This document shows, piece by piece, positions 1 through 34,797 of a DNA stretch of 34,797 nt. The translations under genes were made by a program, and so were the position numbers. Source of the stretch: a virus; the IMG/VR virus record IMGVR_UViG_3300044625_001881, positions 1 to 34,797 of that record; one strand, written 5' to 3'. How positions within the stretch are numbered: position 1 is the stretch's first letter; the number at the start of each line of letters is the position of its first letter. The notes beneath the pieces were generated by a model. That model did no database searches. It worked only from the letters and a program-made list of their open reading frames with translations, and was not told the DNA's origin.

Positions 1-12
1 AAAGAAATCAAA

Positions 13-168
13 ATGTTATTAAGTAACAAATTAAAGTTTGCAGTAATTAATTCAGTTACATTAAATCATGACGAAAGTGTTAAGTATTTCGCACATTTAG
101 AAAACGAAGAGTTTGTATTTTACAAAGTTAGCATAAACGAAAATTGTTTAGATATAACAACAATATAA
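13..168 (+). CDS. Small hypothetical protein at the left window edge
   Basis: A 51-residue reading frame begins at the ATG at 13 and ends at TAA 166-168. The frame is also open back to base 1, so a longer product cannot be excluded. If the window is circular, this gene lies about ten bases after the stop of the 61-residue gene that runs off the right end, with no promoter between, and would be its co-transcribed neighbour. The product is small, has no membrane segment and ends in an Asn-Cys-Leu-Asp-Ile stretch. No family was recognised. It is probably one of the cluster of small early phage proteins, a position often occupied by host-takeover or anti-defence factors; that role is inference from position only. 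Confidence 0.55.
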   Translation: MLLSNKLKFAVINSVTLNHDESVKYFAHLENEEFVFYKVSINENCLDITTI

Positions 169-201
169 TTCATATTTAATAATAATTTTTTGGAGAAAAA
201 A

Positions 202-486
202 ATGAGCACTTTTAAATTATTCGAGAATATTGAGGAATCAATTATTGAATGGTATTCCGACTTCCAAAACTTACACGACCTTCGTGATGAGCACTCAGAA
301 TATCATTATAATGAAGAGATGGACAGAAATGACGACTTGATGAAAGAAATCGACGGCATTGTTTCAGCGGATTTATTTGGTCGCCATAAAAAAGATGAAT
401 TATTACATTACATTATGGGAGACCTTAGCCGCCATTTAAATTGGACTAGAATTGCCAGTGATTTATTTGATATATATTTCGGTTAG
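202..486 (+). CDS. Small acidic early protein, function unknown
   Basis: This 94-residue protein starts at ATG 202, six bases after a GGAG ribosome-binding sequence (192-195). A TTG 12 bases upstream would sit on that sequence and is unlikely. I count about 22 Asp/Glu against about 9 Lys/Arg, so it is clearly acidic, with no membrane segment. No domain was recognised. It lies two genes upstream of ardA in the early operon. A small acidic early protein beside ArdA could be another DNA mimic or anti-defence factor, but nothing in the residues proves this. Confidence 0.7.
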   Translation: MSTFKLFENIEESIIEWYSDFQNLHDLRDEHSEYHYNEEMDRNDDLMKEIDGIVSADLFGRHKKDELLHYIMGDLSRHLNWTRIASDLFDIYFG

Positions 487-513
487 TTATTTTTTTTTTA
501 TTTGGAGAATGTT

Positions 514-681
514 ATGAAAAATGAAAGAATGAGTTATCAAAAAAGAGCATTAATTGCCGAAGCAAGGGCTTTTGATGCTGAAAAAAGACTTGAAAATTTA
601 ATCACCGTTGTGATTGCCTTATGTACTTTAATACTTGGAATTATTGGTTATTTTAATGGCTTTTTTGCCGAAGGAATGTAG
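514..681 (+). CDS. Small single-pass membrane protein
   Basis: This 55-codon gene starts at ATG 514 after a GGAG sequence (503-506 region) and stops at TAG 679-681. The first 30 residues are charged and probably helical (Arg, Glu, Lys rich), followed by a hydrophobic segment at about residues 29-46 (Leu-Ile-Thr-Val-Val-Ile-Ala-Leu-Cys) and a short tail. That suggests one membrane helix with a cytoplasmic amphipathic N-terminus. It sits directly between an acidic early gene and ardA. Function is not recognised; early membrane proteins of phages can be exclusion or host-shutoff factors, but this is only a possibility. Confidence 0.6.
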   Translation: MKNERMSYQKRALIAEARAFDAEKRLENLITVVIALCTLILGIIGYFNGFFAEGM

Positions 682-690
682 GTGAATATT

Positions 691-1167
691 ATGTATAGCA
701 AAGTTGATTTTGAACTAGTTTATGAAGTTGAAAGTATAAACTACACTTTTACAGTAAGTGAATTTAATTACTCATTCGAATTCATGCAAAGTGAACTAAA
801 AAAGCAAGGTATGGAAAGTGAGCTTGACGCTGGCTGCTTAAGATTTAATGAATTTACAGAGTTTGCTGAATTAAATAAATATTTAGAAACTAACTTATAT
901 CAAGATTTTTTTGAAACGTATTATAATTCGTATTTAGATGTTCAAGTATTTATTGCCGGTTTGGAAATTGGCATTGCAATAGAAAATATTGAGGATTCTT
1001 ACCAAGGCGCGTACAATTCTGATGGGGAATTTACTGAACATATTACTAATGAATTATATAACTTAAAAGATATTCCAAATTACTTAGTAATAGACTGGGA
1101 AGCCTCATCAAGGGATTTAATGTACGACTTTAGCGAAAATAATGGTTACTATTTTTCAAATTATTAA
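691..1167 (+). CDS. ardA: ArdA-like anti-restriction protein (DNA mimic)
   Basis: The 158-residue product matches the ArdA family, acidic proteins that mimic B-form DNA and occupy type I restriction-modification enzymes soon after DNA entry. The C-terminal half carries the family pattern: an Ala-Tyr-Gln-Gly-type segment (here SYQGAYNSDGEF), then an IDWE...RDLMYDF block, then a terminal GYYFSNY motif. Acidic residues far outnumber basic ones, as expected for a DNA mimic, and the length is close to the usual 160-170. I chose ATG 691, six bases after AGGTG, over GTG 682, which directly abuts the previous stop. Its place early in the early operon suits a protein needed before restriction acts. 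The family assignment is fairly secure; the target enzyme is unknown. Confidence 0.82.
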   Translation: MYSKVDFELVYEVESINYTFTVSEFNYSFEFMQSELKKQGMESELDAGCLRFNEFTEFAELNKYLETNLYQDFFETYYNSYLDVQVFIAGLEIGIAIENIEDSYQGAYNSDGEFTEHITNELYNLKDIPNYLVIDWEASSRDLMYDFSENNGYYFSNY

Positions 1168-1177
1168 TTATTTAAAT

Positions 1178-1408
1178 ATGGAAAATCTTTATATCGACAC
1201 TAAAGAAATTAGCATTTTATTAAAATGTTCTTTGCAGTATGCTCGTAGGTTATGTTCTGGTAGATTTTACAGTTTTAATGGAATTAAAAGGTATTATCCA
1301 GCAACGTTTAGAAATGTAATTGTAAAAAAAAATAAATATAATAGACCGAAATTGTATGTAAATAAATTTGAAGTAATTAAATTCATGGAGAATAGAAAAA
1401 ATGTTTAA
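1178..1408 (+). CDS. Small helix-turn-helix DNA-binding protein
   Basis: A 76-residue basic protein is read from ATG 1178. An ATG at 1142 would add 12 hydrophobic residues and overlap ardA by 26 bases, so the shorter form is preferred. The N-terminal segment (YIDTKEISILLKCSLQYARRLC) looks like a MerR/excisionase-type helix-turn-helix, in which a 'which site' helix is followed by an Arg-rich recognition helix. The C-terminus is Lys/Asn/Tyr rich with a second short helix (NKFEVIKFMENR). Such proteins act as excisionases or small transcription regulators. No integrase was seen in the window, so a regulator is more likely. Its stop overlaps the start of the next gene, so the two are probably translationally coupled. 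Confidence 0.6.
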   Translation: MENLYIDTKEISILLKCSLQYARRLCSGRFYSFNGIKRYYPATFRNVIVKKNKYNRPKLYVNKFEVIKFMENRKNV

Positions 1409-2312
1409 AATTTACAAGCCACAAGACGAAATATTAACAACTGGGTTGACAGTATTAATATATGGAGAAGCCGGCATTGGTAAAACTACGCTCGCAAACA
1501 CTTCGAACAATGCTATTTTATTAGACTTTGACAATGGTGCTCACCGCTCTGCATTTCGACAAGACACAATACGAATAAATTCATGGAATGATATTGCTAG
1601 AAACTTCAGCGAATTTTTAGATGCTATTAATAAATATGATACAATAATTATTGATACCGCTGGCAAAATGCTTGATTTTATGATTTTATATTTAGAACAA
1701 GAAAACCCAAGATTAATCAAGGCTCAAATGCAAATGTACGGGGAGCTAAAAAAATTGTTTCAAGATTTTCATCGTAGAATAAAATCATTGAATAAAGACA
1801 TTGTATTTATTGCCCATGTAAAAGAGAAGGACGAGGGTGACTTTAAAATTAAAAGACCTTTAATGGCCGGCAGTTCCTATGATATTGTTGTGCAAAGTGC
1901 CGACCTCGTTGGATATATGTCTATAACTAATGGCAAAACGTTACTAGACTTTAGAGCATCAGAATATATTATCGCTAAAAATTGTGGGAAATTAGATTAT
2001 GCCGATGTTTCGGGTTTGCATAATATTGAAAACTTTATGAATAATTTAATTAGTAACACAAAGGACTCTTTAAATAAACTTAGCAAACAACAACAAGACT
2101 CCATCGAAAAGTGCAAAGGCATAATCAAACACGCCGGCAGCTTAATTGATATTATAGAATTTAATAAATACTTTGAATTGATTAAAAATGCAAATTCAGA
2201 TTATTCCAAGTCAGAGAGCTTACAAATTTGGACGGGAATTAAATTAATTGCCGAAAGTAGAAATTATACTTATAATGCGACGCTGAAAACATTTGAACAA
2301 GGTGCCGAATGA
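1401..2312 (+). CDS. Sak4-like RecA-fold ATPase (AAA_24 type)
   Basis: The 303-residue protein has a Walker A motif GEAGIGKT at residues 22-29, a Walker B strand YDTIIID ending at Asp85, and a later IVFIAHVKEK strand typical of RecA-fold ATPases. The order P-loop, 'LLDFDNG' segment, Walker B and 'AHV' is that of phage AAA_24/Sak4 proteins, single-domain ATPases that promote strand annealing or recombination with a phage single-strand binding protein. The C-terminal 80 residues are probably helical and specific to this group. The gene overlaps the HTH gene before it and the nuclease gene after it (ATGA), so ATPase and nuclease are likely made together as a recombination pair. The alternative is a general phage NTPase of replication; the recombination reading is favoured by the neighbour. 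Confidence 0.75.
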   Translation: MFKIYKPQDEILTTGLTVLIYGEAGIGKTTLANTSNNAILLDFDNGAHRSAFRQDTIRINSWNDIARNFSEFLDAINKYDTIIIDTAGKMLDFMILYLEQENPRLIKAQMQMYGELKKLFQDFHRRIKSLNKDIVFIAHVKEKDEGDFKIKRPLMAGSSYDIVVQSADLVGYMSITNGKTLLDFRASEYIIAKNCGKLDYADVSGLHNIENFMNNLISNTKDSLNKLSKQQQDSIEKCKGIIKHAGSLIDIIEFNKYFELIKNANSDYSKSESLQIWTGIKLIAESRNYTYNATLKTFEQGAE

Positions 2313-2938
2313 AACCGATATTAACATTTAGAGCGAGTCATATCGATTTATATAGAAAATATCTTAATAATGAAATTAATGTTGATAGTCTTATGTACTC
2401 TTTGCAATATAATACGGAATCAACATTAAAAATGCAACTTGGAACAATGTTCCACAGTTTATTAGAAAATAAAAATAAAGAAATTAAATATTTTAACATT
2501 GATTGTATTAACTATGCAAGACAAATGTTTTACGAGGGGGTTTTTGAAATAAAAAATAGCAAGATTTTCAATACTAAATTTGGTGATGTTCTAATTTCTG
2601 GAACTGTAGATAATTTACTAGGCAATCAAATTAATGAGTTCAAAACAACGTGGGGACAATTTAATGTTGAAAAATACCTCAACTCATTACAATGGCAGTT
2701 ATATCTACAAATATTTTCCGTTCCTGTAATGGCATACCATGTATTTGAGTTTCCAAATGTAAAAACCAGTTGGAATAATGTTGATGATATTGAAAGTGAA
2801 TTATATTATAATGAATTACATCAATTTAAAGTTTACGAATCAATGATAAATTTTACCTTAGTAAATGAATGTATTAATGGTCTAACAGAATTTTGTATTA
2901 ATAAACAAATATCACCTAAATTAACAAATTCAAATTAA
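2309..2938 (+). CDS. PD-(D/E)XK exonuclease, RecB/Cas4-like
   Basis: This 209-residue protein shows the spaced motifs of the RecB/Cas4 nuclease superfamily: a GTMFH segment with His49, a GTVD segment with Asp101, the core NEFKT with Glu110 and Lys112, and a following Gln-x-Gln-Leu-Tyr helix (128-132). In this family these residues bind metal and position the DNA backbone, and many members digest double-stranded ends to single strands. The start ATG overlaps the stop of the Sak4-like gene by four bases (ATGA). Paired with that ATPase it resembles the exonuclease-plus-annealase modules of phage recombination. No Cys cluster of the Cas4 iron-sulfur type is visible, so it is a nuclease of the phage branch rather than Cas4 itself. 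Confidence 0.75.
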   Translation: MKPILTFRASHIDLYRKYLNNEINVDSLMYSLQYNTESTLKMQLGTMFHSLLENKNKEIKYFNIDCINYARQMFYEGVFEIKNSKIFNTKFGDVLISGTVDNLLGNQINEFKTTWGQFNVEKYLNSLQWQLYLQIFSVPVMAYHVFEFPNVKTSWNNVDDIESELYYNELHQFKVYESMINFTLVNECINGLTEFCINKQISPKLTNSN

Positions 2939-2951
2939 CGCTTTAAATTCT

Positions 2952-3016
2952 TTATAAGCAACGAAACCAATATAAACGATACAAACTATAGGATAAGTGA
3001 TTAACGCTGCTTATAA
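2952..3016. repeat. Spaced inverted repeat before the replication module
   Basis: The 12-base arms at 2952-2963 (TTATAAGCAACG) and 3005-3016 (CGCTGCTTATAA) are complementary at 11 of 12 positions and are separated by 41 AT-rich bases. They lie in the 129-base gap between the nuclease gene and the initiator-like gene, the only real intergenic gap in this part of the early operon. A binding site for the initiator-like or DnaA-IV-like protein, an origin element, or an operator are all possible. I see no good match to a standard DnaA box (TTATNCACA). Confidence 0.45.
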
Positions 3017-3067
3017 TTAATTTAAAACACTAAAAACACCTATTTATACTTAAGGAGAAAAGTAAAA

Positions 3068-3673
3068 ATGGAACAAACTGAACAAAATATTGATAATTTT
3101 ACTAAAAACTTAATTGAAATTAAAGAAACTTTTCAAGAACTTGTAAACTCCATAAACAACTTAGGAAATAGACTTGACGTTTTGCAGTTGGCATTCCAAA
3201 AAAGTTTTCCTTCAACCTTTCAAAAAAATACTTCTATTTTTGGGGGGGGTATAAGGGGGGGGGATAAAAGGGGGTTCAAGGGGGGTATTAAGGGGGGGGG
3301 AAAAGGGGGGGGTGAAACTGCCGATGCTTTAAAAGATTTTACAGAACCTGAAATTGCGTTTATGCAAAAAATGCTAGATTTTTTTATTACTTCGCAAAAT
3401 TTATCTGAAGCGCAAAAATTGTATTTAAATAGTCGTGAACAAAAAATAATTTCTTTAAAAGCACTAAGGAAATTAAATGCTTTAAAATATACCGAAGACA
3501 ACATCAAACAAGCTATTTACAATGCGATTAAAGATAGTTTTTGGAGTGAAAAATTTAAACATCTAAAAGCGCTGGCAAACACGTCTAAAAATGGATGTTT
3601 AGTTATCGATAATTTGTTAAATATTAATAAAAACCACACAAAAATTTCATCCCCTAGAACAATAGTATTTTGA
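3068..3673 (+). CDS. Replication initiator-like protein with Gly-rich linker
   Basis: The 201-residue protein begins at ATG 3068 behind an AAGGAG sequence. It has three parts: a helical, possibly coiled-coil N-terminus (about 1-55); a Gly/Lys/Arg linker (59-82) encoded by six long G-runs; and a C-terminal region (about 85-180). The C-terminal region contains a helical segment (YTEDNIKQAIYNAIKD) followed by FWSEKFKHLKAL and SKNG, and it resembles the DnaD-like or 'conserved phage C-terminus' domains of phage replication proteins. It is the first gene of a block with a DnaA-domain-IV protein and the primase-helicase, which supports an initiator or helicase-loader role. The N-terminus lacks an evident helix-turn-helix, so it could instead recruit the DnaA-IV protein for DNA binding. 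The family call is tentative. Confidence 0.55.
   Translation: MEQTEQNIDNFTKNLIEIKETFQELVNSINNLGNRLDVLQLAFQKSFPSTFQKNTSIFGGGIRGGDKRGFKGGIKGGGKGGGETADALKDFTEPEIAFMQKMLDFFITSQNLSEAQKLYLNSREQKIISLKALRKLNALKYTEDNIKQAIYNAIKDSFWSEKFKHLKALANTSKNGCLVIDNLLNINKNHTKISSPRTIVF
3242..3312 (+). repeat. Six-run G-tract inside the initiator-like gene
   Basis: Runs of 8, 9, 5, 6, 9 and 8 consecutive G lie at 3242-3249, 3255-3263, 3270-3274, 3280-3285, 3292-3300 and 3305-3312, separated by four to six mostly A/T bases. That makes 45 G in 71 bases, in a region otherwise strongly AT-rich. Of the 14 Gly codons here, ten are GGG, three GGT and one GGA, so selection seems to act on the DNA rather than the protein. 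The spacing would allow G-quadruplex formation on the coding strand. Run lengths in assemblies can be off by a base, but the encoded frame stays open. Confidence 0.9.
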
Positions 3674-3681
3674 GGCAATTT

Positions 3682-4185
3682 ATGGAAAAGTTGAAAAGTA
3701 TTGGCAGTATTTACTCTCTTGCGATAAATGGCAAAAGGTTCAATTCGTTAAGTCAAGAATTAAAAGCCGAACGTGAAAAATTATTTGAAAGTACAAAATA
3801 TGCAATGAGAAAAAACACTCCTGAAAATTTTGGTTTTCAGCTTTGTGAAATAGCAAAAAAAATAAGGGAGAAAAGGCATAAAAAATATATCGATATTTAT
3901 TATGATGTTGTTATTAATAAAGTTAGTAAAGATTATAATATAAATAAAGAAATTATAATGTCAAAATCTAGAGTAAAAGAAATTATTGAACCTAGGCAAA
4001 TTGTTCATTTTCTTTTATATTTATTTTATCCAATGTCATATAAAAAAATATCGGATTACTTCCAGCAAGACCACACTACAGTTCGTAATTCTATAGAAAA
4101 AATCTCAAATGATTATAAATATAATTCAAGAATAAAAAATTATATAAATGCACTGGTTATAGAAATGGAAAACGGTGATTTATGA
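3682..4185 (+). CDS. Stand-alone DnaA domain IV-like DNA-binding protein
   Basis: The 167-residue protein starts at ATG 3682, six bases after GAGG (3672-3675); a TTG at 3670 overlaps the previous stop and is unlikely. The C-terminal half, about residues 80-141, carries the DnaA domain IV layout: a 'Tyr-Asn-Ile ... Ser-Lys-Ser-Arg' helix, 'RQIVHFLLYLFY', then a helix-turn-helix ending in QQDHTTV (about 128-134), which matches the DnaA signature Asp-His-(Thr/Ser)-Thr-Val that contacts the DnaA box. There is no AAA+ ATPase domain. The N-terminal 75 residues are basic and helical. It is flanked by the initiator-like gene and the primase-helicase (4-base overlap), so it probably gives sequence-specific origin binding to the phage replisome, or competes with host DnaA. 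Confidence 0.75.
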   Translation: MEKLKSIGSIYSLAINGKRFNSLSQELKAEREKLFESTKYAMRKNTPENFGFQLCEIAKKIREKRHKKYIDIYYDVVINKVSKDYNINKEIIMSKSRVKEIIEPRQIVHFLLYLFYPMSYKKISDYFQQDHTTVRNSIEKISNDYKYNSRIKNYINALVIEMENGDL

Positions 4186-5870
4186 ACACTTTTTATGATT
4201 ATGGCATATTAAATATTAATACTAAAATTGGAGGTCAACAACGAACATTATGCCCCCAATGCTCGCATACTAGAAATAACCATAAAAGTGAGAAATGCTT
4301 AAGTGTTGATACGGATAATCTAACTTGGTTTTGCCACCATTGTAACTGGACTGGGAAAATATCTGAAAATAAAATTAAATACAAAGAAATTGATAAATAT
4401 AAATCAATACCCTATGAAAAGAATGAAAATATAAATAATATTGAAATCTTTTTTAAAAATAGAGGTATAAATAAAGAAATAATAGAAAGAAATAAAATTA
4501 GCGAACATAACGGTTGGGTGATGTTCCCATACTATATAAACGAGGATTGTGTAAATGTAAAATATAGAAATATAAAAGAAAAGAAATTTATGCAATCTAA
4601 AGAAGGCTTTCCTTGTTTTTATAAAATTAATGATATTATCAACCAAAATTATGCAGTTATATGTGAGGGGGAAATTGATGCCCTTTCATTCGAAGTCGCC
4701 GGCATTTTACAAGCGGTTTCAGTCCCGAATGGTGGGATAAATCCAGAAGCAAAAAATATATCACAAAAATTAAAATTTATTGATAATAGTATCCATTATT
4801 TTGACGATTGTGAAACGATATATTTAGCAACTGATTCCGATGCCGTTGGTAGGAGATTATGCGAGGAACTTTCTAGGCGATTTGGTAAAGAACGCTGTCG
4901 TATTGTTCGCTTCCCAGAGGGCTGTAAGGATGCAAATGATGTATTGTTAAAACAAGGCACGGCCGGCCTCTATAAATGTCTTACAGACGCTGAACCGTAT
5001 CCAATAGAAAATGTTAATTATGCCAAAGATTTTGAAAGTAATTTAATTGATATTTGGAATAATGGTTTTAACACCGGCGTCAAAACAAATTCATTCCAAA
5101 AATTTGATGAACATTTTACTTTTCATGAAGGTCAGCTAACAGTTATCACCGGCATACCTTCGCATGGAAAATCTAATTTTATTGATAATATTATTGTGGA
5201 ACTGGCGAAAAATGTAGGATGGAAATCTGCAGTATTTTCGCCTGAAAATCCATCAATAGAAATTTGGCTTATAAGATTAATGGAAATTTATTTAAAACGT
5301 CCTTTTTATAGTGGCATTGATAGAATGAACCCTGATTTAATTAAAGAAAGTTTAAACTTTTTAAATGATTTTATTTTTAATATTTTGCCTGAAGACAATT
5401 TCCAACTCGATAATGTGTTGGCAACTGCAAAAATGCTGCTAAAAAGATACGGAATAAACATATTAGTTATTGACCCTTTTAATAACTTAGAAACCAATAT
5501 AACAAGAGGCGAAAGTGAGACTAGCTTTATTGCTAAAATATTGGTAAAATTGCGAAATTATGCAAGGAAAACCGGCATCCATATTATACTAATTGCGCAT
5601 CCACGCAAAATGAATAAAATTAATGGCAGTAATTATAATTTTGAGGTTCCTGTTTTGTACGATATTTCTGGCTCGGCTAATTTCTATAATATTGCTGATA
5701 ATGGTGGTTGTGTCTATAGAAGATTTGACGAGGATGATGCCAGTAAATCACACATGGAATTTTATTGGCAAAAAATTAAATCAAAATATATAGGAAAACT
5801 CGGTAGAATTGATTTTGAGTACGATTTACAAAATCAATCTTATAAAGAATTAAATATTGCACAATTTTAG
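4182..5870 (+). CDS. Primase-helicase, T7 gp4/Twinkle type
   Basis: This 562-residue protein has the full bifunctional layout. An N-terminal zinc ribbon has Cys24, Cys27, Cys51 and Cys54. A TOPRIM primase core has Glu164 in CEGEIDAL and Asp218/Asp220 in TDSD. A RecA-like hexameric helicase has Walker A GIPSHGKS (324-331), Walker B ILVIDPF (427-433), a sensor strand IILIAHP with His473, and a DISGSANFYNIAD segment typical of the DnaB/gp4 family. It would unwind the fork and lay primers on the lagging strand. The start overlaps the DnaA-IV-like gene by ATGA, so the two are coupled. No DNA polymerase gene is seen in the window, so the host replicase probably extends the primers. Confidence 0.92.
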   Translation: MNTFYDYGILNINTKIGGQQRTLCPQCSHTRNNHKSEKCLSVDTDNLTWFCHHCNWTGKISENKIKYKEIDKYKSIPYEKNENINNIEIFFKNRGINKEIIERNKISEHNGWVMFPYYINEDCVNVKYRNIKEKKFMQSKEGFPCFYKINDIINQNYAVICEGEIDALSFEVAGILQAVSVPNGGINPEAKNISQKLKFIDNSIHYFDDCETIYLATDSDAVGRRLCEELSRRFGKERCRIVRFPEGCKDANDVLLKQGTAGLYKCLTDAEPYPIENVNYAKDFESNLIDIWNNGFNTGVKTNSFQKFDEHFTFHEGQLTVITGIPSHGKSNFIDNIIVELAKNVGWKSAVFSPENPSIEIWLIRLMEIYLKRPFYSGIDRMNPDLIKESLNFLNDFIFNILPEDNFQLDNVLATAKMLLKRYGINILVIDPFNNLETNITRGESETSFIAKILVKLRNYARKTGIHIILIAHPRKMNKINGSNYNFEVPVLYDISGSANFYNIADNGGCVYRRFDEDDASKSHMEFYWQKIKSKYIGKLGRIDFEYDLQNQSYKELNIAQF

Positions 5871-5877
5871 AAAAAAT

Positions 5878-6246
5878 ATGAAAAAAATAGATGAAATGAT
5901 ATTTTATGCATTATTAAAAAAAAATGATATTAAAATGCCGGTTGCTGAATTTCTATTTGCTAAGGAATTAAAAAGAAAATTTAGATTTGATTATTGTTTT
6001 ATTGATAATAAATTAGCGGTTGAAATTGAAGGCGGTGTCTGGATAAATGGACGTCATAACAGGCCTTCAGGATTTATTAAAGATATGGAAAAATATAATC
6101 TTGCTTGTATGCTTGGGTATCGTATATTGAGATTTACAATATCAGATTTAAAAAAACAAACTACATACGAATTAATTAATAAATGTTTAAATAATTTAAA
6201 AGAGAATTACAATGCAGAGTCTAAATTGTGGGAGGGCGCGCAATGA
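5878..6246 (+). CDS. Vsr/DUF559-like PD-(D/E)XK endonuclease
   Basis: The 122-residue product is read from ATG 5878; a TTG seven codons upstream would overlap the helicase gene. The core FDYCF...LAVEIEGGVWINGRHNRPSGF, then MEKYNLACMLGYRILRFT, is the well-known phage version of the very-short-patch-repair/DUF559 nuclease fold: a metal-binding Asp and Glu on the first strands, then the Gly-Gly, His and Phe elements, then a helix and the 'GYRILRFT' strand. Such genes are common in phage replication or recombination blocks and may process branched or nicked DNA. The substrate here is unknown. Its stop overlaps the next start (ATGA). Confidence 0.7.
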   Translation: MKKIDEMIFYALLKKNDIKMPVAEFLFAKELKRKFRFDYCFIDNKLAVEIEGGVWINGRHNRPSGFIKDMEKYNLACMLGYRILRFTISDLKKQTTYELINKCLNNLKENYNAESKLWEGAQ

Positions 6247-6259
6247 GTAAGCAACAAAC
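6240..6259 (+). repeat. 20-base direct repeat, copy 1, over a start codon
   Basis: These 20 bases cover the start codon and first codons (Met-Ser-Lys-Gln-Gln-Thr) of the gene at 6243 and recur identically at 6472-6491 over the start of the next gene. The two proteins differ after this point. Confidence 0.85.
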
Positions 6260-6482
6260 AGCGGTAGAGTGGTTGGGAACAACACTAAATAAAAGGCTCC
6301 CACCATTGGACTGGGATGCATCGGCAATTATTTACAAGACCGTTCAAAAAGCTTTAAAAATGGAGAAAGAGCAAATAATGGATGCATTTAATGAAGGCAT
6401 TGATTGGCATAGGGATTATTTTGGAAAACAAAAAGGAGTTAAAAAAAATCTACCAGAAACCTACGGAGAAGGCAATGAGTAA
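6243..6482 (+). CDS. Small phage protein, MSKQQTAVEWL family
   Basis: The 79-residue protein starts at ATG 6243, seven bases after GGAGG (6231-6235). It has the recognisable pattern of a small protein often found in phages and prophages of Bacteroidetes: an N-terminal QTAVEWL helix, a middle KALKMEKEQIMDAFNEG helix, and a C-terminal ETYGEGNE tail. No biochemical function is known to me for this group. Its N-terminal six residues are shared with the next gene through an exact DNA repeat. It lies between the nuclease and lysis genes of the early operon. Confidence 0.65.
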   Translation: MSKQQTAVEWLGTTLNKRLPPLDWDASAIIYKTVQKALKMEKEQIMDAFNEGIDWHRDYFGKQKGVKKNLPETYGEGNE

Positions 6483-6491
6483 GCAACAAAC
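6472..6491 (+). repeat. 20-base direct repeat, copy 2, over a start codon
   Basis: This is identical to 6240-6259 and spans the ATG at 6475. It places the same start-codon context and the same first six residues on a second, otherwise unrelated gene. Confidence 0.85.
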
Positions 6492-6774
6492 GGATTTAAC
6501 TGCTATGTACTATGAAGGCATGAGAATAAACGCTCATAAGCATTATTCTAAAATGGTAATGCAAACAGGTAATTCTCACAGTTTAATCCATGAAGCAATA
6601 GATTTTTATTTCGATTATCATAAACTATCAAAATTGCAAATGATTATAAAAGCAATCCAATTTAAGCGCAAAAGAATTTATCAGCCTTTAGTAGATGAAA
6701 TACCAATAACAAATAATTTTAATGAGAATTTACAAGCATATTGCAGGAGTATCAATGACAAACAAAGCAATTGA
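6475..6774 (+). CDS. Hypothetical protein with duplicated MSKQQT start
   Basis: This 99-residue protein is read from ATG 6475, behind a GGAGAAGG sequence and overlapping the previous stop. The frame is open upstream to 6382, but those residues lie within the preceding gene in another frame and lack the ribosome-binding context. The protein is basic and helical (HYSKMVMQ, HEAIDFYFDYHKLSKLQMIIKAIQFKRKR), with no recognised domain. The endolysin start lies inside its 3' end. It may be a small DNA- or RNA-associated early protein; this is only inferred from charge and position. Confidence 0.6.
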   Translation: MSKQQTDLTAMYYEGMRINAHKHYSKMVMQTGNSHSLIHEAIDFYFDYHKLSKLQMIIKAIQFKRKRIYQPLVDEIPITNNFNENLQAYCRSINDKQSN

Positions 6775-7379
6775 AGAATTCGCATTACTAAATAATTTTA
6801 AAATTACCGAATAGAATTGCATTTGAATTAAATGAAATTATACATAGTTATAATATTAATAGTTCCCTTAGATTAGCGCATTTTTTAAGTCAAGTACATC
6901 ATGAGTCTGGAGGTTTTAAATCACTTTATGAAAATTTAAATTACTCGGCTGAACGTTTATTAGCAGTATTTCCAAAATATTTTAAAACTATTGCGGAGGC
7001 GAAAAAATATGCAAGAAAACCTGAATTAATTGCGAACAAAGTTTATGCAAATAGGATGGGAAATGGAGACGAAAGTTCTGGAGATGGTTGGAAATACCGT
7101 GGCCGTTCATACATACAATTAACTGGTAAAAATAACTATTTGCAATTTGGAAATAGTATTAATAAAGATATTGTTAATAGCCCTGATATAGTTGCCGAAA
7201 ATTATCCACTCACGGCGGCTGGCTGGTTCTGGAATAAAAACAATATGAATCAAATTGCAGATAAGGGCTCGTCGCTAGTTATTATTAAAGAAATAACAAA
7301 AAAAATCAATGGAGGTTACAACGGTTTGGAGCATAGAGAGTCATTATTTAATTATTATTTTAAGGAGTTAAGCAAATGA
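6755..7379 (+). CDS. GH19 (chitinase-like) endolysin, frame interrupted
   Basis: The product would cleave the glycan of host peptidoglycan at lysis. The frame from about 6792 to 7379 encodes a glycoside hydrolase 19 lysozyme: LRLAHFLSQVHHESGGF with the putative catalytic Glu, then NYSAERLLAVFP, YANRMGNG, WKYRGRSYIQLTG and WFWNKNN. That frame has no ATG, GTG or TTG until 7056, inside the catalytic domain. The expected start, ATG 6755 behind AGGAG (6745-6749), is one frame away and reads MTNKAIEEFALLNNFK before a stop at 6812-6814. Removing one A from the AAAA at 6800-6803 joins the two smoothly (NNF-KLPNRIAFELNE). So this is either a sequencing or true indel in a homopolymer, or a +1 recoding event. 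Enzyme identity is firm; expression status is uncertain. Confidence 0.8.
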
Positions 7380-7501
7380 GAGCAAACAAAATGTTTATGC
7401 AAAATTTAGCAAAATATGTCCTATTTTGGGCAATAATAGCAATTTCTACTTCAGTAGTCTTGCAAACAATTATTTTTTTAATTAAAAGGATTATAGGATG
7501 A
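7376..7501 (+). CDS. Small membrane protein after the endolysin, holin candidate
   Basis: A 41-residue protein starts at ATG 7376 (overlapping the endolysin stop by ATGA) behind AAGGAG at 7361-7366. It has a short basic N-terminus, one long hydrophobic segment at about residues 13-37 (YVLFWAIIAISTSVVLQTIIFLI), and a basic KRIIG end. A single-pass membrane protein coupled to an endolysin is a good position for a holin or an antiholin. It is shorter than most holins. The next gene overlaps it by four bases. Confidence 0.6.
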   Translation: MRANKMFMQNLAKYVLFWAIIAISTSVVLQTIIFLIKRIIG

Positions 7502-7842
7502 AATTTGATTTAACTGGCAAACTGCACAAAGTATCACCAACTCAAGTGATTTCAGAAAAATTTTCAAAACGTGAATTTGTACTTGAGTGCGAAAATGGTA
7601 AGTATAATGAATATGTAAAATGCGAAGTAATTAATGATAATATTAAATTTCTTGAAAATGTAGAAATTGGATATCATATTAATGCGAAATGTTATATTAA
7701 AGGTAGATATTTTCAAAAAAAAGATGGTTCTGAAGGCTTAATTAATTCAATCCAAGCGTACGAAATTAAAACCCGTGCAAATGGACTGACAGAACCTGTA
7801 GAAATATATAGTAATCTTACCGATAATTATGCACCGTTCTAA
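7498..7842 (+). CDS. DUF3127 OB-fold protein, probable ssDNA-binding
   Basis: The 114-residue protein matches the DUF3127 family, found mainly in Bacteroidetes and their phages: an N-terminal FDLTGKLHKVSPTQVISEKFSKREFVLE segment, a central cold-shock/OB-like strand set, an IKGRYFQKKDGSEGLINSIQAYEI strand pair, and an exposed tail. The C-terminus ends in DNYAPF, reminiscent of the acidic-Pro-Phe tail by which single-strand binding proteins recruit partners. A role as the phage single-strand binding protein working with the Sak4-like ATPase and the primase-helicase is likely but inferred. The gene overlaps its neighbours on both sides. Its family also supports the host assignment. Confidence 0.75.
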   Translation: MKFDLTGKLHKVSPTQVISEKFSKREFVLECENGKYNEYVKCEVINDNIKFLENVEIGYHINAKCYIKGRYFQKKDGSEGLINSIQAYEIKTRANGLTEPVEIYSNLTDNYAPF

Positions 7843-8017
7843 AAAATATATTACAGCCAATTTAAACAAATCTATTGTAAACGTTGATTATTTAGAAGAA
7901 GGTCAAATGTTTATAGTAGACGACGAGGAGCTCACCCCCCTTGAGGTTACTAAATTAGCACTTTATTATTCACTTAACTTAGAAGAAAATTTATGCAATT
8001 CATTAGAGAATACTTAA
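7829..8017 (+). CDS. Small hypothetical protein
   Basis: This 62-residue frame from ATG 7829 overlaps the DUF3127 gene by 14 bases and the next small gene by 25 bases. A basic N-terminus (HRSKKYITANLNK) is followed by an acidic middle and a helical C-terminus (LEVTKLALYYSLNLEENL). No domain or membrane helix is visible. The dense overlaps suggest it is a real member of the operon, but the evidence is only the open frame and spacing. Confidence 0.5.
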   Translation: MHRSKKYITANLNKSIVNVDYLEEGQMFIVDDEELTPLEVTKLALYYSLNLEENLCNSLENT

Positions 8018-8160
8018 AAAATACAATAGAATTTATTAAAGAATATCCCCTCGCATCATTTGTAACTGCTGTATCAATATTCTGCACTTTTTTTACTGTT
8101 TTTGTAATTTATAAAATTACTGGAGCATTATTAAATTTTATATTATTATTTACAGAGTAA
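7993..8160 (+). CDS. Small membrane protein, possibly two-pass
   Basis: A 55-residue protein is read from ATG 7993. After a charged amphipathic N-terminus (about 1-18) there is a hydrophobic helix at about 20-42 (LASFVTAVSIFCTFFTVFVIY), a KITG turn and a shorter hydrophobic end at about 45-53. The topology would suit a small holin or a holin partner, being the second membrane protein within 700 bases of the endolysin. No sequence family was recognised. It overlaps the preceding gene. Confidence 0.55.
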   Translation: MQFIREYLKNTIEFIKEYPLASFVTAVSIFCTFFTVFVIYKITGALLNFILLFTE

Positions 8161-8172
8161 ACAAGGTGGAAA

Positions 8173-8367
8173 TTGAGAGATGTTGAATATTACGCTTTAA
8201 ACGTATTAAGAGAGTCATTAAATGCAATAACGATAGTATGTAACGAAAAACGGTTGCCGCTTAATAGCGAGCTTTTAAAGTATAAAAAACACATATTTAA
8301 AGTTGTTTACATACTTAAAAATAAAAATAATTACGAAATACGGATGGAAAATGTAAAATGGAGATAA
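8173..8367 (+). CDS. Small basic hypothetical protein, TTG start
   Basis: This 64-residue frame has no ATG near its beginning. A TTG at 8173 lies just behind an AAGGTGG sequence (8163-8169), and I take it as the start. The protein is basic and helical (RDVEYYALNVLRESLNAI, LKYKKHIFKVVYILKNKNN) and has no recognised domain. It sits six bases before the next gene in a tightly packed stretch. An ATG-initiated short form is not available, so if TTG is not used the gene may not be real. Confidence 0.5.
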   Translation: MRDVEYYALNVLRESLNAITIVCNEKRLPLNSELLKYKKHIFKVVYILKNKNNYEIRMENVKWR

Positions 8368-8373
8368 AATTAA

Positions 8374-8745
8374 ATGAATTTTAATAATGATTTTAAATAT
8401 GACTTGCAAATTGGTCAAATAGCTGAAAAGAAAATAGCGGATATTTTGCAGAATAAAAAAATCGAAGTAAAATACGATAAAATTGCAGCCAAAACTGGGA
8501 ATATTGCCATTGAATATGAATGCCGTGAAAAACCTTCTGGAATAAGCATAACAAAATCAGATTATTACTGTTATATAATTGCAAACACAAAATGCGAAGA
8601 TATATATATATTTATTGAGGTTACAAAACTTAAAGAAATATGTAGAAAATATTTTCTTGAAAATAAAATTAAAGATATCGGTGACAACAACACTTCTAGA
8701 GCTGTTATAATCCCTATCGCCGAACTTCTAAGTTATGGAGTGTAA
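8374..8745 (+). CDS. Phage PD-(D/E)XK nuclease-like protein
   Basis: The 123-residue protein has the pattern of a restriction-fold phage protein: an N-terminal helix DLQIGQIAEKKIADIL, then KYDK...GNIAIEYECREKPSGIS, then a KSDYYCYII strand and a VIIPIAEL C-terminus. The Asp/Glu/Glu placement around 'KYD' and 'AIEYE', followed by 'KPSGI', matches a widespread group of small phage nucleases, sometimes compared with Holliday-junction resolvases. The Lys of the E-x-K position is not obvious, so activity is uncertain. It is the third nuclease-fold gene of the early operon, after the RecB-like and DUF559-like genes. Confidence 0.55.
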   Translation: MNFNNDFKYDLQIGQIAEKKIADILQNKKIEVKYDKIAAKTGNIAIEYECREKPSGISITKSDYYCYIIANTKCEDIYIFIEVTKLKEICRKYFLENKIKDIGDNNTSRAVIIPIAELLSYGV

Positions 8746-8746
8746 T

Positions 8747-9448
8747 ATGGAGGCAATAGTAATCGCAACGACAAAATCCAAATGTTTAGATGTAATGCTA
8801 GCGTCAATAGAAAACTATATTCCAATAAATGTAAAATTATATATATTGACAGAAAATTTTATTGATTATAAAGGTTCTCATGTTGTACATCAATTCCCAA
8901 ACCTCGAAACAAACTTCGGTGATGCCTACAATAAAATTATTCATATTGCTTTCGGCTGGCATGACTCTCTTGTTATTTGTAATGATGATATTGTTTTTAC
9001 GCCGGATAGTTGGCAATTTTTGGAAAATGATAAAAATATTCTCAAAAAACATAATGTAAAACTAGGGTATTTATCTTCTAGAACCGATTATGCAAGAGGC
9101 TTTCAAAATATAAGGGCAAAGGCAACCGAAAAGTCACAACTGAACGGCATAAAGTACTCCGACGAGCATAGAATTTTAGCAACGCCAGTAATTTCTCCAG
9201 TTTGTGCATATATAGAAAAAAAGGCTTGGATTGATTTTATGCCAATCAATTTCTTCTCAGATGATATTCAATGTTATGATATGGAAAGAAAGGGTTTTAA
9301 ACATTTTATTTCTTCAAGTTACGTTCACCATGTAGGTTCACAGTCTTTAAAAGAATATTCCGAGGAATACAAAACCGCTGTAAATTGGATTGAAAAAAAT
9401 AGACCGGATTTTATTGATGTTATGACTAATAAATATGGAATTCATTAA
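8747..9448 (+). CDS. GT-A fold glycosyltransferase, early operon
   Basis: The 233-residue protein is read from ATG 8747, six bases after GGAG (8737-8740), rather than ATG 8735. It shows a GT-A layout: an N-terminal nucleotide-binding strand (AIVIATTKSKCLDVMLASI), a metal-binding acidic motif VICNDDI (Asp80, Asp81) after a strand, a conserved FSDDIQCYDMERKGFKHF segment, and a late SSYVHHVGSQS motif with the paired His often seen in family 2 transferases. It would transfer a sugar from a nucleotide sugar. The acceptor could be modified DNA (see the dioxygenase-kinase genes at 27.5-29.4 kb), a virion protein or a host glycan. Expression with replication genes rather than tail genes is mildly in favour of DNA. 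Confidence 0.72.
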   Translation: MEAIVIATTKSKCLDVMLASIENYIPINVKLYILTENFIDYKGSHVVHQFPNLETNFGDAYNKIIHIAFGWHDSLVICNDDIVFTPDSWQFLENDKNILKKHNVKLGYLSSRTDYARGFQNIRAKATEKSQLNGIKYSDEHRILATPVISPVCAYIEKKAWIDFMPINFFSDDIQCYDMERKGFKHFISSSYVHHVGSQSLKEYSEEYKTAVNWIEKNRPDFIDVMTNKYGIH

Positions 9449-9564
9449 TGATTGATTGTACTTTATACGAAGAGCTATGTGCATTATTAGAATATGATGC
9501 CAACTACTCTAGACAAGATGCTGAAAAACTAGCATTTGAATATCTAAAAAATTCGCAAAAATAA
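9448..9564 (+). CDS. Short hypothetical protein ending the early operon
   Basis: A 38-residue frame starts at ATG 9448, overlapping the glycosyltransferase stop by one base (TAATG), and ends at TAA 9562-9564. The product is acidic and probably helical (LYEELCALLEYDANYSRQDAEKLAFEYL). Coupled spacing and position before the terminator support a real gene, but nothing more can be said of function. Confidence 0.5.
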   Translation: MIDCTLYEELCALLEYDANYSRQDAEKLAFEYLKNSQK

Positions 9565-9603
9565 CTTTCCTATTTGAGCGAAATCCCTTATATTGCACAA
9601 TAA

Positions 9604-9622
9604 TTCAATAAATATTATTGAA
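9604..9622. repeat. Perfect AT-rich inverted repeat between converging operons
   Basis: TTCAATAA and TTATTGAA form perfect 8-base arms around a 3-base spacer in the gap where the two operons meet. It could be a protein-binding site or a weak hairpin affecting minus-strand transcripts; there is no strong T-run after it on either strand. Confidence 0.4.
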
Positions 9623-9638
9623 ACGTTATTAAGGTTTT

Positions 9639-9676
9639 CCACGTATTGAGCTGCCTTGTCAATACGTGGTTTTTTT
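9639..9676 (+). terminator. Intrinsic terminator of the early operon
   Basis: CCACGTATTG (9639-9648) and CAATACGTGG (9660-9669) form a perfect 10-base stem around an 11-base loop, followed by seven T (9670-9676). On the minus strand the hairpin is followed by AAAACC, not a T-run, so it acts for plus-strand transcripts only. It lies 75 bases after the last plus-strand gene. Confidence 0.9.
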
Positions 9677-9678
9677 AT

Positions 9679-10170
9679 TTAGTTTCGTGTAATAACGATT
9701 TGCCCTGTGATTGTAGCGCCAGAAGCATAGGTTTCAGCGCTTTTGCATTCTGGTACAATGTACAAAGTCTTCGAAGTCGGCTGGCAAACAAAGTGCAAAG
9801 CTGGTGTAATTGTGTTTATAGCCACTCCAGACGCTCCATTTATCCAAGAACCCGCCGAAATATCGATATAACCAACTAAAAGCGAGTACTGCGAACTTGT
9901 GAACGCTTGAGCACTATTTCGAGCCGCTGGCGTAATTGAATCGCCAAATAGCCAAAGGCGCAAATCAGGCAAAGCAAGAGTTCCGGATGTTGTTTCCTTT
10001 AATATTATGCGTTCAATAACGCCACCAAAACCAAAATAACGCCCGCCACTTACCGTGATTGCTGAACTTGTCAATATATCGCCACTCGCATAGGCTGCAG
10101 TGTCTAAAACGCCAAAATCAAAACTTTGAAGCGTTGTATCTTTGCCCGTGAGGCCTGTATAGAATTCCAT
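9679..10170 (-). CDS. Beta-rich virion-associated protein, last late gene
   Basis: The 163-residue protein starts at ATG 10170 behind AAGGAAA. It contains LDTAAYASGDILTSSAITV, then GGVIERIILKETTSG, then LRLWLFGDSITPAARNSAQAF and a C-terminal YASGATITGQIVITRN. This order is seen in a widespread group of small phage structural proteins with a beta-sandwich character ('Y-A-S-G-D' segment, 'GG-I...I-L' strand, 'L-W-L-F' strand). These are usually found near capsid or tail genes and may be decoration, spike or fibre-tip proteins. It is the last gene of the late operon, after the tail-tip genes, which suggests a host-contact or tail-fibre part. Confidence 0.5.
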   Translation of the reverse strand: MEFYTGLTGKDTTLQSFDFGVLDTAAYASGDILTSSAITVSGGRYFGFGGVIERIILKETTSGTLALPDLRLWLFGDSITPAARNSAQAFTSSQYSLLVGYIDISAGSWINGASGVAINTITPALHFVCQPTSKTLYIVPECKSAETYASGATITGQIVITRN

Positions 10171-10186
10171 ATTGTTTCCTTTTTAT

Positions 10187-10939
10187 TTATGCTGTGTTTG
10201 TTGTTATTGCTTCACTTAATGGGGATATCCACATGCATTGAACCCATGCTTTTGAAGAACCGCTCCCGACATTGATTTCTTGTGTATTGCCATATACTCC
10301 TATTTCCAATTCAATTCCACCTAATGGATAATCAGAATCAGGTCTTTCATTTTTTCCGTATGAATCAAAACCAATCACAGGAATAACAGTGCTAATTTTT
10401 AACGTTGGATATTCTTGGGTATACAAAATATCGCCGCCGTTATAATTTTGCTCAACTGAGTCAACCGAATATGCATTATATTTATAGTGGTGATTGCCTT
10501 TATGATTACCTAAAAAAAATCTTGAGTTCACAAGATACCATCCAGAACGCCTTGGGATGATTGTTGTACCGTCAGAACTTAAATAAAATCCATTGTTTTG
10601 CAATGTCGTGTAATCTTGGTCAAATTTTACTTTTGCAAAATGCATCGTAGTGTTAGCATGAAAAAGAGACGTTGGAATAGTAAAATCTGCAATAGTGCTT
10701 AACCCAAATGGACTTGAGTAATTATTGTTTATAGCGGACGTTGCTGCACTATATGCAATCACTCTACTCAAAGCCGCCGCATTCGCACTTGCTTGGTGCA
10801 AAATGCCGTCGTTCGCCCCAACTGTCTGCTCTTCATAGTTTGCGTCCGCTATAGATATTACAGAGGCATTTTTTGGAATATTAAAAGCAACTTGCTTTTT
10901 TCCAATGCCGTTTGGTTTTAAAAAATCATTGTATTTCAT
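10187..10939 (-). CDS. Tail-tip/receptor-binding protein candidate
   Basis: The 250-residue protein overlaps the preceding baseplate gene by one base (TAATG). The N-terminus is a helical or extended attachment region (to about 90). The C-terminal part has FDQDYTTLQNNGFYLSSDGTTIIPRRSGWYLVNSRFFLGN, which resembles the strand order of C1q/TNF-like jelly-roll trimers ('F-x-V...G...P-x-x-G-x-Y'), and ends in GSGSSKAWVQCMWISPL. Such heads often bind receptors on siphovirus tails. Its position directly after the large tail-tip protein agrees. No signature is decisive, so the receptor-binding role is inference. Confidence 0.45.
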   Translation of the reverse strand: MKYNDFLKPNGIGKKQVAFNIPKNASVISIADANYEEQTVGANDGILHQASANAAALSRVIAYSAATSAINNNYSSPFGLSTIADFTIPTSLFHANTTMHFAKVKFDQDYTTLQNNGFYLSSDGTTIIPRRSGWYLVNSRFFLGNHKGNHHYKYNAYSVDSVEQNYNGGDILYTQEYPTLKISTVIPVIGFDSYGKNERPDSDYPLGGIELEIGVYGNTQEINVGSGSSKAWVQCMWISPLSEAITTNTA

Positions 10940-12789
10940 TACATCATTCCATGTATTCTTAAGACAACATCAGCCATACCAGTCCATATATCCAAACTAT
11001 GCTTCATAAGAGCCCCTTTATTATAATAGCCTGAACCGCCCCAATTCCCTAGAATCGGTGCCAAGTTACTTACAGCAACGTCAGAAAATAATCCCAAATC
11101 ATCTGAATTTAGGTAGTCAACTGTAGTTTTGAATTCCAAAGTTTTTTGCGTGGCAGCTCCAAGAATTTGAACAATAGAATTTGAGATGTTATATGGTAAA
11201 CCTGATTTTTGTTGTTCGCTAAGTATTTGAATAAATGGCGTTTTTTGTGCATCTATAACAGTGTTATTAAACCAATAATCAAAGGTCCAACTAAGTTCGC
11301 AGGCCGTATCAACTTTGCACGGTATGCCGTCAGTTCCTAAATAGCAAATTGTCCCTGAATTAATTGTATTTCGAAACCATACTGTTTCAGTTTCAAAATT
11401 TGATTCTTGATTGTTTATATTTCTGTATGTAAGTAATGGAATATTATGGAACATTACTTTTATATCTTTTGAATTATCACCGCTTGTCGCTTGCTTACTA
11501 TATGACCATGATTCCGTATCTGATTCACCTGTTATTGAACTTACTGTTACATTACAAGTGTTTAGGGTTTCTTGAAACAATTTAAATTTTACACTATCAA
11601 AAACAGAATTCTGACTTATGGTTGTGCCGGTAAAATCATTATTTATAGGAGCTATTTTCATAGGTTCAAAATCTAATCTGAAGCTATCCGAAGCCATCCC
11701 ACCGCCGTTATCTACAAAACCAAAGTAAAACCGGTATTGTTCAAAACTGCCTTCAATTAAAGACTTTAAAACCTCGTAAAAATTTTTATATTGCCCAAAC
11801 ATTTGTTCGTCAACTAAAGCTCCGCCAATTATTTGCCCATAAAAGAAATTTTGATTAAATTTAGTGCTAATAATTTCACTTATAAATGCCGGATGGCTAA
11901 CTACAATATTCGGATTTGCTCCATATTCACGTAATTTATAAAATGTTGAGGCCGTGCCGTAAAAATACGGCACACTGCAAGAAACGTCATACACCAAAAT
12001 CGCTCTCATATAACATTCTATCATATTGCCGATTTTAGCAGATAAGCTTTTAAAAGTTTGCACGGTAAATGCCATATCACCGGTCAATCTATCTTCTAAT
12101 TTATAAAATGTTCCATAAAAATTTTCTTGAACATCACCTTGGAAAAAATGCTTCGCAATATTGATTAATTTATATTCTTTATTTTCCATAACTTGGTTAT
12201 TGTCACCAAGTCCATAATCTTCAAGAACATTTTGGGTTTTTAAGAACCAAGTCCATGCCTCAGGTCTAATCATTTCACCGATGCAACGTATTATATCATA
12301 GGCTTCTACTGAGTAACGAATTACCGGTGATAATTTAGTGACCTCAAGTTCATTTTCGGCTGAAAATTTTTGGCAGCCTATAAAAATAACCGAACCTGAT
12401 TTATAAAGTATAAAAGTATTAAAACATTCAAATGGAGTCCACATTTCATACATGGTATTATACGAGCTATCCATTGGAAAATTCGAATTAAACGTGCCTT
12501 TTAATAATGCATCCCGCAAATATATTGCATCTGTAACACTAGAATTTTCATAACCTAAGTTAAAGTTCATTCTTAATGTTTTACTATGCAGTCCCAAAGG
12601 TATTTCGCCGGCGTCCGACTCTAAAGTCATATCCTTTAAAATAAAATCATCCGGCAGTTCACATTCATTAAAGCCGCCAGCATCCCGAGTATCAATTACA
12701 TCGGTATGTGAATGGCTTGGTATTATTTCCAATTTATAAGTGGAGCCATCATCACTTGTCCAATTTTTAAAATATCTATTTATTTGCAT
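10939..12789 (-). CDS. Large tail-tip/baseplate hub protein
   Basis: The 616-residue protein is read from ATG 12789, which shares one base with the previous stop (TAATG); an upstream start at 12810 would overlap the previous gene by 22 bases. It follows the tape measure and a small tail-tip gene, the usual place for the baseplate hub or tail-associated protein. The N-terminus (YFKNWTSDDGSTYKLEIIP) resembles that of baseplate components of Bacteroidetes siphophages as far as I can judge, but no catalytic motif (peptidase or lysozyme) is visible. A mostly beta composition with several Cys and Trp suggests a folded structural hub. The assignment rests mainly on gene order and size. Confidence 0.5.
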   Translation of the reverse strand: MQINRYFKNWTSDDGSTYKLEIIPSHSHTDVIDTRDAGGFNECELPDDFILKDMTLESDAGEIPLGLHSKTLRMNFNLGYENSSVTDAIYLRDALLKGTFNSNFPMDSSYNTMYEMWTPFECFNTFILYKSGSVIFIGCQKFSAENELEVTKLSPVIRYSVEAYDIIRCIGEMIRPEAWTWFLKTQNVLEDYGLGDNNQVMENKEYKLINIAKHFFQGDVQENFYGTFYKLEDRLTGDMAFTVQTFKSLSAKIGNMIECYMRAILVYDVSCSVPYFYGTASTFYKLREYGANPNIVVSHPAFISEIISTKFNQNFFYGQIIGGALVDEQMFGQYKNFYEVLKSLIEGSFEQYRFYFGFVDNGGGMASDSFRLDFEPMKIAPINNDFTGTTISQNSVFDSVKFKLFQETLNTCNVTVSSITGESDTESWSYSKQATSGDNSKDIKVMFHNIPLLTYRNINNQESNFETETVWFRNTINSGTICYLGTDGIPCKVDTACELSWTFDYWFNNTVIDAQKTPFIQILSEQQKSGLPYNISNSIVQILGAATQKTLEFKTTVDYLNSDDLGLFSDVAVSNLAPILGNWGGSGYYNKGALMKHSLDIWTGMADVVLRIHGMM

Positions 12790-13259
12790 TATATACTCTT
12801 TGCATAACAAGTGAGTGTTAATTTTTCATTTCCCGAGCCCCATTGTTGAGCAATCTGGATGTCACATTTTGCAAAATTAAAAGGCAGTAACCCAGATGTC
12901 TTAGGAAAATTAGTAGAGTCAGAATATCTATCCGGCAGTCTTTCACCATTAGCCGGATTTGGCGTTGCTATTCTGCAAAAGTTTTTACTCAAAATCTCGT
13001 CTATTAAATATTTTGTGGCTTCTGTAGTTGTGATACGTTGGTAATCCCATGTTGAAAAGGGTATGCAGTCAATCTCGAGTACTGTTCTAAATTTCCTTTT
13101 GCCTATTTGCGTTCCGTTCATAGATGTTTGGGTTTCTGACTCAACTTGGAACGTTGGGAAAATACCTAATATATCAAATGCAATAGCCCTGTAAGTTGCG
13201 TGATTTACATTAAATGTACTTACATCGCATCCTTCTATTTTTGCTTTCCATCTTGCCAT
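12789..13259 (-). CDS. Small tail-tip (distal tail-like) protein
   Basis: The 156-residue protein starts at ATG 13259, three bases after the tape measure stop. It is beta-rich (KFRTVLEIDCIPFSTWDYQRITTTEATKYLIDEIL, KLTLTCYAKSI) with no recognised domain. In siphoviruses this slot, immediately after the tape measure protein, encodes the distal tail or an adaptor connecting tail tube to hub. The call is positional; the sequence alone does not identify it. Confidence 0.45.
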   Translation of the reverse strand: MARWKAKIEGCDVSTFNVNHATYRAIAFDILGIFPTFQVESETQTSMNGTQIGKRKFRTVLEIDCIPFSTWDYQRITTTEATKYLIDEILSKNFCRIATPNPANGERLPDRYSDSTNFPKTSGLLPFNFAKCDIQIAQQWGSGNEKLTLTCYAKSI

Positions 13260-13261
13260 AT

Positions 13262-16200
13262 TTAACCTCGTCGTGCATTACGTTTATTTTGTGTCTCAAT
13301 TATAGCTGATATTGATTTCCCATCACCTTTCAAAACACCATTAATTTCTACAGATGTGTTTTTTTGTATTTTCATGCCGAGGCCCGCTGTCTCGTTTCTT
13401 AATAACCTAATTTCACGAATTAATTCGCCGTCAGAATTTACATTTATATTTGATAGTTGTAAATTATTACTATAATATTCTTTTATTGATAAGCCTGTTC
13501 TATTTATCCACTCAAGTTCATCAATATTATTTTTTGTAGCTCTTGCAGTAATAACCGACTCGCCTTTAGATAACCTAGCTGGGATTGAGTCACTCGTTTC
13601 AGTCCCAGCACCGTCTAAATTTACAACGCCATCTTTAAAACCTAATGACGCCTGAGCTTGTCCATATAATCCGTACAGAGCGGCTGTCAGAACACCAGCT
13701 AAAACAATACCATACGGCCCTTGAGCAAAGGATTTTCCAGCAATTTCTGTAATAAAAATCGGAATTAATTTTGTAAGAGTATCAAAAGCTATTTGAACAC
13801 TAACTTTGCCAAAATCTTTCAAAGTTGCTGTTCCACTCGCAGCCAAATCGGCAAATCCAGAAAGAGTGTTAGCTAAAAAATCTCCGTAAGCTTTGTCGTA
13901 TTCATTTAAATCTGTTTTGTTTTTATAGGTTTCTCTAGTCGCAGCCGCCTGAGTTTTTAACACCTGAGCAATAGTTTTATCACCGGACTCTTTAAATCTT
14001 TTTAAATTTACATTATTTTGTTCATTTTCATCATTGGAGCGTTCTCTATTAATTACTGCCATCTTAGCAGCATATTCTTCGGCTGTAATTTCTCTCTTAG
14101 CAAATGCCTTCTTTAAATCTGACTCTTCGTCATTTAATGTTTTTAGTCTATCCTCACGAATTTTTTTATTCGTTTCATTTTCCTTCCGTATTTTTTCCGC
14201 ATTAAATACATCCTGAAACGATGAAACGAGTGCGAAGCCTGTTATGCTTGCAATATTATTATTGTCAATAGCTTTTTTTGAGTCCGCTGAAAATCTTTCG
14301 AACCTTAATTTAGTTTCAGTTATAATTTTATTATTTTGTTCTAAGTATTTATCTATATCCTCAACAGTTTTATTATCGCCTAGTGATAATGCCAGCAGCC
14401 TTTTTTCAGCGAGTTGTTGATTAGTGGAAATTAAAAAATCCACCATGTTTTGGTATTGTAACTGGATTTTATCTAAAGCAATTTGAGTATTTACTGGTTC
14501 CGGAATAAAAGTATTTGAAAACTTTTCAAAATCTTTAATATTTACGCCGGCTTCTTTTACAAAATCTGATAATTCTGTTAAAACTTCTTTTCTAGACTCA
14601 TCGTCAACTTTTACTTTGATATTTGAACTTTTATCTAGAATATCTTTATTTTTTTTAAAGATTTCTTGATAGGTATCTATAATAGTTCCGGCGCTCTCGC
14701 CTTCATTTATATTTGGCAGTATTTTTATTTCTGTTTGGTATTCGGTACCAGTTCCATTCGTAAATACTTGATTCAAATATTCTTGCTGCTTAAGCGCATC
14801 TTCTTTTAGCCTTTTTTCTATAAATGCCTTTTTTTCTTCTTCGGTACCTTTAAATCTAAAATAGTCTTTATTTCTTTCACGTTCTAATTCATCATAATAT
14901 TTTTGATATTCATTTTTTGCCTTTTCTAATGCCGTAACAACATCAGTTTTTTCCCCCTTCGGCTTGTCTCCAGTTGGTGGCGGCTTCGTTTCGGTTGTTG
15001 TAGTTTCGCTTTGAAACTTTTTAAATTCATCACCAATTTTTTGAACCTGTTCGGTTGTTTGTTTTAATTCTGCTCTTGCCTTTTGCTGCCCTTGAGAAAA
15101 TAAATTTGACCATGTACCCGAATCAAAAAGACTTCCAAGAGCAGCCTTTGCTCCTGAAAAATCTAATTTTAAAACCCTATCAAATGAATCTTGTAAAACC
15201 TTAAAAACTTCTGAAAACATATATCCAAAAGCCTTTAAATAAATTTGCACTTCATTAATAATTTTGGGCAGTCCGGCAAAGAAATTATAAACGGCATCAA
15301 AACCGCTTTTTAACCCTTCCACGGCATTTTTTATAAATGGAATATTATATAAAAAGTCACCGAAGTATTTAACTACCGTAGTTACTGCTGAACCAAGAGC
15401 AATCCAAATTTTTATAAGGTTATTTAATCCAGAAATAAATATATCAACAATAAATTTTCCAACTGCAGTAAATACATCAAATACGGTATTTATAACAGTT
15501 CCAAGACCGTTCATTACATCTTGCAAAATTTTAACGACATCAATACTTTTACCGGCCGCCCCATCAATTCCCAAAGCCCCCGTAATAGCATTCACGAGAG
15601 GTCTTATTGCATTTACAACACCATCAAAAGCAGAGACTGAAATTTCATAGAATAGATTTATTACATTTGCAGCAACGTTAATTGTATCGGAAATTGTTAC
15701 CATAATAGCTCCGCCAATCAACGCTAGTATCGGTTGGACAACACTCCAGAGCCTTGTAAAATAACCTCCAATATTCGACATCATTTCACCAACGGCCGGC
15801 CCCGTGCTTTCTGCTAGCATTCCAAAAGTTTGTTGAATGCCTTGGTAAAATCCTATTGCAAAATTATCTATATTTGCCCGAACCCGTTTCATTTGCTCGC
15901 CAAAAGTTGCCATATTAATCGCAGCTTGTTCGGTTGCCGTTTGTGTCCCCGTTAATTTTTTTGTTAGTCCGTCCATCGAACTAGACATTTCCCCAGTTTT
16001 TACCGTTGCACCATTTATCAAAATTGTCGCAGCGGCCGCATCCGTTCCGAATAATTTTGTTTTTAAAGCAGTATCGCCGCTAATTTTTTCTAGTTCACGT
16101 AACCTTGTCGAAAAACTAACAGTATTATCACCCAATTTATTTATATCTACGCCGGCTTTTTTTAATTCTTCTTGAGTGTCCTTAGGTAAAAACCTCCCAG

Positions 16201-17119
16201 CTCCTAAAGTATTCAAAACGTTCCGTAAACTCGTACCGGCTTCTGCTCCTACCTTTCCACCAGCCGCAAGAATTTGAATAGCACTATTAGTTTCTTCGAA
16301 TGATACTTTTGCACCCTTTGCAGCGACACCGGCGACATTTATAGCAGCTGCCACATCAGGCACCTCAGAAGCCCCTTCTTTTGCACCGGCCGCCATAACG
16401 TTCATAGCAACTGCCATCGCATCAGCGGCGTTTTTAGGGTCGTCTAATGAAACTCCAAATTGCAATAATGCCGTTGTAAGAGCTTCAGTTGCTTTTCCGG
16501 GGTCGTCACCAGTTGCTTTGCTAAGTGTGTTAACACTTTCGGCCATGCTGTTAAGAGCTTCCGGACTCTTCGCAATGTCGGGACCCAATTTGGACAAAAT
16601 TGTTTTAAATGATTCAATGTTTGCACTAGCATCCGTACCAAATTTTCCGGCCATCGCTTGAGCTTTTGCGCCCAAATCTTGCAGACCCGAACCCGAAACC
16701 CCTGTTATTGAACTTAAAGATGCTAATTGGGTTTCAAATTCCATACCCTTATCTAAAGCATACTTAAAACCATCGGCGACGGCAGTTAATCCATTTTGAA
16801 AAACATCTTTTAAATTTCCACCGATAAAACTTGCTAAAAAGCCGCCTCCTATCGCCCCTTTAAAAGCGTCTTTAAATGTGTCACCTACCTTAGTACTTGA
16901 TTCAGTTGCTTGCTTTTCAACCTCTTTCAAAGAATCCTTTGCCGGCTTATTATCAATATCAACCTTTTCATCGCTTATATTTGCAAGTTCTTTTTGAGCG
17001 GATAAAGATGAGGATTTGACTTGTTGAAATAATTGTTCTAGACTTTTGCTTGCATTCTTTAAAGAATCCAGTAAAGAACCAGCGTCTAGTCCTAGTTTAA
17101 TTTTTAAATCATCGGCCAT
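13262..17119 (-). CDS. Tail tape measure protein (TP901 type)
   Basis: At 1285 residues this is the largest gene of the window, as expected for the protein that fills the tail tube during assembly and sets its length. Residues from about 125 to 390 carry the TP901/PhageMin_Tail core: EFETQLASLSSITGV, repeated Ala/Gly-rich helices, AAAINVAGVAAKGAKVSFEETNSAIQILA, and GTSLRNVLNTLG. Several hydrophobic stretches between about 440 and 650 (for example LIGGAIMVTISDTINV) are membrane-like segments common in these proteins. Long Lys/Glu coiled regions follow, and the C-terminus has IPARLSKGESVITARATK. At about 0.15 nm per residue the tail would be near 190 nm. The start overlaps the end of the shifted chaperone frame by 11 bases. 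Confidence 0.92.
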   Translation of the reverse strand: MADDLKIKLGLDAGSLLDSLKNASKSLEQLFQQVKSSSLSAQKELANISDEKVDIDNKPAKDSLKEVEKQATESSTKVGDTFKDAFKGAIGGGFLASFIGGNLKDVFQNGLTAVADGFKYALDKGMEFETQLASLSSITGVSGSGLQDLGAKAQAMAGKFGTDASANIESFKTILSKLGPDIAKSPEALNSMAESVNTLSKATGDDPGKATEALTTALLQFGVSLDDPKNAADAMAVAMNVMAAGAKEGASEVPDVAAAINVAGVAAKGAKVSFEETNSAIQILAAGGKVGAEAGTSLRNVLNTLGAGRFLPKDTQEELKKAGVDINKLGDNTVSFSTRLRELEKISGDTALKTKLFGTDAAAATILINGATVKTGEMSSSMDGLTKKLTGTQTATEQAAINMATFGEQMKRVRANIDNFAIGFYQGIQQTFGMLAESTGPAVGEMMSNIGGYFTRLWSVVQPILALIGGAIMVTISDTINVAANVINLFYEISVSAFDGVVNAIRPLVNAITGALGIDGAAGKSIDVVKILQDVMNGLGTVINTVFDVFTAVGKFIVDIFISGLNNLIKIWIALGSAVTTVVKYFGDFLYNIPFIKNAVEGLKSGFDAVYNFFAGLPKIINEVQIYLKAFGYMFSEVFKVLQDSFDRVLKLDFSGAKAALGSLFDSGTWSNLFSQGQQKARAELKQTTEQVQKIGDEFKKFQSETTTTETKPPPTGDKPKGEKTDVVTALEKAKNEYQKYYDELERERNKDYFRFKGTEEEKKAFIEKRLKEDALKQQEYLNQVFTNGTGTEYQTEIKILPNINEGESAGTIIDTYQEIFKKNKDILDKSSNIKVKVDDESRKEVLTELSDFVKEAGVNIKDFEKFSNTFIPEPVNTQIALDKIQLQYQNMVDFLISTNQQLAEKRLLALSLGDNKTVEDIDKYLEQNNKIITETKLRFERFSADSKKAIDNNNIASITGFALVSSFQDVFNAEKIRKENETNKKIREDRLKTLNDEESDLKKAFAKREITAEEYAAKMAVINRERSNDENEQNNVNLKRFKESGDKTIAQVLKTQAAATRETYKNKTDLNEYDKAYGDFLANTLSGFADLAASGTATLKDFGKVSVQIAFDTLTKLIPIFITEIAGKSFAQGPYGIVLAGVLTAALYGLYGQAQASLGFKDGVVNLDGAGTETSDSIPARLSKGESVITARATKNNIDELEWINRTGLSIKEYYSNNLQLSNINVNSDGELIREIRLLRNETAGLGMKIQKNTSVEINGVLKGDGKSISAIIETQNKRNARRG

Positions 17120-17402
17120 AAGTTAGTTTCTCGGAATTAAATTTTTGCTTTTTATATGTTAAATTATACGCATAGATTTTTATTACATCAACCCTCGAGG
17201 TTTCATAATATAATTTCAAAAATGCGGATGGTTCTCCGTTTGCAACGCCTCTAAAAATTACGTATTCATTTAATAGGCTAGCATCTAAATAGGCTTCAGT
17301 CGTATCTTCTTCAATATATTCTTTATCGTCAGGGTCATTAAAAACAACTAATTCACCAAGGTAATAATCACATAATTCGGATTCGCTTGCAAACTGTTTC
17401 GC
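17109..17402 (-). CDS. Second tail assembly chaperone part, made by frameshift
   Basis: This frame has no stop from 17411 down to TGA 17109-17111, yet no ATG or GTG, and its only TTG lies deep inside. It therefore cannot be started conventionally. It overlaps the last 14 codons of the upstream tail chaperone gene. Reading continues naturally if the ribosome slips +1 at TTT-CGC (17406-17401), giving ...LKFF then AKQFASESELCDYYLGELV and a further acidic then basic region of 97 residues. The fused product would have 251 residues. This is the classical arrangement of phage tail chaperones between the major tail protein and tape measure gene, where a minor extended form binds the tape measure protein. 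The coding nature of the frame is well supported; the exact slip is inferred. Confidence 0.75.
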   Translation of the reverse strand, partial: AKQFASESELCDYYLGELVVFNDPDDKEYIEEDTTEAYLDASLLNEYVIFRGVANGEPSAFLKLYYETSRVDVIKIYAYNLTYKKQKFNSEKLTYGR

Positions 17403-17865
17403 GAAAAAATTTTAAATCTGTAAGGATGCCGTCAAGGTCTTGCTCCTGCCAAAATTCAGATTCTAAATCAGATTGAATATTTGCTATTAGTTCGCCATTA
17501 TTTACTTTTTTAATATCAATAATAGTTTGCACAAATTTGAATATGGTAGGTATTGTAGATGAATCGATATTTATTACATCAAATAAATTTTTACGTATTT
17601 TTAAATATGAATCTTTTACAAGCTCTCGAAATCTAAAATCATCCATAATACCAACGAATGCATCCGCACCGGCTTGCAAATTTATTTTTTCGGCTAATTC
17701 CGGAATTGCAAAAATACGTTCCATTAATTCTTGTTCGGCTGCTGTTGATGCCCCTTTCGAATTTGCAAGCTCTTGCAGCATTGGTGATACTTTATCATAA
17801 AGAGCCGGCGTTAATAAGTTGTAAATTGGCACTTCATGCGCTGTTCCATTTAAATATAATTTCAT
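17368..17865 (-). CDS. Tail assembly chaperone, short form
   Basis: The 165-residue protein starts at ATG 17865 (ATGA overlap with the methyltransferase stop) and lies just before the tape measure gene, the conserved place of the short tail chaperone (lambda gpG equivalent). It is mostly helical (ALYDKVSPMLQELANS, AAEQELMERIFAIPELAEKI, FRFRELVKDSYLKIRKNLFD) and begins with MKLYLNGTAHEVP, a short strand pair common in such chaperones. It has no virion role but coats the tape measure protein during tail assembly. A probable +1 shift after codon 154 makes a longer form. Assignment is by position, composition and the start-less downstream frame. Confidence 0.65.
   Translation of the reverse strand: MKLYLNGTAHEVPIYNLLTPALYDKVSPMLQELANSKGASTAAEQELMERIFAIPELAEKINLQAGADAFVGIMDDFRFRELVKDSYLKIRKNLFDVINIDSSTIPTIFKFVQTIIDIKKVNNGELIANIQSDLESEFWQEQDLDGILTDLKFFRETVCKRIRIM
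17401..17406 (-). promoter_or_regulatory. Probable +1 programmed frameshift site (TTT-CGC)
   Basis: On the minus strand six T (17409-17404) are followed by CGC. The zero frame reads AAA-TTT-TTT-CGC. A +1 slip of the Phe tRNA in the ribosomal P-site from TTT to TTC restores perfect pairing and brings GCG into the A-site, entering the long start-less frame. CGC is likely a rarely used codon in this AT-rich genome, which would favour slipping. A -2 slip on the T-run would reach the same frame with one extra Phe. Confidence 0.6.
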
Positions 17866-18401
17866 TTTTTTACTCCGAAGAAATATAGGTCACCACCATT
17901 GATTTCAAAGCTATAAAATTTCCATGCTTCTTGAAATCCTTCAATACTTAAAAAATCATTTTCCGTTAAATTACGGTAGTAATTTTTCCAACTGTTTTCC
18001 ATACCTTGTAAAAAAGGAGCCGAGTACCATTTGTCACTTCGCCCCGTTCCATGTTCGTGTCTACCCGTGGTCGCACACGTAAACAAAAAAGCGCCGCCGC
18101 TTTTAAGTATTCTTATAATATTTTTTATTGATTTTTCCCAATGCAAATCATGTTCAAAACATTCGGTGCTAATTACAAAATCATACGAACTATCCGAAGC
18201 ATTATATTCATGAGTAATTGATACAATATCCACATTCGAGCCCTCTGCCAAATCAAGACCACTATAAATGCAGTCTTCGAACAAATATCTATTATTACCA
18301 TTTATATCTAAAGAACCAACGTCCAACACTTTTTTGCCTTTAAAATACGAAGGATATTCGCCATGTATTTTCGTGCAAAAATTTTTCACATCTTCGTGCA
18401 T
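17862..18401 (-). CDS. SAM-dependent methyltransferase inside the tail module
   Basis: The 179-residue protein has the class I Rossmann methyltransferase pattern: motif I KKVLDVGSLD (24-32), a YSGLDL acidic motif II (46-51), YDFVISTECFEHD (73-85), and a motif IV/V region IIRILKSGGAFLFTC (95-109). The 'EHD' segment and the trailing W-Y-S-A-P helix are like methyltransferases that act on sugars or small molecules. There is no Pro-Cys catalytic motif of DNA cytosine-5 enzymes and no (D/N)PPY, so DNA methylation is unlikely. It lies after the major-tail terminator and is coupled to the chaperone gene by ATGA. With the glycosyltransferase nearby, it could cap a glycan on tail or capsid proteins; that is inference. 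Confidence 0.75.
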   Translation of the reverse strand: MHEDVKNFCTKIHGEYPSYFKGKKVLDVGSLDINGNNRYLFEDCIYSGLDLAEGSNVDIVSITHEYNASDSSYDFVISTECFEHDLHWEKSIKNIIRILKSGGAFLFTCATTGRHEHGTGRSDKWYSAPFLQGMENSWKNYYRNLTENDFLSIEGFQEAWKFYSFEINGGDLYFFGVKK

Positions 18402-18420
18402 ATTTATTCTCCAAAAAATA

Positions 18421-18445
18421 AAAAAAAAAGCCGGCTTTCACCGGC
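18421..18445 (-). terminator. Terminator/attenuator after the major tail gene
   Basis: On the minus strand GCCGG and CCGGC (18445-18441 and 18434-18430) form a short GC-only stem with a 6-base loop, followed by at least nine T (18429-18421). It sits eight bases after the major tail protein stop and before the methyltransferase start. Because the tape measure and tail-tip genes lie further down the same strand, partial read-through is likely, which would keep the major tail protein in excess. Confidence 0.75.
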
Positions 18446-18452
18446 CTGTAAA

Positions 18453-19010
18453 TTACAATCTATTACAAGTTATCCAAATTTCTTTGTATCCTGTATCCAC
18501 TGGTATTGTTACTGTTACCGGACTTGATACATAAGCCGTATCAAAACAAGTTCCAAAGACGGTAATTACCGCATCATTATTTACAATGTCTCCCATAATT
18601 TTGGGCTTGGTATATTTACCGGCTTCCATGTCAAAAGCGCCGGCGTCTTGAGCTAGCTTACAAACCATCAAAACAACTTTTCTTTTAGTTTGTGTGCCTG
18701 TATCCGCTGCTAATTTTCCACCATAAATAATCTGCAATAAAGATGGACTATTTGCCGTCGCTGAATTAAATTGAACGCCGTCTTCGTATTGACCTTGGTC
18801 GTTTGTTGTTGTCGCTTGAGCCGGTGCAAAATCTTCGAAGAACTTTGTTAATTCTGGAGTGTCTTCGTTTTGGTCGATTGTAAAATTTTTTCTTGATACG
18901 CTTGTTTTAACTTTTTTAGTTAGAGTCGCTTGAATTACTGTTCCAAGCGCTCCGGTCGTTTCACTTACTGTATAAAAAACAGAAAGGTTACCGCCTCCAA
19001 TTACTGCCAT
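18453..19010 (-). CDS. Major tail protein (tube), probable
   Basis: The 185-residue protein starts at ATG 19010 behind AAGGA and ends just before a strong hairpin terminator, as expected for a highly made structural protein. It is Thr/Val/Gly-rich and beta-rich with few charged helices (MAVIGGGNLSVFYTVSETTG, KPKIMGDIVNNDAVITVFGTCFD, VTVTIPVDTGYKEIWITCNRL). It sits between the head-tail connector genes and the tail chaperones, the usual place of the tube protein. The sequence does not carry a motif I can name, so the call is from size, composition, gene order and the terminator. Confidence 0.6.
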   Translation of the reverse strand: MAVIGGGNLSVFYTVSETTGALGTVIQATLTKKVKTSVSRKNFTIDQNEDTPELTKFFEDFAPAQATTTNDQGQYEDGVQFNSATANSPSLLQIIYGGKLAADTGTQTKRKVVLMVCKLAQDAGAFDMEAGKYTKPKIMGDIVNNDAVITVFGTCFDTAYVSSPVTVTIPVDTGYKEIWITCNRL

Positions 19011-19014
19011 ATTT

Positions 19015-19704
19015 TTATTCCTTTATAAATTGTTTTAATTGCGAAAATGTATTCATTAAATAATGCCAATTTCTTTCACTTTTATCTCTCATCCATTCTC
19101 TTATTAGAAGTTTTGCATTTCGTTCGCATTTTTCTTTCATAACCTCGTCCGAGGTTGAGTACCCTTTGTGATATATCATTATATCGGTATCTGCGAATAA
19201 ATCTTTATGCACTATGTTATCGATTGTTTCGTGGCATATTCCTTCCCAATAAATTCCGTTGTAATTGCGGAAAAGTCTCATATTCGGGTTTATATACCTT
19301 TGTCTAGTTGTTGCGTCGCTATGCTCCCCATAGACGCCAAAAACAGATAGATAAGCACCTTTCACCCCTTGGCTTTCCATAGCTTCTAAATAATCCCATA
19401 ATTCTTGGAAAGGGCTTGCAAATCTTTCGTCTGAGTCCATGTGTAATATCCAATCACCCGTGGCATACTCATCGCATTTATTTCTTAAATAACTAAAATC
19501 AAATTGTGACTCAAAATCATTGTAATTCCATTGCAAGCCAACTAATTCATCGGTGATGCCTATTACTTCAAATTTAGGCTCTATAATATTTTTATCATAA
19601 TTTGTTTTAAGAGCAATAACTTGAATATTTTTTTTTGGTAATGATTTACGCCAGCTCACCAAATCATCGCCATCTTGATACAATACACAAACTGAAAGTT
19701 TCAT
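19015..19704 (-). CDS. Family 2 glycosyltransferase within the virion genes
   Basis: The 229-residue protein is read from ATG 19704, which shares a base with the previous TGA; the TTG before it is less likely. It has the GT2 layout: an N-terminal strand KLSVCVLYQDGDDLVSW, FSYLRNKCDEYATGDWILHMDSDERF with the metal-binding DSDE (90-93), then MRLFRNYNGIYWEGICHETI, a pattern of GT2 enzymes of the 'acceptor-His-Glu' type in bacterial glycosylation. It would transfer a sugar from a nucleotide sugar. It is embedded between tail-completion and major tail genes and so is made late, suggesting glycosylation of capsid or tail proteins. Modified DNA is an alternative acceptor because this genome also carries a base-hydroxylation cassette. 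Confidence 0.8.
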   Translation of the reverse strand: MKLSVCVLYQDGDDLVSWRKSLPKKNIQVIALKTNYDKNIIEPKFEVIGITDELVGLQWNYNDFESQFDFSYLRNKCDEYATGDWILHMDSDERFASPFQELWDYLEAMESQGVKGAYLSVFGVYGEHSDATTRQRYINPNMRLFRNYNGIYWEGICHETIDNIVHKDLFADTDIMIYHKGYSTSDEVMKEKCERNAKLLIREWMRDKSERNWHYLMNTFSQLKQFIKE

Positions 19705-20159
19705 CAATTTCTATAATAAATTGTTCTAAATGTCATCAATGCTATGCCTTTAGTTTCATCATCTGAAAAGGTTACCGCCTGTGAATCAACGAATGTCAAT
19801 GGTGCGAACTCGGTAGCTTCAAACTCAGTTAAATAACCTTCAATCTCTAAATTATGTAATTTATATTCTATAATCTCACATAAATCTGCAAGCGCATTTC
19901 TTAAAGTTGCTTTGTTAGCAATAATTTTTTTAACTTGGCATCCAACTAAAATAAATATTTCTAGTTGACCACGGTTTAAAATTGTACTATCATCCTCGAA
20001 CGTTTCTGACTCACGGGTATCACTACCGGATAAAATTCCTACATAATTAAAATTATATGTATTCCACTTATCTATTTGAACGTGCTCATAAACTTTTAAA
20101 TTTTCTATTGTATTTAGTTGGTCAATAATACTGCTTATTGCCTTTGATTCTCTAGCCAT
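19704..20159 (-). CDS. Tail terminator/completion-like protein
   Basis: The 151-residue protein overlaps the previous gene by 25 bases. Its order of elements (N-terminal helix KAISSIIDQLNTIENLKVYEHV, a strand block NRGQLEIFILVGCQV, a helix NALADLCEIIEYKL and a C-terminal TKGIALMTFRTIYYRN strand) resembles tail terminator or minor tail completion proteins that cap the tail tube and join it to the head. It lies in the right place, after the HK97 gp10-like gene and before the tail tube gene. No exact motif proves it. Confidence 0.5.
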   Translation of the reverse strand: MARESKAISSIIDQLNTIENLKVYEHVQIDKWNTYNFNYVGILSGSDTRESETFEDDSTILNRGQLEIFILVGCQVKKIIANKATLRNALADLCEIIEYKLHNLEIEGYLTEFEATEFAPLTFVDSQAVTFSDDETKGIALMTFRTIYYRN

Positions 20160-20593
20160 ATTTTTAACTCATCGGTGATTGCAATTTTTAATTTTAATTC
20201 CATTTTTTTTTGGTATTTCTTTTTCCATTTATTAATACCATCATAAAAATATGGTCGTTTCGGTAAAATAGCTAAGTTAGCTTTTCCACCAAATTCGTGA
20301 ATCAATGCATACGGTAAGTTAGAACCATAATTTAATTCAATATCATTTTGGCTTTTTTTTACCTCAAAAATATTGCCCTTTGCATTTTTATCAAAAGAGC
20401 GAGCTAAGTTGCCGGTAATTACTCGCAAACTTCCGATTCCAACATCTGGATTTTTTTTCTTTTTATCTGATAAGCTAGCCAACTTCATGTTCAATTTTAT
20501 TTCGGTACCGGCTTCGTAACTAAAATTAAGAATTGCATCTTGTAAAATTGGAGCAATTTTATTTTGAAAACTTAATATATCTAGTATTGCCAT
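20135..20593 (-). CDS. HK97 gp10-like head-tail joining protein
   Basis: The 152-residue protein begins at ATG 20593 (sharing one base with the previous stop) and contains the pattern GNLARSF, NYGSNLPYALIHEFGG and LPKRPYFYDGI, which is that of the HK97 gp10-like/virion morphogenesis family: 'Tyr-Ala ... His-Glu-x-Gly-Gly' followed by 'Pro-x-Arg-Pro-(Tyr/Phe)'. These proteins help attach the tail to the filled head. The C-terminus is Lys-rich and helical. Its place between the gp6-like connector and the tail completion gene agrees. Confidence 0.75.
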   Translation of the reverse strand: MAILDILSFQNKIAPILQDAILNFSYEAGTEIKLNMKLASLSDKKKKNPDVGIGSLRVITGNLARSFDKNAKGNIFEVKKSQNDIELNYGSNLPYALIHEFGGKANLAILPKRPYFYDGINKWKKKYQKKMELKLKIAITDELKIWLENQRQ

Positions 20594-21219
20594 TAGACCG
20601 TTGGAATAATATATTTATTAAAATATTTTTGCCATGTAATATCTAGCTTAAGAGAGTTATTAACACTTTGACCGGCTCCACCTGTACTAATTGAACTTAA
20701 TCCAAACCAGTTTCCACCCTGAGCGGACTGCTTATAAATTAAAGCCGCCATTTCTGCAATTCCTTGTAAAACAGTATTCGGCATATTTGCGTCAGTATAG
20801 CCTGTCGTCAAAACCGCTTTAAATTGTCCATCGTAATTATTTTTTAAAATAATATAATTGCCATAAGGTTCGTTGCTAAAAATATAATTATTTGCACTCA
20901 GTGCCGAATAAGTAGCAAACTCATTCTCACGCCAGCTAAGTGAACTTAATTGTGTATTCGCTGAGTATGGTATAAACTTCCACGACGTGTACTTATTAAG
21001 TGTTTTTTGTAGTTTACTGCCGTAAAATTGATAGTTTACACTCAATGCCCTTAGAGGCTGACCGCAATAGCCTTCAGCCTCCTCGTAGCATACATCAAAA
21101 AGGGTATCGAAGTACTCGTATAATGCCGTATCCTCAACGGTCGGCTCACCATTAATTTCTATATTTAGAAAATTTATAAATGTTTTAAACTGTCTTGGAT
21201 ATGCACTTATAAAAGCCAT
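20593..21219 (-). CDS. Head-tail connector (gp6-like adaptor)
   Basis: The 208-residue protein starts at ATG 21219, directly after the small gene at 21220. It has a helical front (TALYEYFDTLFDVCYEEAEGYCGQPL), typical of connector proteins that begin with a helix carrying 'Ala-x-x-Tyr-(Cys/Leu)', then beta strands (AVLTTGYTDANMPNTVLQGIAEMAALIYKQ) and a WQKYFNKYI end. The segment 'TTGYTDANMPNTVLQGIAEMAALIY' corresponds to the 'Gly-Tyr ... Pro ... Ala ... Ala-x-x-Leu-(Tyr)' helix of gp6-like adaptors. It would sit under the portal and join head and tail. Confidence 0.65.
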   Translation of the reverse strand: MAFISAYPRQFKTFINFLNIEINGEPTVEDTALYEYFDTLFDVCYEEAEGYCGQPLRALSVNYQFYGSKLQKTLNKYTSWKFIPYSANTQLSSLSWRENEFATYSALSANNYIFSNEPYGNYIILKNNYDGQFKAVLTTGYTDANMPNTVLQGIAEMAALIYKQSAQGGNWFGLSSISTGGAGQSVNNSLKLDITWQKYFNKYIIPTV

Positions 21220-21384
21220 TTACTTTCCTTTTTTAATTTGTTCTATCTTTGGTGACTTTGCAGTTGGCAGTTCAACTGCTTTGCCTTCTTTGATTAATTG
21301 TTCTGCTATTTCTTTTGGTAACGAAGTTTCGTACCCAGCCGAAATACCGTTGTACGGTTTTGTCAAAATTACACTATATAACAT
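21220..21384 (-). CDS. Small head-module protein next to the capsid gene
   Basis: A 54-residue protein is read on the minus strand from ATG 21384 to TAA 21220-21222. Its pattern, LYSVILTKPYNGISAGYETSLPKEIAEQLI then EGKAVELP and a Lys-rich tail, matches a common small phage protein found beside capsid and connector genes: a short strand, a Gly turn, 'Leu-Pro' and an 'Ala-x-x-Leu-Ile-x-x-Gly-x-Ala' helix and strand. Its role is not known to me. It fills the gap between the capsid and connector genes. Confidence 0.65.
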   Translation of the reverse strand: MLYSVILTKPYNGISAGYETSLPKEIAEQLIKEGKAVELPTAKSPKIEQIKKGK

Positions 21385-21397
21385 ACATTAATCCTAA

Positions 21398-22588
21398 TTA
21401 GGTTGTTGATGTTTTAAGAACACCGATAGCACTTGGCGCTGGGAACGCAAAACCAACTCTTTCAACAACTTCAATTCCCTTTTGATGTGTTCCACCAAGG
21501 CCGGTCGCACCGAAGTATTCTTTGTACTCATTTACACTAACATCCTCACGTATTCCCATTACTGTAAATTGATTCCAGTCTGCATAAAATGCGCTCGCAG
21601 TGTTTGCAGCGCTTGTGGGGAATAATGAGTCAGGAACAACGTGCATAGGACGGCCGGTCGGTGTAAAATAAGAATTTCCTTCTAATGCTGTTAAGCCAAT
21701 AGAAGCCACTTCCATAGGACGAACCATGTCAAAAATAGGTCTTGAACCGCCGGTTTCTTTCATTAAAAATCCAAATACTGATTGAGGAACCACGAATGAA
21801 CCATTTGCACCAACGCCAGAATTGACTCCTAAGCGTAAATTCCACAAGTCAGTCCATGAGATTTCACCAAATGTATCTTTTCCAGAGTTATTTGCTCCAC
21901 CTTGGCGAACTGTAGTTGTTCCGGCGATTCCAGTTAAGCCTGTAAAGTTTGGAGTATTGCCATCACCGTTGAAAAATTGCTTGTCTTCTGTTTCAGCAAG
22001 AGCACGGCCTAGACCATTTATTACATAGTCTAAGAATGCTGGGGTTGCGTCCATTAATTGCTCTTCAGAAACAATCGCACCGGCCACAATTTTTTTAGCA
22101 GTAAGTTGAGTTGCCGTAAAAAAGTTCGTTGAATCTGTTAGTGTTAATCCTGAGCCCTCGGCAACGACGGCGCCTGTAAACGCTCCAGAGCTTACAAGAT
22201 TTTCAGTTTTGCCACGCATTGGGTAGATTTTTGCGAGTGCTCTAGCATAGCCAAAACGGTCGGCAAAATTCATGATTTCTTCAACCCAAAATTGAGGCAC
22301 CGCCGCTCCACCTTGTGAGCTTGTTCCGGTGTTGAAATTTGCTCTTGTAATATATTTTTCATTAGCTTTGCGAGCTATTTCATCTGCAGCACCTTCACGG
22401 CCTTTGTAAATTGCATTAATATAGTCAGCAATCAACCTTGCTTGTTCACGACGTGAGTCATGGTCTGCTTTAATGCTTACGAATCCCTTTTGCACGTTAT
22501 TAATTGGATTTGTGCTTCTTAATTTATCCGCAACCTTTCTATCTACAACTTCTTTAAATTGTTCCGGTGTTATAACTAAATTATCCAT
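21398..22588 (-). CDS. Major capsid protein, HK97 fold
   Basis: The 396-residue protein starts at ATG 22588. The N-terminal 80 residues are helical and charged (QFKEVVDRKVADKL, DHDSRREQARLIADYI), like the delta-domain or pro-region of HK97-type capsids, and are likely trimmed by the upstream protease. The body shows TSSQGGAAVPQFWVEEIM, ALAKIYPMRG, AGAIVSEEQLMDATPAFLDYVINGLGRALAETEDKQFFNGDG and a C-terminal FTVMGIREDVSVNEYKEYFG block, the usual HK97-capsid order. It follows the protease and precedes the connectors. The family call is firm. Confidence 0.88.
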   Translation of the reverse strand: MDNLVITPEQFKEVVDRKVADKLRSTNPINNVQKGFVSIKADHDSRREQARLIADYINAIYKGREGAADEIARKANEKYITRANFNTGTSSQGGAAVPQFWVEEIMNFADRFGYARALAKIYPMRGKTENLVSSGAFTGAVVAEGSGLTLTDSTNFFTATQLTAKKIVAGAIVSEEQLMDATPAFLDYVINGLGRALAETEDKQFFNGDGNTPNFTGLTGIAGTTTVRQGGANNSGKDTFGEISWTDLWNLRLGVNSGVGANGSFVVPQSVFGFLMKETGGSRPIFDMVRPMEVASIGLTALEGNSYFTPTGRPMHVVPDSLFPTSAANTASAFYADWNQFTVMGIREDVSVNEYKEYFGATGLGGTHQKGIEVVERVGFAFPAPSAIGVLKTSTT

Positions 22589-22613
22589 TTTTATTCCTTG
22601 TAAAAATTATGTT

Positions 22614-23957
22614 TTAAATTAAATTCAATAGTTCGTTTGTTGTTAGCCTTTTAAGCGGCTTGATATCTATAGAACGAGCTGAATCCATTGCGATTGCTTT
22701 GTTAATTGTTTTGTATCCTTCTTGTATCATCGACAATCCTTGTGAAATTTGTGATTGTGTTGATGCTGCTATTTTTTTTCCTACTCTTGTCTGTGGCGAC
22801 GTGAAACTTGCCGTGGTGGTAGTTTGTTCGGGCTGAGATGTTTCTGGCGCTTGTGGAGCATCTACGGCCGGTTGTTCAGGTACTGTAGTCGGTTCTACTT
22901 CTGGAATATTCCCGTTTAATGCTTCAATCAATGTTTCACCGGCTTCTAAAGCCATTAGTTCCGCTGCTTTAATTGCTTCCTCTTCGGTGATTCCCAGTTC
23001 GTCTCTAAGATATGTTATGGTAGCTTCTTTTAGAACCGGCAAAAAATTGTCGGTAATTGCTTGTGTTTGTTCTGGAGTCAACATCCTTGTGACCTTTGTT
23101 AATGATTTAAAAATAGATTTTAATTTGTATTCTATTGATTTTTTTATTAATGCCTCACGATTAGCCGGTATTGATACAATACTAAATTCAACTAATTCTG
23201 ATTTTGTATATATGGTAACCTTTTTACCGTCAATAACCTTTTCTTCGTATTCTAAAGGTATAATTCCAACCGAAACTGCCTTGACAAAACCGGCGGCGAT
23301 AAGGTCAGCAACTTCGCAAGCCTCGTCAGTAATTCTATGTAATTGTAAGGTCGCTTCTAAGTTTTCGCCATTCATAGCAAAACCTAGGCATTTGCCTATC
23401 GGCCAGTCGTCTGAATCATGCTGAGCCAACACTATTGGATTATTCAAGTACGAAGTATAGTCAATGCCACTTGGAACAATTATAGTTCCGTATCTGTCAA
23501 CTTCTGGAGTGCTTACAATAAAAGTATATATGTCACTCTCTTTATTGGCAGTTTGTTGCTCGTTATATTCGTGCTCACTATGCTCCTCGTATCCGTTCCG
23601 TTTTACAAGTTCGCTTTGTCTTTTAGTAATTTGCATTTTATATCCTTGTTTCTTTAAATTTTCAACTATATTTTTACTCCATGTAAAACCGGCATCTCCA
23701 CCCCAGAGTCCCCATGCCACTCGGCCGGCGGATGGATAACCATTTTCATCAGGTTCGAAACCCTCTGCTCGTTTGTCAACTTCATGCCTTGAAAAGTAAG
23801 AGTACATTCTTTTAACAATATCCAAACTCATAGGGTCGCCCCTTAATATTTGTCGTGCTCTTACTAGTCCTATTCGGGTGCCACCTTTGCGGCCTTCTTC
23901 TTTCCACTTGATAGCGCGCTCGGCTTCAACTTGCATTCCTTTTGTAGGTATGTACAT
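22614..23957 (-). CDS. Prohead protease with scaffold-like C-terminus
   Basis: The 447-residue protein has three parts. An N-terminal domain (about 1-105) has a distinct GYPSAGRVAWGLWGGDAGFTWS motif, which also occurs ahead of other phage proteases. A HK97-type prohead protease core follows with His180 in LAQHDSDDWPIGK, Ser229 in AVSVGIIP, and Glu257 in ELVEFSIVSIPAN, the expected catalytic His and Ser with an acidic residue. A helical and Pro/Thr/Gln-rich C-terminus (about 285-447) is probably the scaffold. It would cleave the capsid N-termini during maturation. Start is ATG 23957; an ATG eight codons in has no room for its AAAGG. Confidence 0.85.
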   Translation of the reverse strand: MYIPTKGMQVEAERAIKWKEEGRKGGTRIGLVRARQILRGDPMSLDIVKRMYSYFSRHEVDKRAEGFEPDENGYPSAGRVAWGLWGGDAGFTWSKNIVENLKKQGYKMQITKRQSELVKRNGYEEHSEHEYNEQQTANKESDIYTFIVSTPEVDRYGTIIVPSGIDYTSYLNNPIVLAQHDSDDWPIGKCLGFAMNGENLEATLQLHRITDEACEVADLIAAGFVKAVSVGIIPLEYEEKVIDGKKVTIYTKSELVEFSIVSIPANREALIKKSIEYKLKSIFKSLTKVTRMLTPEQTQAITDNFLPVLKEATITYLRDELGITEEEAIKAAELMALEAGETLIEALNGNIPEVEPTTVPEQPAVDAPQAPETSQPEQTTTTASFTSPQTRVGKKIAASTQSQISQGLSMIQEGYKTINKAIAMDSARSIDIKPLKRLTTNELLNLI

Positions 23958-23960
23958 AAA

Positions 23961-25970
23961 TTATCTTAGTGGAAATATTTGACATCTACAGTTTATAACA
24001 TTTTTAGGCGATAAGCCAGCGCCGAGCGGCCGTGTTGTTTTTTCACCACCAACTGTGAAGTATCCGTCTGCACCTTGTAATTGACCGTCGGCCGCTTGGT
24101 GTGATGGTCTTACACTACCGTCCCTCATTGACAACCATGCCATTTTTAAATTCTGGCTTTTATAAACAGAATATTGCATTCCCGAAGTGACATTTGATGC
24201 CGTTGTTTGGGCTATGGTATTTACTCTCGAATTACTTAGCGTGTCAAATTTAGACTTTAAAACTTGCTTAAGTTCTTCCTTAGAAGCGCCGGCATTATTA
24301 TTAATTGTAGACCGTAGCTCCTCAACAATTACTCCATAACTATCCGTAATTTTTGCGGAGGTTTCCTGAGTTAAAGTATTTATTTGAGTGGCAACTTCGC
24401 CCCCTAAATTTGCTTTGTTTATGCCTAGCTCTGTTACAATTAAATCAACCGCCCTGTTGCAAGATTCCTGAACACTTTGTTTAAATTCTAAAAAATCTGT
24501 TGGACTTACTTTTAAATCAATAAGCGCCAACTGATTATCGTCTATTTGTTTCACTACTTTTTTTTCTAAATCTTTTATAATTTTATTTACTATTTTACCA
24601 ATGCCGAGTTCGTTCTGCTTTGTTAAATTATCAAAATTACGCCAAAAAATATCCCTAGCTTCCGCAGTTGTTAAAGGGAATTTTTTTTGTTCAAGTGCAA
24701 AATTTGATTGTAAAGTATTTTGTAAATTTGGGCTCACTTCATTTTTTACTGGTAGCAAATTTGACAACGTATCTAATGGAACAAAACCATTGGAAATCAA
24801 AGGAACGTCACCGTCTTTTATAACATCATAACCACGCTCTTTACGTGCATCGTTAATAGTTTTAATTCCCCACTTTAATTCGAACTCCTCACGTTTCATT
24901 TCGGTTTCTTGGTTCACATAAACATAGGGTTCCGACTCAATTATAATGTCTTCTTCAAAGCGTCTAAAATGCCTTGTAAACTCTTCGGCTATATATAATG
25001 CTTCGGGGTCTATTGTGTTTTGCCTAAAAATTGCAAATTGTATTTCTGCCGTTGCTCTATTTTGATATTCACCTGTAAGCATACCCGATGGAACGCCAAA
25101 AATTTGACTAATTTGTGAACGGGATTCTTTTGATACGGCATCATAACTAATTCCCAAATCGCTAGACGGTGGCAACTGTAATCCAAGGCCGCTTCCTAAC
25201 AATGCACGTAATTTATAATCCGGCATTTCCTCATTCCATTGTGCTTTTAATTTTTCCCACACATCCGCATCAACTTGGTCTTGGTGAGTGGCAATTAATG
25301 GAGGAACGGCATTATTACTAAAAAACCTATGTAAAAACTCACTCACCTCAACATCAATATTAGCATAATCAAGAGCAGCCGTAACCAAACCAGTCCCAAA
25401 CACATTCATTCCAATTATTTCATCGGGCTTATAACTAGGATGCACTTTTGCAAGATGTATCACTTCATTCTCTGGGATAGTAATATTGCCATCATTTACA
25501 CTTTGGTAAATATATCCCTGAACAAAATTATCACCACCAAGTAAAACTCTTGTTCGTGTCGGGTTCAATACCCACATTTGGAGGGGTACTTCATAGCCGA
25601 GTGTCGGTGTCCATATAAAGCAATTACCATTAATCGATAGCCAATTTTCAATGAAAGTCCATAACTGGGAATGAGTAAAAAACGGGTTCGGGTTCTTTAT
25701 TAATTTATTTGTCCAATGGTCGTTGCTGAGCTCGTCCTTACTATATGCCTTCTCTTTATAGGCATTAAATTTAACCGAGCTTAGAGCATTTGCCCTTAAT
25801 TGCAAGCAAGCATAGACGGTCCCTCGCAATGACATTTGCAGTTCGTTTCCAGTTGGCAAACTAATTGTAGATTTATAGCCTACGCTCGAACTATATGGTT
25901 TTTGATTTCTTTTTGCCGTTGGCAGTATTGCATCGGCAATTTTTTCACGTATTTTATCAAGTCTGCTCAT
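23961..25970 (-). CDS. Portal protein fused to a MuF head-morphogenesis domain
   Basis: The 669-residue protein starts at ATG 25970, overlapping the terminase stop (ATGA). Residues about 1-400 are an HK97-family portal: LQLRANALSSVKFNAY, HSQLWTFIENWLSINGNCFIW, MWVLNPTRTRV, and SQIFGVPSGMLTGEYQNRATAE. A helical linker follows. The C-terminus (about 560-669) is a MuF/SPP1 gp7-like domain with MAWLSMRDGSVRPSHQAADGQ and an ending NVINCRCQIFPL, matching the His and Cys-Arg-Cys of that family. In most phages these are two adjacent genes. The fusion means one MuF domain per portal subunit, on the inside or rim of the head vertex. Confidence 0.85.
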   Translation of the reverse strand: MSRLDKIREKIADAILPTAKRNQKPYSSSVGYKSTISLPTGNELQMSLRGTVYACLQLRANALSSVKFNAYKEKAYSKDELSNDHWTNKLIKNPNPFFTHSQLWTFIENWLSINGNCFIWTPTLGYEVPLQMWVLNPTRTRVLLGGDNFVQGYIYQSVNDGNITIPENEVIHLAKVHPSYKPDEIIGMNVFGTGLVTAALDYANIDVEVSEFLHRFFSNNAVPPLIATHQDQVDADVWEKLKAQWNEEMPDYKLRALLGSGLGLQLPPSSDLGISYDAVSKESRSQISQIFGVPSGMLTGEYQNRATAEIQFAIFRQNTIDPEALYIAEEFTRHFRRFEEDIIIESEPYVYVNQETEMKREEFELKWGIKTINDARKERGYDVIKDGDVPLISNGFVPLDTLSNLLPVKNEVSPNLQNTLQSNFALEQKKFPLTTAEARDIFWRNFDNLTKQNELGIGKIVNKIIKDLEKKVVKQIDDNQLALIDLKVSPTDFLEFKQSVQESCNRAVDLIVTELGINKANLGGEVATQINTLTQETSAKITDSYGVIVEELRSTINNNAGASKEELKQVLKSKFDTLSNSRVNTIAQTTASNVTSGMQYSVYKSQNLKMAWLSMRDGSVRPSHQAADGQLQGADGYFTVGGEKTTRPLGAGLSPKNVINCRCQIFPLR

Positions 25971-27142
25971 ATCAAAATTTGGGGTGATTTACGAATTGCG
26001 GAAAATGCATGACCGATAGCGTCAATGAAATCGTCGTGCCTATCTTGTGGAGTCCCAGTAAAACTAAGTAATTCTTCAGTATATTCCGGAGCTAAGTGGC
26101 TAACATGGTAGACAAGCCCTTGCTCGTATCTTGCTTCCACAGGCTGGAACCGTGTAATTTTATCACGTGTTGAAACGATGCCAATAACATTCATTCTTGT
26201 ATTTCTTTTTAGTTCCTGAACCATGTATGCTTGAGCCTGATTTGCTTCCACGGCGACTACCTTCGCCTTCCATTTTTGTTCCATTGCTATTATTTCAGTA
26301 CCTATTTCGACAAAACTCCAACGGCCTCGTTTCGCTTCAACAACAACTATTTCATTCAAGGCTGTAATTCCAATTACAACTATAGCAGTATAATCAGCCG
26401 TTTCTTTTTGCGATATTGCTAAATCCACTCCAATATAGTGATTTAAACATTGTTTTTCGTTGCTAATTTTAATCCAGTCTCTTTTTATTTTAGCGGCATC
26501 CCTATCAACATATTCCGCAAGATACTCCTGAGCAAAAACAACTGACGGCAAAACTACTTTTTGACGCTCAATTTCATTATAAGAAATTTGACCGCCTTGG
26601 TATGTAGTGTAATGAAACGACTTCCAGTCATTATGTGTATTGCTTAAGTTATCTAAGTAATTAAAATAATTTTTTCCCTTTGGAGTAGAGAAGAAATATG
26701 CATCGCCCTCACTATCGCCAAGGGTTGCTGATATGGACTCTTCCCATGCCGGTTCGGCATTTATACAATGCGCAAACTCGTCGCCAATATATCTGTCGTA
26801 ATGATTGCCACGCAAAGCATCGGCACGCCAGATGCCACTCAAATCAAGAGTGGAACTATTTAATGTAATTTCTCCCCATTTGCATTCCGCTCCTAAAGGG
26901 GTGAAAAATCTTACGGCCTCTTTGTATCTATTTTTTAAATCCACATTCGCTGGAACAGTATAAAGAACACTTTTATTTTTTGACTCTAACATTTTTTCTA
27001 AAGCAAGTGCAAAGGCAAGATAAGATTTTCCGAAACGACGTCCGCACCTTATTACATTAAAGCGATTCCGCTGCTTCAAAATTTCCATCTGTTTTTGATG
27101 GGGTTTTATCACTATGTTCTGAACCATCGTTTCCATTTGCAT
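25967..27142 (-). CDS. terL: Terminase large subunit
   Basis: The 391-residue protein is the packaging motor. The ATPase half has Walker A CGRRFGKS (33-40), Walker B RYIGDEF with Asp121/Glu122, and a FFSTPKG coupling motif (150-156). The nuclease half has Asp240 in YIGVDLA, Glu299 in VAVEAN, and Asp370/Asp371/Asp374 in RHDDFIDA. The start is ATG 27142, giving an overlap of 86 bases with the small subunit in another frame; ATG at 27136 or 27127 are also possible. It is directly followed by the portal gene. The family call is firm; packaging type (cos or pac) cannot be read from sequence alone. Confidence 0.92.
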   Translation of the reverse strand: MQMETMVQNIVIKPHQKQMEILKQRNRFNVIRCGRRFGKSYLAFALALEKMLESKNKSVLYTVPANVDLKNRYKEAVRFFTPLGAECKWGEITLNSSTLDLSGIWRADALRGNHYDRYIGDEFAHCINAEPAWEESISATLGDSEGDAYFFSTPKGKNYFNYLDNLSNTHNDWKSFHYTTYQGGQISYNEIERQKVVLPSVVFAQEYLAEYVDRDAAKIKRDWIKISNEKQCLNHYIGVDLAISQKETADYTAIVVIGITALNEIVVVEAKRGRWSFVEIGTEIIAMEQKWKAKVVAVEANQAQAYMVQELKRNTRMNVIGIVSTRDKITRFQPVEARYEQGLVYHVSHLAPEYTEELLSFTGTPQDRHDDFIDAIGHAFSAIRKSPQILI

Positions 27143-27434
27143 CGCCCCAGATTATAACTTGTTTTACTTCTTGTTTTGCTTCTGTCTTTGGTGAATATAC
27201 ATACTTCATCAAAACATCAAAAGCCCTTGTCGAATCGTTATCTTTTCCATTTGCTGCTATTTTTGCTTGTCTTGTTACGATACCCTCTAACAAAGTTATG
27301 CCTCGTTCATTAGTTTGCGAAAACACTTCAGCAATGACTTCTTTTAAATCTGGAATTAATTTTGGCCTTCCATTTGGGTTGCCTGTTTGACCTTTCTTCC
27401 ATTTATGTTTTACTATGTTTTCAGGATTCGGCAT
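27057..27434 (-). CDS. Terminase small subunit-like (DUF5681 motif)
   Basis: The 125-residue protein carries the KKGQTGNPNGRPK motif (about 13-25) typical of the DUF5681 group that sits directly upstream of terminase large subunits, followed by a helical body (DLKEVIAEVFSQTNERGITLLEGIVTRQ) and an acidic C-terminus. It would bind phage DNA and present it to the large subunit. It overlaps the large subunit gene by 86 bases in another frame. Identification as the small subunit relies on the motif and the neighbour. Confidence 0.75.
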   Translation of the reverse strand: MPNPENIVKHKWKKGQTGNPNGRPKLIPDLKEVIAEVFSQTNERGITLLEGIVTRQAKIAANGKDNDSTRAFDVLMKYVYSPKTEAKQEVKQVIIWGDANGNDGSEHSDKTPSKTDGNFEAAESL

Positions 27435-27484
27435 TTTAATTGTTTAGATGGTTTTTACGCTGTATTTTCGTTGTTTTGGTATAT

Positions 27485-28300
27485 TCACCCAGCCTTTTCC
27501 GTTTCGTTGCTTACAAAGGCTTTTAGAGGGTAAAAAATAAGTGAATTACGGTATCCTCTTTCACTATTTGTTTTTATTGGTGTCACGCCATGTATATTCA
27601 TCCACGCTGGGTATACTAGCATGCTATTGTCGCATTGGTCAATAGTTATTCCATAATCTGGTATATTCAAGTCGCCACCGGTTGCATCGTTTCGTTTCGT
27701 TATTATTACATTTACTGCTCCAATGATATTACCGGCATCACGATGGTAATCAGCATTAATATTATAATTAGAAATACTTGATGTAAACAAGTTTCCGAAC
27801 CGCCACTTTTTATCTACATTTTTAAATAATTCAACTTGTTTTGCATACTGAGCCGGCATTAATTCTCTTATAATGTTTTCCGATTCTATAGCTAGCATCC
27901 ACATCGCTTTTATAAAAGTTGCCGCCGATGGTACGAGATGCACGCTGCTTCTGGATGGATAAGGTCGCCTCATGTGAGGTTTCGGGGGTACTGAACCGAT
28001 TATAGTGCTAAATTGAGTTACTAGGTTTTTACCGGCTTTTAACCTGTTTAATTTATCTTGTTTATTACCTTGGGGACCCCGACTCATTTCTTGCTTTGGA
28101 ACGTTTTTAGATAATAATTCGGCATTGGCTATGTCCGCAAGTTTGCAAGCCCTGTCATTCATTTTTTTTAAATAAAAACCAACGGGGGTTCCTTCCTCGT
28201 TATAAAAAATACAATCTTCTAATATGTTTGGGACTATATTGCCACATTTATCACCAATTTTAACAATATGTTCTTTTTTTTGCAAAAGTAATTTTTTCAT
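27485..28300 (-). CDS. TET/JBP-like 2-oxoglutarate/Fe(II) dioxygenase
   Basis: The 271-residue protein has the motifs of a double-stranded beta-helix dioxygenase: an iron-binding His186-x-Asp188 in DYHRDAGN, the distal His237 in NIHGVTPI, and Arg251 in YRNSLIFY for 2-oxoglutarate. The strands between them (GAVNVIITKRNDATGGDLNIPDYGITI) match the phage branch of the TET/JBP family, with the 'H-R-D-x-x-N' and 'G-G-x-L-x-(I/L)-P-x-Y-G' pattern. TET/JBP enzymes hydroxylate the methyl group of 5-methylcytosine or thymine within DNA. Its ATG overlaps the kinase stop (ATGA), with a ParB-like gene upstream and the terminase downstream, a neighbourhood reported for DNA base hypermodification in phages. 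A different substrate cannot be excluded. Confidence 0.75.
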   Translation of the reverse strand: MKKLLLQKKEHIVKIGDKCGNIVPNILEDCIFYNEEGTPVGFYLKKMNDRACKLADIANAELLSKNVPKQEMSRGPQGNKQDKLNRLKAGKNLVTQFSTIIGSVPPKPHMRRPYPSRSSVHLVPSAATFIKAMWMLAIESENIIRELMPAQYAKQVELFKNVDKKWRFGNLFTSSISNYNINADYHRDAGNIIGAVNVIITKRNDATGGDLNIPDYGITIDQCDNSMLVYPAWMNIHGVTPIKTNSERGYRNSLIFYPLKAFVSNETEKAG

Positions 28301-28803
28301 GATTGTTTACTGCATAAATTATAAGCAATATTCCAAAATTCACTTTTCACATCCTCAAGGCTTTTATTATTATCAATGACAATGCGTTGAGCAATTCCCT
28401 TCAAATTTTTCATAAGATTAAGATGGTTTTTTAAATTTTCTATATATGTTTTTGGATTAATTATGCCACCTCGTTTCGAAATTCTTTTAGCATTATTTTC
28501 AAAACTTGTTTTTAAATAAACGATAATTGGAACATGGCTTTTTTTAATTCTTAAAAAATCAACATATTTTGTATAATAAACACCAGCGATAATAATGTTT
28601 TTATCTGCATTTTCATTAATATAGTTAAAGACACTTTCTTTATCAATATTAGATATTGAATCCGCCCCGTTTATTTTTTTTCCTAAAATCCAAATATTAC
28701 TGCCAATATGCAATAAATATTCTTTTTTTTCCAATACCGGTAAATCAATAATAGAACTTTTACCTACGCCAAAATTCCCGCATAAAAAAATAGCAACGCT
28801 CAT
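28297..28803 (-). CDS. P-loop kinase, candidate hydroxymethyl-base DNA kinase
   Basis: The 168-residue protein has a Walker A motif GNFGVGKSS (9-17), a NGADSIS segment (45-51), a NIIIAGVYY strand acting as a Walker B-like element, and a lid region ENNAKRISKRGG. This is the nucleotide-kinase fold. Similar small P-loop kinases, with 'G-A-D-x-I/L', accompany phage base-oxidation genes and phosphorylate 5-hydroxymethyl groups in DNA before further substitution. It is translationally coupled to the TET/JBP-like gene (ATGA) and follows the ParB-like gene. A general nucleotide or polynucleotide kinase is the alternative; the coupling favours the base-modification role. Confidence 0.65.
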   Translation of the reverse strand: MSVAIFLCGNFGVGKSSIIDLPVLEKKEYLLHIGSNIWILGKKINGADSISNIDKESVFNYINENADKNIIIAGVYYTKYVDFLRIKKSHVPIIVYLKTSFENNAKRISKRGGIINPKTYIENLKNHLNLMKNLKGIAQRIVIDNNKSLEDVKSEFWNIAYNLCSKQS

Positions 28804-28830
28804 AATAATATTTTTTTAATTATATGAAAT

Positions 28831-29409
28831 TTATTTTTTTGTTTTTCGCAAGGCCTCCAAAACTAGGCCTCCAATATAAATTTCGTCTTCTCTTAGTATT
28901 TTTATTAATTCTTGCGCCTCGGAGTAGTCACCAAGTTCGAATTCAATTTGTATTGCTTTTTTTACCCCATTTGCCATTTCGTTAATTTCTTCATCTAGGT
29001 TCTCATCTTCTAGTATGCTGTAATCAATATCATCAATTTTGAAATTGGGTATATCCAAGCCCCAATCTGTTAATTCGAGGCTATCCCATTCATTTGCCAG
29101 CGCATCCCAATCCCAGTCGCCATAATTCACATTATCTTTGATTAAAAATTGTGTTTTTTGCTCCTCAGTCCAATCATCGGCTAATATTATAGGCAATTCT
29201 TTGAATCCAAGTTCCTTTGCAACTTTAAATCGCATATTTCCCCCTAGAACCACAAACTTATCGTCCTTATCTGTAAAAACGACTAAGGGTCTTTTTTGCA
29301 GCATTTCTGGAAAATCTTCTAAAGATTTTTTTAACGAATTATATTTGCTGTCCTTTAATATTCTAGGATTTTTTGGATTAGCCTTTATTCTTTCAATTTT
29401 AACTAACAT
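28831..29409 (-). CDS. ParB/Srx-domain protein of the modification cassette
   Basis: The 192-residue protein starts at ATG 29409 behind AAGGAG. The N-terminal domain shows the ParB/sulfiredoxin-like pattern: VKIERIKANPKNPRI, a LVVF strand, and LGGNMRFKVAKELGF (55-69), where the Gly-Gly-x-x-Arg matches the ParB 'G-x-x-R' phosphate-binding loop. It continues with TEEQKTQFLIKDNVNYGDWDWDAL and an acidic C-terminus without a methyltransferase domain. Free ParB-type proteins of this kind are neighbours of phage DNA modification genes and may guide or nick DNA using nucleotide hydrolysis. Here it heads a run of kinase, dioxygenase and terminase, so a role in DNA modification is likely but inferred. 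Confidence 0.7.
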   Translation of the reverse strand: MLVKIERIKANPKNPRILKDSKYNSLKKSLEDFPEMLQKRPLVVFTDKDDKFVVLGGNMRFKVAKELGFKELPIILADDWTEEQKTQFLIKDNVNYGDWDWDALANEWDSLELTDWGLDIPNFKIDDIDYSILEDENLDEEINEMANGVKKAIQIEFELGDYSEAQELIKILREDEIYIGGLVLEALRKTKK

Positions 29410-29423
29410 TCTTTACTCCTTTT

Positions 29424-29882
29424 TTATTTATTTGTCATGCCGGCAATAATTCCCAAAATAGCACCGATTCCAAAACTGCCAACGAAATATCCATAATTAT
29501 TATTATTACTTTGTTCGGGAACTGTTATTGTCTTAATCATAATAGAATCTGATTTTGGCCTGTACATTAGTCCAAAATTACCTAAATTATTCGCATAATT
29601 AAAAGATAAATTAATGGTATCTCCACTAGGTACAAAAATTGTATCCGAATGAACAATAAAAGCAGTATCTCCACAAGGAATATGTACTGAATCAAAATAA
29701 ATTTTATCTTGGTATTTAATTTCCACTTGTTTTACTTTTACAGTATCAATTCTATATGTAGGGTATGGAATTACTTTGTATTCTGTAATTGTTGGATTAA
29801 CCGGCAAATCTTGGCAGCCCTTTCCAATAAAAAAAGTGCTGACTACAATTATAAAAATTGCAAAATATATCATTTTATCCAT
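29424..29882 (-). CDS. Membrane-anchored protein, possible spanin-like
   Basis: The 152-residue protein has an N-terminal hydrophobic segment (MIYFAIFIIVVSTFFIG) followed by KGCQD, then an extended beta-rich, Thr/Asp-rich region with paired strands (DTVKVKQVEIKYQDKIYFDSV, SGDTINLSF), and a second hydrophobic segment near the C-terminus (YFVGSFGIGAILGIIAGM). The Cys after the first helix could be a lipidation site or part of a membrane anchor. A periplasm-spanning protein with two anchors is the form of a single-component spanin, but the extended region is not a clear coiled coil. No sequence family was recognised. It lies between the metallophosphoesterase and the ParB-like gene. Confidence 0.5.
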   Translation of the reverse strand: MDKMIYFAIFIIVVSTFFIGKGCQDLPVNPTITEYKVIPYPTYRIDTVKVKQVEIKYQDKIYFDSVHIPCGDTAFIVHSDTIFVPSGDTINLSFNYANNLGNFGLMYRPKSDSIMIKTITVPEQSNNNNYGYFVGSFGIGAILGIIAGMTNK

Positions 29883-30733
29883 TATTGAACTATTCCATTT
29901 TCTATAATAAAATTTCTTACATTCCCATCATTTTCTATTATCGCAAAACCGTGATTGCTATTCGAATGCGGCATATAATTCATAACTAATTTACACAAGC
30001 AACCAATCGAATAACACTTTATAAATTTATTTTCTAAACTCCTACCAGTTGAAAAACTTGTTCTATGCACGTGACCAATAACAGTATCTGATAGAGTTTT
30101 TAATAATAAAGTACGAGCCGGATTAATGCCTCCGCTAACTTTAAATTCATGTCCATGAGCTATAAAAGTTTTCCCAACTTTCATAAATTGCCCTGACTCC
30201 ACGAATTCAATATTTAACTCGTCAAATTTCAATAATGCCGGCCACGTAATTAGTTCCTGAACGGCGTCCGCATTTTTTATCAAGTATGCTTGCAACCTGT
30301 CTTCGTGGTTCCCAACTTTAAAAATAATTCTTGCATCTGGGAATTCACTTCTTAATCCTCTTAAAAATTGCCTAGTTAATTCCAGTTCTAACAAAAATTT
30401 AGGAGCATCCGGCTCTTGTGGATGTCTACTTAATTTATGGCAATCAATTACATCGCCATTAAGAACAATATTAATGCATTTTTCACGCTTTGCTGCCTGT
30501 ATTGCGGACTTCAAAGCAATGATATCGTGAGAACCAAAATGAATATCACAAAATACCGCTGTTTTGCCTTCAATCCTTACAAGGCTATAAGATTGGTCAC
30601 GACCGTCTGGCATTGCATCAAGCCAATCCATAGGGACGTCTGGGCTTGCAATACCTCGCATCTTGTAAATTACCTCCGCCTCGTCTAATTTTAGACGGTG
30701 GCGAATAGTGTGCTTTGTTTCACGATAGCTCAA
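29882..30733 (-). CDS. Calcineurin-like metallophosphoesterase
   Basis: The 283-residue protein shows the full metallophosphoesterase motif set: Asp63-x-His65 in CDIHFGSHD, Asp94 in LNGDVID, GNHED at 141-145, then AHGHEF and GHVHRTSF for the second metal. Such enzymes hydrolyse phosphomonoesters or diesters, and in phages they are linked with DNA ends or nucleotide turnover. The start is a TTG at 30733, two bases after the previous stop, because no ATG lies nearby; the next Met is residue 25. A longer protein is excluded by a stop. It could act with the kinase of the nearby modification cassette, but this is only positional. Confidence 0.8.
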   Translation of the reverse strand: MSYRETKHTIRHRLKLDEAEVIYKMRGIASPDVPMDWLDAMPDGRDQSYSLVRIEGKTAVFCDIHFGSHDIIALKSAIQAAKREKCINIVLNGDVIDCHKLSRHPQEPDAPKFLLELELTRQFLRGLRSEFPDARIIFKVGNHEDRLQAYLIKNADAVQELITWPALLKFDELNIEFVESGQFMKVGKTFIAHGHEFKVSGGINPARTLLLKTLSDTVIGHVHRTSFSTGRSLENKFIKCYSIGCLCKLVMNYMPHSNSNHGFAIIENDGNVRNFIIENGIVQ

Positions 30734-30735
30734 GA

Positions 30736-30921
30736 TTAAGACAACCCAAGTGGGGAATCAACTGGTTCTACAATAGGAATTTCCAACAACATAACCAATG
30801 CATCTTCATGATTGATATTCTTATCTACACATATCCCTCTGTAATTGCCTTCATTATCTATGAAGTGATAAGTTATAATATTTAAATTGCTAGTGTCGCT
30901 AGTATGTGAAAATTTTAACAT
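30736..30921 (-). CDS. Small hypothetical protein
   Basis: This 61-residue frame starts at ATG 30921, one base after the stop of the fibre gene and two bases before the metallophosphoesterase start. The sequence is a mix of strands (LNIITYHFIDNEGNYRGICVDKN) and a short acidic C-terminus (IPIVEPVDSPLGL). There is no membrane segment or known motif. Tight spacing supports a real gene; the function is unknown. Confidence 0.55.
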   Translation of the reverse strand: MLKFSHTSDTSNLNIITYHFIDNEGNYRGICVDKNINHEDALVMLLEIPIVEPVDSPLGLS

Positions 30922-30922
30922 A

Positions 30923-31828
30923 TTAATCTATTTTAAATATTCTTAAACATGAACCTGAATACAAAGTTATATTACCGTTATCAAAAGCATAATAACCAAC
31001 TTTAAAAGTTGCGCCCGCTGAAAGAACCGCAATTCCAAATGCTTTGCCGAATGTTCGTGTATTAAATGATGAAATTTGCGCACACCATTGTCCGACCATA
31101 TCTCGCCCGCCTGAATTCCAATTACTCGCAGTTCCCGTTCCTGAAGTTGCACCATTTATATCAAATCTTGTTGCACCCCCCGCACTTTGAAATATTGCAT
31201 CTAATTCCCATGAATACGTACCCGCTGTTGTTACTGTTATGGATAAGTGAGAGTCATAAGCAAAAGTCGGATTCGTTGTGTATATAGTTTCGTTTGATGG
31301 TTTTACTACTGATTGAGTTGGGTACGAGCCACCGCCACCCCCACCGCTTGCACTCAGTGTAGTTCCTGACATTGTTAAACCACTTCCAAGAGTAATAGCA
31401 GTAACAGTACCAGAGCTTGATGAAGTACCTACTAATTGAGATGAACTTTGAGAAGCAAGTTTGGATAATGTGATACCAGCAGAATTCGAAATACTTGTGT
31501 TTGTGATTGCGCCTGATTGTATCTTTGATTCTGTAATAGTATTAGTTGCAATTTTTGAACCTGTCACCACTGAATTATCAATAGTCCACGTTGTACCTGA
31601 ACCGCTTACCGTTATATCGCCCTTATCACCATCAGAAACGCTGCTCGATGCATTAAGTGTCGTACCCGATATGCTTAAGCCTGTGCCGAGTGTTATATCC
31701 TGATAATTACCGCCACCATTTCCTGAACCCCTTCCTATCAATACAGATTCCGAAGTTGCATTTTGTATTTTATCAAACGTAACCGCATCATCTTTTATTT
31801 GCGTTGTCTTAATTGAAGTCGTAGGCAT
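30923..31828 (-). CDS. Tail or collar fibre protein with jelly-roll-like head
   Basis: The 301-residue protein is read from ATG 31828 behind AAGGTG, two codons into the open frame. The N-terminus (IKTTQIKDDAVTFDKI) resembles that of the next fibre gene, suggesting a shared attachment site. Two copies of a short motif (LGTGLSISGTTLNAS at about 50 and LGSGLTMSGTTLSAS at about 147) and an alternating 'ITNTSISNSAGITLSKLAS' run are typical of beta-stranded phage fibres. A Gly-rich hinge of six Gly separates a C-terminal domain with TTAGTYSWELDAIF and FGKAFGIAVLSAG, like C1q/TNF-type trimer heads. It probably contacts the host surface. Confidence 0.65.
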   Translation of the reverse strand: MPTTSIKTTQIKDDAVTFDKIQNATSESVLIGRGSGNGGGNYQDITLGTGLSISGTTLNASSSVSDGDKGDITVSGSGTTWTIDNSVVTGSKIATNTITESKIQSGAITNTSISNSAGITLSKLASQSSSQLVGTSSSSGTVTAITLGSGLTMSGTTLSASGGGGGGSYPTQSVVKPSNETIYTTNPTFAYDSHLSITVTTAGTYSWELDAIFQSAGGATRFDINGATSGTGTASNWNSGGRDMVGQWCAQISSFNTRTFGKAFGIAVLSAGATFKVGYYAFDNGNITLYSGSCLRIFKID

Positions 31829-31837
31829 TATCACACC

Positions 31838-32659
31838 TTATTTTATATAATCAACAGTTAATATATCAGACGACGTCGGGGCGCTGCTAAGTGTAATTGT
31901 CGCACCTGATATTGTGTAATCATTACCGACACCACTTCGCAATCTAATTCCATTTAAATATGGCTTGACCTTGTTTGTTACTGGTGTAAAAGCTAACGTA
32001 AAAGTTGTATTCAGTCCATTTAAACTTCCAGATGGAATTTCCTCAAATACAAAGTTCGCAGACGTCATTCCAGCAGCGTTATCCTGAACATATGTAACTG
32101 CAGTGACATCCAATGTACCGCCACTATTTGACGTGCAAAAAAATCTAGTATCAGCTAATGTAGTACCATTTTCTACATATACCAATGAGCCTGTTAACTC
32201 ATTATATGTATCACTATCTGCTGCCCTTGTTAATGGTGTACCTAATCCATTATATACATAAATACCATTATATTGCGAACTGCTTTGATTTTTTAATAGT
32301 ATTCTATCGCCGTTAGTCAACGAATGCCCGTCAATAGTAGACGATGGTAAATTTATACTAATCTCCGCCGTAGACGCCGCGTGAACCGTTCTATACTTAT
32401 ATAATGTAGATAAATTACTTATCAAAGTATCTACATAAGATTTATTCGCAGCATCTGTACTGTTATTCGGCGATGCGACATTTGTTATATATTGATTTCC
32501 TACGCTTATTGAGCCCGTAAACGCCACAGAGCCGTCTTTCTTTATAAAGTTTGAACCGTCTGCCAATTTAGATGATGCAATATTTGCACCGGCTGCAATT
32601 TTACTATTATCTATTGCATTATCTTTTATTTGCCTTCCAGCAATTTGTGTTTCTGCCAT
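31838..32659 (-). CDS. Tail fibre-like protein with PSGSLNG module
   Basis: The 273-residue protein starts at ATG 32659. It has the N-terminal run RQIKDNAIDNSKIAAGANIASSKLADG, then TNVASPNNSTDAANKSYVDT, a segment well known from tail fibres of many phages, then a GDRILLKNQSSSQYNGIYVY strand block, and a C-terminal EEIPSGSLNGLNTTFTLAF...KPYLNGIRLRSG...YTISGATITLSSAPTSSD module. The latter is a small beta domain also found in the preceding gene. It should be a fibre or appendage of the virion. No receptor-binding end is certain. Confidence 0.65.
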   Translation of the reverse strand: MAETQIAGRQIKDNAIDNSKIAAGANIASSKLADGSNFIKKDGSVAFTGSISVGNQYITNVASPNNSTDAANKSYVDTLISNLSTLYKYRTVHAASTAEISINLPSSTIDGHSLTNGDRILLKNQSSSQYNGIYVYNGLGTPLTRAADSDTYNELTGSLVYVENGTTLADTRFFCTSNSGGTLDVTAVTYVQDNAAGMTSANFVFEEIPSGSLNGLNTTFTLAFTPVTNKVKPYLNGIRLRSGVGNDYTISGATITLSSAPTSSDILTVDYIK

Positions 32660-32661
32660 TA

Positions 32662-32955
32662 TTATGCCTTGTTATAATTTGTTCTAATAACATCGCCAAT
32701 AGATGGCGAATAAGTAAAATTTATAGTATTATTGCCAAATGTAGTAAAATCAATATTTTTAGTAGCTTGTATTCCATTCACAAACACTTCAACTGATTCA
32801 GGAATAAATGCATAAGAACTAGCAAAAGTTGCGTTTATACCGTTTATAGAGCCTGATGGCTGCTCACCAATAATAGATGGGATTGTAGCTGTTAAGCCGC
32901 CATTCCATTGAACTTTTACATAATTTCCTACGGTTGATATATCGATTAGACTCAT
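32662..32955 (-). CDS. Small virion protein with the same PSGSING module
   Basis: The 97-residue protein overlaps the upstream gene by ATGA. Most of it (about 33-97) is one copy of the EQPSGSINGINATFASSYAF...EVFVNGIQ...INFTYSPSIGDVIRTNY module, whose strand order equals the C-terminal domain of the next gene. It may be an adaptor between the fibre and the tail, or a decoration protein. The module sharing is clear from the residues; the role is inferred. Confidence 0.55.
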   Translation of the reverse strand: MSLIDISTVGNYVKVQWNGGLTATIPSIIGEQPSGSINGINATFASSYAFIPESVEVFVNGIQATKNIDFTTFGNNTINFTYSPSIGDVIRTNYNKA

Positions 32956-33290
32956 ATTGATACCCTTTCTAATATTTGTAAATCACCTCGAATCCAACTA
33001 ACAGTTTCGCCAGTTGCAAAAGTAATTTTTATATCATATTTTAATAAATCTTGTGGACTAAGTATTGCAGTATTATCGTCGGTGAGTGATAGCATGAATA
33101 TTCCAGATGTTGCCGGAATATCAATTGTACTTACAAATGTAAATTTAAGAATGTTTGTTTGCTTGTCTCTACATTGAGATACTATTGTCGCACCGGTTAA
33201 ATCAAATGGAACGTCACTATTATCTACAATTTTAAAAACCTGTTTAAAGGTTTCACCGACTCGAATTTTTATGTTATGTTTATCCCTCAT
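32952..33290 (-). CDS. Small baseplate-like or fibre-base protein
   Basis: The 112-residue protein is read from ATG 33290 behind GGAG, overlapping the holin-like gene end by 11 bases; the upstream TTG is not needed. It contains IRVGETFKQVFKIVDNSDVPFDLTGATIVSQCRD and FATGETVSWIRGDLQIL, a beta-sandwich of the type found in the N-terminal part of baseplate upper proteins (BppU-like) or 'fibre base' proteins, with 'F-D-L-T-G-(A)-x-(I/V)' as the most recognisable piece. It starts the run of four fibre genes and likely links them to the virion. Confidence 0.55.
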   Translation of the reverse strand: MRDKHNIKIRVGETFKQVFKIVDNSDVPFDLTGATIVSQCRDKQTNILKFTFVSTIDIPATSGIFMLSLTDDNTAILSPQDLLKYDIKITFATGETVSWIRGDLQILERVSI

Positions 33291-33492
33291 TAACTTCTCC
33301 AAACATTTGGCTTATAAAAGTTCCTAATATTGTCATAATTAGACAAAATAAACTAATTTTAGGATATTCCATTATATATGCAATTCCAGCACCGGCCGTT
33401 CCAGATGCAGCCAAGGCAACCCCAAGTCGCTTCATGGCCGCTGGTGTTGTAAGTTTAATCCCTTTTAATCCAAAAACAACTTTTTTTTTCAT
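33280..33492 (-). CDS. Two-pass small membrane protein, holin candidate
   Basis: The 70-residue protein starts at ATG 33492 (ATGA overlap with the preceding stop). A basic N-terminus (MKKKVVFGLKGIKLTTPAAMKRLG) is followed by a hydrophobic helix at about 24-42 (VALAASGTAGAGIAYIM), a short loop with a Pro and a second helix at about 46-64 (ISLFCLIMTILGTFISQMF), ending in EVNEG. The form, with 'TPAAMKR-G' before the first helix, resembles a small holin-like protein seen in Bacteroidetes phages. It is the second gene of the late operon and, with the early membrane proteins near the endolysin, one of several holin candidates. Confidence 0.6.
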   Translation of the reverse strand: MKKKVVFGLKGIKLTTPAAMKRLGVALAASGTAGAGIAYIMEYPKISLFCLIMTILGTFISQMFGEVNEG

Positions 33493-33791
33493 TCGTGGCC
33501 TTTAGTTTGAGCAACTATCATAAATAATTGGTCTAATCTGGCATTTAATTGAGTTCCCAGCTCTCTAATAGCCTCTGTATTCTTAGTCTCGGCCTCTTCA
33601 AGCTCCCGAACCCTACGCTCAATATGAGCGACCTCAAAGGCTTTTGAAGTTGATTCCCTAATTACGTTAGAGATTACCCTAGCCAGTTCAGCATCCTTCT
33701 TATTAAGGTATTTAAATAGGAAAAAAGACAACGAGACTATAGATACAAGGCTTGCGAGTATGTTTTTTGCGAAATCAAATATATCAAACAT
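33489..33791 (-). CDS. Membrane-anchored coiled-coil protein, first late gene
   Basis: The 100-residue protein is read from ATG 33791; the frame upstream to 33842 would run through the leader hairpin. A hydrophobic N-terminal helix (about 9-28, ILASLVSIVSLSFFLFKYL) is followed by a long charged coiled-coil (about 32-95), for example AHIERRVRELEEAETKNTEAIRELGTQL with heptad-like spacing. The shape is like that of haemolysin XhlA-type or inner-membrane spanin (Rz-like) proteins of phage lysis modules, next to a holin-like gene. The first late gene being a lysis accessory gene is plausible. No sequence family is certain. Confidence 0.55.
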   Translation of the reverse strand: MFDIFDFAKNILASLVSIVSLSFFLFKYLNKKDAELARVISNVIRESTSKAFEVAHIERRVRELEEAETKNTEAIRELGTQLNARLDQLFMIVAQTKGHE

Positions 33792-33812
33792 TTTTATTGC
33801 ATATTTATTAAA

Positions 33813-33847
33813 ACACAAAGGGAGGACGGAGAAACCTCCCAATGTGT
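33813..33847. repeat. Stem-loop in the late-operon leader
   Basis: GGGAGG (33820-33825) and CCTCCC (33835-33840) form a 6-base stem with a 9-base loop. After a 2-by-2 internal loop, ACACA (33813-33817) and TGTGT (33843-33847) extend it by five more pairs. It lies 22 bases before the first late gene on its transcribed side. On the minus strand it is followed by TTTTAATAA, so it could be a leader structure, an attenuator or a weak terminator. Confidence 0.6.
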
Positions 33848-33857
33848 CCGGAGAATA

Positions 33858-33880
33858 GAATGAGAGTCATTCAATTTGAA
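33858..33880. promoter_or_regulatory. Overlapping palindromes in the divergent control region
   Basis: GAATGA-GAG-TCATTC (33858-33872) is a perfect 6-3-6 inverted repeat, and TTCAA-T-TTGAA (33870-33880) is a perfect 5-1-5 repeat overlapping it. They lie between the late-leader hairpin and the first early promoter, the place for operators controlling the early/late switch. A 15-codon open frame (ATG 33860, GGAG at 33850, stop 33907) runs through them and could be a leader peptide. No regulator is assigned. Confidence 0.4.
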
Positions 33881-33946
33881 ATTAAAGATTTATATGCACT
33901 TTTTTAAAATATGGGAAAACTTTTTTTTATTTTTTTTAGAAATAAT

Positions 33947-33977
33947 TTGGTTTCTATCAAAAAACGCTTTATATTTG
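33947..33977 (+). promoter_or_regulatory. Bacteroidetes-type promoter 1
   Basis: TTGG (33947-33950), a 19-base spacer and TATATTTG (33970-33977) match the Bacteroidetes sigma-factor consensus (TTTG or TTG near -33 and TAnnTTTG near -7). The first small gene begins 41 bases later. The same elements with equal spacing recur at 34230 and 34543. Confidence 0.85.
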
Positions 33978-34017
33978 TACCAACAAATTAAAACAATAAT
34001 AAACAAGGAAGAACAAA

Positions 34018-34203
34018 ATGAAAAAGCAAATGTCAGTAAGAGATTTAAGAAGAGTATTATTTTTATCAGATAGTTTTGCTATAGTAAACACAGTAGAGAT
34101 GACAAACAAAGAAGCAAGAGATTTCTTTTATAACTTTGATAATCAAGACAAAATAGTTAATGTTTTCGAAACAGAAAATTGTGTAAGCGTTTGGTATTTA
34201 TAA
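34018..34203 (+). CDS. Small early protein, paralogue A1
   Basis: The 61-residue protein is read from ATG 34018 behind a Bacteroidetes-type promoter and a conserved AACAAATTAA leader. It carries MKKQMSVRDLRRVL, a 'FAIVNTVEMTNKEARDF' segment and NQDKIVNVFETENCVSVWYL at the C-terminus. The last part is nearly identical to that of the protein encoded at 34614, so the two are paralogues of one family. No domain was recognised. Very early expression from its own promoter suggests a host-takeover or anti-defence role. Confidence 0.75.
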   Translation: MKKQMSVRDLRRVLFLSDSFAIVNTVEMTNKEARDFFYNFDNQDKIVNVFETENCVSVWYL

Positions 34204-34229
34204 AAAAATTGAAAAATTAAAAAAAAAGT

Positions 34230-34260
34230 TTGGTTTCTATTTAAAATTATTTTATATTTG
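34230..34260 (+). promoter_or_regulatory. Bacteroidetes-type promoter 2
   Basis: TTGG (34230-34233), a 19-base spacer and TATATTTG (34253-34260) repeat the elements of promoter 1. It follows a long A-run after the previous gene and lies 40 bases before ATG 34301. Confidence 0.85.
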
Positions 34261-34300
34261 TACTAACAAATTAACATTATAACAAACAAGGATTAAAAAA

Positions 34301-34525
34301 ATGAAAAACGAAATGACGTTAAGAGAAAAAAGAGAGTTAATTGTTAGTAATCCAGCAAAGGCATTTCATGAGTTTATTACTGCGGAAAACTATCAAATGT
34401 TTAGTGCCATTACAATGGCAGCGGATACAACACTTATTGAAGTTGTAGGATGCTTCACAACTGAAAATTCAATAAAAGCGAAGAAAAATGCAATGCTTGT
34501 AATGGTGAATTTAGAATTAATTTAA
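34301..34525 (+). CDS. Small early protein with related N-terminus
   Basis: The 74-residue protein starts at ATG 34301, behind the second promoter and a leader nearly identical to that of its neighbours. Its first residues (MKNEMTLREKREL) echo those of the flanking paralogues (MKKQMSVRDLRRV), but the rest (AFHEFITAENYQMFSAITMAADTTLIEVV) differs. It could be a diverged family member or another gene in a shared expression cassette. No domain or membrane helix is seen. Confidence 0.7.
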   Translation: MKNEMTLREKRELIVSNPAKAFHEFITAENYQMFSAITMAADTTLIEVVGCFTTENSIKAKKNAMLVMVNLELI

Positions 34526-34542
34526 AAAATTTTATTTTTTAC

Positions 34543-34573
34543 TTGGTTTCTATCAAAAAACATTTTATATTTG
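34543..34573 (+). promoter_or_regulatory. Bacteroidetes-type promoter 3
   Basis: TTGG (34543-34546), a 19-base spacer and TATATTTG (34566-34573) form the third copy. It drives the gene at 34614 and, if the map is circular, the early operon through the window start. Confidence 0.85.
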
Positions 34574-34613
34574 TACTAACAAATTAACATTATAACAAAC
34601 AAAGGAAAACAAA

Positions 34614-34797
34614 ATGAAAAAGCAAATGACAGTAAGAGACTTAAGAAAAGTTTTAGTTTGGTCTGAAAAATTCGCAATCGTTAATACGTTTGAACTAACA
34701 AATAGAGAAGCAAGAAACCTCTTTGCAGATTTTGATAATCAAGATAAAATTGTAAATGTATTTGAAAATGAAAATTGTGTTAGTGTATGGTATCTAT
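34614..34797 (+). CDS. Small early protein, paralogue A2, cut by window end
   Basis: The frame from ATG 34614 gives 61 residues (MKKQMTVRDLRKVLVW to the ending CVSVWYL) and then a single T at the last base. Its paralogue at 34018 has the same length and ends in the same VSVWYL, so the T is almost surely the first base of the stop codon. The window's first two bases are AA, which would complete TAA if the sequence is circular. The function is unknown. Confidence 0.75.
   Translation, partial: MKKQMTVRDLRKVLVWSEKFAIVNTFELTNREARNLFADFDNQDKIVNVFENENCVSVWYL

What the first reader, a model, noticed from the sequence alone, without database searches (positions are those of the whole stretch)
27485..29409. 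TET/JBP-like dioxygenase, P-loop kinase and ParB-like genes in one cassette beside the terminase
Three adjacent late genes read as a post-replicative DNA base-modification pathway. They are a ParB-like protein (28831-29409), a P-loop kinase (28297-28803) and a 2-oxoglutarate dioxygenase with His186-x-Asp188, His237 and Arg251 (27485-28300). Kinase and dioxygenase overlap by ATGA, so they are coupled. Comparative-genomic work has linked phage TET/JBP oxygenases with ParB proteins, kinases and glycosyltransferases. This genome also has two GT-A-like transferases (8747-9448, 19015-19704). It carries no recognisable hydroxymethyl-pyrimidine synthase and no cytosine-5 methyltransferase. That fits in-place oxidation of thymine, or of host-made 5-methylcytosine, followed by phosphorylation and perhaps glycosylation. 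The exact final base is unknown and may be new.
Basis: partly seen in the sequence, partly recalled or inferred. Interest (0 to 1): 0.85.

Follow-up and report, generated by a model that had tools for sequence, protein, structure and literature searches.

The report
Phage TET–kinase cassette with swappable slot
A phage carries a three-gene set that most likely oxidises thymine in its own DNA and then phosphorylates it, and in related phages the middle gene is repeatedly exchanged for unrelated DNA-decorating enzymes while its neighbours stay the same.

Summary
27485-28300 is a Tet_JBP oxygenase (Pfam above cut-off, confident TET-fold model, active site invariant). 28297-28803 is a P-loop kinase whose closest named folds include phage kinases such as the SP10 5-hmdU DNA kinase. 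28831-29409 is ParB-like. Kinase and oxygenase genes overlap by ATGA.

TET/JBP genes with ParB and a kinase are already known, so the combination is not new. What comparison adds: 73 of 75 related viral loci have ParB upstream of TET. The slot between them holds unrelated alternatives: glycosyltransferase, FkbM methyltransferase, amino-acid:DNA transferase plus kinase, or kinase alone. Close relatives (flanks up to 98% identical) carry non-homologous slot genes, so the tailoring gene is swapped as an allele. Kinase alone recurs: the window plus 12 loci with a second, distantly related kinase; no transferase relative was found in the records tested.

Thymine is the likelier substrate: the same oxygenase group partners with thymidine-hypermodification enzymes, and 25 of 27 records lack a cytosine-5 methyltransferase. 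Best reading: T to 5-hydroxymethyl-dU to its phosphate, possibly the final base. Glycosylation is not supported here. The final base is unproven.

The parts
28831..29409 (-). ParB-like protein (192 aa), first gene of the cassette
   Evidence: ParB_N PF02195 30.7 bits, above cut-off; ParB upstream of TET in 73 of 75 TET-scan loci
28297..28803 (-). P-loop kinase (168 aa), KIN3 lineage, occupying the variable slot; proposed 5-hydroxymethylpyrimidine DNA kinase
   Evidence: all 29 KIN3 rows (23 distinct records) lie beside TET; hhalign to M6/ViI-type kinases prob 75%, E 2e-5, controls 0.1-3.7%; AF2 pLDDT 91, Foldseek matches phage kinases including SP10 5-hmdU DNA kinase
27485..28300 (-). TET/JBP-family 2-oxoglutarate/Fe(II) dioxygenase (271 aa)
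   Evidence: PF12851 above cut-off; H186, D188, H237, R251 invariant in 43 sequences; AF2 pLDDT 93 and TET-family Foldseek hits
28297..28300 (-). ATGA stop/start overlap of kinase and TET genes (translational coupling inferred)
   Evidence: sequence
27057..27434 (-). small-terminase-like gene (DUF5681) following the cassette
   Evidence: PF18932 43.7 bits; a short gene then a terminase-sized gene follows TET in most relatives
25967..27142 (-). large terminase
   Evidence: PF17289 and PF03237 above cut-off

Best explanation
The three genes form a minimal DNA base-hypermodification cassette. After replication the TET/JBP oxygenase hydroxylates the 5-methyl group of thymine in phage DNA to 5-hydroxymethyl-dU (enzyme family shown; substrate inferred), and the kinase phosphorylates that hydroxyl (inferred from homology, fold and context). 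ParB probably binds or tracks DNA and directs the enzymes or coordinates modification with packaging (inferred only from its constant presence). The modified DNA would resist host nucleases. The phosphate is either the final decoration or the handle for a transferase not yet recognised; I lean slightly to final, because kinase-only is a recurrent allele that alternates with a glycosyltransferase. The kinase occupies a slot where phages exchange tailoring enzymes while keeping ParB and TET.
For: TET identity. Kinase: hhalign to M6/ViI-type kinases prob 75%, E 2e-5, against 0.3% for the reversed profile, 0.3% for T4 dNMP kinase and 3.7% for the Sak4 protein; shared G..GxDx[LI] motif in 16/16 KIN3, 8/8 M6-type and 51/60 KIN5, absent from T4 gp1; Foldseek TMq 0.72 to the Klebsiella phage KpS110 kinase and 0.65 to SP10 5-hmdU DNA kinase versus at most 0.60 in the PDB rows shown. 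Pathway: kinases of the two lineages sit beside ADDT, amidotransferase, FAD-like, PLP or GNAT genes, and ADDT-kinase fusions of about 500 aa exist. Substrate: C5-MTase absent from 25/27 and thymidylate synthase from 27/27 related records. Slot exchange: 79 locus pairs with TET at least 80% identical but different slot class; L088 vs L145 have ParB 94%, TET 92% and downstream 98% nt identity with unrelated slots. Kinase-only recurs; ADDT relatives in 0 of 10 kinase-only records but 15 of 15 other kinase records in the same run; kinase-only KIN5 median dN/dS 0.155. Published precedent: 5-hmdU kinase treatment alone made SP8 DNA resistant or partly resistant to 16 of 20 tested Type II enzymes (PMC7653180).
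Against: No biochemistry on any member. Kinase-to-M6 homology is moderate, and KIN3 has Ala or Thr where M6-type and KIN5 kinases have the Glu of an 'EG' motif. Records may be fragments, so a transferase could lie in missing sequence; the window has no terminal repeat. In the KIN3 lineage the window is the only clear kinase-only example, so loss of ADDT is possible there. ParB function is unknown. Key papers (Iyer 2013, Lee 2022, Burke 2021) could not be read here.
Confidence: 0.68

Rival explanations
1. The oxygenase acts on host-made 5-methylcytosine and the kinase on 5-hydroxymethylcytosine, giving sparse, site-specific cytosine modification.
For: TET2, CMD1 and NgTet1, the nearest solved structures, act on 5mC; two of 27 related records carry a C5-MTase match.
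Against: 25 of 27 records lack a C5-MTase. The same TET group is joined to ADDT, PLP and kinase genes of the thymidine pathway. Depending on host 5mC would make modification sparse and host-dependent.
Confidence: 0.17
2. A variant of the best explanation: the kinase makes only an intermediate, and a further enzyme, encoded elsewhere in this phage or by the host, replaces or extends the phosphate.
For: 27 of 29 KIN3 rows have ADDT beside the kinase (the exceptions are the window and L118, which is cut off just upstream); in M6/ViI-type pathways phosphorylation precedes amino-acid transfer (general knowledge).
Against: No ADDT relative in the window or in the other kinase-only records tested; the window shares almost no protein with the KIN5 kinase-only phages beyond ParB and TET (weak capsid-region, metallophosphoesterase and DUF3127 similarity only), so no common downstream enzyme was found; kinase-only alternates with glycosyltransferase on nearly identical backgrounds.
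Confidence: 0.4
3. The window cassette is a decayed ADDT-kinase-TET cassette and the lone kinase is a remnant.
For: It is the only clear kinase-only example in the KIN3 lineage.
Against: All residues invariant in KIN3 are intact; only a short gap between ParB and kinase, with no room for a leftover gene; ATGA overlap with TET retained; kinase-only KIN5 alleles are under purifying selection.
Confidence: 0.1
4. The kinase acts on free nucleotides and the co-location is incidental.
For: General nucleotide-kinase fold; PDB hits include gluconate, dTMP and adenylate kinases.
Against: All KIN3 rows and most KIN5 rows lie beside TET or ADDT; kinase-ADDT fusions; closer to phage 5-hmdU DNA kinases than to T4 dNMP kinase.
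Confidence: 0.08

Closest known systems
TET/JBP oxygenases (Pfam PF12851) in phages
   Same: Same family, catalytic residues and fold; ParB, kinase and Tet-like neighbours already reported for Rhodococcus phage Tonitrus (PMC11955845)
   Different: No aGPT-PPlase/ADDT relative found in this record; kinase alone between ParB and TET
Thymidine hypermodification pathway of phages M6, ViI and SP10
   Same: Related kinase (fold, motif, profile); related cassettes carry ADDT, PALP-type PLP, FAD-like and GNAT genes
   Different: A TET oxygenase would make the hydroxymethyl group in DNA; none of 27 related records has a thymidylate-synthase-type enzyme; the window lacks ADDT
Prochlorococcus phages MED4-184 and MED4-117 (also P-HS2 for TET)
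   Same: Same ParB-slot-TET-small gene-TerL order; TET 48% identical
   Different: Slot holds an FkbM-type methyltransferase instead of a kinase
TET-associated glycosyltransferase (TAGT, PF20691) systems
   Same: TAGT is the commonest occupant of the same slot
   Different: Absent from the window

Membership tests
Tet_JBP (PF12851) | Match above curated cut-off | tested here: met
   39.7 vs 34.9 bits
Tet_JBP (PF12851) | HxD...H iron site and 2OG-binding Arg | tested here: met
   H186, D188, H237, R251 invariant in 43 sequences
Tet_JBP (PF12851) | TET-type fold | tested here: met
   Top 26 Foldseek PDB hits are CcTet, TET2, CMD1, NgTet1
Tet_JBP (PF12851) | Oxidation of a 5-methylpyrimidine in DNA | not testable with these tools
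   needs biochemistry
5-hmdU DNA kinase (M6/ViI/SP10 type) | Sequence and fold relationship | tested here: inconclusive
   hhalign 75%, controls 0.1-3.7%; SP10 kinase TMq 0.65; no tblastn match in phage records
5-hmdU DNA kinase (M6/ViI/SP10 type) | Linked to hypermodification genes | tested here: met
   Lineage beside ADDT and TET; ADDT-kinase fusions in the KIN5 lineage
5-hmdU DNA kinase (M6/ViI/SP10 type) | Phosphorylates 5-hmdU in duplex DNA | not testable with these tools
   needs assay
M6-type amino-acid thymidine hypermodification | ADDT (PF18724 or relative) present | tested here: not met
   No ADDT-profile match in the record
M6-type amino-acid thymidine hypermodification | dUMP hydroxymethylase (PF00303) present | tested here: not met
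Glycosylated 5hm-base systems | TAGT-type glycosyltransferase in the cassette | tested here: not met
   No TAGT-profile match in window ORFs
ParB/Spo0J | ParB_N domain | tested here: met
   weak PDB matches to ParB proteins
ParB/Spo0J | Partition or CTP-clamp function | not tested
   -

The most novel reading that the evidence does not exclude
A 'serotype-like' DNA-decoration locus: ParB and a TET oxygenase are a fixed chassis that makes 5-hydroxymethyl-dU, and phages exchange the tailoring gene between them by recombination in the flanks to change the group on the base. The kinase-only allele would make a phosphate-bearing base, 5-hydroxymethyl-dU phosphate, as the final natural modification, and the FkbM allele perhaps a methyl ether.
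Probability: 0.38. Interest if true: 0.85.

Novelty: new variant of a known kind. Interest (0 to 1): 0.66.

Why it matters
If right, phage base modifications vary by allele at one locus, which would help explain why hosts keep many modification-dependent nucleases and would offer swappable enzymes for writing chosen groups onto thymine in DNA. A base ending in a phosphate would, to my knowledge, be a chemically new natural final nucleobase (one library search for '5-phosphomethyl' with phage gave no relevant paper). Cultured phages with the FkbM allele (MED4-184 and MED4-117) make the slot idea directly testable.

Tried and rejected
Single-sequence PDB searches for kinase and TET gave nothing useful; alignments were needed. 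tblastn of the kinase against phage records gave no match. A downstream enzyme common to the window and the KIN5 kinase-only phages was sought and none found. The two GT-like genes were considered as decorators: one has no assigned family, the other resembles GT2/SunS and lies among tail genes, so neither is linked to the cassette. Host 5mC as substrate was kept as a rival. The 123-tip TET tree used loose slot labels, some from contigs without a visible ParB, so only its general result (at least 37 label changes; shuffled mean 63.8) is used; the strict evidence is. One error found: L190 was scored kinase-only because its ADDT ORF overlaps the ParB end by more than the script allowed; one search shows ADDT there, so I count 13 kinase-only loci, not 14, and 42 ADDT+kinase, not 41. 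The negative ADDT search had no positive control in that run; one search used the same query with positives. Iyer 2013, Lee 2022 and Burke 2021 are not in the library, so priority for the slot-swapping observation could not be checked.

Full report
What is there. The kinase stop and dioxygenase start share ATGA. The record is 34,797 bases, a virus record with no terminal repeat found, so it may be incomplete.

The dioxygenase is a TET/JBP enzyme. Pfam Tet_JBP scores 39.7 bits against a cut-off of 34.9. H186, D188, H237 and R251 are invariant in 43 relatives. A profile search of solved structures finds only TET2 (E 2e-5) and CMD1 (E 9e-4). The AlphaFold2 model (pLDDT 93.1) has CcTet, TET2, CMD1 and NgTet1 structures as its first 26 Foldseek hits, before FTO and AlkB.

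The kinase. By sequence alone it is a generic P-loop kinase with no match in phage records. With 15 relatives its profile aligns to M6/ViI-type phage kinases at probability 75%, E 2e-5; controls gave 0.3% (reversed profile), 0.3% (T4 dNMP kinase), 0.1% (terminase) and 3.7% (Sak4 protein). A motif G..GxDx[LI] is in 16/16 of its lineage (KIN3), 8/8 of the M6 type and 51/60 of a second lineage (KIN5), and absent from T4 gp1. I identify M6 gp54 and its ViI relative as the 5-hmdU kinase type from general knowledge; their records call them 'terminase small subunit'. The model (pLDDT 91.3) matches phage kinases best, including SP10 '5-hmdU DNA kinase' at TMq 0.65, against at most 0.60 in the PDB rows shown. 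KIN3 differs in having Ala or Thr where the other two groups have the Glu of an EG motif.

The cassette is a fixed chassis with a variable slot. Of 75 such loci with at least 1.4 kb upstream, 73 have ParB upstream of TET within 4 kb. Strict classification of 150 loci, including those fetched through the kinases (which enriches kinase types), gives glycosyltransferases 46, ADDT plus kinase 42, FkbM methyltransferase 26, kinase alone 13, empty 2, unclassified 21 (with L190 corrected). Pfam names the main occupants TAGT, FkbM, ADDT, GATase_6 and PALP-type PLP enzymes. In the TET-scan loci alone the commonest slots are TAGT (36) and FkbM (25). Prochlorococcus phages MED4-184 and MED4-117 have the same order with an FkbM-type gene in the slot.

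The slot is swapped between close relatives. Seventy-nine locus pairs have TET proteins at least 80% identical but different slot classes; in all 25 pairs printed the slot shows no DNA similarity. Examples: L088 (TAGT) and L145 (kinase alone) have ParB 94%, TET 92% and 1.6 kb downstream 98% identical; L062 (FkbM) and L066 (TAGT) have 89%, 92% and 89%. The pairs come from separate metagenomes, so a single chimeric assembly does not explain them. The slot is lower in GC than both flanks in 80-93% of loci by class, and the window's kinase is 26.2% GC against 33.9% for ParB and 36.5% for TET. A loosely labelled TET tree needs at least 37 label changes. Exchange by recombination in the flanks is inferred.

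Kinase alone is a real allele. It occurs with two distantly related kinases, KIN3 in the window and KIN5 in 12 loci (L025, L136-L146), in phages that otherwise share almost no proteins with the window. An ADDT profile finds a relative in all 15 tested kinase records with ADDT or fused ADDT and in none of the 10 kinase-only records tested in the same run, including the window and records of 29.8, 24.3 and 20.7 kb; nine more records were negative without a control in that run. Several records are short fragments. Kinase-only KIN5 genes have median dN/dS 0.155, similar to their TETs at 0.147. In other records ADDT and kinase are one polypeptide of about 500 aa.

Which base. Because slot alleles swap on nearly the same TET, the TET substrate should be the same for all alleles (inference). 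ADDT, PLP and kinase genes belong to pathways that build on 5-hmdU (general knowledge; Tonitrus is read the same way in PMC11955845). A C5-methyltransferase match is absent from 25 of 27 records and thymidylate synthase from all 27. Thymine is therefore favoured, with 5mC kept as a rival. A published experiment shows that phosphorylation of 5-hmdU alone is useful: about 20% phosphorylation of SP8 DNA gave resistance or partial resistance to 16 of 20 Type II enzymes, whereas unphosphorylated SP8 DNA resisted only about 8% of enzymes tested (PMC7653180). So a kinase-only cassette could protect DNA without further steps.

Limits. ParB's role is unknown. Nothing here was tested biochemically. The broad idea is known from earlier work, some of which could not be read here. 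The additions are the ParB-slot-TET architecture, the allelic exchange of unrelated tailoring enzymes, and the recurrent kinase-only allele.

Noticed in passing
window 27485-28300; phrog_6059; NC_020847, NC_020857: PHROGs and several RefSeq records label this TET/JBP family 'queuine tRNA-ribosyltransferase', which the profile and fold evidence contradicts.
   Followed up: yes
L106:13686-14249 (M6 gp54), L108, L110: M6/ViI-type phage kinases are annotated 'terminase small subunit' in RefSeq.
   Followed up: partly
L147:3966-5459, L149, L153, L155: Kinase fused C-terminal to an ADDT-like domain, about 500 aa, in several cases next to a PALP-type PLP gene.
   Followed up: partly
L182:2980-4976: Two TET genes close together beside a kinase in a 64.8 kb record.
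   Followed up: no
window 682-1167: Matches PHROG anti-restriction families (E 4e-9), so the phage may carry a second anti-restriction function.
   Followed up: no
window 19015-19707 and 17862-18401: GT2-like (SunS-like) gene and a SAM methyltransferase among tail-region genes.
   Followed up: partly
window 7498-7842: DUF3127 protein; one weak relative in a KIN5 kinase-only record, L222.
   Followed up: no
window 28297-28803 and slots of related loci: Slot genes are lower in GC than both flanks in most loci.
   Followed up: partly
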